From contig CAMAVB010000059.1 of NCBI GenBank assembly GCA_945861465.1, positions 1 through 33,546 of the forward strand: a stretch of 33,546 bases of DNA, written 5' to 3'. The position numbers and the translations under genes were made by a program. Shown piece after piece: positions 1 to 33,546 of the stretch. Origin of the DNA: Candidatus Kuenenia stuttgartensis (GTDB lineage: Bacteria; Planctomycetota; Planctomycetia; Planctomycetales; Planctomycetaceae). The notes beneath the pieces are model-generated. The model did no database searches. It was given only the letters and a program-made list of their open reading frames with translations, and was not told the origin of the DNA. Every line of letters begins with the position of its first letter. The stretch's first letter is position 1.

Positions 1-28
1 ATTCCACACCCCGTCCCTGAGTTTCCAT
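1..28 (-). CDS. Start of a gene leaving the window, possibly a transposase (partial)
   Basis: An ATG on the minus strand at 28 is preceded at 8-nt spacing by a near-perfect Shine-Dalgarno sequence, AAGGAGG (37-43). Only nine codons (METQGRGVE) are inside the window, so the product cannot be recognised. The position just inside the end of the suspected insertion sequence makes a transposase the natural guess. Confidence rests only on the ribosome-binding site and the context. Confidence 0.3.
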
Positions 29-142
29 TGTCGCGCCCTCCTTGCGCCATGTCGCAAACCAAAATCCATTTCACGAAGCGAAACAGATTTCACAATATTC
101 GGATACCCCAATTCCTCCTAAAATACCAACTTTGCTGATGCC
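1..142 (-). mobile_element. Putative insertion-sequence end (partial, runs off the left edge)
   Basis: On the minus strand, homology to PP2C phosphatases stops abruptly after codon 252 of the neighbouring gene, near position 143. What follows is unrelated, more AT-rich sequence that soon gives a strong ribosome-binding site and a start codon pointing out of the window. This is the arrangement expected when an IS carrying its own transposase gene has landed inside a gene. The tetramer CTAG sits at the junction and would fit the YTAR target preference of IS5-type elements, but that is only compatible, not proof. No terminal inverted repeat can be checked because the other end is outside the window. 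Confidence 0.4.
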
Positions 143-898
143 TAGGGTATCCCCATCTTCCAGCGTCAGATTGAGAACATCGGGCTCGACAGCCTGCTCC
201 GCGTTTCCGAGTACTCTGGTCAACACGTTGCGCAGCCGGTGGAGGGCCACGTCGCGTTGTTCGATGATTCCCTGATCTGCCAGAGACTGTGCAAACGTGT
301 GATCGTGAGTCAGACGGTGGAGCTGGTGCCTGCGGTACAAGTAGGCGCGAGAATCCCCAACGTGTGCCACCACCATGTTTTTGCCAAGGCTCCAGGCGAC
401 GGTCAGGGTCGTGCCCAGACCCTTCAGACTCGGGTCGGCCTGGGCCTGGTCGGTCACCGCTGTGTTGATCTTTCCCCACCGTTCCTTCGCCCTGCGCATC
501 ACTTCCTGCACCAACGGTTCTTCGTCCAGACGGAGAATCCAATCGGGCGTGGCAAGCGCTAGATTGATCAGCGTACTGATCGCCACCTTGCTGGCCACTT
601 CACCGCCAGCGTGACCACCCATGCCGTCCGCCACCAAAAGACTATAGCCTGTTTCCTCTTCACGGAAAGGCACGTCCGACGGAGAGAGATTTGTATCCAT
701 CGTCTCCAGGAAACGGCCAAACCGAGAAATCAGGAAATGGTCCTCGTTGTTAGACCGCCGATGACCGCGATCTGTCAGGCCGGCCATGTCCACCGCAGCC
801 ACGGAAGATCGCAGCGGCGACCTGTCGTTGCCGACTGGTGCCGGGACCGCCATATCCATCGTATCAGTTGAGTCAGATATGCACATGTTTGTTCCCAT
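71..898 (-). CDS. PP2C-type protein serine/threonine phosphatase, 3' truncated
   Basis: A metal-dependent PP2C/PPM phosphatase that would remove phosphate from Ser/Thr residues, typically opposing Hanks-type kinases. Visible motifs in order are RGHRRSNNED (about 44-53, metal-binding), VADGMGGHAGGE (89-100), GLGTTLTVAW (160-169), VAHVGDSRAYLYR (177-189), LTHDHTFAQSLADQG (196-210) and LTRVLGN (226-232). After EDGDTL (247-252) the expected DGLTD-type segment, which carries another metal-binding aspartate, is absent. It is replaced by about 23 unrelated residues ending at position 71. The protein is therefore probably inactive or altered, most simply because an insertion sequence interrupted the gene. 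Some PP2C proteins have variable C termini, but loss of this core motif is not normal variation. Confidence 0.85.
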   Translation of the reverse strand: MGTNMCISDSTDTMDMAVPAPVGNDRSPLRSSVAAVDMAGLTDRGHRRSNNEDHFLISRFGRFLETMDTNLSPSDVPFREEETGYSLLVADGMGGHAGGEVASKVAISTLINLALATPDWILRLDEEPLVQEVMRRAKERWGKINTAVTDQAQADPSLKGLGTTLTVAWSLGKNMVVAHVGDSRAYLYRRHQLHRLTHDHTFAQSLADQGIIEQRDVALHRLRNVLTRVLGNAEQAVEPDVLNLTLEDGDTLGISKVGILGGIGVSEYCEICFAS

Positions 899-1106
899 TT
901 TCTATCATGGCGGCCAGCAACAGTCGTTCGAAAGGAGTATACCTTCTACGGCTTGGCGAGCAACTCTTGCGAGACGTCCATTACGGTGAGCCAGTTTGTC
1001 AATTTACGGCAGGGGAATTCCGCCACGATGGGGCTCGTCCCCATCGAGCAATGATCATCACCAGATAAAAGAACTCAGGAATGCGTCTTCGCCACTGCGG
1101 AGATTG

Positions 1107-1154
1107 CCTCATCGGGCCTCCGGCCACCTTCTCCCCCTTACCAGGGGGAGAAGG
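1107..1154 (-). repeat. CCTTCTCCCCC palindromic repeat, copy 1
   Basis: The arms CCTTCTCCCCC and GGGGGAGAAGG form a perfect hairpin with a short loop (1127-1154). On the minus strand it continues as GTGGCCGGAGGCCCGATGAG. The same layout, with a diverged loop and tail, recurs at 33461-33520. Two copies with the same tail but different loops identify a dispersed repeat family rather than a chance hairpin. Confidence 0.7.
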
Positions 1155-1225
1155 GACTTCGAGAAACCGTGTGAAAACACGACGATAAATCCTTAACGGC
1201 GTTGCGGTGCGGTGTGGTGCGGTCT

Positions 1226-1258
1226 GGTGTGCCTGCGCAGCCGCTTGTCACACCCTAC
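1226..1258 (+). repeat. GTAGGGTGTGACAAGC-family repeat, partial copy
   Basis: Contains GGTGTGCC followed by CCGCTTGTCACACCCTAC, matching the right half of the fuller palindromic copies at 19270-19340, 19565-19628 and 25128-25205. The left half is replaced by a G/T-rich run of GGTGTGGTGCGG type. Confidence 0.65.
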
Positions 1259-1427
1259 AAACTACAACCTGGTCAGTCGTGCTGATTCTGTGCTGGAAAT
1301 TCACGCCGGACGCTGGTTCTGCCACAAAATAGGGAAAGAATTGGACTCAACGCTGGCACGAATCAATAATCCATCCAGAATGCCTGTACGAAATTCTCGA
1401 CGCCGTTCCATAGCGGGTACTCAGATT

Positions 1428-2510
1428 ATGAAAATGACCAATGTTCGGGCTCCCAGCGTGTTGTTTGCCATCCTGCTGTCGGCGGTCCCTGTCGCGGCTC
1501 AGTCGGTTGAAGAAATGCAGCAGAAGGCCATGCAGTTTCTTGAGGTGACACAGGCGGCTGACGGTTCGTGGACCAGTCCTGATGCCGTCGGCATCACCGG
1601 GCTGGTGACGACGTCGCTGCTGATGTCCGGAAAAACGACAGAAGATCCTCTCGTGAAAAAGGGACTGGATTTCATCTTGGCCAGTCAGCAGCCAACCGGC
1701 GGGATTCATGCGGCCGCCAGCCGCCATCAGAATTATGAGACCTGTATTTCCATGCTGGCTCTGACGGAAGCCAACACGGACGGTCGTTTTGATGCAGTCA
1801 TCAAAAAGGGCGAACTTTTTTTGCGAGGTTTGCAATGGGATGAGGGCGAAGGCATTGAAACGACAGACGGAGCGTATGGTGGTGGTGGCTATGACAGCAA
1901 GCAACGCCCCGACATGTCGAACACACAATTCCTTGTCGAAGCTCTGAAGCAGGCCGGAGTAGCTGAAGACGATCCAGCCATGCAGAGGGCTTTGGTATTT
2001 GTGTCTCGCGCCCAGAACCTGGAATCACAGCACAACAAACTACCGTTTGCGGGCAAGGTGAACGACGGAGGGTTCATTTACACACCGGCAAAGGGCGGAG
2101 AATCGAAGGCGGGTGAAACGGAGAATGGCGGCCACAAGTCGTACGGCAGTATTACATATGCAGGACTGAAGAGCATGATTTATGCCGGCGTCGGCAAAGA
2201 TGATCCGCGCGTCACAGCAGCCACCGACTGGATTCGCAAGCACTACACACTTGAAGAAAACCCGAACATGGGTCAGCAGGGTCTGTACTACTACTTCCAC
2301 ACGTTTGCAAAAACCATGTCCGTCATCGGCGGCGATGAGTTTGAAGATGCAGCGGGAAACAAACACGACTGGAAAAAAGAACTCACTGAGAAGTTGGCAT
2401 CACTCCAGCAACCCAACGGAAGCTGGACCAATCCTGCGGACCGCTGGTACGAAGGCGATCCGAATCTGGTCACAGCGTATTGTCTGATCGCGCTGCATCA
2501 CTGCAATTAA
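1428..2510 (+). CDS. Secreted prenyltransferase/squalene-oxidase-repeat protein
   Basis: A 360-aa exported protein with the alpha-alpha toroid repeat seen in squalene-hopene cyclases and prenyltransferase beta subunits. The chosen ATG gives a clean signal peptide ([20 protein letters not shown], cleavage near VAAQS). The longer frame back to 1212 translates a dispersed repeat. QxxDGSW- and QQxNGSW-like repeats occur near both ends, with a [17 protein letters not shown] segment in the middle. Such secreted relatives lack the cyclase catalytic aspartates, and their substrate is unknown; they are common in planctomycetes. It stands alone, convergent with the exporter gene downstream. Confidence 0.8.
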
Positions 2511-3006
2511 GGACTGAGGCAGAAATAAGTGGGGCACGATTCCATCGTGCCGAGCACGTTAAAAACGTGCTCCACGTCCGGAAGACGACTGTTATTTCTG
2601 CGGCGGTCCTAAGTTCATGTCTGTCCAGCCTGGTGGCGACACAGGTGGTTGTTGATCGGCCCGGCACCGAATTTCGTCGCCGGACTTTTGAAAATAGCAG
2701 CCGAACATTTGCTGGCTTCTGCGTTTCTACGATCTTCCCGCTGAATTGCCTTTGATGCCATTCGTCAGTGTTGAGTTTTGTGTTTGCACACATCTGGCTG
2801 CTGTCCCCGGGGATTTGTTTTCGGTGGAGCGGTGGTCCGGGTCACCCGGATTGCCGAATAATGCTTGCTCAGACCTAAGAATTTGGCTTGCGTCTGTCGT
2901 CGGTAGGCCGGACCAACCACAGCGCCGTTCCGGCAGGTGTCTGGCAATTGCCGGAACGGCGCTGTGCTTGGTCCGGCCTACATGAATACCCGACATGGAC
3001 TTCCTG
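2511..3006. other. Convergent intergenic region with palindromes
   Basis: About 500 bp between two converging genes. Near the left end are two small hairpins (GGCACGATTCCATCGTGCC and GAGCACGTTAAAAACGTGCTC, about 2534-2572), and near the right end a GTAGGCCGGACC repeat (2903-2981). Any of these could help end transcription from either side. Short open frames here show no family features and overlap the repeats, so no gene is called. Confidence 0.55.
2903..2981. repeat. GTAGGCCGGACCAA palindromic repeat, copy 1
   Basis: A 79-bp imperfect palindrome starting GTAGGCCGGACCAACCAC and ending GCTTGGTCCGGCCTAC, with an inner CGCCGTTCCGGCA and TGCCGGAACGGCG pair. Two further copies lie at 18337-18412 and 30180-30256, so this is a REP-like family. 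RNA from either strand would fold into a long hairpin. Confidence 0.85.
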
Positions 3007-5319
3007 CTATTTAAGATCTGTGCCTTTGTCGGCGAATTTTTTGAGTCGAGTCGGGTCTTTGGTCGTCCAGCGCAACAGCAGCGGCAGCAGCACAAGGTCG
3101 CTGATGAGGCCACCGATCATTGACAGACTCAGCAGCGAACCGAAGTAGACCAGCGGGATGAATTCCGACACGGTGAGCACCATAAACCCGGCAACCAGTG
3201 CGATATGCGCCAGCACTACGGCCTTACCGACGCCGGACTGGGCGATCTGCAAGGCCCGCGTCAGTCCAACTTTGGGCAGTGAACTCTGGAACACCTCGAA
3301 GTAGTGGACTGAACACGTAAATCCCATCGCAACGCTGGCAATCATTGCCGTGCCGATATTCACGGGGACATTCAGCAGTCCGAGCGATCCGGTGACAAGA
3401 GCGATCGGGAATACATTGGGCACCAGAGAAATCAGCCCGATGCGCAGGCTGCGAAACGCAATCCACATACAAACCACCGTTCCAATGGAAGCGCAAATGA
3501 AGCTGCGGATCTGATCTTCCAGCAGACTGTCGATAATGTGCGCCATCAGTACGAACAACCCGGACGCAGTCGCAGACTGTCTCGGCGTGGCTGAAACGTT
3601 GGCAGTCCCTGATGCGCCGGTTGCCACCATCGCTGCCTGAGCCCGTTTGGTCTCAATCGCATGCAGCTTCTCAAAATGACGGGCCACAGTATCACGGACG
3701 CGCTGAATCTGGGCCAGCTTGACATGTGTCGGCTGCTGTTCTGCAGAACGCAGCACGATTCTCATCCGATGCCGATCCGGATTGTAGAATCCTTCCACCA
3801 ATTCGGGCTGCTTGTTCTTAAACGTGTTCAACCGTTTCACCGCGTTACCAAGCCGCGGCGGAATGTCGATGCCGTCGTTGAGCGACAACACATCCAGCTC
3901 AATTCCATCCACAGAAAGTTCGTGCAGACGATCAGTCAGTTCGCGGGTGCTGTCGAGGAACTCGGTCGTGATCGGGGTCGGCACATCGAACGACACGTCC
4001 CAGGAACCCGCCGGCCCCAGGTGAGTTTCGATGAACTTCAGTGACTGCACGATAGGCGATGATTCGCGAAAGTTCTTGCTGAAATCGGTTTCGACCTGCA
4101 TGATGAACAGCCCCGGTGCCGTCACGGCGGTCAGCACCAGACACCAGATCGATGTTCCAACGGGATGGCGCTCAATCATGTGAGACATCCTGTCGAGCAG
4201 CCTGTCGAGAGCATCTTCCAGGCGGACCCTGCCCGGAATCGGTACATGCGAACCGGACGCCAACGTCGCGGGCAGCACAGCCAGAGTGAACACTAACGCC
4301 ATCAATGTGCCCAGCGTCATCATAATGGCGAAGCTCCGCACCGGAACGATGTCCGACACAAGCAGCGCCGCAAAACCGACGGCGATCGTGATCACCGTCC
4401 ACAACACGGGATGCCACAATTCCCGCAGCGTGCGCAGCGTGGCCGCATGCTGATCCAGCTCGGATCGGAGTTCTCGATAGTGTACGATGATATGAGTTGT
4501 GGTGCTGATCGAAATGACGGTCACCAGAGAATTGAGCATCGAACTGACCATGCTCAGTTGAGCGCCTGCAATCACCAGCACCGCGCGTGTACAGGTGACC
4601 GAAGCGATCACAATCCCCACTGAAGCCAGCACCCAGCGCAGATTTTTGAAGGTCACCAGGAGCATGATGGACAGGACGCCGAGTGACGCGATGTACAGAA
4701 TATTGCCGTCGCGTTCCACGAGGTTGAACATGTCCTGAATCTGCACGGCTTCGCCAGCCACGGCCGCTCCGGGAATTGTGGCCGCCGCCGTTTTGCGAAT
4801 CGCCGAGACCGTTTCGCCCCGCGACACCGGAGAATTTCCTTCAGACACTAACTGCAGCACGATCGCAGTCGATTGCTGGTCGGGACCGATCAACACGCCG
4901 TCAAACAGTTTCAGCATTTTCTGACGAGTGTTTTTGTTGTACGGTGACTTCCGGAGAAACCGTTCCAGATCCCGCGTGCGATCCTGATCGACGCCGGGCA
5001 GTTCGCTGAGTTTCTGAGACAGCTCAGAAATACGACTGGCAGCTGCCTCGCTCAGCTCAGGAATGTCGTTTTTCGGATTGGTCCGGATGAGTCCCGGTTC
5101 CTGCCAGGCAACGATGACAAATTCGTCGCCGCCAAAATCCTGTCGCGACTGGAGCAGCAGCTGGATATCCGGATTGTCTGGCGGAAAAAACGACTCGATC
5201 GTCTGATCAAATGTTAGTCGTCCGGCAATCGGGATGCACACCACCAGTGTCACCACCGCCGCCAGCAGCAACCAGTTTCTGAATTTGACCAGACCTTCCA
5301 TGTGCTTCCTTTTTTCCAT
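3007..5319 (-). CDS. RND/MMPL-family membrane exporter
   Basis: A 770-aa inner-membrane transporter of the RND superfamily (MMPL/predicted-exporter branch), presumably using the proton gradient to move lipids or other hydrophobic compounds. It shows the usual two-half plan: TM1 at 15-33, a large periplasmic loop (about 35-205), a helix bundle (207-352), TM7 near 390-408, a second loop, then a second bundle near the C terminus. The fourth helix of each half carries histidines (STTTHIIVHY at 272-281 and TCSVHYFEVF) where classical MmpL proteins have Asp-Tyr, as in related planctomycete exporters. A second start at 5301 (MEGLVKFR) has a better ribosome-binding site (AAGGAAG) and may be the true one. 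No adaptor gene is adjacent. Confidence 0.85.
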   Translation of the reverse strand: MEKRKHMEGLVKFRNWLLLAAVVTLVVCIPIAGRLTFDQTIESFFPPDNPDIQLLLQSRQDFGGDEFVIVAWQEPGLIRTNPKNDIPELSEAAASRISELSQKLSELPGVDQDRTRDLERFLRKSPYNKNTRQKMLKLFDGVLIGPDQQSTAIVLQLVSEGNSPVSRGETVSAIRKTAAATIPGAAVAGEAVQIQDMFNLVERDGNILYIASLGVLSIMLLVTFKNLRWVLASVGIVIASVTCTRAVLVIAGAQLSMVSSMLNSLVTVISISTTTHIIVHYRELRSELDQHAATLRTLRELWHPVLWTVITIAVGFAALLVSDIVPVRSFAIMMTLGTLMALVFTLAVLPATLASGSHVPIPGRVRLEDALDRLLDRMSHMIERHPVGTSIWCLVLTAVTAPGLFIMQVETDFSKNFRESSPIVQSLKFIETHLGPAGSWDVSFDVPTPITTEFLDSTRELTDRLHELSVDGIELDVLSLNDGIDIPPRLGNAVKRLNTFKNKQPELVEGFYNPDRHRMRIVLRSAEQQPTHVKLAQIQRVRDTVARHFEKLHAIETKRAQAAMVATGASGTANVSATPRQSATASGLFVLMAHIIDSLLEDQIRSFICASIGTVVCMWIAFRSLRIGLISLVPNVFPIALVTGSLGLLNVPVNIGTAMIASVAMGFTCSVHYFEVFQSSLPKVGLTRALQIAQSGVGKAVVLAHIALVAGFMVLTVSEFIPLVYFGSLLSLSMIGGLISDLVLLPLLLRWTTKDPTRLKKFADKGTDLK

Positions 5320-5453
5320 TAAAGGTGAATCGTAGCTGATCGTGGAAGACTCGGGAATCTACGAACCATGAGTGGCATCCGTGGGTCAAATGCTGAACAA
5401 TGATGTACTCCGCGCGGCCCCTCGATCTCTGATCAATTCATCGAAAGAAAACC

Positions 5454-5918
5454 ATGACACTGGACGAACTGCTGAAACACTACGAGAAGGGCCCTGATCT
5501 GCTCAAAACCGCCGTCGCGGGCGTGCGGGAGGATCAGTTTGACCAGACTCCGGTGCCTGGCAAATGGTCCATTCGCCAGGTTGTGTGCCACATCGCCGAC
5601 TTTGAACCGGTTTACGCTGATCGCATGAAACGTGTGCTCGCAGAAGACAATCCGACAATGTTTGGCGGCGATCCGGACGTCTTTGCCGCCGGACTGCACT
5701 ATGACAAACGAAATGTCCATCAAGAGCTGGAATTGATCTCCGTCGTGCGACGTCAGATGGCCGTCATTCTGAGGAACACCGATGTCGAGGACTTCCAGCG
5801 AACGGGCGTCCATTCTGAAGCCGGTCCTCTGACGCTCGAAACACTTCTGGAACGCATTACCGGCCACATCCCGCATCATCTGACTTTCATCGCAGCCAAA
5901 ATCGCCGCCATGCGATGA
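5454..5918 (+). CDS. DinB-family (DinB_2) metal-binding protein
   Basis: A 154-aa four-helix-bundle protein of the DinB/YfiT superfamily. The typical metal-ligand pattern is visible: H46 in VVCHIADFE, and H138 and H142 in GHIPHHLTFI. The PGKWSIRQVVCHI segment is also characteristic. Members include thiol-dependent transferases (bacillithiol, mycothiol) and DNA-damage-inducible proteins of unknown role; nothing here decides between them. It lies 91 bp upstream of the methyltransferase gene on the same strand, but a functional link is not indicated. Confidence 0.85.
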   Translation: MTLDELLKHYEKGPDLLKTAVAGVREDQFDQTPVPGKWSIRQVVCHIADFEPVYADRMKRVLAEDNPTMFGGDPDVFAAGLHYDKRNVHQELELISVVRRQMAVILRNTDVEDFQRTGVHSEAGPLTLETLLERITGHIPHHLTFIAAKIAAMR

Positions 5919-6009
5919 TCGACAGATTGCCCAGCTTCCCCATCCTGACGTCAGCAAAGATGTCGCGACCACAGTTTCCAGAGATGGAACATGCGGGTAT
6001 TCTGCACCA

Positions 6010-9000
6010 ATGGCCGCAATCACCCCCGAATATCAAACTCTCATGCAGGTGCTGGGATACTCCAGCGCTACCGGAGAGAATACGGGCGGATTGATTCGCG
6101 GTGAACAGCTTCGCGACAACGAGTCTCAAACAGACGGAGACCAACTCTTCGACCGTCGCTTCCGGTATGCCTCAATTCTTGACATGGACAAGCTGGGCGT
6201 TACCGACATTTTCGAGATCAATGGGGCTCCATGCATTTATCTGAAGAGCCTCGCTGCTGATCCAACTCCCCATCAATTGCACACATGGCACCGAACCGCG
6301 TGGAATCATGGTCTGGGGAGGATGCTGTGGATCGTGACTCCGACCAGAGTTCGCGTGCTGAACGCTTTCGCACCGCCGTCGCAGACAATTGAGAAAAAGC
6401 ATCCCGCCGAAGTACTTTCGTGTCTGACGAAGGACCTTGAACAACTTCGCAAGTACGAACTGGATCGTCTGAGCCTGGAGAATGGACAGTTCTGGGCGTC
6501 TAAAGCCGGGAAACGGATTTCTAAGAACACTCGCATCGATGTGGAACTGGCCAAAGATCTGGAACAGGCAGCCAAGCTGCTCGTCAAGCGAGATTGCCGA
6601 CCTCTGCAGGCTCACAGGTTAATGCTGAGGACGCTCTTTACGGCGTACCTTGAAGCTCGCGGCGTGCTGCCGGAGGCGCTTTTCGAAGGCCTGAAGGCGC
6701 AGTCCTTTGCGGAAGTTTTGACACGGACTGGCGAAACCAAAACATTCTTTGAGCGAATGCGGGAAACATTCAACGGCGACCTTTTCCCGCCGCCTCCGTC
6801 AAATGGCGAAGCGGATGAGTCGTACTCGTTCCAGAAGCAGCATCTCGATGTTGCACGAGCGATTGTGACTCGACAGGATTTGACCACCGGGCAGATGTCG
6901 TTTGATTTCTCGCGATACGACTTCGAAGTAATTCCAATTGAGTTGATAAGTTCGATCTATGAGCGGTTCATTTATGCCGGCGATGCAAATAAGGCGAAGG
7001 CACGGGGAACCCATTACACGCCTGTGAATCTTGTGGATCTTGTTCATTCACAGGTCTTCGACGATCACTTGTTTAAGACGCGACTGGGCGACACTCCGAA
7101 AGTACTTGATCTGGCGTGTGGCTCTGGCGTTTTCCTGGTCGATGCATTTCGTCGCCTTGTAGCGCGGCGAATCGCTGCCGGAGAGAAACTTACACGCACA
7201 CTTGTGCGAGACGTACTGTCGCAGCAGATCTTTGGCGTCGATCTCGAGGAAACGGCCATCGAGATTGCGGCCTTCAGCCTTTGTCTGACGGCATTTGAAC
7301 TGGACCCGTCCCCCGGCTCTGTGCATCAGTTGAAGTTCCGCCACAGTCTGAAGGATCGCAATCTGTTTGTCGCCGATGCATTCAGCGATGATACGTTTGC
7401 TTCAAAGCCACAGTTCATAGAAAAACAGTTCTCGATTGTTGTCGGTAATCCGCCATGGAATCGCCCGAAGGGCAAACGCTCGACGTCGGATGTCAGCTCA
7501 AGGTCGCACGTCGAATACTGTGCGAATCAGAAACCACCGGTTGAGTTGCCATACCGTTCACCCATCGATCAGGCGTTCATCTGGCGAATGTGTGACTTCG
7601 CTGCCAAAGGGGCTCGACTGGGGTTGATCCTTGATGCGAAGAACTTCTTCAGTCAGGAAGAGCAGTCACTAAAAGCGAAACGGCAGTTGATGTCGGCGTT
7701 TCGCCCGCGAGTGATGCTGAACCTGTCAGCACTGCACGACAAAAAACTCTTCCCGTCCGCTAAACAACCGGCGATGGTTCTGATCCTGGAAAATGATCGT
7801 CCCGGTAAGAGCGACACGGCGGTCTTTGCCTCTGCCGAACGCAGTGACACGTTTGCGAGGCACGGAATCGTCGAATTGTTTCTGGAGCGGATCAGCCACC
7901 TTCCAGTGTCTCGCGTAATTAGCGAAGACAACTTGCTAAAGATCGCCGCATTCGGCATGCCGCGAGATCGTGCGATTCTGCAACACCTGTTCAATGAATA
8001 CGGAAAACTCACCTCAGTACTCTCATCGTGGGGAACGGCACTTCATCAAGGTTTCATTCGTGGGACAAAGAAGAATCCTGTTCCCGATGGCATCAGCAGG
8101 TTGCGGAAACTTGAAGATGTAATGCTGAGTCGATGTTCTCAGAATGCGATGAAGTTGCCGATGTTCGAATACGAAACGGTGGAACGCGCTCGGGATCTTG
8201 GCATTTATCGCGCTCCCTTATTTCTTGTACAGCAGAGTCTGCAGGATGACCGGCTGGTCGGGGCTCGATGTTGCGATGATATAGCCTACTCGAATGGCTA
8301 TTACGGAATCCCACTGGACTCTGGGGCATGGTATTCTGACTTGCTAAATGCCTTTTTCAATTCGTCATTGGCCACGTATTGTTTCTTTTTGACAGCAACA
8401 AGATTTGGTGTCGATAAGCAGATTGTGACGCAAACTGACCTGGAGCGACTTCCATTCAAGGACGCCAGTAACAAATCTGAACTCAACGAATTGTCGGCGG
8501 CACTGAGAAAGGTCGAGCGGCAGAATGACGCGACGGATTTCTCAGCACTCGACAACGCGGTCTTTCAATTCTACGAGCTTCCCGACTGGCAGCGTGAGTA
8601 CATCACCGACACGGTAAAGTTTGATCTCGACTTCTTCCGCCACGGGAGTTCATCTCAGGCCGTTCTGGCTCCGGACAAGGACGATTTTCAAACGTATTGC
8701 GAAACACTCGTCGGCTATCTCCGAAGTCAACTTTCCGCTGGCGGTTTGAAAATCAATGCAGATGTGATCGCGGGGCTCGAAGATGTCGGAGCTGTCGAGA
8801 TTCGATTTGATCTCGACCGCCATCGCGGCGTTCGAGTTGTTGAACAGAACGAGTTTGACGGAGACAATCACCTGGCAGACTTGCTGCACACGCCTTTAAC
8901 GTCTGGATTTCAGCTTCGTCGGTCGCTGGTTCAATTTGACGATGACCGTTGTCTGATCATCAAGCTGGCTCAGAAGCGATTCTGGTCAAGGGCGCGAGCC

Positions 9001-9051
9001 TATGACGATGCAGATTTGATTGTTGCTGAACTCCTGCGGGCTGAGGAGTAA
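6010..9051 (+). CDS. Large N6-adenine DNA methyltransferase (Eco57I/type IIG-like)
   Basis: A 1013-aa protein with the plan of type IIG or Eco57I-like enzymes. It has a GTHYTP motif (333-338), the SAM-binding DLACGSG (367-373), the catalytic NPPW (480-483), and a C-terminal target-recognition-like part with QTDLERLPFKD. It would methylate adenine in a specific sequence. The N-terminal third resembles the nuclease-like domain of such proteins: TDIFEINGAPCIYLKSL (65-81) has the aspartate and lysine of a PD-(D/E)XK site, but Y stands where the acidic residue of ExK is expected, so cleavage by this domain is doubtful. The next gene, 5 nt downstream, carries an intact DxnExK pattern and may supply the nuclease. 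No helicase or ATPase gene is nearby. Confidence 0.88.
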   Translation: MAAITPEYQTLMQVLGYSSATGENTGGLIRGEQLRDNESQTDGDQLFDRRFRYASILDMDKLGVTDIFEINGAPCIYLKSLAADPTPHQLHTWHRTAWNHGLGRMLWIVTPTRVRVLNAFAPPSQTIEKKHPAEVLSCLTKDLEQLRKYELDRLSLENGQFWASKAGKRISKNTRIDVELAKDLEQAAKLLVKRDCRPLQAHRLMLRTLFTAYLEARGVLPEALFEGLKAQSFAEVLTRTGETKTFFERMRETFNGDLFPPPPSNGEADESYSFQKQHLDVARAIVTRQDLTTGQMSFDFSRYDFEVIPIELISSIYERFIYAGDANKAKARGTHYTPVNLVDLVHSQVFDDHLFKTRLGDTPKVLDLACGSGVFLVDAFRRLVARRIAAGEKLTRTLVRDVLSQQIFGVDLEETAIEIAAFSLCLTAFELDPSPGSVHQLKFRHSLKDRNLFVADAFSDDTFASKPQFIEKQFSIVVGNPPWNRPKGKRSTSDVSSRSHVEYCANQKPPVELPYRSPIDQAFIWRMCDFAAKGARLGLILDAKNFFSQEEQSLKAKRQLMSAFRPRVMLNLSALHDKKLFPSAKQPAMVLILENDRPGKSDTAVFASAERSDTFARHGIVELFLERISHLPVSRVISEDNLLKIAAFGMPRDRAILQHLFNEYGKLTSVLSSWGTALHQGFIRGTKKNPVPDGISRLRKLEDVMLSRCSQNAMKLPMFEYETVERARDLGIYRAPLFLVQQSLQDDRLVGARCCDDIAYSNGYYGIPLDSGAWYSDLLNAFFNSSLATYCFFLTATRFGVDKQIVTQTDLERLPFKDASNKSELNELSAALRKVERQNDATDFSALDNAVFQFYELPDWQREYITDTVKFDLDFFRHGSSSQAVLAPDKDDFQTYCETLVGYLRSQLSAGGLKINADVIAGLEDVGAVEIRFDLDRHRGVRVVEQNEFDGDNHLADLLHTPLTSGFQLRRSLVQFDDDRCLIIKLAQKRFWSRARAYDDADLIVAELLRAEE

Positions 9052-9056
9052 CCATA

Positions 9057-9713
9057 GTGGCAACCGGATTGCCGGGACGACTAAATCGTGATCTTCGCCG
9101 ACAGGCACAGTGGTCCATCGTCGTCACGACCCTGGAGATACTTCATCTGGCATGGCCGGAGACGGTTGCCGACGATCGAGTGACGTTGAAAACTGATGAA
9201 GACAGAATCACCGATGTACTGCGATGGAAGATGGTCGAGGCAAAACGAAAACGGAAGGTGCCCTCAGAAATCCGTTTTGAACGCGAACCGCAGTCGGATC
9301 GCCCTGAAGATAACACGCCGCTCGGACTGATCGATATCAAGGTTGCTTACACATGGAATGAAGAAACCTATCTGACGATGGAGTGCAAACGAATCCGAAG
9401 CACTGACAACGATCTCGCACTGAAATATGTGCGGAACGGCATCAAGCGATTTGCATCCGGCAAGTACAGTGCCGGTCACTCCTTCGGAATCATGGTTGGC
9501 TATGTGATTTGCGGCAATCGCAGCCTGTGTATCGACCGAGTCCGCAAGGTGCTAGAAAAAGAACCCCGAACGGGAACCGGGTTTGACCCGGACTTTGGCT
9601 GGCAGACAGACCATTCCGCAGTGAACGGCCAGGAACTTCAAAAATCCCGGCACGCTCAAAGACAATTCGGAAAGAGCATCGAATTGCTTCATGCATTTCT
9701 GCAGCTTGAGTAG
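9057..9713 (+). CDS. Putative PD-(D/E)XK nuclease partner of the methyltransferase
   Basis: A 218-aa protein without a family I can name. It starts at GTG, with GAGGAG (9043-9048) inside the last codons of the methyltransferase gene, so the two are almost certainly co-translated. Residues D93 (GLIDIKV), E109 and K111 (LTMECKRI) have the spacing of a PD-(D/E)XK nuclease active site on adjacent beta strands. They are followed by a conserved-looking YVRNGIKRFASGKYSAGHSFGIMVGYV stretch (124-150). No membrane segment or signal peptide is present. The likely role is restriction or a related defence function with the upstream methyltransferase. Alternatively it could be an accessory specificity protein; the nuclease call is inference from a short motif. 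Confidence 0.7.
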   Translation: MATGLPGRLNRDLRRQAQWSIVVTTLEILHLAWPETVADDRVTLKTDEDRITDVLRWKMVEAKRKRKVPSEIRFEREPQSDRPEDNTPLGLIDIKVAYTWNEETYLTMECKRIRSTDNDLALKYVRNGIKRFASGKYSAGHSFGIMVGYVICGNRSLCIDRVRKVLEKEPRTGTGFDPDFGWQTDHSAVNGQELQKSRHAQRQFGKSIELLHAFLQLE

Positions 9714-9780
9714 TCGTTTGAGCGTGCTCATCTGCGATCTCCTGCGGTCAGCAGCTGGCATTAATTCGAGCAACGGGCAT

Positions 9781-10938
9781 TCAACGTTCCCGCAGTGCCG
9801 TGATGATGTTCAAACGTACGGCGCGGATGGCAGGCAGGATTCCGCCGAGCAGGCCCATGACGAGGGCAAGCATCACGCCTTGCGCGAGAACGCGCGGGCC
9901 GAAGCGGAATGAGAATGTGATTTCGCTGAACTGATTGGAAGTGCCCGTCGAGAGTCCATTGAATGGCAGAGTTGCCAGACATCCGATCAGACCGCCAAGA
10001 GAACACAGGACGACCGATTCGAAGAGAAATGACAACAGGATGCTGCCTTGGGGGAAGCCCAAAGCGCGCAGCGTTCCGATTTCGCGAGCACGACTTGCCA
10101 CGGCGGCGTACATCGTGTTGGCCGCCGCGAACATGGCTCCAAAAATCAGGAAGCCGGCAATGATATAACCGATGTACTGGACGGCATTGGCCTGGTTCAT
10201 CTGATCTTCAAAATACTTTGTTTCGCGGATGGCATTCAGTTGAAACCGTTTGTCATCTGCCAGGAGCGCCACCAGGGCATCCCGCTGTTCGGGCGATTCC
10301 GCGCGCAGACAAACGGCACTGACGGCGGCCGGCGTTTTTCGAGCGATCGTGAGGTCTCGCAGGTCCGTCCAGACCTCTGACTCTGCCGCACTTCCGGCGG
10401 CTTCGTAATAACCCACGACCTCAAAGTACTGGCGATTCACTTCAATTTTCTCGCCGATTGCCAGGTTTTCAAATCGGGCTGCCATACTTCGGCTGGTCAT
10501 GGCTTCGAATTTTCCGGGCTCAATGTCACGTCCCGCGACGATCCGGAAGCCGGGTCTCAAAGTGCGACCGACACTTTCCAGTCCGCGCACAATCAGATTG
10601 ACAGTACCGCCGTTGTTGCGACGCGGCTTTGTCAGAATTGTGACAAACTCCACGCTGCATTGAGGCTGCCCTTGTTCATCTTTTGCGATACCCGGCAGCG
10701 ACGCAACTTCGCGAGCCACTTTCTGTTCGATGCCGCTGCCGATCTCGTCGGTGGCACCTTTCCTCAGCACGATCAGGTCGAGTTCATGCCCGGTGACTTT
10801 CAATGCGTATTGCAGGCCGTCCGTCAGTCCAAAGCACAGGACGGAGGCCCAGACAACCAGCCCTGTACTGACCACGGTCAGCAGCGTTGTCATCCAGCGC
10901 ACGCGGAGATTGCGAAGATTGTATTTGGCAGGAATCAT
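9781..10938 (-). CDS. ABC transporter permease, FtsX/MacB type (second permease)
   Basis: A 385-aa inner-membrane permease. One helix near the N terminus (about 15-37) precedes a large periplasmic domain (MacB_PCD-like, about 40-250). Then come three helices of the FtsX domain, including the signature ASRAREIGTLRALGFPQGSILLSFLFES. It is the last gene of a four-gene minus-strand operon, 27 bp after the other permease. Two different permeases of the same length imply a heterodimeric MacB-like exporter working with the ATPase and adaptor upstream. Substrates of such systems include lipoproteins, peptides and antibiotics; none is indicated here. Confidence 0.88.
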   Translation of the reverse strand: MIPAKYNLRNLRVRWMTTLLTVVSTGLVVWASVLCFGLTDGLQYALKVTGHELDLIVLRKGATDEIGSGIEQKVAREVASLPGIAKDEQGQPQCSVEFVTILTKPRRNNGGTVNLIVRGLESVGRTLRPGFRIVAGRDIEPGKFEAMTSRSMAARFENLAIGEKIEVNRQYFEVVGYYEAAGSAAESEVWTDLRDLTIARKTPAAVSAVCLRAESPEQRDALVALLADDKRFQLNAIRETKYFEDQMNQANAVQYIGYIIAGFLIFGAMFAAANTMYAAVASRAREIGTLRALGFPQGSILLSFLFESVVLCSLGGLIGCLATLPFNGLSTGTSNQFSEITFSFRFGPRVLAQGVMLALVMGLLGGILPAIRAVRLNIITALRER

Positions 10939-10965
10939 GACTCAGTGACTTCACTCAGAGGAATA

Positions 10966-12123
10966 TCAGGCAATGCGTCGAAGACCATCAATGACGGACA
11001 TCTGAGCGGCTCGAATCGCCGGCACAATGCCGCTGATGAGTCCCAGAACTGCGGCAGCGATCAGGCCATAGCCGATCCACGGGCCCAGCATTTCCATGAC
11101 TGTAAACGGGAAGAACTGCGGCATCAGACGGTTCATGCCCTGCAGAAACAGACATCCCATCCCGACACCGAGAAATCCTCCCAGCATCGCGATGGTGCAG
11201 GCTTCTCCGAGGACCATAAAGAGTACTCTCGATCGTGGAAAGCCGATCGCCTTGAGCACCGCAATCTCTGTCACGCGTTCCCGCATCGCCATTGCCATGG
11301 AGTTTGCAGTCACCAGCGAAAGTGAAAAGACAACTGCCAGTCCGATGTTGCGAATCAGCACCTGCACATTGCCCAGCATATCCACGAACATCTGAAAAAA
11401 GGCGGCCTCCGTCTGACTTCGAGTCGGCGTGTCAGAACTGCCATACTTGTCGTCGATGGATTTGATGACGGTGGGAATGGAGTCTGGACTGGAGATACGG
11501 GCGAAGATCGTTCCGGAGTTGTCGATGTTCGCGTAGTCCTGCTGTCTCAATCCCTCGTTCAGATAATCCCAGTGGAAGTAGAGCGAATCTGTGTTTTTCG
11601 GTGAATCAAAGATCCCGCTGATCTCAAGGTCCAGGTCAAACGGATAGATCGCGCCCTTCAATGGGACTCGATCGCCGACTTTCCAGCCACGCCGTTCGGC
11701 AATACGTCGATCCAGCACGCATCCCTGTCGATTCGTTTTGAACGCCTCAAGCTGCTCCGGCGGGATCGTGTACTCTGGCCACACATCAAATACAGATTCC
11801 GGATCTGTGGCAAACTGAGCGAACGGCATTTGTTCATCCTGATAGGAACCTCCGAACCATGCGAATGGGACAGCTGCCGCAACGAATTTTGTCGATCGAA
11901 CTTCATCGACACACGATATCGGAAGTCGCCCGCTGAATCCCTGAATGTTCATGACGACAATTCTGTTTGCCTGGGCCGCACTGTTTTTCCTAGTTTCCTG
12001 AGATTCCAGAAAACCATACAGCACCGTCATCAGCGCCAGGCTGAAACCAACAGACATGATCGTCAGGAGGCTGCGAATCGGATTTCGGCGGATGTTTCGC
12101 CAGATGTATTTGAATGTCTTCAC
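10966..12123 (-). CDS. ABC transporter permease, FtsX/MacB type (first permease)
   Basis: A 385-aa permease with the same architecture as its downstream neighbour: an N-terminal helix following RNIRRNPIRSLLTI, a periplasmic domain, and a C-terminal FtsX domain with RERVTEIAVLKAIGFPRSRV and IRAAQMSVIDGLR. The start codon is GTG and its first four bases (12120-12123) overlap the stop of the ATPase gene (GTGA), so translation is coupled. It probably pairs with the second permease as the membrane part of an efflux or lipoprotein-export complex. Confidence 0.88.
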   Translation of the reverse strand: MKTFKYIWRNIRRNPIRSLLTIMSVGFSLALMTVLYGFLESQETRKNSAAQANRIVVMNIQGFSGRLPISCVDEVRSTKFVAAAVPFAWFGGSYQDEQMPFAQFATDPESVFDVWPEYTIPPEQLEAFKTNRQGCVLDRRIAERRGWKVGDRVPLKGAIYPFDLDLEISGIFDSPKNTDSLYFHWDYLNEGLRQQDYANIDNSGTIFARISSPDSIPTVIKSIDDKYGSSDTPTRSQTEAAFFQMFVDMLGNVQVLIRNIGLAVVFSLSLVTANSMAMAMRERVTEIAVLKAIGFPRSRVLFMVLGEACTIAMLGGFLGVGMGCLFLQGMNRLMPQFFPFTVMEMLGPWIGYGLIAAAVLGLISGIVPAIRAAQMSVIDGLRRIA

Positions 12124-12854
12124 TGCACAGTTGCCCTTGTTCGGTTGTCGGTGACTTCGGAAACCAGCAGACCCTTTTCCAGATGCAGAATACGCCTTGC
12201 CCGATCCGCTGCGTTCGGATCATGCGTGACCATGACGATCGTCTTGCGAAACTCCTTCTCCGTATTGAGTCGGTGCATCAAGTCCAGAATTTCGGCCGCA
12301 GACTTTGCGTCCAGGTCGCCGGTAGGTTCGTCGGCGACAAGCAGTGTCGGGTCTGTCACGATCGCCCGGGCAATCGCGACGCGTTGTTCCTGACCTCCCG
12401 ACAGTTGCCGCGGATAGTGATCCATCCGGTCCTGCAGCCCGACCACTTCCAGTGCAGCCTTGACGTGGTCATCGCGGTCACGTCGAGACAACGACGTCAG
12501 CGTCAGCGGCAGTTCGACATTTTCATACGCGGTCAGCACCGGGATCAGATTGTACATCTGAAAAATGAAGCCCACGTGCCGCGAACGCCATTTGGACAAC
12601 TCGCCTTCAGAAGATTGGCCAAGGTTCTGACCGCAGACGATTACGTCACCCGAAGTCGGTCGATCCAGCCCCGCAATCAGATTCAGCAGGGTCGTCTTGC
12701 CGGAGCCCGAAGGCCCCATCAGCGCCAAATAGTCTCCTGTTGACAATTCCAGATTGATTCCGCTCAGGACGGGAATCGTGAGCTGATCACGGTGGAATTC
12801 CTTGCACACATCTCGCACGACGACGACGGTTTCATCCGCATTCAGGTTGGACAC
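12120..12854 (-). CDS. ABC transporter ATP-binding protein (MacB/LolD-like)
   Basis: A 244-aa ATPase that powers the two FtsX-type permeases downstream. The Walker A motif GPSGSGKTT (47-55), the ABC signature LSGGQEQRVAIARA, Walker B LLVADEPTGDLD and the switch histidine in MVTHDP are all intact. The VLSGINLELSTGDYLALMG start and LRD-type spacing are typical of the LolD/MacB ATPase group. Translation starts at GTG with GGGAG about 8 nt upstream. The adaptor gene lies 287 bp upstream on the same strand, and a heptad-repeat array sits in between. Confidence 0.92.
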   Translation of the reverse strand: MSNLNADETVVVVRDVCKEFHRDQLTIPVLSGINLELSTGDYLALMGPSGSGKTTLLNLIAGLDRPTSGDVIVCGQNLGQSSEGELSKWRSRHVGFIFQMYNLIPVLTAYENVELPLTLTSLSRRDRDDHVKAALEVVGLQDRMDHYPRQLSGGQEQRVAIARAIVTDPTLLVADEPTGDLDAKSAAEILDLMHRLNTEKEFRKTIVMVTHDPNAADRARRILHLEKGLLVSEVTDNRTRATVQ

Positions 12855-12944
12855 TCAATAGCTCCCGTGTTGACAATTCTTCAGTGTGTATCACACGCCG
12901 GATGTTTGAAGCAGGGTGTATGCAGCGTCAGCGGAACACACCTG

Positions 12945-13130
<186 letters not shown>

Positions 13131-13141
13131 ATCGATGCCCG

Positions 13142-14434
13142 CTACTGGGCCGTCTTCACCAGCATCCCTTCTTTGAATTCTTTCGGAGGACTGACAACGA
13201 CTTTCTCACCGCCGCCCAGCCCCTTCAGGATTTCGGTGCGATCTTCCTTTTCTTCACCAACCTCCACAATCACCTCCTTAAGTCGATCGTCGCTGGAGAC
13301 GATCCAGACAAATCTCTTGCCGCCCTCATCGTACAGGGCGTCATTCGGGCAGAAGATTCGCGGCTTCTCGTTTTGGTTCTGCTCGTCGGTCGCTGACCCC
13401 AGAAAGTAAACAGTACTGCTCATGTCCGGAAACAGACGATCGTCCGCGTCCAGAATCTCAACGAGCACCTTGACCGTTGCCCGAGCCCGGTCACCCATCG
13501 GAATGATCTTGCGAACTTTGCCCTGGTATCGGCGATCAGGCACTGCATCAACGGCCACTTCAGACTGCTGTCCGGCAGTGACGCGACTGATAAAATCTTC
13601 CTTGACATCACAATCCACTTCCAGATGATCGAGGTCCGCAATGGTGACGACAGAACCACGTCCCGAAGCTTCTCCCATTCCGCCTGGCATGATCGATTCA
13701 CCCAATTCCGCATCTTTCGAAATCACAGTCCCCGCAAACGGAGCACGTACAAACATATTTTCCACAAGCTGCTCCGCCTCCTTAACGCGGGCCTCGGCCA
13801 GCTCAAGAGCCGCTTCCAGGGAAGTCTTGCGAGCCACGGCGGCTTGATGCTGAAACTCGTCTGCCTCAAATTCGGCAGCGGAGATCGTTTTTGCGGCGAA
13901 AGATCTTTGCGACCGTTCGAGTATTTTCTGAGTCCGCCGAATTTCCACATCCTGCTCCAGCAACTCACTGCGGGATCGAGCGGCCGTGGCTTTGACTGCA
14001 GCCAGGGATGCATCCAGATCTGCGTGTTCCAGCATCGCCAGAACATCTTGAGCTTTGACCTTGCTGCCTTCTTCGACATTGACCTGCTCAATCCGCCCCG
14101 TAGCCCGCGCGCCAATCCGAGCCTGTTGCCGCGATTTGACATAACCAGTGGCGACGACAGTGGCGTCTGCCGAGCGTCCTGTTTCGACACTGACAATCGA
14201 AACTCGTACCTCAGGCTTTGGTCGGACGGACTCCAGCATGCGGTCCATGTTCGGAAGCCAGCCGTTGGTTTGAGCAAGGAACGCTCCACCTGCCAACAGG
14301 ACGGCCACCAGAATCACAAAAAACAGGAATCGAAGCAATCGTCCAAAAAACGACCGACGAGGCACCGCATCACCTCGCGGAATTCGGAGTCTTGTCAGCG
14401 CATCAGACGAAGCATTTTGGCTGGCGACCGTCAT
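13142..14434 (-). CDS. HlyD/MacA-type efflux periplasmic adaptor
   Basis: A 430-aa membrane-fusion protein linking the inner-membrane transporter to the outer envelope. A basic N-terminal stretch precedes a single membrane helix (about 32-52). Next come a barrel-sandwich (lipoyl-like) half with VVATGYVKSRQQARIGARATGRI, a coiled-coil hairpin (about 145-215), then the returning lipoyl half (VRAPFAGTVISKDAELGE) and a beta-barrel domain. It is the first gene of the minus-strand efflux operon with the ATPase and two permeases. A heptad-repeat array lies between it and the ATPase gene, so downstream expression may be lowered or separately driven. Confidence 0.9.
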   Translation of the reverse strand: MTVASQNASSDALTRLRIPRGDAVPRRSFFGRLLRFLFFVILVAVLLAGGAFLAQTNGWLPNMDRMLESVRPKPEVRVSIVSVETGRSADATVVATGYVKSRQQARIGARATGRIEQVNVEEGSKVKAQDVLAMLEHADLDASLAAVKATAARSRSELLEQDVEIRRTQKILERSQRSFAAKTISAAEFEADEFQHQAAVARKTSLEAALELAEARVKEAEQLVENMFVRAPFAGTVISKDAELGESIMPGGMGEASGRGSVVTIADLDHLEVDCDVKEDFISRVTAGQQSEVAVDAVPDRRYQGKVRKIIPMGDRARATVKVLVEILDADDRLFPDMSSTVYFLGSATDEQNQNEKPRIFCPNDALYDEGGKRFVWIVSSDDRLKEVIVEVGEEKEDRTEILKGLGGGEKVVVSPPKEFKEGMLVKTAQ

Positions 14435-14905
14435 AAATCTCTACAAACTATCCAAGGAACCAATTGGGATCCGACATATCCTAGCGTCGAACATGCCTCC
14501 GGCAATCCGATCGACCTCCAGGAAATCGGCTGTTTTTCCATGATCGAAAAAAAAATCCGGATTGGTCCGGCCCGCCACCAAATCAAATCTTGACACAGCA
14601 TTGGCGGCGTGTCGCCACGATTTGTCGGATTTATATTGCGGAGTCCGAAGAACCACTGCGTCTCGAAATCGCTCCAAACGTGGGCAAACAGGACGAACGG
14701 CTTGTCAGTGAACTGGGGTGGCGATATGATCCCCGTTTCGATTTTCCCGGCTTTTTGTGCGCGCCCAGTCTAATGTCTCAATTCTCGCGCGCTGGCGAAT
14801 TGCGTAAGTCCATGTATGGCATGGACTTATGTTCTTTTCCGCATGGCAATTGCCGGATTCAATGTCAGTCTTTCCGCCCACTTTCCCGAAGAGTATTCGT
14901 TCGTC
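14435..14905. other. Divergent intergenic region upstream of ffh
   Basis: About 470 bp between the divergent adaptor and ffh genes, so promoters for both should lie here. A TTGACA hexamer occurs at 14590-14595, but no well-spaced -10 box follows. The one clear structure is the perfect hairpin at 14805-14829. Frames crossing the region are antisense or accidental. Confidence 0.5.
14805..14829. promoter_or_regulatory. Perfect 10-bp inverted repeat upstream of ffh
   Basis: TAAGTCCATG, a 5-nt spacer TATGG, then CATGGACTTA: a perfect 10-bp inverted repeat about 77 bp before the ffh start. It has no T-run, so it is not a canonical terminator. It could be a repressor operator or an mRNA leader hairpin. 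No other copy was noticed in the window. Confidence 0.5.
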
Positions 14906-16390
14906 GTGTTTGAAACCATTTCACAAAGTCTGGGTAAAGCCTTCTCGGCTTTCCGGGGAACCGGAAAGATTACCGAAGGCAACATCCGCGACGGCATGCA
15001 GCAGGTTCGCAAGGCGCTGCTGGAGGCCGACGTTGCATACGATGTCGTGACAGACTTTGTAAAGAACGTGACTGAACTGGCGATTGGCGAAAAGGTTCTG
15101 AAATCACTGCGCCCCGAAGAACAGATCGTCGGGATCGTGCATCAGCAGTTGATCGATCTGATGGGGCCGGTTGATCATTCGCTGGCCTTAAAGCGTGACG
15201 GCGTCAGCATAATTATGATGTGTGGTCTGCAGGGGTCTGGCAAGACGACAACCTGCGGCAAGCTGGCCCGCCGTTTGAAGGAAGCCGGTCATTCTCCGTT
15301 TCTCGTTGCGGCTGACTTGCAGCGTCCGGCGGCGATTGAGCAGCTGAAGGTCATCGGGAGCCAGGTGGGTTGTCCGGTATACGCCGAAGACCCTAAGACC
15401 AGCAATCCTGTCCAGGTCTGTCGCAACGGGGTCAAAGAAGCGAAGCGCGTCGGCGCGAAAGTTGTAATCCTCGACACTGCCGGTCGATTGCACGTCGATG
15501 CGGCGTTGATGAAAGAGCTGCAACAGATCGACAGCAGCGTCGCGCCGGACCAGGCATTACTGGTCTGTGATGCGATGACCGGTCAGGACGCCGTCAACAG
15601 TGCGAAGGCCTTTAACGAAGCGTTGGAACTGGACGGGGTCATCCTCACCAAGCTGGACGGTGACACGCGCGGCGGGGCCGCATTAAGTGTTAAAGCTGTC
15701 ACTGGGGTACCGATCAAATTCATCGGGGTCGGCGAACAGCTCGACCGACTGGAAGAATTCCATCCTGACCGGATGGCCGGAAGAATTCTGGGCATGGGCG
15801 ACATTGTGTCGCTGTTCGAAAAAGCTCAGAAGGAATTCGATGAAGAGGACATGCTGCGTCAGCAGGAGAAGATGCAGCAGGGTAAGTTTACCCTGGATGA
15901 CTTTCGCACGCAGATGCGACAGATCAAAAAGCTGGGTTCTATGCGGGATATCATGAAAATGATTCCAGGCATGGGGGCTGTCGTTGATCAATTGGGTGAG
16001 ATGAACCCTGAAGACGATATGCGGCGGATTGAGGGGATCATCAATTCGATGACGCTCAAAGAACGTCAAAACCCGGACACGATCGATCGTAGTCGTCGTC
16101 ATCGAATTGCGAAGGGCAGCGGAGTTCAGGCTGCGGATGTGAACAAGCTGCTCAAAGACTTTTCCGTGATGGGAAAGATGATGCAGGGGATGTCGAACAT
16201 GGGGATGCGTGACCGGATGAAGACCGTAAAGGGTCTGGCAGACGGTGGTTTCATGAATCCGGGTGCGGAGTTGATCGAAAAAAAGATGAGAAGCCAGCGT
16301 GGGCCGCTCGACAAAGATGAGGCTCGCGACAAGAAGAAGAAGCAAAAGAAAGAAGCACAAAAGGCGAAGAAGCGAAATCGTAAGCGATAA
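14906..16390 (+). CDS. ffh: Signal recognition particle protein Ffh
   Basis: The GTPase of the bacterial signal recognition particle, which binds signal sequences and SRP RNA and delivers ribosomes to FtsY at the membrane. The GTG start at 14906 gives the family's usual beginning ([20 protein letters not shown]); the open frame extends 30 codons further upstream without family similarity. The N domain is followed by the G domain with [10 protein letters not shown] (107-116), DTAGRLH (190-196) and [11 protein letters not shown] (248-258). The methionine-rich M domain contains [14 protein letters not shown], and a very basic lysine tail ends the protein. At 494 aa it is somewhat longer than average because of that tail. 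It precedes rpsP on the same strand. Confidence 0.95.
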
Positions 16391-16416
16391 GGCGTTTAGA
16401 TAATTGAGCGGAAAGT

Positions 16417-16474
16417 CGCTAGCCACCGGTAACTGTTGCAGAACAGAACAGAACAGAAGAACCGGCGGCTAGCG
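16417..16474. repeat. CGCTAGCCACCGGT inverted-repeat element, copy 1
   Basis: Arms CGCTAGCCACCGGT and ACCGGCGGCTAGCG flank AACTGTT and a 5-bp microsatellite (CAGAA units, about 16439-16459). A second copy at 30094-30147 has the same arms and AACTGTT but an unrelated A-rich core, so the family has variable cores. Confidence 0.75.
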
Positions 16475-16498
16475 TCTGATGGCACTTGGTTTAGAAAA

Positions 16499-16575
16499 GT
16501 AGCAGGCACTTTCCAAGTGCCGCAGCCGTTGGAATCGCTGGAAATAGCGGACGGCACACGGCGTGGGCCTGCTAC
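16499..16575. repeat. GTAGCAGGC palindromic element
   Basis: GTAGCAGGC at 16499-16507 pairs with GCCTGCTAC at 16567-16575, enclosing smaller hairpins (GGCACTTTCCAAGTGCC). It lies between ffh and rpsP and resembles the other REP-like elements in the window. It may attenuate read-through from ffh into the ribosomal operon. Confidence 0.55.
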
Positions 16576-16661
16576 ATTGAAGGTAAAGCAAGTACCATTA
16601 GGCTAGTGCCGAGCCGCTCACGAAAAAATGGTCATTTATTTTTGTCAGTTCAGGAGTACCA

Positions 16662-17018
16662 ATGGCAGTTCGAATTCGAATGAAAAAGATGGGACGGAAG
16701 CACCGCGCGTTCTTCCGGATTTGCGTGATGGACTCGCGCGTCCAGCGTGACGGCAAGGCAATTGAAGAAGTCGGATTTTACGATCCGATGGTTCAGGACA
16801 AAGCCGCGCGCGTTAAGTTGAACATGGAACGCGTCGATTACTGGATGTCGGTGGGTGCTCAGCCGAGCGAAAAGGTGAACGCTCTTATCCGCAAGGTAAA
16901 GATGAATAAGTTCGGCAAAGCCCAGGCACCTCCTCCGCAACTCGCCCCAAAGGTCAAGGAAGTGGCCCCTGTGGCAGAAGCTTCAGCCGAACCTGTGGAA
17001 GCTGCTGCTGCGGAATAG
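16662..17018 (+). CDS. rpsP: 30S ribosomal protein S16
   Basis: Small-subunit ribosomal protein S16, needed for 30S assembly. It starts with the family's MAVRIRMKKMGRKHRAFFRI and contains the YDPMVQDKAARVKLN and YWMSVGAQPSEKV segments. The first 85 residues match the usual S16 length, followed by an Ala/Pro/Glu-rich tail of about 30 residues as in many S16 proteins. AGGAG lies 8 nt before the ATG. The trmD gene follows after 4 nt; rimM, often found between them, is absent. Confidence 0.96.
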   Translation: MAVRIRMKKMGRKHRAFFRICVMDSRVQRDGKAIEEVGFYDPMVQDKAARVKLNMERVDYWMSVGAQPSEKVNALIRKVKMNKFGKAQAPPPQLAPKVKEVAPVAEASAEPVEAAAAE

Positions 17019-17022
17019 TGTC

Positions 17023-17733
17023 ATGCGGTTTGATATCCTGACCCTGTTTCCGGAGATGTTCGAAAGCTATCTCGGACAGGGGCACCTGAAACTCGCGATT
17101 GAGCGCGGGCTGGTGGATATCCGGCGGCATAATTTCCGGGAGTTTGCTCCTGGAGTTCGAAGGCAGGTGGACGACAAGCCGTTTGGTGGTGGTCCGGGGA
17201 TGTTGCTGATGTGTCAGCCGGTGTTCGACTGTGTCGAAGCTGTGCAGGCACAGGGAAATGCTCCCGGTCGTTTACTGATGATGACCCCTCAGGGTCGAAA
17301 AATGGATCAGAGACTGGTTGAGGAACTCTCTCAGGAGTCTCGACTGCTGTTACTCTGTGGGCGATACGAAGGTTTTGACGACCGGATACGCCAGGGGTTG
17401 CAGCCAACTGAGATTTCGGTGGGAGACTTTATCTGCAATGGTGGAGAAGTGCCCGCCATGCTGATTATCGACACCGTGATCCGGCTTATTCCCGGTGTGC
17501 TGGGTGACGAAACCAGCAGTCGATACGATTCGTTCAGTCAGTCAGGATTACTGGAACATCCGCAGTTCACGAGGCCTCGTGAGTTTCGCGGCATGACAGT
17601 ACCGGATGTGCTGATCAGTGGTGATCATAAGAAAATATCCGAATGGCAGCAGGATCAGAGCATGCAGAGAACAGCGGAACGCCGCCGGGATCTGCTGCAA
17701 CGCTCCGATGCGGCTGCAATTCAGATTGAATAG
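17023..17733 (+). CDS. trmD: tRNA (guanine37-N1)-methyltransferase
   Basis: SAM-dependent enzyme that methylates G37 next to the anticodon of several tRNAs and so prevents +1 frameshifting. It is a 236-aa knotted SPOUT-class protein with the hallmark segments FGGGPGMLLMCQPV, LLCGRYEGFDDRI and EISVGDFICNGGE followed by PGVLG. The start MRFDILTLFPEMF is canonical and lies 4 nt after the rpsP stop, so the two are translationally coupled. rplS follows after 34 nt. Confidence 0.96.
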   Translation: MRFDILTLFPEMFESYLGQGHLKLAIERGLVDIRRHNFREFAPGVRRQVDDKPFGGGPGMLLMCQPVFDCVEAVQAQGNAPGRLLMMTPQGRKMDQRLVEELSQESRLLLLCGRYEGFDDRIRQGLQPTEISVGDFICNGGEVPAMLIIDTVIRLIPGVLGDETSSRYDSFSQSGLLEHPQFTRPREFRGMTVPDVLISGDHKKISEWQQDQSMQRTAERRRDLLQRSDAAAIQIE

Positions 17734-17767
17734 TTCTGAAGTGTGTTGAGAAAAAGGAACCCAATTC

Positions 17768-18154
17768 ATGCGTAACAAACTTTTAGATATTGTCGAAAAA
17801 TCCAGCCTGCGCGAGCAACAGCTGCAGTTTGCGGTCGGCGATACCGTTGATGTCCATACTCGAATTCTGGAAGGCACGAAGGAACGCATCCAGATTTTCA
17901 GCGGTGTTGTCATCGCTCGCAACGGCTCAGGAACACGTGAATTGTTCACGGTCCGACGCATTGTGCAGGGTGAAGGGGTGGAACGTAAGTTCCCTGTCAA
18001 CTCCCCAAAGATTTCACATATCGAAATCAAACGCCACGCCCGCGTTCGCCGCGCGAAACTGTTCTATCTGCGTGAACGCACAGGCAAAGCGGCTCGCCTG
18101 AAAGAACGCAAGGCAAAGCCGTGGGAAGTCCAGGTCAGCGATGCAGGTAAATGA
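17768..18154 (+). CDS. rplS: 50S ribosomal protein L19
   Basis: Large-subunit protein L19 at the 30S-50S interface. The 128-aa sequence shows GDTVDVHTRILEGTKERIQIFSGVVIARNG, the REL-FTVRRIVQGEGVERKFPVNSP run and the basic RRAKLFYLRERTGKAARLKE end. An AAAAAGGA sequence precedes the ATG by about 10 nt. It closes the rpsP-trmD-rplS operon and is followed by a strong intrinsic terminator. Confidence 0.96.
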   Translation: MRNKLLDIVEKSSLREQQLQFAVGDTVDVHTRILEGTKERIQIFSGVVIARNGSGTRELFTVRRIVQGEGVERKFPVNSPKISHIEIKRHARVRRAKLFYLRERTGKAARLKERKAKPWEVQVSDAGK

Positions 18155-18215
18155 GTCCTGAGGCCAGACCGCTTCAGAGCTTATCAGCCTGACCCCGCTT
18201 CTTGATCTACGAATG

Positions 18216-18256
18216 GCGACAGCCTGAACTTCGGGTTCCTCCGGCTGTCGCTTTTT
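18216..18256 (+). terminator. Rho-independent terminator after rplS
   Basis: A perfect 9-bp stem, GCGACAGCC (18216-18224) with GGCTGTCGC (18243-18251), is followed directly by TTTTT (18252-18256). It lies 62 bp after the rplS stop codon and ends the ribosomal operon on the plus strand. Confidence 0.8.
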
Positions 18257-18336
18257 CGCTGCGCTGTGTATTAGCTCTTACTCATAAAGGGCACGTCGCT
18301 AGCACTTTGTCCAACCAACAAATTAGGACTGAATCT

Positions 18337-18412
18337 GTAGGCCGGACCAAGCGCAGCGCCGTTCCGGCAGGCTGGCCAAGTGTCGGAACTCCGCTCCGCT
18401 TGGTCCGGCCAA
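18337..18412. repeat. GTAGGCCGGACCAAGC palindromic repeat, copy 2
   Basis: Starts GTAGGCCGGACCAAGCGCAG and ends GCTTGGTCCGGCC; related to copies at 2903-2981 and 30180-30256. The 40 bp before it (GCACTTTGTCCAACCAAC, then a TGAATC motif) also resemble the sequence before the third copy, so the repeated unit is longer in these two. Confidence 0.85.
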
Positions 18413-18508
18413 CCCCAAAATCAAGTCTTGACACTGCAATACCGCCATTCCGCTCATTCAAACTACGCCGTTGGACGTGGGAACACGTCCGTCCGTCGGA
18501 GACAGTTT

Positions 18509-18904
18509 ATGAAAAACCTGTTTCGGCTCTTGCTGGGGGATCGCGGTGAACGGGCGGCTGTCAGGTATTTGAAGAAACAGCGGTTTCGGATCGTCGCGAA
18601 GCAGTACCGCAACCTTTATGGCGAAGTGGATATTATCGCGCAGGACGGCAAGACGATTGTTTTTATAGAAGTCAAAACGCGTACCTCAACCAATGATGGT
18701 CAACCGTTTGAAGCGGTCGATCTGCGCAAGCAGGAGAAACTCACCCGCATCGCGCTGGCGTGGCTCAAGAAACACGGTCGATTGGAGCAACCCGCGCGGT
18801 TTGACGTTGTTTCCATTCTGTGGCCGGACGAGCGGGGCGAGCCACAGATACAGCATTTTCGAAATGCCTTCGAAGCCACCGGCCGTGGCCAGTTTTTCAG
18901 CTGA
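18509..18904 (+). CDS. YraN-family (UPF0102) endonuclease-like protein
   Basis: A 131-aa protein of the YraN/UPF0102 family, small proteins with a Holliday-resolvase-like PD-(D/E)XK fold and no settled function. Visible are GDRGERAAVRYLKKQRFRI near the start and the active-site-like YGEVDIIAQDGKTIVFIEVKTR, with E and D of GEVD and the ExK of IEVKTR. The ATG at 18509 was chosen because GGAG lies 7 nt upstream and family similarity begins there; longer frames run through a dispersed repeat. The gene often follows rplS and rnhB; here rnhB is missing. Confidence 0.88.
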   Translation: MKNLFRLLLGDRGERAAVRYLKKQRFRIVAKQYRNLYGEVDIIAQDGKTIVFIEVKTRTSTNDGQPFEAVDLRKQEKLTRIALAWLKKHGRLEQPARFDVVSILWPDERGEPQIQHFRNAFEATGRGQFFS

Positions 18905-18922
18905 CGTTGAAAGTCCGGATCG

Positions 18923-19273
18923 ATGATGATCTACAAAGTTTGTTCGAGATCGGTCTGGGAAGAGATTCGAACGCTCACATCCTGGAACGGATCAGCGCAT
19001 GATCGGCGCGACGGGTTCATTCATTTCTCAACGGCATCTCAGCTTGAAGGCACGGTTCGCAAACACTACGCCGGACAGACGGATCTGATGCTGCTGGCAA
19101 TCGATGCTGATTCGCTCGGCGAATCACTGAAGTGGGAACCATCGCGCGATGGGGACCTGTTTCCGCACCTGTACGGCCCGCTGTTGATCTCGTCAATTGA
19201 AGCGGCTCAGGATCTGGCAATGTCACCGGAGGACGGTACGATCGATATTCATGGGCGGCTGCGTACCCTGTAG
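18923..19273 (+). CDS. DUF952 family protein
   Basis: A 116-aa protein matching the DUF952 pattern: IYKVCSRSVWEEI at the start, DGFIHFSTASQLEGTVRKHYAG in the middle and WEPSRDGDLFPHLYGPL toward the end. Function of the family is not established; related folds bind nucleotides. The stop codon TAG (19271-19273) lies within the first bases of a GTAGGGTGTGAC repeat, so the repeat may have set the C terminus. It starts 18 nt after the yraN-like gene and may be co-transcribed with it. Confidence 0.8.
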   Translation: MMIYKVCSRSVWEEIRTLTSWNGSAHDRRDGFIHFSTASQLEGTVRKHYAGQTDLMLLAIDADSLGESLKWEPSRDGDLFPHLYGPLLISSIEAAQDLAMSPEDGTIDIHGRLRTL

Positions 19274-19340
19274 GGTGTGACAAGCAACGGGCAGGCACAC
19301 CGCATCACAGACATGGTGTGCCTGAGCTATCGCTTTGTCA
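19270..19340. repeat. GTAGGGTGTGACAAGC palindromic repeat, copy 1
   Basis: Begins GTAGGGTGTGACAAGCAACG, continues with GGCACACCGCATCACAGACA and GGTGTGCC, and ends in a degraded TTGTCA. It matches the complete copy at 25128-25205. The inner arms GGCACACC and GGTGTGCC pair. Confidence 0.8.
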
Positions 19341-19354
19341 ATGTCGAACACCAA

Positions 19355-19455
19355 ACACCGAACAAGGAACACCGAACAGGGAACACCGAACGTCGAAGTG
19401 CCCTGTCTTCCCTTCATCATTCAGAGTTCCTTGTTCGACATTCGATATTCCATCC
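19355..19455. repeat. Short tandem motifs of GAACACCGAACA type
   Basis: GGAACACCGAACA-like units repeat three times with small changes (about 19355-19392), and a mirrored TTCGACATTCGATATTCC run follows (about 19433-19452). This resembles low-complexity tandem sequence and is distinct from the heptad element, although the second part also has a period near 7. Confidence 0.5.
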
Positions 19456-19472
19456 AGACCTTCGTGTATTGA

Positions 19473-19538
19473 TGTGTGCCACTGGCTCTGCCAGTGCTTC
19501 CTGCAAATGCGGCGCACTGGCAAAGCCAGTGGCACACA
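19473..19538. repeat. GTGCCACTGGC palindromic repeat
   Basis: GTGTGCCACTGGC and GCCAGTGGCACAC form the outer arms, with inner CTGCCAGTGC and GCACTGGCAA segments, each half itself a hairpin. A clear long inverted repeat of about 66 bp, found once in this window. Confidence 0.75.
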
Positions 19539-19564
19539 ATACATCAATCCATTGCTGACAGAGC

Positions 19565-19628
19565 GTTGGCGCTTGTCACACCGAATCACAGACATGGTGT
19601 GCCGGCGCTAGCGCTTGTCACACCCTAC
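19565..19628. repeat. GTAGGGTGTGACAAGC palindromic repeat, copy 2 (left end lost)
   Basis: Contains CGCTTGTCACACCGAATCAC, then GGTGTGCCGGCGC and CGCTTGTCACACCCTAC. It resembles the right part of the family and lies 13 bp from the end of the convergent molybdoenzyme gene, where it may act as a bidirectional stop. Confidence 0.75.
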
Positions 19629-19640
19629 AAAATCACAAAC

Positions 19641-20912
19641 TCAATCTGCCACGGTAATCCCGATCGATTCGATCGCGGCATGGCCCGACTTTCGGAATGG
19701 TCGTGGCATGGGCTGAGCGTGACCGTGTTCGTCAATCGTGCGACAGCGGAAGGTGTACTCACCGGCGGGCAGGCCTGGGATGACTGCCGCCCAATGAGCG
19801 TTTGTGAGTCGCAGTGGCCAGGTCTTCGGAACACCGGCACCATCGAAGCCATGAGTCTGCTCCGGGACCCTGCCGTCGCTCAAGGCCGTCCAGTTTAGAG
19901 GAGCCGGTAATAATTCGGCATCGACCCACGGAGCGGTCGTGAAATGCGGATCATTCTCCGGTCGCTCGGTAGCGTTCGACTCCAGCGACACCTGAACTTT
20001 CGACAGCCCTGAAATACCCACCTGAGCATATCCCGAAACCGTGATCGCTTCACCAGCCTTTACCTCCTTTGGGATTGTGATTGTGGCGGCGAACGTCTTC
20101 AGGGGGCTATCGACGTCGTTGTTCTGTTCGGCATATGTATCATTCGCATGAGCCAGATTGGTCAACACGACATGCGACAGCCACTTGATCGATTTGAAGC
20201 CGTAGGCCTCCGGCACAACGACGCGCACCGGACCGCCACGTTCGGAATCCAGCCACTCACCGTTCAGCTTGTAACACAGAATCACGGGCGGCAGATCGAA
20301 CGGATCTTCCAGGACTCGCCCGATCGGCAGCGAGCTGCGAAACATCTGAGCAGGATCGTCATTGTGATAGCCGTAATAGAAAACCCGCCGCAGATCTTCG
20401 CGCGGTTTCGTCAGCCAGATGACTTCACGCAGCGGCACTCCTTCCCACAATCCCATCCCGAGCGGGCAACCCAGATTCAGGCATGTCATGACTTTTGGAA
20501 ATCGCACGGCTTGTGTTTCACCAAGCTTCAGCAAGGCTGCGAAATCGAACGCCGTTCCATCGACCTCAGTCAGCGGTTTGCCGATCTTCGCCGGATTGTC
20601 GAGGTCAGAGATCACTTCCAGTCGCCACGTTTCCCGCGTCAGCCCCACTTCGGCTTTCTTCTCGTCTGGCAGCGAATGCGGTAACGGTTTGCCGCGCGAC
20701 ACGTCACGAAAGTCCTCTGACGGAGTGAAATACGGATCAGGCCGCACACCACCTTTATCCGGTTTGACATGTTTCTTTTGCGCGGCCCTGGCCGACTCAT
20801 CCGCCACGGCATTCACCGTGAGCTGAGATGCCGCAAGCCCCCACGCGCCAGCTCGCAGAAAGAACCGACGAGTAAGTTCACCATGCTCGGAGAGAAAATG
20901 GGAGTGATCCAT
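19641..20912 (-). CDS. Tat-exported sulfite-oxidase-like molybdopterin enzyme
   Basis: A 423-aa protein of the sulfite oxidase/YedY fold. A twin-arginine signal, TRRFFLRAG (14-22), sends the folded, cofactor-loaded protein to the periplasm. The Mo-binding core contains VMTCLNLGCPLGMG (141-154; C144 is the likely Mo ligand), WEGVPLREV, and GGPVRVVVPEAYGFKSIKWL. The C-terminal half (about 270-420) resembles the Mo-cofactor dimerisation domain, with an immunoglobulin-like IPGLPAGEYTFRCRTIDEHG end. No heme domain is present. The natural substrate is not evident; sulfite or another small reductant is plausible. Confidence 0.87.
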   Translation of the reverse strand: MDHSHFLSEHGELTRRFFLRAGAWGLAASQLTVNAVADESARAAQKKHVKPDKGGVRPDPYFTPSEDFRDVSRGKPLPHSLPDEKKAEVGLTRETWRLEVISDLDNPAKIGKPLTEVDGTAFDFAALLKLGETQAVRFPKVMTCLNLGCPLGMGLWEGVPLREVIWLTKPREDLRRVFYYGYHNDDPAQMFRSSLPIGRVLEDPFDLPPVILCYKLNGEWLDSERGGPVRVVVPEAYGFKSIKWLSHVVLTNLAHANDTYAEQNNDVDSPLKTFAATITIPKEVKAGEAITVSGYAQVGISGLSKVQVSLESNATERPENDPHFTTAPWVDAELLPAPLNWTALSDGRVPEQTHGFDGAGVPKTWPLRLTNAHWAAVIPGLPAGEYTFRCRTIDEHGHAQPMPRPFRKSGHAAIESIGITVAD

Positions 20913-21251
20913 AATTGGCCCTCGATGTGTGTCGGGTGGAGAATAAGCGGCAGGTTCGTTAGTCGTCGCGGGCGATTATGATCGAATCTGGATGGCGAAG
21001 ACAGTGTGTTTCATGTCATGGCTGGCGGCTGTCCAGATTGCACGATAACCTGTATCACGCGGCTGAAGGTGTCACATTCGTTTAACCGCGTGGGCATCGC
21101 CCCGCGCTTCAAATTTCAAATTTCAAATTTCAAATTTCAAATTTCAAATACGAAATCTCAAATTGAACAAGCGCGGCCCGCTGGGCAGGCGGTTAAACGA
21201 GAGCGAAGGCCAAAGGAATAATTCACATCAAATCGTACAAGATTCCGCAAA
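20913..21251. other. Divergent intergenic region with heptad element B
   Basis: About 340 bp between the molybdoenzyme and the CarF-like gene, which are transcribed divergently. Most of the right part is heptad-repeat element B. No clear promoter boxes were recognised on either side. Confidence 0.5.
21056..21205. repeat. Heptad-repeat element, copy B (both arms)
   Basis: The most complete copy. The left arm contains GTTTAACCGCGTGGGCATCG and CCCCGCGCTTC. The core (21110-21165) is five CAAATTT units followed by CAAATAC, GAAATCT and CAAATTG. The right arm contains GCGCGGCCCGCTGGGCA and GGCGGTTAAACGA. TTTAACCG of the left arm and CGGTTAAA of the right arm are inverted repeats. Confidence 0.9.
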
Positions 21252-22013
21252 ATGCTGAAATCGGATCGGCACCTCACTGCCAATGCATCTGAGCTGCTCC
21301 CGCACCATGATGAGATTTTTTGGCCTCGGCGACTGCTGGAGGCCGTCTGGATCAGCACGGCGCTGACCCTGATCGCATTTCATTTTATCAGTCTGACATT
21401 GTCGATCGGCCTGCGTTTTCCCTGGATGCCGCTGGTGATGCTGGCGGGATTCGTCACGGCAGATTTCCTTTCCGGAATCATTCACTGGATTGCAGATACG
21501 TGGTTCAGCGACACCATGCCGATTCTGGGTCAGCGACTGCTGAAGCCGTTCCGAGTTCACCATGTCAATCCGGATGATTTTCTGCGCCGCAACGTCCTGG
21601 ACACCAACGGTGACGTTGCGGCCATTGTCATTCCGCTTCTGATCGCGGTCTTCTGGATTTCAACGACCGATCCGTGGCCAGCTGCCCTTGCCGTCTATGT
21701 GGTCTCATTGTGCGCGACGGGTCTGCCGACGAATCAGGTTCACCAGTGGGCTCACATGAAGAATCCGCCGACCATCATTCGCTGGCTGCAGTCGAGCCGA
21801 CTGATTCTCAGCCGGAGGGCACATCTGCAGCATCATAAGGCTCCGCATATCGACAATTACTGCATCGCATTGGGATGGTGCAATCCTCTGCTGACGGCGA
21901 TCAATTTCTTTCCGCGGCTGGAGAGAATCGTCACGCGACTCACCGGACTTCAGCCTCGCCATGATGATCAGAAGTATTATGCTGCGTTGGAGGCAGAAAG
22001 CATCGATGGCTGA
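21252..22013 (+). CDS. CarF/TMEM189-type plasmanylethanolamine desaturase
   Basis: A 253-aa membrane di-iron enzyme of the Kua/CarF/TMEM189 family. Characterised members put the vinyl-ether double bond into plasmalogens. The histidine signatures are intact: DFLSGIIHWIADTW (71-84), FRVHHVNPDDF (100-110), NQVHQWAHMKNPP (161-173) and RRAHLQHHKAPHIDNYCIALGW (188-209). Two to four hydrophobic segments flank them (about 33-75 and 122-158). The next gene, another histidine-rich membrane enzyme, overlaps it by 8 nt. Together they suggest ether-lipid modification. Family membership is clear; the exact reaction in this organism is inference. Confidence 0.87.
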   Translation: MLKSDRHLTANASELLPHHDEIFWPRRLLEAVWISTALTLIAFHFISLTLSIGLRFPWMPLVMLAGFVTADFLSGIIHWIADTWFSDTMPILGQRLLKPFRVHHVNPDDFLRRNVLDTNGDVAAIVIPLLIAVFWISTTDPWPAALAVYVVSLCATGLPTNQVHQWAHMKNPPTIIRWLQSSRLILSRRAHLQHHKAPHIDNYCIALGWCNPLLTAINFFPRLERIVTRLTGLQPRHDDQKYYAALEAESIDG

Positions 22014-23181
22014 TTCCAACAAAGTCAAAGCCGCATCACCAACGCGGCCTCACGTGTCACTTGAGACCTCGCAGCCGACGGCATTTGGACACGGCTGGAT
22101 CAGCGGTGTCCTGTCCGCGCTGCTGGGATTCATTGGACTCGGTGCGGTCGTTTGTTTCCACTTTCCCGAGTACCTGACAATGCCCGCGCTTCGGGAGCAT
22201 TACCCCCTTCCGTACATTCGCGCGCTGTTGCATCTTGTGCTGGTGGCCAGTTTTCTGCTGGGCACAATTAGTGTCTGCCTGCGTTACAACAAAGCACTGG
22301 GTCTCGCCGGCATCACACAGACATTGCTGGCCACACTGCTTGGTGGCGCGTCAGTGAAGATTGACGGTGAGATGACCGATGGGCCGTTTCTGGGGCTGGA
22401 CTGGTTCCTGCTGAACCTCATGGGATACTCCGCTATGTATATCCCGCTGGAACGACTCTTCGCGAAGCACCCGGAGCAGCCAGTGTTTCGTTATGGCTGG
22501 AGGACCGATCTGACGTACTTTTTTGTCACAACGTTTATGGTGCAGTTTACGACCCTGATGACGATGAAGCCTGCGATGGTCTTCTTCGACTGGGCTCGGA
22601 TTTCGGCCATTCAGCAGTTCGTCACCGGTTTGCCGTTTGTCGTCCAGTTTGCGTGTGTGCTGTTGATTTCTGACCTGACGCAATATTGGGTGCATCGCGC
22701 GTTTCACACGATTCCATTCCTGTGGCGTTTCCATGCGATCCACCATTCTGCCGAAGTCATGGACTGGATCGCAGGATCTCGACTGCACTTGGTGGATGCC
22801 ATCACAACTCGTGCGACGACTTACATCCCCATCTACGTCATGGGTTTTTCAGGACCAGCGTTGTATGCGTATGTCGTCTGGGTGGTGATTCAGGCTACGT
22901 TTATTCATGCCAATGTGTCGTGGGAGTTCCGACCGATTCGATGGCTGATTGCGACTCCGGCATTTCACCACTGGCATCACAGTTCGGCTCCGGAAGCGAT
23001 CGATCGCAATTTTTCTGTTCACCTGTCACTGATCGACCGCGTCTTTGGCACTTACTACCTGCCCGACGCATGGCCCAAAGCGTATGGTTTGGCAGGCGGT
23101 CGGCGGCTGCCACTCGGCTACTTTCGACAGTTCATCTTCCCTTTGTTTCTCAGGCGAAGCCGTCGGTCGTTGTTGACATGA
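22006..23181 (+). CDS. Fatty-acid-hydroxylase/sterol-desaturase-superfamily membrane protein
   Basis: A 391-aa integral-membrane di-iron enzyme. The N-terminal half has several hydrophobic helices (about 30-50, 70-90, 130-146). The C-terminal half carries the histidine clusters HRAFH (230-234), HAIHH (243-247), H301 and HHWHH (321-325) of the FA_hydroxylase superfamily. The start at 22006 has GGAGG 12 nt upstream and overlaps the stop of the CarF-like gene; starts further upstream lie deeper inside that gene. Relatives include sterol desaturases, fatty-acid hydroxylases and the ether-lipid-cleaving alkylglycerol monooxygenase. Coupling to a plasmalogen desaturase makes an ether-lipid substrate plausible, but sequence alone does not fix it. 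Confidence 0.85.
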   Translation: MADSNKVKAASPTRPHVSLETSQPTAFGHGWISGVLSALLGFIGLGAVVCFHFPEYLTMPALREHYPLPYIRALLHLVLVASFLLGTISVCLRYNKALGLAGITQTLLATLLGGASVKIDGEMTDGPFLGLDWFLLNLMGYSAMYIPLERLFAKHPEQPVFRYGWRTDLTYFFVTTFMVQFTTLMTMKPAMVFFDWARISAIQQFVTGLPFVVQFACVLLISDLTQYWVHRAFHTIPFLWRFHAIHHSAEVMDWIAGSRLHLVDAITTRATTYIPIYVMGFSGPALYAYVVWVVIQATFIHANVSWEFRPIRWLIATPAFHHWHHSSAPEAIDRNFSVHLSLIDRVFGTYYLPDAWPKAYGLAGGRRLPLGYFRQFIFPLFLRRSRRSLLT

Positions 23182-23251
23182 CGGACGCGGCAGTAACAGA
23201 ATCAGTCGGACGCGACTATAATGCGAGCGGTCGGAATTGATGTATTTCTCT

Positions 23252-23329
23252 GGCGAGCGGGGGATGTCAATCCCCTGATTGACCGCGTGGACACTGCAAA
23301 AATCAGGGGACTGACGTCCCCCGCTCGCC
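23252..23329. repeat. GGCGAGCGGGGGA long inverted repeat
   Basis: GGCGAGCGGGGGATGTCAAT followed by CCCCTGATT on the left pairs with AATCAGGGG and ACGTCCCCCGCTCGCC on the right, giving about 28-bp nearly perfect arms around a 20-bp spacer. It lies just upstream of the lipid kinase and is why the longer open frame there is rejected. Confidence 0.85.
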
Positions 23330-23364
23330 GAACGCAGCGCCCGTTTCCTTCGGCATCAATCTGT

Positions 23365-24318
23365 ATGCACAAGACGCTTGTGATCATGAATTCCACAGCA
23401 GCTCAGGGTCGCACAGGTCGCCTGCAATCTGAGATTCGACATCGGCTCTCAGGCGATACCGAGTTTGTCGAAACCAAAGAAGGCGGACATGCGGAACGAC
23501 TTGCCTTTGATGCGGCGCGCGCCGACTATGAGACCATTGTGGCAGCAGGCGGCGATGGCACCATCCATGAAATCGCCAACGGAATCCTGCTGTCGGGGAA
23601 TCAACACGTTCGCCTCGGCCTGTTGCCACTGGGATCCGGCAACGATTATGCTGCCGCCTGCGGAATCCCTCGGAAATGGCAGGACGCACTGGAGTTCCTG
23701 CAATCAGGGGAATCCAGCCGCGTGGATGTCGGAGAAGTCTGTGACGCAAATGGACGCCGACAGTTTTTCGTGAATACGCTGGGACTGGGCCTGAGCGGCG
23801 AAATTGCCCTTGAGGCAAGATCGATCCGCCGATTCCGCGGAATGATGAAATACGGCATGGCAACACTGAAAGCTGTCGCCCGTCGCCGTCGTATCCTGAA
23901 CACAGTCATAATGCTCGATGATATCCGCGACTCATTCAGAACAATGTGTCTCTTCGTGGCGCTTGGACATCGTGAAGGTGGTGGTTTTGTCGTCGCTCCT
24001 CCGGCGAAAATCGATGACGGCTGGTTTGATTGTCTGCATGTGAGTGACTTAAGTGTCGTGTCGATTCTTCGATATCTGCCAGGCCTGATTCGGGGCGTGA
24101 TCCCGGTGCATCCGGGCATCCGAAGTTTTCGCTGTCAGACCATGACTCTGGAGTCGGATGGTCCACTGGTCGTACACCTCGACGGAGAACCCTTCATCCA
24201 GCCCGAAGACGAGCAGCATCGCATCACAGTTCGCCTGATACCGCATGCCCTCAACGTCTGTTGTCGCTTGCCCGTTTCTGCTCTGTCAAGGCTTGGAAAA
24301 GGGGACAGGAACCAATAG
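23365..24318 (+). CDS. Diacylglycerol-kinase-type lipid kinase (DagK/YegS family)
   Basis: A 317-aa soluble kinase that would phosphorylate diacylglycerol or a related lipid, returning it to phospholipid synthesis. AAGGDGTIHEI (60-70) is the nucleotide-binding hallmark, PLGSGNDYA (88-96) the second, and the C-terminal beta-sandwich contains VHLDGEPF. The ATG at 23365 (MHKTLVIMNSTAAQG) matches where family similarity begins; the open frame upstream runs through a palindromic repeat. It follows the two lipid-modifying enzymes on the same strand after 183 bp, so a shared membrane-lipid role is reasonable though not proven. Confidence 0.87.
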   Translation: MHKTLVIMNSTAAQGRTGRLQSEIRHRLSGDTEFVETKEGGHAERLAFDAARADYETIVAAGGDGTIHEIANGILLSGNQHVRLGLLPLGSGNDYAAACGIPRKWQDALEFLQSGESSRVDVGEVCDANGRRQFFVNTLGLGLSGEIALEARSIRRFRGMMKYGMATLKAVARRRRILNTVIMLDDIRDSFRTMCLFVALGHREGGGFVVAPPAKIDDGWFDCLHVSDLSVVSILRYLPGLIRGVIPVHPGIRSFRCQTMTLESDGPLVVHLDGEPFIQPEDEQHRITVRLIPHALNVCCRLPVSALSRLGKGDRNQ

Positions 24319-24334
24319 CCAAATGTCAATGTAG

Positions 24335-24413
24335 GCCGACTTCGCCGAAGTCGGCACAGCAGATTTCAGCGAAATCTGCTCACTTGTTTCGATTGCGGGC
24401 GAAGCGCCCGAAA
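24335..24413. repeat. Three consecutive hairpins between dagK-like and methyltransferase genes
   Basis: Hairpin 1 (24335-24355) is GCCGACTTC, GCC, GAAGTCGGC. Hairpin 2 (24358-24380) is AGCAGATTTC, AGC, GAAATCTGCT. Hairpin 3 (about 24387-24413) has GGGCG and CGCCC inside TTTC and GAAA. The first two are perfect. The run ends about 30 nt before the methyltransferase start. Confidence 0.75.
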
Positions 24414-24442
24414 CCTGAACCATCTTTTCAAAAAGAATCCAC

Positions 24443-25099
24443 ATGCAACGAATACCAGAACCGGAACTCATGACAGACGACGTACAATGTCATGCCTATG
24501 CGTCGGCAGATTTTGGCGTCTCCAATCAGGCGTTCGTCGATATTGTCCGGGAGCGGATTCCAGCTGATGCAACGGAGGTTCTGGACCTGGGCTGTGGGCC
24601 GGGCGATGTGATGATTCGCCTGGCACGAGCCTGTCCATCGCTGAAGATCACGGCCGTCGATGGTTCACCGGCCATGATCGAACTGGCTCAGCAAGCCATC
24701 GCAGAATGCGGACTGTCGATGTCAATCAGCGCCTTGCAGGGCTATGTGCCTGGATTGCCGTTGCCTGTTGGCCATTTCGATGCCGTGCTGTCCAAAGACT
24801 TCCTGCACCACCTGCCCGACCCGATGGTGCTGTGGCACGAAGCTCGGCGACTCATCAAGCCCGGCGGCTTCATCTGCGTGATGGATCTGCGGCGTCCGGA
24901 TTCCCCTGAGGCCGCGCAAGAGATCGTTCAAACCGTCGCTGCCAACGAAGCGGAAGTCCTGAAGACCGACTTTTATAATTCACTGCTCGCTGCGTTTACG
25001 CCGGAGGAAATCCGCGAACAGTTGAAGGCTGCGGCACTGAATCTGGACGTGACAATGTCAGGCGACCGGCACATGATGATCAAGGGTTATATTCCGTAG
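24443..25099 (+). CDS. Class I SAM-dependent methyltransferase (UbiE-like)
   Basis: A 218-aa methyltransferase with the Rossmann fold: VLDLGCGPGD (46-55) binds SAM, with the acidic residue in AVDGSPAMIELA, and FDAVLSKDFLHHLPDP and LIKPGGFICVMD as motifs II and III. The start MQRIPEPELM is shared by a recognisable subgroup of bacterial methyltransferases and supports the first ATG over the one at 24470. The substrate is unknown; small-molecule or lipid-quinone methylation would fit the neighbourhood of lipid genes. Three hairpins separate it from the lipid kinase. Confidence 0.82.
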   Translation: MQRIPEPELMTDDVQCHAYASADFGVSNQAFVDIVRERIPADATEVLDLGCGPGDVMIRLARACPSLKITAVDGSPAMIELAQQAIAECGLSMSISALQGYVPGLPLPVGHFDAVLSKDFLHHLPDPMVLWHEARRLIKPGGFICVMDLRRPDSPEAAQEIVQTVAANEAEVLKTDFYNSLLAAFTPEEIREQLKAAALNLDVTMSGDRHMMIKGYIP

Positions 25100-25262
25100 C
25101 CTGGACATTCTTGTCCGAGTCGCACTTGTAGGGTGTGACAAGCAACGCGCCGGCACACCGCATCACAGACATGGTGTGCCGGCGCTGCCGCTTGTCACAC
25201 CCTACAAATTCAAAACCTGGCCAAACGTGTAATGTGGGCGACGGACAAGATTGTCCATCCTA
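25096..25262. repeat. GTAG-TGGACA-TTGTCC inverted-repeat element, interrupted by another repeat
   Basis: The left end has GTAGCCTGGACATTCTTGTC and the right end, read in reverse, has GTAGGATGGACAATCTTGTC, both continuing into similar CGxxGC sequence. These arms bracket a complete GTAGGGTGTGACAAGC repeat (25128-25205), as if one element had landed inside another. A second member of the outer family is at 32012-32140. Confidence 0.65.
25128..25205. repeat. GTAGGGTGTGACAAGC palindromic repeat, complete copy
   Basis: A 78-bp palindrome with ends GTAGGGTGTGACAAGC and GCTTGTCACACCCTAC and inner arms CGCCGGCACACC and GGTGTGCCGGCG around GCATCACAGACAT. It serves as the reference copy for the partial ones at 1226, 19270 and 19565. 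Confidence 0.9.
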
Positions 25263-25340
25263 CAGAAATCTGTTGAAACTTTTCCGACCATGCGTGAGAA
25301 ACCAGGAACCCAAGGTACTCAACAGCCAAAGGAATCGTCC

Positions 25341-25949
25341 ATGTCGCCTCTTGAAACCCGACAAAGCCTGATCGTCAGGCTGAAAAGCGAGCAAAACGAA
25401 CTCGCCTGGCGGGATTTCGTCTGTGCCTATGAGGGATTTCTCAATCAACTGGTTCGGCGGCAGGGCGTTCCCGAGCGGCATGTGCCGGATATCACGCAGC
25501 AGATTCTGCTGACGATCGCACGGTCGATCGGCGGCTGGAAAGATGATGGCAATGCGGCCTCATTCCGGCGCTGGCTGAGTACCGTGTCGCGGAACGTGGT
25601 GATTCGGTTTATGTCGCGCGAACGGAAGCAGGCAGGCGGAATTGGCGGAAGTGATCTCGTGGCTCAGTTGCAGAACGTAGAAGACAAGCCAGACGAACAG
25701 CATGTGCGTCGGTATCAGCATGAACTCATCGTCTGGGCCGCTGAGCAGGTGCGTCACGAATTCCTTGAGACCAGTTGGCGGGCTTTTTGGGCAACAGTGA
25801 TTGAAGAACGGTCTGTGGACGACGTCGCTTTGGAACTCGACGTCTCTCCCGGCAGCATCTACATGTCACGCAGCCGAATCATGGCCAGGATCAAAAAGAA
25901 AGTCGCCGAAGTGGAAAATGACCAATGTCCAAATCCGAATGACCAGTGA
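25341..25949 (+). CDS. ECF-type RNA polymerase sigma factor
   Basis: A 202-aa extracytoplasmic-function sigma factor. Region 2 spans about 20-95 (WRDFVCAYEGFLNQLVRR, then HVPDITQQILLTIAR and FRRWLSTVSRNVVIRFMSRERKQ), and region 4 about 130-190, ending in DVALELDVSPGSIYMSRSRIMARIKKKV, the helix-turn-helix for -35 recognition. The ATG at 25341 has AAAGGA about 9 nt upstream and fits the family's start (SPLETRQSLIVRLK). The zinc-finger/kinase gene begins 47 bp downstream, so phospho-control of this sigma factor by that kinase is likely. Confidence 0.9.
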   Translation: MSPLETRQSLIVRLKSEQNELAWRDFVCAYEGFLNQLVRRQGVPERHVPDITQQILLTIARSIGGWKDDGNAASFRRWLSTVSRNVVIRFMSRERKQAGGIGGSDLVAQLQNVEDKPDEQHVRRYQHELIVWAAEQVRHEFLETSWRAFWATVIEERSVDDVALELDVSPGSIYMSRSRIMARIKKKVAEVENDQCPNPNDQ

Positions 25950-25953
25950 ATCG

Positions 25954-25995
25954 CAAATTTGAAATCTCAAATCTCAAATTTCAAATCTGAAATCC
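25954..25995. repeat. Heptad-repeat array, copy D (no arms)
   Basis: Six 7-bp units: CAAATTT, GAAATCT, CAAATCT, CAAATTT, CAAATCT and GAAATCC. The array fills nearly all of the 47 bp between the sigma-factor stop and the kinase ATG and occupies the place of a ribosome-binding site. The GC-rich arms of copies A-C are absent. Confidence 0.85.
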
Positions 25996-25996
25996 T

Positions 25997-27466
25997 ATGA
26001 CTCCCATTTCCTCCCCATGTAACGCCACACTGCTGCAGCGATCGCTGAACGATCAGTTGTCGGAGCAACAGGAAGAGCAGCTGGCCGCGCATCTCAGCGA
26101 TTGTGATGCCTGTCGGCAGCAGTTGGAGGCATTGGCCAGTGACGCCGCAAGCTGGAACCATGTCGGCAAAGTGCTGCGCGACGAAACCAGCGGCGAACAT
26201 GCGGTCGCACCGCATAGCGGATCTACGCTTATCCCACAGTTGCCGATCTCCGGGGCAGACGCTGATGGTGAGTTCAACGATGGCTCAAGACTTAAGCCGA
26301 GCGACTTCATCGTCGATTTTCTGCAACCGTCACAGAACAAGGAGTCGCTCGGACGACTCGGCAACATCGAGATCCGTCAATTTATCGGCCAGGGAGCCCA
26401 TGGGATTGTGCTCAAGGGATTTCAGGACGAACTGAATCGCCTGGTCGCGGTCAAAGTCATGGCCCCGCATCTGGCCTCAGTTGTTGCGGCTCGTAAGCGG
26501 TTTGCTCGTGAAGCCCGCGCGACGGCCGCCATCGTGCATCCAAACGTCATGCCGATTTTGCACGTGGATTCCAGCGGGCAACTGCCATATCTGGTGATGC
26601 CATATGTGGACTGCGAATCATTGCAGGACCGGCTCGACCGAGAAGGCTCACTGCCGATTCTGGATGTGTTGCGAATTAGTCTGCAGGTGGCACGAGGACT
26701 CGCCGCCGCCCATGCACAGGGACTTGTGCATCGCGACGTGAAGCCCGCCAATATCTTGCTGGAGCCGGGTGTAGAACGAGTCATGTTGACTGACTTCGGT
26801 CTGGCTCGAGCCGTCGATGACGCCACGCTGACTCGCAGTGGTCTGATCGCTGGCACGCCGCATTATATGTCGCCCGAACAAGCACGCGGCGACGCCGTAG
26901 ACACACGCAGCGACATGTTCAGCCTCGGCAGCGTCTTATACGCGATGTCCACCGGACGACCGCCGTTTCGAGCAGAATCAACTTACGGCATCTTGCGTCG
27001 AGTCACCGACGATCAGCCGCGACCGATGCGGGAACTGAATCCTGAAGTGCCGACGTGGTTCGATGCCGTTGTGATGAAGCTGTTAACCAAGTCCGCTGCT
27101 GACCGGTTCGAGTCTGTGGAACAAATCGCGCAGATTCTGGAAGAATGTGTCGCTCATGTGCAGCAACCGGATGTTTTTCGTTTGCCGCAGATTGTGCGGG
27201 AACTGCGTCCGCAAAAGGGGGTGCTGCGATTCAGGAGAGCATGGCTTTTACGAGCCAGCGTCGTCATTGGTGTAGTTGCTGCTGTTCTAATAGTCATTAA
27301 GTGGCCCGAGCCACCGCCAAACAAATCAATCAACTCCGATTCGGAAACAACCAAAATCACCGAACCGTTGAATCCCGAGAATACAATCCCATGGGATGAC
27401 GGTACTGATCAGGACCTTGAACAACTCGGCACCGAAGTTGAATCATTGTTTGAGGAAACAAAGTAG
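25997..27466 (+). CDS. Zinc-finger Ser/Thr protein kinase, sigma-factor partner
   Basis: A 489-aa fusion of an anti-sigma-like zinc finger and a Hanks-type kinase. H32, C36 and C39 (AHLSDCDACRQQLEAL) form the HxxxCxxC zinc-binding motif. The kinase domain (about 126-390) has the G-loop GQGAHG (131-136), K153 (VAVKVM), E172, HRDVKPANILL (245-255), DFG (266-268) and the GTPHYMSPEQARG activation segment, so it should be active. One membrane helix (about 407-428) follows; the C-terminal 60 residues are acidic and outside. It lies next to an ECF sigma factor, an arrangement known for planctomycete kinase-linked sigma factors. No Shine-Dalgarno is visible because a heptad array abuts the ATG. Confidence 0.92.
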   Translation: MTPISSPCNATLLQRSLNDQLSEQQEEQLAAHLSDCDACRQQLEALASDAASWNHVGKVLRDETSGEHAVAPHSGSTLIPQLPISGADADGEFNDGSRLKPSDFIVDFLQPSQNKESLGRLGNIEIRQFIGQGAHGIVLKGFQDELNRLVAVKVMAPHLASVVAARKRFAREARATAAIVHPNVMPILHVDSSGQLPYLVMPYVDCESLQDRLDREGSLPILDVLRISLQVARGLAAAHAQGLVHRDVKPANILLEPGVERVMLTDFGLARAVDDATLTRSGLIAGTPHYMSPEQARGDAVDTRSDMFSLGSVLYAMSTGRPPFRAESTYGILRRVTDDQPRPMRELNPEVPTWFDAVVMKLLTKSAADRFESVEQIAQILEECVAHVQQPDVFRLPQIVRELRPQKGVLRFRRAWLLRASVVIGVVAAVLIVIKWPEPPPNKSINSDSETTKITEPLNPENTIPWDDGTDQDLEQLGTEVESLFEETK

Positions 27467-27496
27467 CCATCACGCTCCGCGTGATGAGCCCTGAAT

Positions 27497-27880
27497 CTGG
27501 CCCACGGCTGTGTGACAAATAGCAAGAGGGAAATTAGTTGCTTATGGGAGTTTTGTTCTGCTTCCGTCCGGTTTATCCGGGCGGGGCAAACAACTGGAGG
27601 CTACAAAAAATCGCGACTCAACAAACCTGGATCTCCGCTTCGGGCTTGCCCCGGCGGAATCAGCGATTCGAGTCGTTGCGTCCACCGGGACAAGCCCGAA
27701 GCGGAGCGCGGCGCAATCCAGTTTCTTGCCGATGTAGCCGCCAGTTGTTCCCTCCGCCGAGGCAAGCTCGACGGAAGGGATGCCGTTGAAATCTAACTGT
27801 CGTCTGGAACAAAAATGGCGTCCTTGAATTCTGGAAAGATCTACGAAACTTCAATTTGTCACACAGCCCAGGCTGGCCCA
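27497..27880. mobile_element. MITE-like element with nested inverted arms
   Basis: Terminal inverted repeats GGCTGTGTGACAAAT (27506-27520) and ATTTGTCACACAGCC (27854-27868) enclose three further pairs: a TTTTGTTC arm (about 27550 and 27809), AACAACTGGAGGCTACA with TGTAGCCGCCAGTTGTT (about 27589 and 27733), and CTCCGCTTCGGGCTTG with CAAGCCCGAAGCGGAG (about 27633 and 27691). The 8-mer CTGGCCCA flanks the whole at 27497-27504 and 27873-27880, a possible target duplication. No protein of recognisable family is encoded inside. It could be a non-autonomous transposon or encode a long structured RNA. Confidence 0.65.
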
Positions 27881-27987
27881 TGACTAAACCACTCCGAATC
27901 ATCACCAACGTGTAAGAACAAGGCTTCGTCTCGGCGGAGCGAGACGGCTACAATAGTTCTACCCACTACTCATCCTGAGAACCCAAT

Positions 27988-29766
27988 ATGAACATTCTCT
28001 TGAACAAACCGATCATCGCCGCATGGCTGGTCCTCACAGCAAGTTCTCTTCAAGCCTGGCAAGGTGACGGAACTGCTGGCGGTAACACTGCCGAAAGCAC
28101 TGCCGAAAGCACTGCCGAAACTCCACTGGACCCTTTTTCACCGGATGAGCCGGGCGCTCTTGACAAACAGGTTCAAACCAACCGAGTCGTACAAGGCGGG
28201 TCGATCATCATTACCTGGTCAGAAAACAACGACGAACTTCGGGGATTCAGTAACACGCTCGGCGAATGGGAAGTACTCAGGATTGACAAACCAGACAGCA
28301 TTGTTCCGATTGTGTCCGACGATGTGGCTGCCGTTCGCATTGGCGATTCGATCGCTGCCTTCAGTGGCGGCAAAGGCTGGTGGGATGTCATCGCCCTGAG
28401 CAAAGATTCTGCTGCACAGCCGAGTGTTTCTGGCGACCTTGTTCACATTGAAGACAACGGACATCTTTACACGTTTGCAGCCGCGAAGGGTCGTTGGACG
28501 TCACCGACGGATCCCGAGTTGAAGCCAGCGACAACTGAGGTTGGTGGAAGCACAATGTCCATGATTCAAGCGTTTGTGCCATTCAATGAGTGGCTAAACT
28601 CGATGCCACGCTACAAAGCGCGAGGGATTCGTCTCCAGTCCACAGGCTCTGGATCTCAGGCGATACACGCAGAACGCCAGAGTCTGCTTGAAGAGGCGCG
28701 GCAAAAACTCACCGAGATCCTGCACAATGGTGAAGCAACCGTTGAAGAACACACTCCTGTACAGCCTTCTTTTGGTACGGCCCTTCCAGACATTGATCGT
28801 CGCATTGCCGAACTTCGAAAAGAACAGCAGTCTCTCGAGGCGAACGTCAACAAAGGCTCTGACGTTGCAAACTCAAATGACGGAGTTCGAGATAGTCGTG
28901 AACAGGCACTTCGAGGAGTCGTCGAACAGGCTTTCGACCTGCGTCAGCAATTGCAACGCCTGGAAGCTCAAAGGATGCAACTCAAACTGCAGTTGATCGA
29001 GGCAAATCTCGATGCCCGTGAAAAGAACCGCGAGGCCATCATCCAGCAGCGAGTTGATGAGATGCTTGCTTCGAATGGAAAGCTGACCGGACCGGGAGAT
29101 GGCGAAAAGACAACACCCATCGCGAGTCCGGAATTGCCTGCAACAGGTACCACAATCGGCCTGCCTGGTCCTGCGGAACATCGGTACGGTGGTCTCGGCG
29201 GTTTGGCACCTCATCAAGCGAACAATGATAGTCGATTTCAGTGGCCGCAACCGGCGGAGATCGCTAAGGATTTGCGAGGAAAAATGGAATCTGTGACGAA
29301 CCTACTGAGAAACAAAAAGGTGAACGAACAGCGTGGCGAACAGTGGTCAAGGCCGCTGGAACAACTGCAGTCCGAAGGAATTGCGACTCCAGAAATGACA
29401 GAGGCACAGAGGCAGGCATTGGTCGATTCGAGAAGCAGAATCGTCAGCTCGATGCAATCGCAGCTCGACACAGTTCAACAAGATTGGAAACTCGCATGGT
29501 CGGCTTATCAATCGAAGCTGCGGCTCCTGCGTCTGGATCTGGAGGAAGCCAAACTGGCCCTTGATTCATTGACGGTGGAGCAAAACCGAATGCAGCAACT
29601 CGTGGAAAAAGGAGCAATTCCGAAAGGCGACCTTCAGACGACTGAATCCCGTCTCGCAGTCGCAAAAATCAATGTTCTGCGAGCAGAAGAACTTCTAAAA
29701 CTCTACGCCGACATTGAAATCCTGGAACCCACACTGAATCCTGATTCGCTCAAGAGCGAAGAGTAA
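27988..29766 (+). CDS. Secreted coiled-coil protein of unknown function
   Basis: A 592-aa protein not matching a family I know. A signal peptide (about 1-23, ending LQAWQG) is followed by a low-complexity run with a 12-bp DNA repeat (ACTGCCGAAAGC, 28087-28120) coding AEST units. A beta-rich region with repeated short strands (about 60-180) comes next. Two long charged, Gln/Leu-rich coiled coils follow (about 210-350 and 415-580). The last one, with LRLDLEEAKLALDSLTVEQNRMQQLVEKGAIPKGDLQTTESRLA-type spacing, resembles the hairpin of efflux adaptors, but no lipoyl domains are seen. It lies downstream of the sigma factor and kinase, separated by the inverted-repeat element, and could be a target of that pathway. 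Confidence 0.65.
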   Translation: MNILLNKPIIAAWLVLTASSLQAWQGDGTAGGNTAESTAESTAETPLDPFSPDEPGALDKQVQTNRVVQGGSIIITWSENNDELRGFSNTLGEWEVLRIDKPDSIVPIVSDDVAAVRIGDSIAAFSGGKGWWDVIALSKDSAAQPSVSGDLVHIEDNGHLYTFAAAKGRWTSPTDPELKPATTEVGGSTMSMIQAFVPFNEWLNSMPRYKARGIRLQSTGSGSQAIHAERQSLLEEARQKLTEILHNGEATVEEHTPVQPSFGTALPDIDRRIAELRKEQQSLEANVNKGSDVANSNDGVRDSREQALRGVVEQAFDLRQQLQRLEAQRMQLKLQLIEANLDAREKNREAIIQQRVDEMLASNGKLTGPGDGEKTTPIASPELPATGTTIGLPGPAEHRYGGLGGLAPHQANNDSRFQWPQPAEIAKDLRGKMESVTNLLRNKKVNEQRGEQWSRPLEQLQSEGIATPEMTEAQRQALVDSRSRIVSSMQSQLDTVQQDWKLAWSAYQSKLRLLRLDLEEAKLALDSLTVEQNRMQQLVEKGAIPKGDLQTTESRLAVAKINVLRAEELLKLYADIEILEPTLNPDSLKSEE

Positions 29767-29802
29767 GGCAGCAATCCACGTGATTTCTCGGATTGTGATT
29801 CA

Positions 29803-29976
29803 GTCCCGAAGGGACGACAGGATGTAGCCACGGGCGCGAGCCCGTGGTAAGCGATGACGGAGCGTCGGAAGTCCCGAAGGGACGACAGAAGTTGCGATGG
29901 GTTTGTCACGTGTCGTCCTTTCAGGACTAAAAATCACCTGGATTTCTATAACCACGGGCTCGCGCCCGTGGCTACA
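29803..29976. repeat. TCCCGAAGGGACGACAG / GTAGCCACGGGC composite element
   Basis: TGTAGCCACGGGCGCGAGCC (from 29823) pairs with the mirror sequence GGCTCGCGCCCGTGGCTACA (29957-29976), and each is itself a hairpin. TCCCGAAGGGACGACAG occurs twice (29804 and 29872) and its diverged mirror TGTCGTCCTTTCAGGAC once. This is a large, nested palindromic element in the 550-bp gap before the TatD-like gene. Confidence 0.8.
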
Positions 29977-30093
29977 ACCTGCCGCCACATTCGTGGCTCA
30001 AACGCAGGCCACTTGGTTCTTTACAGCGTGTGGATTTGGTATGCTGCCGCCAGTATAAAGTTCGCAATGGCGTGGACTTGGCGAGCGGAATGG

Positions 30094-30147
30094 CGCTAGC
30101 CACCGGTAACTGTTCCTGAAAAAACGGAAAAACACAGGCGGTTAGCG
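30094..30147. repeat. CGCTAGCCACCGGT inverted-repeat element, copy 2
   Basis: Arms CGCTAGCCACCGGT and GGCGGTTAGCG with AACTGTT as in copy 1 (16417-16474), but an A-rich core. It is followed directly by GCTTTGTCAAACCAAC and then the GTAGGCCGGACC repeat, forming a composite. Confidence 0.75.
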
Positions 30148-30179
30148 CTTTGTCAAACCAACGGATTGGCGTTGAATCA

Positions 30180-30256
30180 GTAGGCCGGACCAAGCGGAGC
30201 GCCGTTCCGGCAGGTCGGCCAATTGCCGGAACTGCGCTTCGCTTGGTCCGGCCTAC
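30180..30256. repeat. GTAGGCCGGACCAAGC palindromic repeat, copy 3
   Basis: Starts GTAGGCCGGACCAAGCGGAG and ends GCTTGGTCCGGCCTAC, with the inner GCCGTTCCGGCA and TGCCGGAA pair; same family as 2903-2981 and 18337-18412. It ends 60 bp before the TatD-like gene. Confidence 0.88.
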
Positions 30257-30316
30257 GACTTAAGTCTACTCCATCGGGTTTTACGCGACTGCAAGCAACA
30301 GGAAATCAGGGCAACG

Positions 30317-31120
30317 ATGCGTTATATCGATCCGCATATTCACATGGTGTCGCGTACAACCGACGACTATCAGCGTATGGCGCAGTCCGGTTGTATCGCC
30401 GTGACGGAGCCAGCGTTCTGGGCGGGATTTGACCGTTCCAGTGCTCAGGGGTTTGCCGACTACTTCCGGCAGCTGACCGAATATGAACCGCGTCGCGCTG
30501 CGTTGTTCGGCATTCAACATTTTACGTGGCTGTGCATCAACCCGAAGGAAGCCGACGATCCCGGATTTGCTCGGGAAGTGATCTCGATCATTCCCGATTT
30601 TCTGAAATGCGATACAGTGTTGGGCATCGGCGAGATCGGACTCAACAAAAACACCAGGAATGAACTCATTATTCTGGAAGAGCAGATCGCACTCGCCGAA
30701 ACGCACAACCAGCTTGTGCTTGTGCATACGCCGCATCTTGAGGACAAGCGCAAGGGGACGCGGCTGATCATGGATGCACTCAGTGCCAGCAGAATTGATG
30801 CAGGGCGGATTCTGATTGACCATGTCGAAGAGCATACTGTGGGCGAGGTGCTGGATCGTGGGTTCTGGGCCGGAATGACGCTCTACCCGGATACCAAAAT
30901 GACACCTCAGCGAGCGACGGATGTCATCGAGATGTACGGATCTGAACGCATCTGGATGAATTCCGCCGGGGACTGGGGTTGCAGTGATCCGCTGGCCGTT
31001 CCGAAGGCTCGAGTGGAAATGTCGCGTCGCGGCCATCCGATGTCTCTGATTGATAAAGTGACGCTGGAAAACCCGATGACGTTCTTAAGTCAATCGCCGA
31101 ATTTCAAAGTTAATGTTTAA
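30317..31120 (+). CDS. TatD-like metal-dependent hydrolase
   Basis: A 267-aa TIM-barrel amidohydrolase-superfamily protein. Metal ligands line up with TatD enzymes: H7 and H9 (DPHIHM), E106 (GIGEIGLN), H137 (LVHTPH), H169 (LIDHVEEH) and D219 (SAGDWG). TatD enzymes are Mg-dependent nucleases, but MVSRTTDDY and [12 protein letters not shown] resemble the subgroup in ebo gene clusters (EboB) more than classic TatD, so a small-molecule substrate is possible. No other ebo gene is visible here. The FmdB-like gene follows after 14 bp and is probably co-transcribed. Confidence 0.82.
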
Positions 31121-31134
31121 AGGACTGAATAAAA

Positions 31135-31365
31135 ATGCCGCTGTTTGAATTCCAGTGTGAAGCATGTTCCTGCAACACAGAATTGCTCGTGGGCCGCGCG
31201 GAGAAGCCTGCCTGTCCGAAATGCGGTTCAAAGAAAATGGAAAAACTCATGAGCGCCGCAGCAGGTCGAGTCTCGTCCGGAAGCGCATTGTCCATGGCTT
31301 CATCCTGCCCACCGCCTGAGGCCGGGCCGTGCAGTCCTCACTGCTGCCGTCTGCCGATGGGTTAA
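31135..31365 (+). CDS. FmdB-type zinc-ribbon protein
   Basis: A 76-aa protein with the FmdB/CxxC regulatory fold: MPLFEFQCEAC with C8 and C11, and CPKCG with C27 and C30 as the zinc site. AAAGGA lies 10 nt upstream of the ATG. Unusually, the short C-terminal tail is also cysteine-rich (SSCPPPEAGPCSPHCCRLPMG contains four Cys). Such proteins are thought to be small regulatory or scaffold zinc proteins with no proven function. Confidence 0.8.
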   Translation: MPLFEFQCEACSCNTELLVGRAEKPACPKCGSKKMEKLMSAAAGRVSSGSALSMASSCPPPEAGPCSPHCCRLPMG

Positions 31366-31439
31366 TGTGTTTCTTCTATCAGCCGGTACGGATTAGCGTC
31401 CGGTTCACTCCGAATGGCGTGGAGAACCGGGTGCTATAC

Positions 31440-31545
31440 CGCACGCGGTTGGCATTGGCTCGTTTAACCGCGTGCCCAGCGGGCCGCGATTGCCCTTTCT
31501 GAAACTTCGTATTTGAGATTTGAAATTTGAAATTTGAAATAAGAA
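31440..31545. repeat. Heptad-repeat element, copy C (opposite orientation)
   Basis: An arm with TCGTTTAACCGCGTGCCCAG and CGGGCCGCG, matching the right arm of copy B in reverse, leads into five 7-bp units at 31509-31543 (GTATTTG, AGATTTG, AAATTTG, AAATTTG, AAATAAG). Read on the minus strand these are CAAATTT-type units. It ends about 20 bp before the start of the unknown gene at 31564. Confidence 0.85.
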
Positions 31546-31563
31546 CGATCCGACCGTAGCCAT

Positions 31564-31998
31564 ATGACTCAACCCACTGCTCCCCGTTCGACCGACACAG
31601 CATCATGCAAAACCTTTGAGCAACTGGCCGCAGCACGGCGTAGCTGGATTGAACAGGTACTGCGCGTCTGGTGTCAACAGGCGTCACAGCAGGATCTGCG
31701 AAAGGCAGAACAGGAATGGTTCGACATTGCCGGGCGAGCCGACGTCAATGCCACGCTGTGGACATGGGCCTGGGAGCGATTTCCGGCGATCGTGCATCCC
31801 GATCTCCCGGGCGTGCATGAAACGCATCTGATGGATGTGGACCTGCACGATGGTTCAAGGCTCAGCGGATACCCTGACGCCCGCCAAAGCCTGCGTGGAA
31901 TGCTGGTACTTGTCGGGACCGATATCGATGGTTCAATGATTACGCACGGTGCCGTTTCAATTGACCAGATTGCGGACGCGCGTCAGGCGGATCGATAG
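31564..31998 (+). CDS. Hypothetical protein
   Basis: A 144-aa cytoplasmic-looking protein, not recognised. It has an N-terminal helical part (ARRSWIEQVLRVWCQQASQQD), a Trp-rich stretch WTWAWERFPAIVHPDLPG, and VDLHDGSRLSGYPDARQSLRGMLVLVG near the end, suggesting a small alpha/beta fold. No strong ribosome-binding site is seen. Frame integrity, sensible composition and the lack of a better frame support it being real. Confidence 0.6.
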   Translation: MTQPTAPRSTDTASCKTFEQLAAARRSWIEQVLRVWCQQASQQDLRKAEQEWFDIAGRADVNATLWTWAWERFPAIVHPDLPGVHETHLMDVDLHDGSRLSGYPDARQSLRGMLVLVGTDIDGSMITHGAVSIDQIADARQADR

Positions 31999-32011
31999 CC
32001 GAGCGATCTAA

Positions 32012-32140
32012 GCAGGATGGACATTCATGTCCGTCGCGTGGCCGTGAAACACAATCGAACCGAACGTTATTGTGCATTGACAGTCGTTCGACGATGCGAC
32101 GATGCATGGCGAATATCTCGGACATGAATGTCCAAGGTAC
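32012..32140. repeat. TGGACATTCATGTCC inverted-repeat element
   Basis: GCAGGATGGACATTCATGTC on the left and GGACATGAATGTCC on the right form an inverted repeat, each half being itself a palindrome. The left arm matches the reverse of the right arm of the element at 25096-25262 (GGATGGACAATCTTGTCCGT), defining a family. It lies between two convergent genes. Confidence 0.7.
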
Positions 32141-32196
32141 GGGAATCGCCTAACGACAACCCGACATCTCCCCTCACGATTCATGATCAAAATATA

Positions 32197-33210
32197 TTAC
32201 TTCGCAGGTGTCGCCAGTTCGGGATCTTTCATGGCGTCTTCCTGATAGTACAGGTTGGACGGGATCAGGATTTCTGCCGGAGGTTTCTCACCGTCGAAGT
32301 ACTTGACGATCATTTCGATCGTGGTCTGGCCCATTTTGTCAGGAAATTGTATCGGATCGCATACAATCTTTCCTGCCAAAATTGCCTGCTTGCCTTCGAG
32401 AGTACCGTCGAAGCCGATAATGCGAACCTGTTCCGCCTTCCCTGCGGCCTCCAACGCTGAGCGCGCTCCGATAGCGGACAGATCATTGATTGCAAACACA
32501 GCCACCAGATCCGGATGGGATTCAATGGCATCTTTGGCGACAGCAAAGCCCGCCTCACGAGCTCCCTGGCCATTAAGCGTCACAACGATCTCGATCTTTG
32601 CCGTTCCGTCCTTGGCATTGTGGGCATCAATCACTTCGGTAAATCCTTTCACACGCAACTGGCACGATTCGACATCCGGATAATGCAGCACAGCGACCTT
32701 GCCGCCGGATTCACCGATCAGCTTGACCATCGCTTCACCGGCCAGCCGTCCTCCCTGAAAGTTGTCGGTCGCGATATGACATTCGACGCGTCCTTCGGTG
32801 CCGTCGTATTTGATGTCGTTGGTGAAGACCGGGATTCCGGCATCGTTGGCTTTGCGAATCGCTGTGCCGATTGCCCTGGAATCGCAGGGGTTGAGCACAA
32901 TGGCCGACACGCCCTTGACAATGAACTCTTCGATCTGTGTTGTCTGCCGATTGACGTCCTGATCAGCGGAGACCACCACGACTTCGTAGCCATGCTTCCG
33001 TGCTTCTTCAGTCATCGTGTCGGCGATAATTTTGAAAAATGGATTGGTCAGTGTGAGGGTTGAAAAACCAATTGCGCCTTTCGTTGTCACGGTGGTCGGA
33101 GGCTTGACCTCGCTGGTGCCGGATGGCGTGCTCGTGCCTGATCTGTCCGAGCAACCCGTCACGAATGTCAACAACAGAAATGCCAAAGTGAATTGAAGTC
33201 GAAATAGCAT
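32197..33210 (-). CDS. Sugar-type ABC transporter substrate-binding lipoprotein
   Basis: A 337-aa periplasmic binding protein of the ribose/galactose (PBP type 1) group. The start at 33210 gives a lipoprotein signal (LLLTFVTGC, lipobox Cys about 19) with GGAG about 9 nt upstream; the longer frame has no export signal at its start. The body has the repeated alpha/beta pattern: IGFSTLTLTNPFFKIIADTM, VVSADQDVNRQTTQIEEFI, VSAIVLNPCDS, IPVFTNDIKYDG, IATDNFQGGRLAGEAM, VFAINDLSAIGA and IIGFDG. The ligand is probably a sugar. No permease or ATPase gene is in the window; they could lie upstream beyond the right edge. Confidence 0.87.
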   Translation of the reverse strand: MLFRLQFTLAFLLLTFVTGCSDRSGTSTPSGTSEVKPPTTVTTKGAIGFSTLTLTNPFFKIIADTMTEEARKHGYEVVVVSADQDVNRQTTQIEEFIVKGVSAIVLNPCDSRAIGTAIRKANDAGIPVFTNDIKYDGTEGRVECHIATDNFQGGRLAGEAMVKLIGESGGKVAVLHYPDVESCQLRVKGFTEVIDAHNAKDGTAKIEIVVTLNGQGAREAGFAVAKDAIESHPDLVAVFAINDLSAIGARSALEAAGKAEQVRIIGFDGTLEGKQAILAGKIVCDPIQFPDKMGQTTIEMIVKYFDGEKPPAEILIPSNLYYQEDAMKDPELATPAK

Positions 33211-33303
33211 GGGAAAAATCTCCAGTGGTGGAATTGTAATTGCCCTATTGCAACAACTCGCAGTGCAAAAGTAAAACGACGCGATGAACCTATGCATTAT
33301 GTC

Positions 33304-33375
33304 GGGTGGGACAAGCGCCAGCGCCGGCCCACCATTCAGTCAATCTGGTGGGCCTGCGCTCCGCTGGTCCCACCC
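33304..33375. repeat. GGGTGGGACAAGCGC palindromic repeat
   Basis: GGGTGGGACAAGCGCCAGCG and GGCCCACCA are mirrored by TGGTGGGCC and CGCTGGTCCCACCC. A 72-bp palindrome upstream of the lipoprotein gene, of the same general style as the other REP-like families. Found once here. Confidence 0.8.
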
Positions 33376-33460
33376 TGGGCTGCGCAAAAGTCGTGGTATT
33401 TGAGCCGGTTGATTTATCCGGGTTTTCTTCCACGTTTGAACAAAACCGTTTCGCGAAGTT

Positions 33461-33520
33461 CCTTCTCCCCCGAAATCGGGGGAGAAGGTGGCCGACAGGC
33501 CGGATGAGGGGGTCGGCGGG
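33461..33520 (+). repeat. CCTTCTCCCCC palindromic repeat, copy 2
   Basis: CCTTCTCCCCCG, AAAT, CGGGGGAGAAGG is a perfect hairpin (33461-33488), followed by GTGGCCGACAGGCCGGATGAG. It matches the reverse of the element at 1107-1154 in both stem and tail. It lies at the right edge; the 336 bp after the lipoprotein start otherwise hold only the palindrome at 33304. Confidence 0.75.
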
Positions 33521-33546
33521 CCTGACAATGTGCGAACAAAGCCCCC

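What the first reader, a model, noticed from the sequence alone, without database searches (positions are those of the whole stretch)
9057..9713. Two-gene methyltransferase/nuclease-like pair, possibly an undescribed restriction or defence unit
Seen: a small unknown gene starts (GTG) 5 nt after an Eco57I-like methyltransferase, with its ribosome-binding site inside that gene, and carries a D93/E109-x-K111 pattern. The methyltransferase's own N-terminal nuclease-like segment (TDIF to IYLK, 65-79) has Tyr where the acidic catalytic residue should be. Known: type IIG enzymes fuse nuclease and methylase in one chain. Inference: here the cleavage function has moved to a separate subunit, leaving a degenerate nuclease domain. 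No helicase or ATPase accompanies them, so this is not BREX or DISARM.
Basis: partly seen in the sequence, partly recalled or inferred. Interest (0 to 1): 0.72.

Follow-up and report, generated by a model that had tools for sequence, protein, structure and literature searches.

The report
Restriction enzyme split into two genes
A planctomycete carries a compact two-gene unit in which a DNA-marking enzyme has lost its own cutting site and travels with a small, previously unnamed DNA-cutting partner, a pairing found repeatedly in Planctomycetes, on proteobacterial plasmids and in viral contigs, so it is most likely a widespread anti-virus restriction system that current catalogues misfile or miss.

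Summary
Gene A (6010-9051, 1013 aa) is a type IIG-like N6-adenine methyltransferase. Gene B (9057-9713, 218 aa) starts with GTG 5 nt later, with GAGGAG inside A. B matches no Pfam, NCBIfam, PADLOC, PHROGs or PDB sequence family, but AlphaFold gives a PD-(D/E)XK core (pLDDT 85), and D93, E109 and K111 are invariant in 40 of 40 distinct homologues. A's residues 1-200 fold like type IIG nuclease domains (best BpuSI), but at the place of the catalytic acid none of 34 paired methyltransferases has D or E. In contrast 19 of 19 full-length related methyltransferases without B keep D...(E/D)xK. All nine close relatives of A, and nearly all more distant ones, are paired; divergence of A and B correlates at r = 0.95. 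The horizontally acquired segment (~5.92-9.78 kb) holds only A and B; the genome has two more such pairs, 17 congeners none. Best reading: an ATP-independent two-subunit restriction-modification system; A recognises and methylates, B cuts, and A's dead nuclease domain docks B. Activity and complex formation are inferred. Split type IIG-like systems are known, but those described use translocases and other nucleases: a new variant of a known kind.

The parts
6010..9051 (+). Gene A: type IIG-like N6-adenine DNA methyltransferase with recognition region, 1013 aa
   Evidence: Pfam N6_Mtase 2.9e-19, Eco57I 1.7e-14; PADLOC REase_MTase_IIG 2e-46; motifs DxACGSG and NPPW conserved in paired homologues
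6139..6363 (+). Degenerate PD-(D/E)XK-like domain of A (about residues 44-118)
   Evidence: AF2 pLDDT 90; VIA-align best BpuSI nuclease domain Z 7.3, HsdR of EcoR124I, DrdV, BsaXI; no acid at residue 77 or 79 in 34 pairs; profile match to intact IIG nuclease domains, hhalign E 2e-4, probability 47
6202..6246 (+). Former active-site segment TDIFEINGAPCIYLK, residues 65-79; Tyr77 at the place of the acidic residue
   Evidence: intact counterpart PDYCFRIGGVRKFFVEAK in unpaired relatives
7108..7128 (+). SAM-binding motif DLACGSG (367-373) of A
   Evidence: alignment A3, counts
7447..7458 (+). Catalytic motif NPPW (480-483) of A
   Evidence: alignment A3, counts
9043..9048 (+). Ribosome-binding site GAGGAG for gene B inside gene A
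   Evidence: sequence
9057..9713 (+). Gene B: small PD-(D/E)XK nuclease subunit, 218 aa, GTG start
   Evidence: AF2 pLDDT 85 with alpha-beta-beta-beta-alpha-beta core; best VIA rows OkrAI, BglII, BamHI; invariant D93, E109, K111
9198..9200 (+). Glu48 codon, conserved acid at the start of the first core helix of B
   Evidence: 39 of 39 homologues that cover it
9333..9335 (+). Asp93 codon of B, predicted catalytic
   Evidence: 40 of 40
9381..9389 (+). Glu109-Cys-Lys111 codons of B, predicted catalytic ExK
   Evidence: E and K each 40 of 40

Best explanation
The two genes form one restriction-modification unit related to single-chain type IIG enzymes. Protein A recognises a DNA site through its C-terminal recognition region and methylates adenine there. 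Protein B carries the only working nuclease site (E48, D93, E109-x-K111, metal-dependent). B is probably recruited by A, with A's catalytically dead PD-(D/E)XK-like domain as docking platform, so that unmethylated foreign DNA is cut at or near A's site without ATP. Shown here: gene order, near-universal pairing, shared history, predicted folds, conserved and lost catalytic residues, joint horizontal acquisition. Inferred: the activities, the A-B complex, the docking role and the anti-phage function.
For: Pairing: 9 of 9 close relatives of A are followed by B; of 13 family loci found from the A side in viral contigs (some duplicate records) 10 are followed by B and one more is cut off by its contig end; all 8 newly fetched plasmid B loci have A directly upstream, as have the first four. 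Divergence of A and B over 34 pairs r = 0.95, best of 5000 permutations 0.29. B: nuclease core and invariant catalytic residues. A: nuclease domain recognisable by fold but without its acid, whereas 19 of 19 unpaired relatives of at least 900 aa have D...(E/D)xK. The degenerate segment is still constrained: mean identity 68-78% in windows over residues 41-140 among close relatives against 31-48% in the recognition region 641-760, which fits a structural role, not decay. The acquired segment is exactly A+B. XRE-type regulator genes directly upstream in four relatives, as in many R-M systems.
Against: No activity or complex was measured, and a joint A-B structure could not be predicted. VIA Z-scores (6.8 for B, 7.3 for the A domain) are in the range where a common arrangement cannot be excluded, and plain Foldseek gave no match under E 0.001. 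Two full-length A homologues with a degenerate site have no recognised B next to them (L049, near a contig end beside a transposase-like gene; L051). The complementary pattern may reflect a single ancestral split, so the cases are not independent. The window pair lies among housekeeping genes, not in a defence island.
Confidence: 0.72

Rival explanations
1. B is an ordinary free-standing type II restriction enzyme that recognises the site by itself, and A is only its companion methyltransferase; A's dead domain is a leftover.
For: B's best structural rows are free-standing type II enzymes: OkrAI, BglII, BamHI, NgoMIV. Separate R and M genes are the classical type II layout.
Against: The dead domain is strongly conserved, not decaying. 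One B family accompanies one subfamily of large type IIG-like methyltransferases across phyla. Between L014 and L016 the recognition region drops to 49% while B stays at 73%; this is only suggestive.
Confidence: 0.18
2. B acts differently, for example as a nickase or non-specific nuclease activated when A meets foreign DNA, so the unit is a defence other than classical restriction.
For: B's structural rows include the effector nucleases NucC, Can2 and Cdn1. Nothing here measures what B cuts.
Against: No sensor or signalling gene belongs to the unit; A is a complete methyltransferase with a recognition region, which classical restriction explains more simply.
Confidence: 0.07
3. A methylates for gene regulation and B is a repair or maintenance nuclease kept by linkage.
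For: Chromosomal setting among housekeeping genes.
Against: Patchy distribution, absence from 17 congeners, presence on plasmids and viral contigs, and acquisition as a pair.
Confidence: 0.03

Closest known systems
Type IIG restriction-modification enzymes (Eco57I, BpuSI, MmeI, DrdV)
   Same: N-terminal domain of nuclease-like fold, N6-adenine methyltransferase and C-terminal region in the same order and similar length in A
   Different: A's nuclease site has lost its acid; an intact PD-(D/E)XK protein is encoded by a second gene
Split type IIG-like systems AchA6III and OspHL35III (Blow et al. 2016, PMC4752239)
   Same: Methyltransferase of IIG architecture lacking the PD-ExK motif, with the endonuclease on another polypeptide
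   Different: Those use a PLD nuclease fused to a translocase, or a GIY-YIG nuclease plus a separate translocase; here the nuclease is PD-(D/E)XK and no translocase belongs to the unit
BcgI-type enzymes
   Same: Two polypeptides, IIG-like large subunit
   Different: In BcgI the second polypeptide is the specificity subunit and the nuclease stays in the large one (PMC3874165)
BREX PglX/BrxX and DISARM DrmMI methyltransferases
   Same: Weak matches over the methyltransferase core
   Different: Far below the NCBIfam cut-offs; no PglZ, ATPase or helicase partners beside the pair

Membership tests
PD-(D/E)XK nuclease superfamily (protein B) | Core of alpha-beta-beta-beta-alpha-beta order | tested here: met
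   AF2: H48-64, E73-78, E92-97, E105-113, H118-134, E143-150, pLDDT 85
PD-(D/E)XK nuclease superfamily (protein B) | Conserved D and (D/E)xK on neighbouring core strands | tested here: met
   D93, E109, K111 in 40 of 40 homologues, on strands 92-97 and 105-113
PD-(D/E)XK nuclease superfamily (protein B) | Significant structural match to known members | tested here: inconclusive
   Best VIA rows are OkrAI Z 6.8 (rmsd 4.5, 141 aligned), BglII 6.5, BamHI 6.1, but unrelated Rep15 reaches 6.0; Foldseek gave nothing under 0.001
PD-(D/E)XK nuclease superfamily (protein B) | Metal-dependent DNA cleavage | not testable with these tools
   needs biochemistry
Type IIG (single-chain) R-M enzyme (protein A) | N6-adenine methyltransferase motifs | tested here: met
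   DxACGSG and NPPW; Pfam
Type IIG (single-chain) R-M enzyme (protein A) | Active nuclease site in the same chain | tested here: not met
   Tyr77 and Lys79; no D or E at 77 or 79 in any of 34 paired homologues
Type IIG (single-chain) R-M enzyme (protein A) | N-terminal domain of nuclease fold | tested here: inconclusive
   BpuSI Z 7.3 (rmsd 3.6, 126 aligned), HsdR 7.1, DrdV 6.5 lead the list and hhalign to intact domains E 2e-4, probability 47; consistent, but Z under 8
Split IIG-like systems with translocase (AchA6III, OspHL35III) | Methyltransferase without nuclease motif plus separate nuclease gene | tested here: met
Split IIG-like systems with translocase (AchA6III, OspHL35III) | ATP-dependent translocase in the unit | tested here: not met
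   Flanking genes are DinB and FtsX/MacB; homology with congeners brackets A+B only
BREX / DISARM | PglX or DrmMI at family cut-off with PglZ, ATPase or helicase partners | tested here: not met
   NCBIfam BREX PglX models 25-36 bits against cut-offs of 400-900; no such neighbours
Restriction-modification system (whole unit) | Methylation protects from cleavage of the same site | not testable with these tools
   needs methylome and restriction assay

The most novel reading that the evidence does not exclude
A widespread, undescribed class of ATP-independent two-subunit restriction systems in which the type IIG nuclease domain has become a catalytically dead docking module that recruits a detachable PD-(D/E)XK subunit, so that one recognition region steers both methylation and cleavage by a separate protein.
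Probability: 0.5. Interest if true: 0.7.

Novelty: new variant of a known kind. Interest (0 to 1): 0.6.

Why it matters
The small subunit is a nuclease family absent from the Pfam, NCBIfam, PADLOC and PHROGs libraries searched, and where annotated it is called hypothetical or even 'Fis family transcriptional regulator'. Calls of 'type IIG enzyme' for protein A would therefore be wrong about where the cutting happens. If A steers B, recognition and cleavage sit on separable proteins without an ATP motor; this would let one ask directly how a dead nuclease domain controls a partner, and would offer exchangeable parts for new site-specific cutters.

Tried and rejected
Sequence searches for B against Pfam, NCBIfam, PADLOC, PHROGs and the PDB, singly and as a profile: nothing. 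Nine diverse B homologues and one more against Pfam: only chance-level hits. Foldseek alone was uninformative for B (top rows OAS and polymerase mu). Families not listed among the VIA rows are not excluded. Profile comparison of B with the intact IIG nuclease domains showed no relation, so B is unlikely to be the excised N-terminal domain of a IIG enzyme. Fusion of A and B was looked for through open-frame lengths: none seen. A third component upstream was considered: XRE genes precede A in four planctomycete relatives and other small HTH-like genes precede it in proteobacterial pairs, but the window pair has none, so it is optional. For an empty site in congeners: the flanks are not adjacent there, so only the borders of the acquired segment were obtained. 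BREX and DISARM were rejected. A promoter and terminator scan found nothing above chance. Literature searches found no paper on this pair.

Full report
What is there. Gene A (6010-9051) encodes a 1013-aa protein with N6_Mtase, Eco57I and MmeI methyltransferase matches whose best PADLOC model is a single-chain type IIG enzyme. Gene B (9057-9713) starts with GTG 5 nt after the TAA of A, with GAGGAG (9043-9048) inside A as likely ribosome-binding site. B has no match in Pfam, NCBIfam, PADLOC, PHROGs or PDB sequences. The window is a whole contig of an 8.2-Mb genome in 474 contigs; its close relatives are Planctomycetes.

Pairing. A scan of genome contigs with A returned nine relatives at 57-65% identity; all nine are followed by B at 50-60%. 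Starting from B, remote relatives in other genomes of the phylum lie directly behind a distant A. Starting from A in viral contigs, 13 of 16 loci are family members (with some duplicate records) and 10 have B behind A; one more is cut by the contig end, one lies near a contig end with a transposase-like gene next to it (L049), and one (L051) has no recognised B. B is also found on plasmids of Mameliella, Sagittula, Agrobacterium, Bradyrhizobium, Paracoccus, Pseudosulfitobacter, Rhizobium, Allorhizobium, Pseudomonas, Burkholderia and an IncP plasmid; each of the twelve such loci examined has A upstream, in a few cases in two pieces or incomplete. Stops and starts overlap or nearly touch. Pairwise divergences of A and B in 34 pairs correlate with r = 0.95 (maximum of 5000 permutations 0.29); this shows joint inheritance, not contact.

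Gene B is a nuclease by prediction. AlphaFold on the window protein with ten relatives gives pLDDT 85 and the order helix 48-64, strands 73-78, 92-97, 105-113, helix 118-134, strand 143-150. D93 falls on the second strand, E109 and K111 on the third, E48 at the start of the first core helix. Among 40 distinct homologues D93, E109, K111 and Y124 are invariant, and E48 in all 39 that cover it. The VIA-align rows are led by OkrAI (Z 6.8), BglII (6.5) and BamHI (6.1), with NgoMIV, McrC, PaqCI, NucC, EcoT38I, Can2 and PspGI behind. Such Z values alone are not proof, and unrelated Rep15 reaches 6.0; the order of elements and the invariant residues carry the case.

Gene A has a dead nuclease-like domain. 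Residues 1-200 are predicted with pLDDT 90. Its VIA rows are led by the nuclease domain of the type IIG enzyme BpuSI (Z 7.3), HsdR of EcoR124I (7.1), DrdV (6.5) and BsaXI (5.6), with the restriction-endonuclease-like protein 9y1l at 7.2. In 34 paired A proteins no D or E stands at window position 77 or 79; 77 is Tyr in 23. The exact register is uncertain: by motif spacing Y77 replaces the acid and K79 is the lysine, whereas the profile alignment to intact domains (E 2e-4, probability 47) puts T65 and K79 opposite D and E; neither register leaves a working triad. Nineteen full-length relatives of A without B, from other genomes of the phylum and one viral contig, all have an intact motif such as PDYCFRIGGVRKFFVEAK (17 ExK, 2 DxK), and none has B beside it. 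So a cutting site in the chain and B next door exclude one another in this sample. The paired proteins are one clade, so this may go back to one event. The degenerate segment is nevertheless well kept (68-78% identity in windows over residues 41-140 among close relatives, against 31-48% over 641-760), which speaks for a structural job. B's profile shows no relation to those IIG nuclease domains, so B was probably recruited from another branch of the superfamily.

A mobile unit of two genes. None of 17 other genomes of the same genus has A; the window genome has three A genes, on C59, C26 and C152, each followed by B. DNA similarity to the two closest congeners stops at 5914-5922 and resumes at 9774-9778: the acquired piece holds A and B and nothing else. 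Its neighbours in the window are MMPL, DinB, an FtsX/MacB ABC exporter, SRP54 and TrmD genes. No helicase, ATPase or specificity gene belongs to the unit. In four planctomycete relatives an XRE-type regulator directly precedes A; the window copy has none.

How it most likely works. Recognition and adenine methylation by A, cleavage by B, with A's dead domain as likely docking site and no ATP motor: a type IIG-like enzyme whose cutting function sits in a second chain. The sequence facts and predicted folds are shown; activities and contact are inferred. The main rival is a plain type II pair in which B recognises DNA on its own.

Compared with what is known. Blow et al. (PMC4752239) described IIG-like systems whose methyltransferase lacks the PD-ExK motif and whose endonuclease is separate, but with a PLD nuclease-translocase or a translocase plus GIY-YIG nuclease. 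A review lists BcgI-like enzymes with a separate specificity subunit (PMC3874165). I found no paper in the searched library on this motor-free PD-(D/E)XK pair; subscription journals and REBASE itself could not be searched, so REBASE may hold unnamed members. Verdict: new variant of a known kind.

Noticed in passing
G000:C26 (L025: A 6361-9555 -, B 5624-6445 -) and G000:C152 (L024: A 10582-13605 +, B 13602-14309 +): The same genome carries two further, distantly related A-B pairs, while 17 congeners carry none.
   Followed up: partly
L010 6524-6976, L015 6545-6943, L016 6604-6981, L017 6043-6522: XRE-type helix-turn-helix gene directly upstream of A in four relatives (40-57% identical to each other), a likely controller; absent in the window copy.
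   Followed up: partly
L042 3370-3846, L045 3355-3831, L129 1711-2175: A different ~155-aa gene family, MerR-like by eye (no Pfam match for the L042 member), precedes and slightly overlaps A on proteobacterial plasmids.
   Followed up: partly
L124 5492-6202, L125 5483-6157: B homologues are annotated as 'Fis family transcriptional regulator' in plasmid records, apparently a misannotation.
   Followed up: no
L126 2367-5476, L128 2074-5237: In plasmid pRSB223 and a Burkholderia glumae plasmid A itself is divided into two successive open frames, as if methyltransferase and recognition part were separate genes.
   Followed up: no
L018 6965-9445: A is broken into several frames in this metagenome-assembled genome while B is intact; decay or assembly error.
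   Followed up: no
L010 10786-16149: A 1787-aa protein with helicase and small methyltransferase domains lies directly behind the pair in Thalassoglobus neptunius.
   Followed up: no
L020 6184-9159: A second, single-chain methyltransferase-like protein with an apparently intact ExK motif lies directly behind an A-B pair.
   Followed up: no
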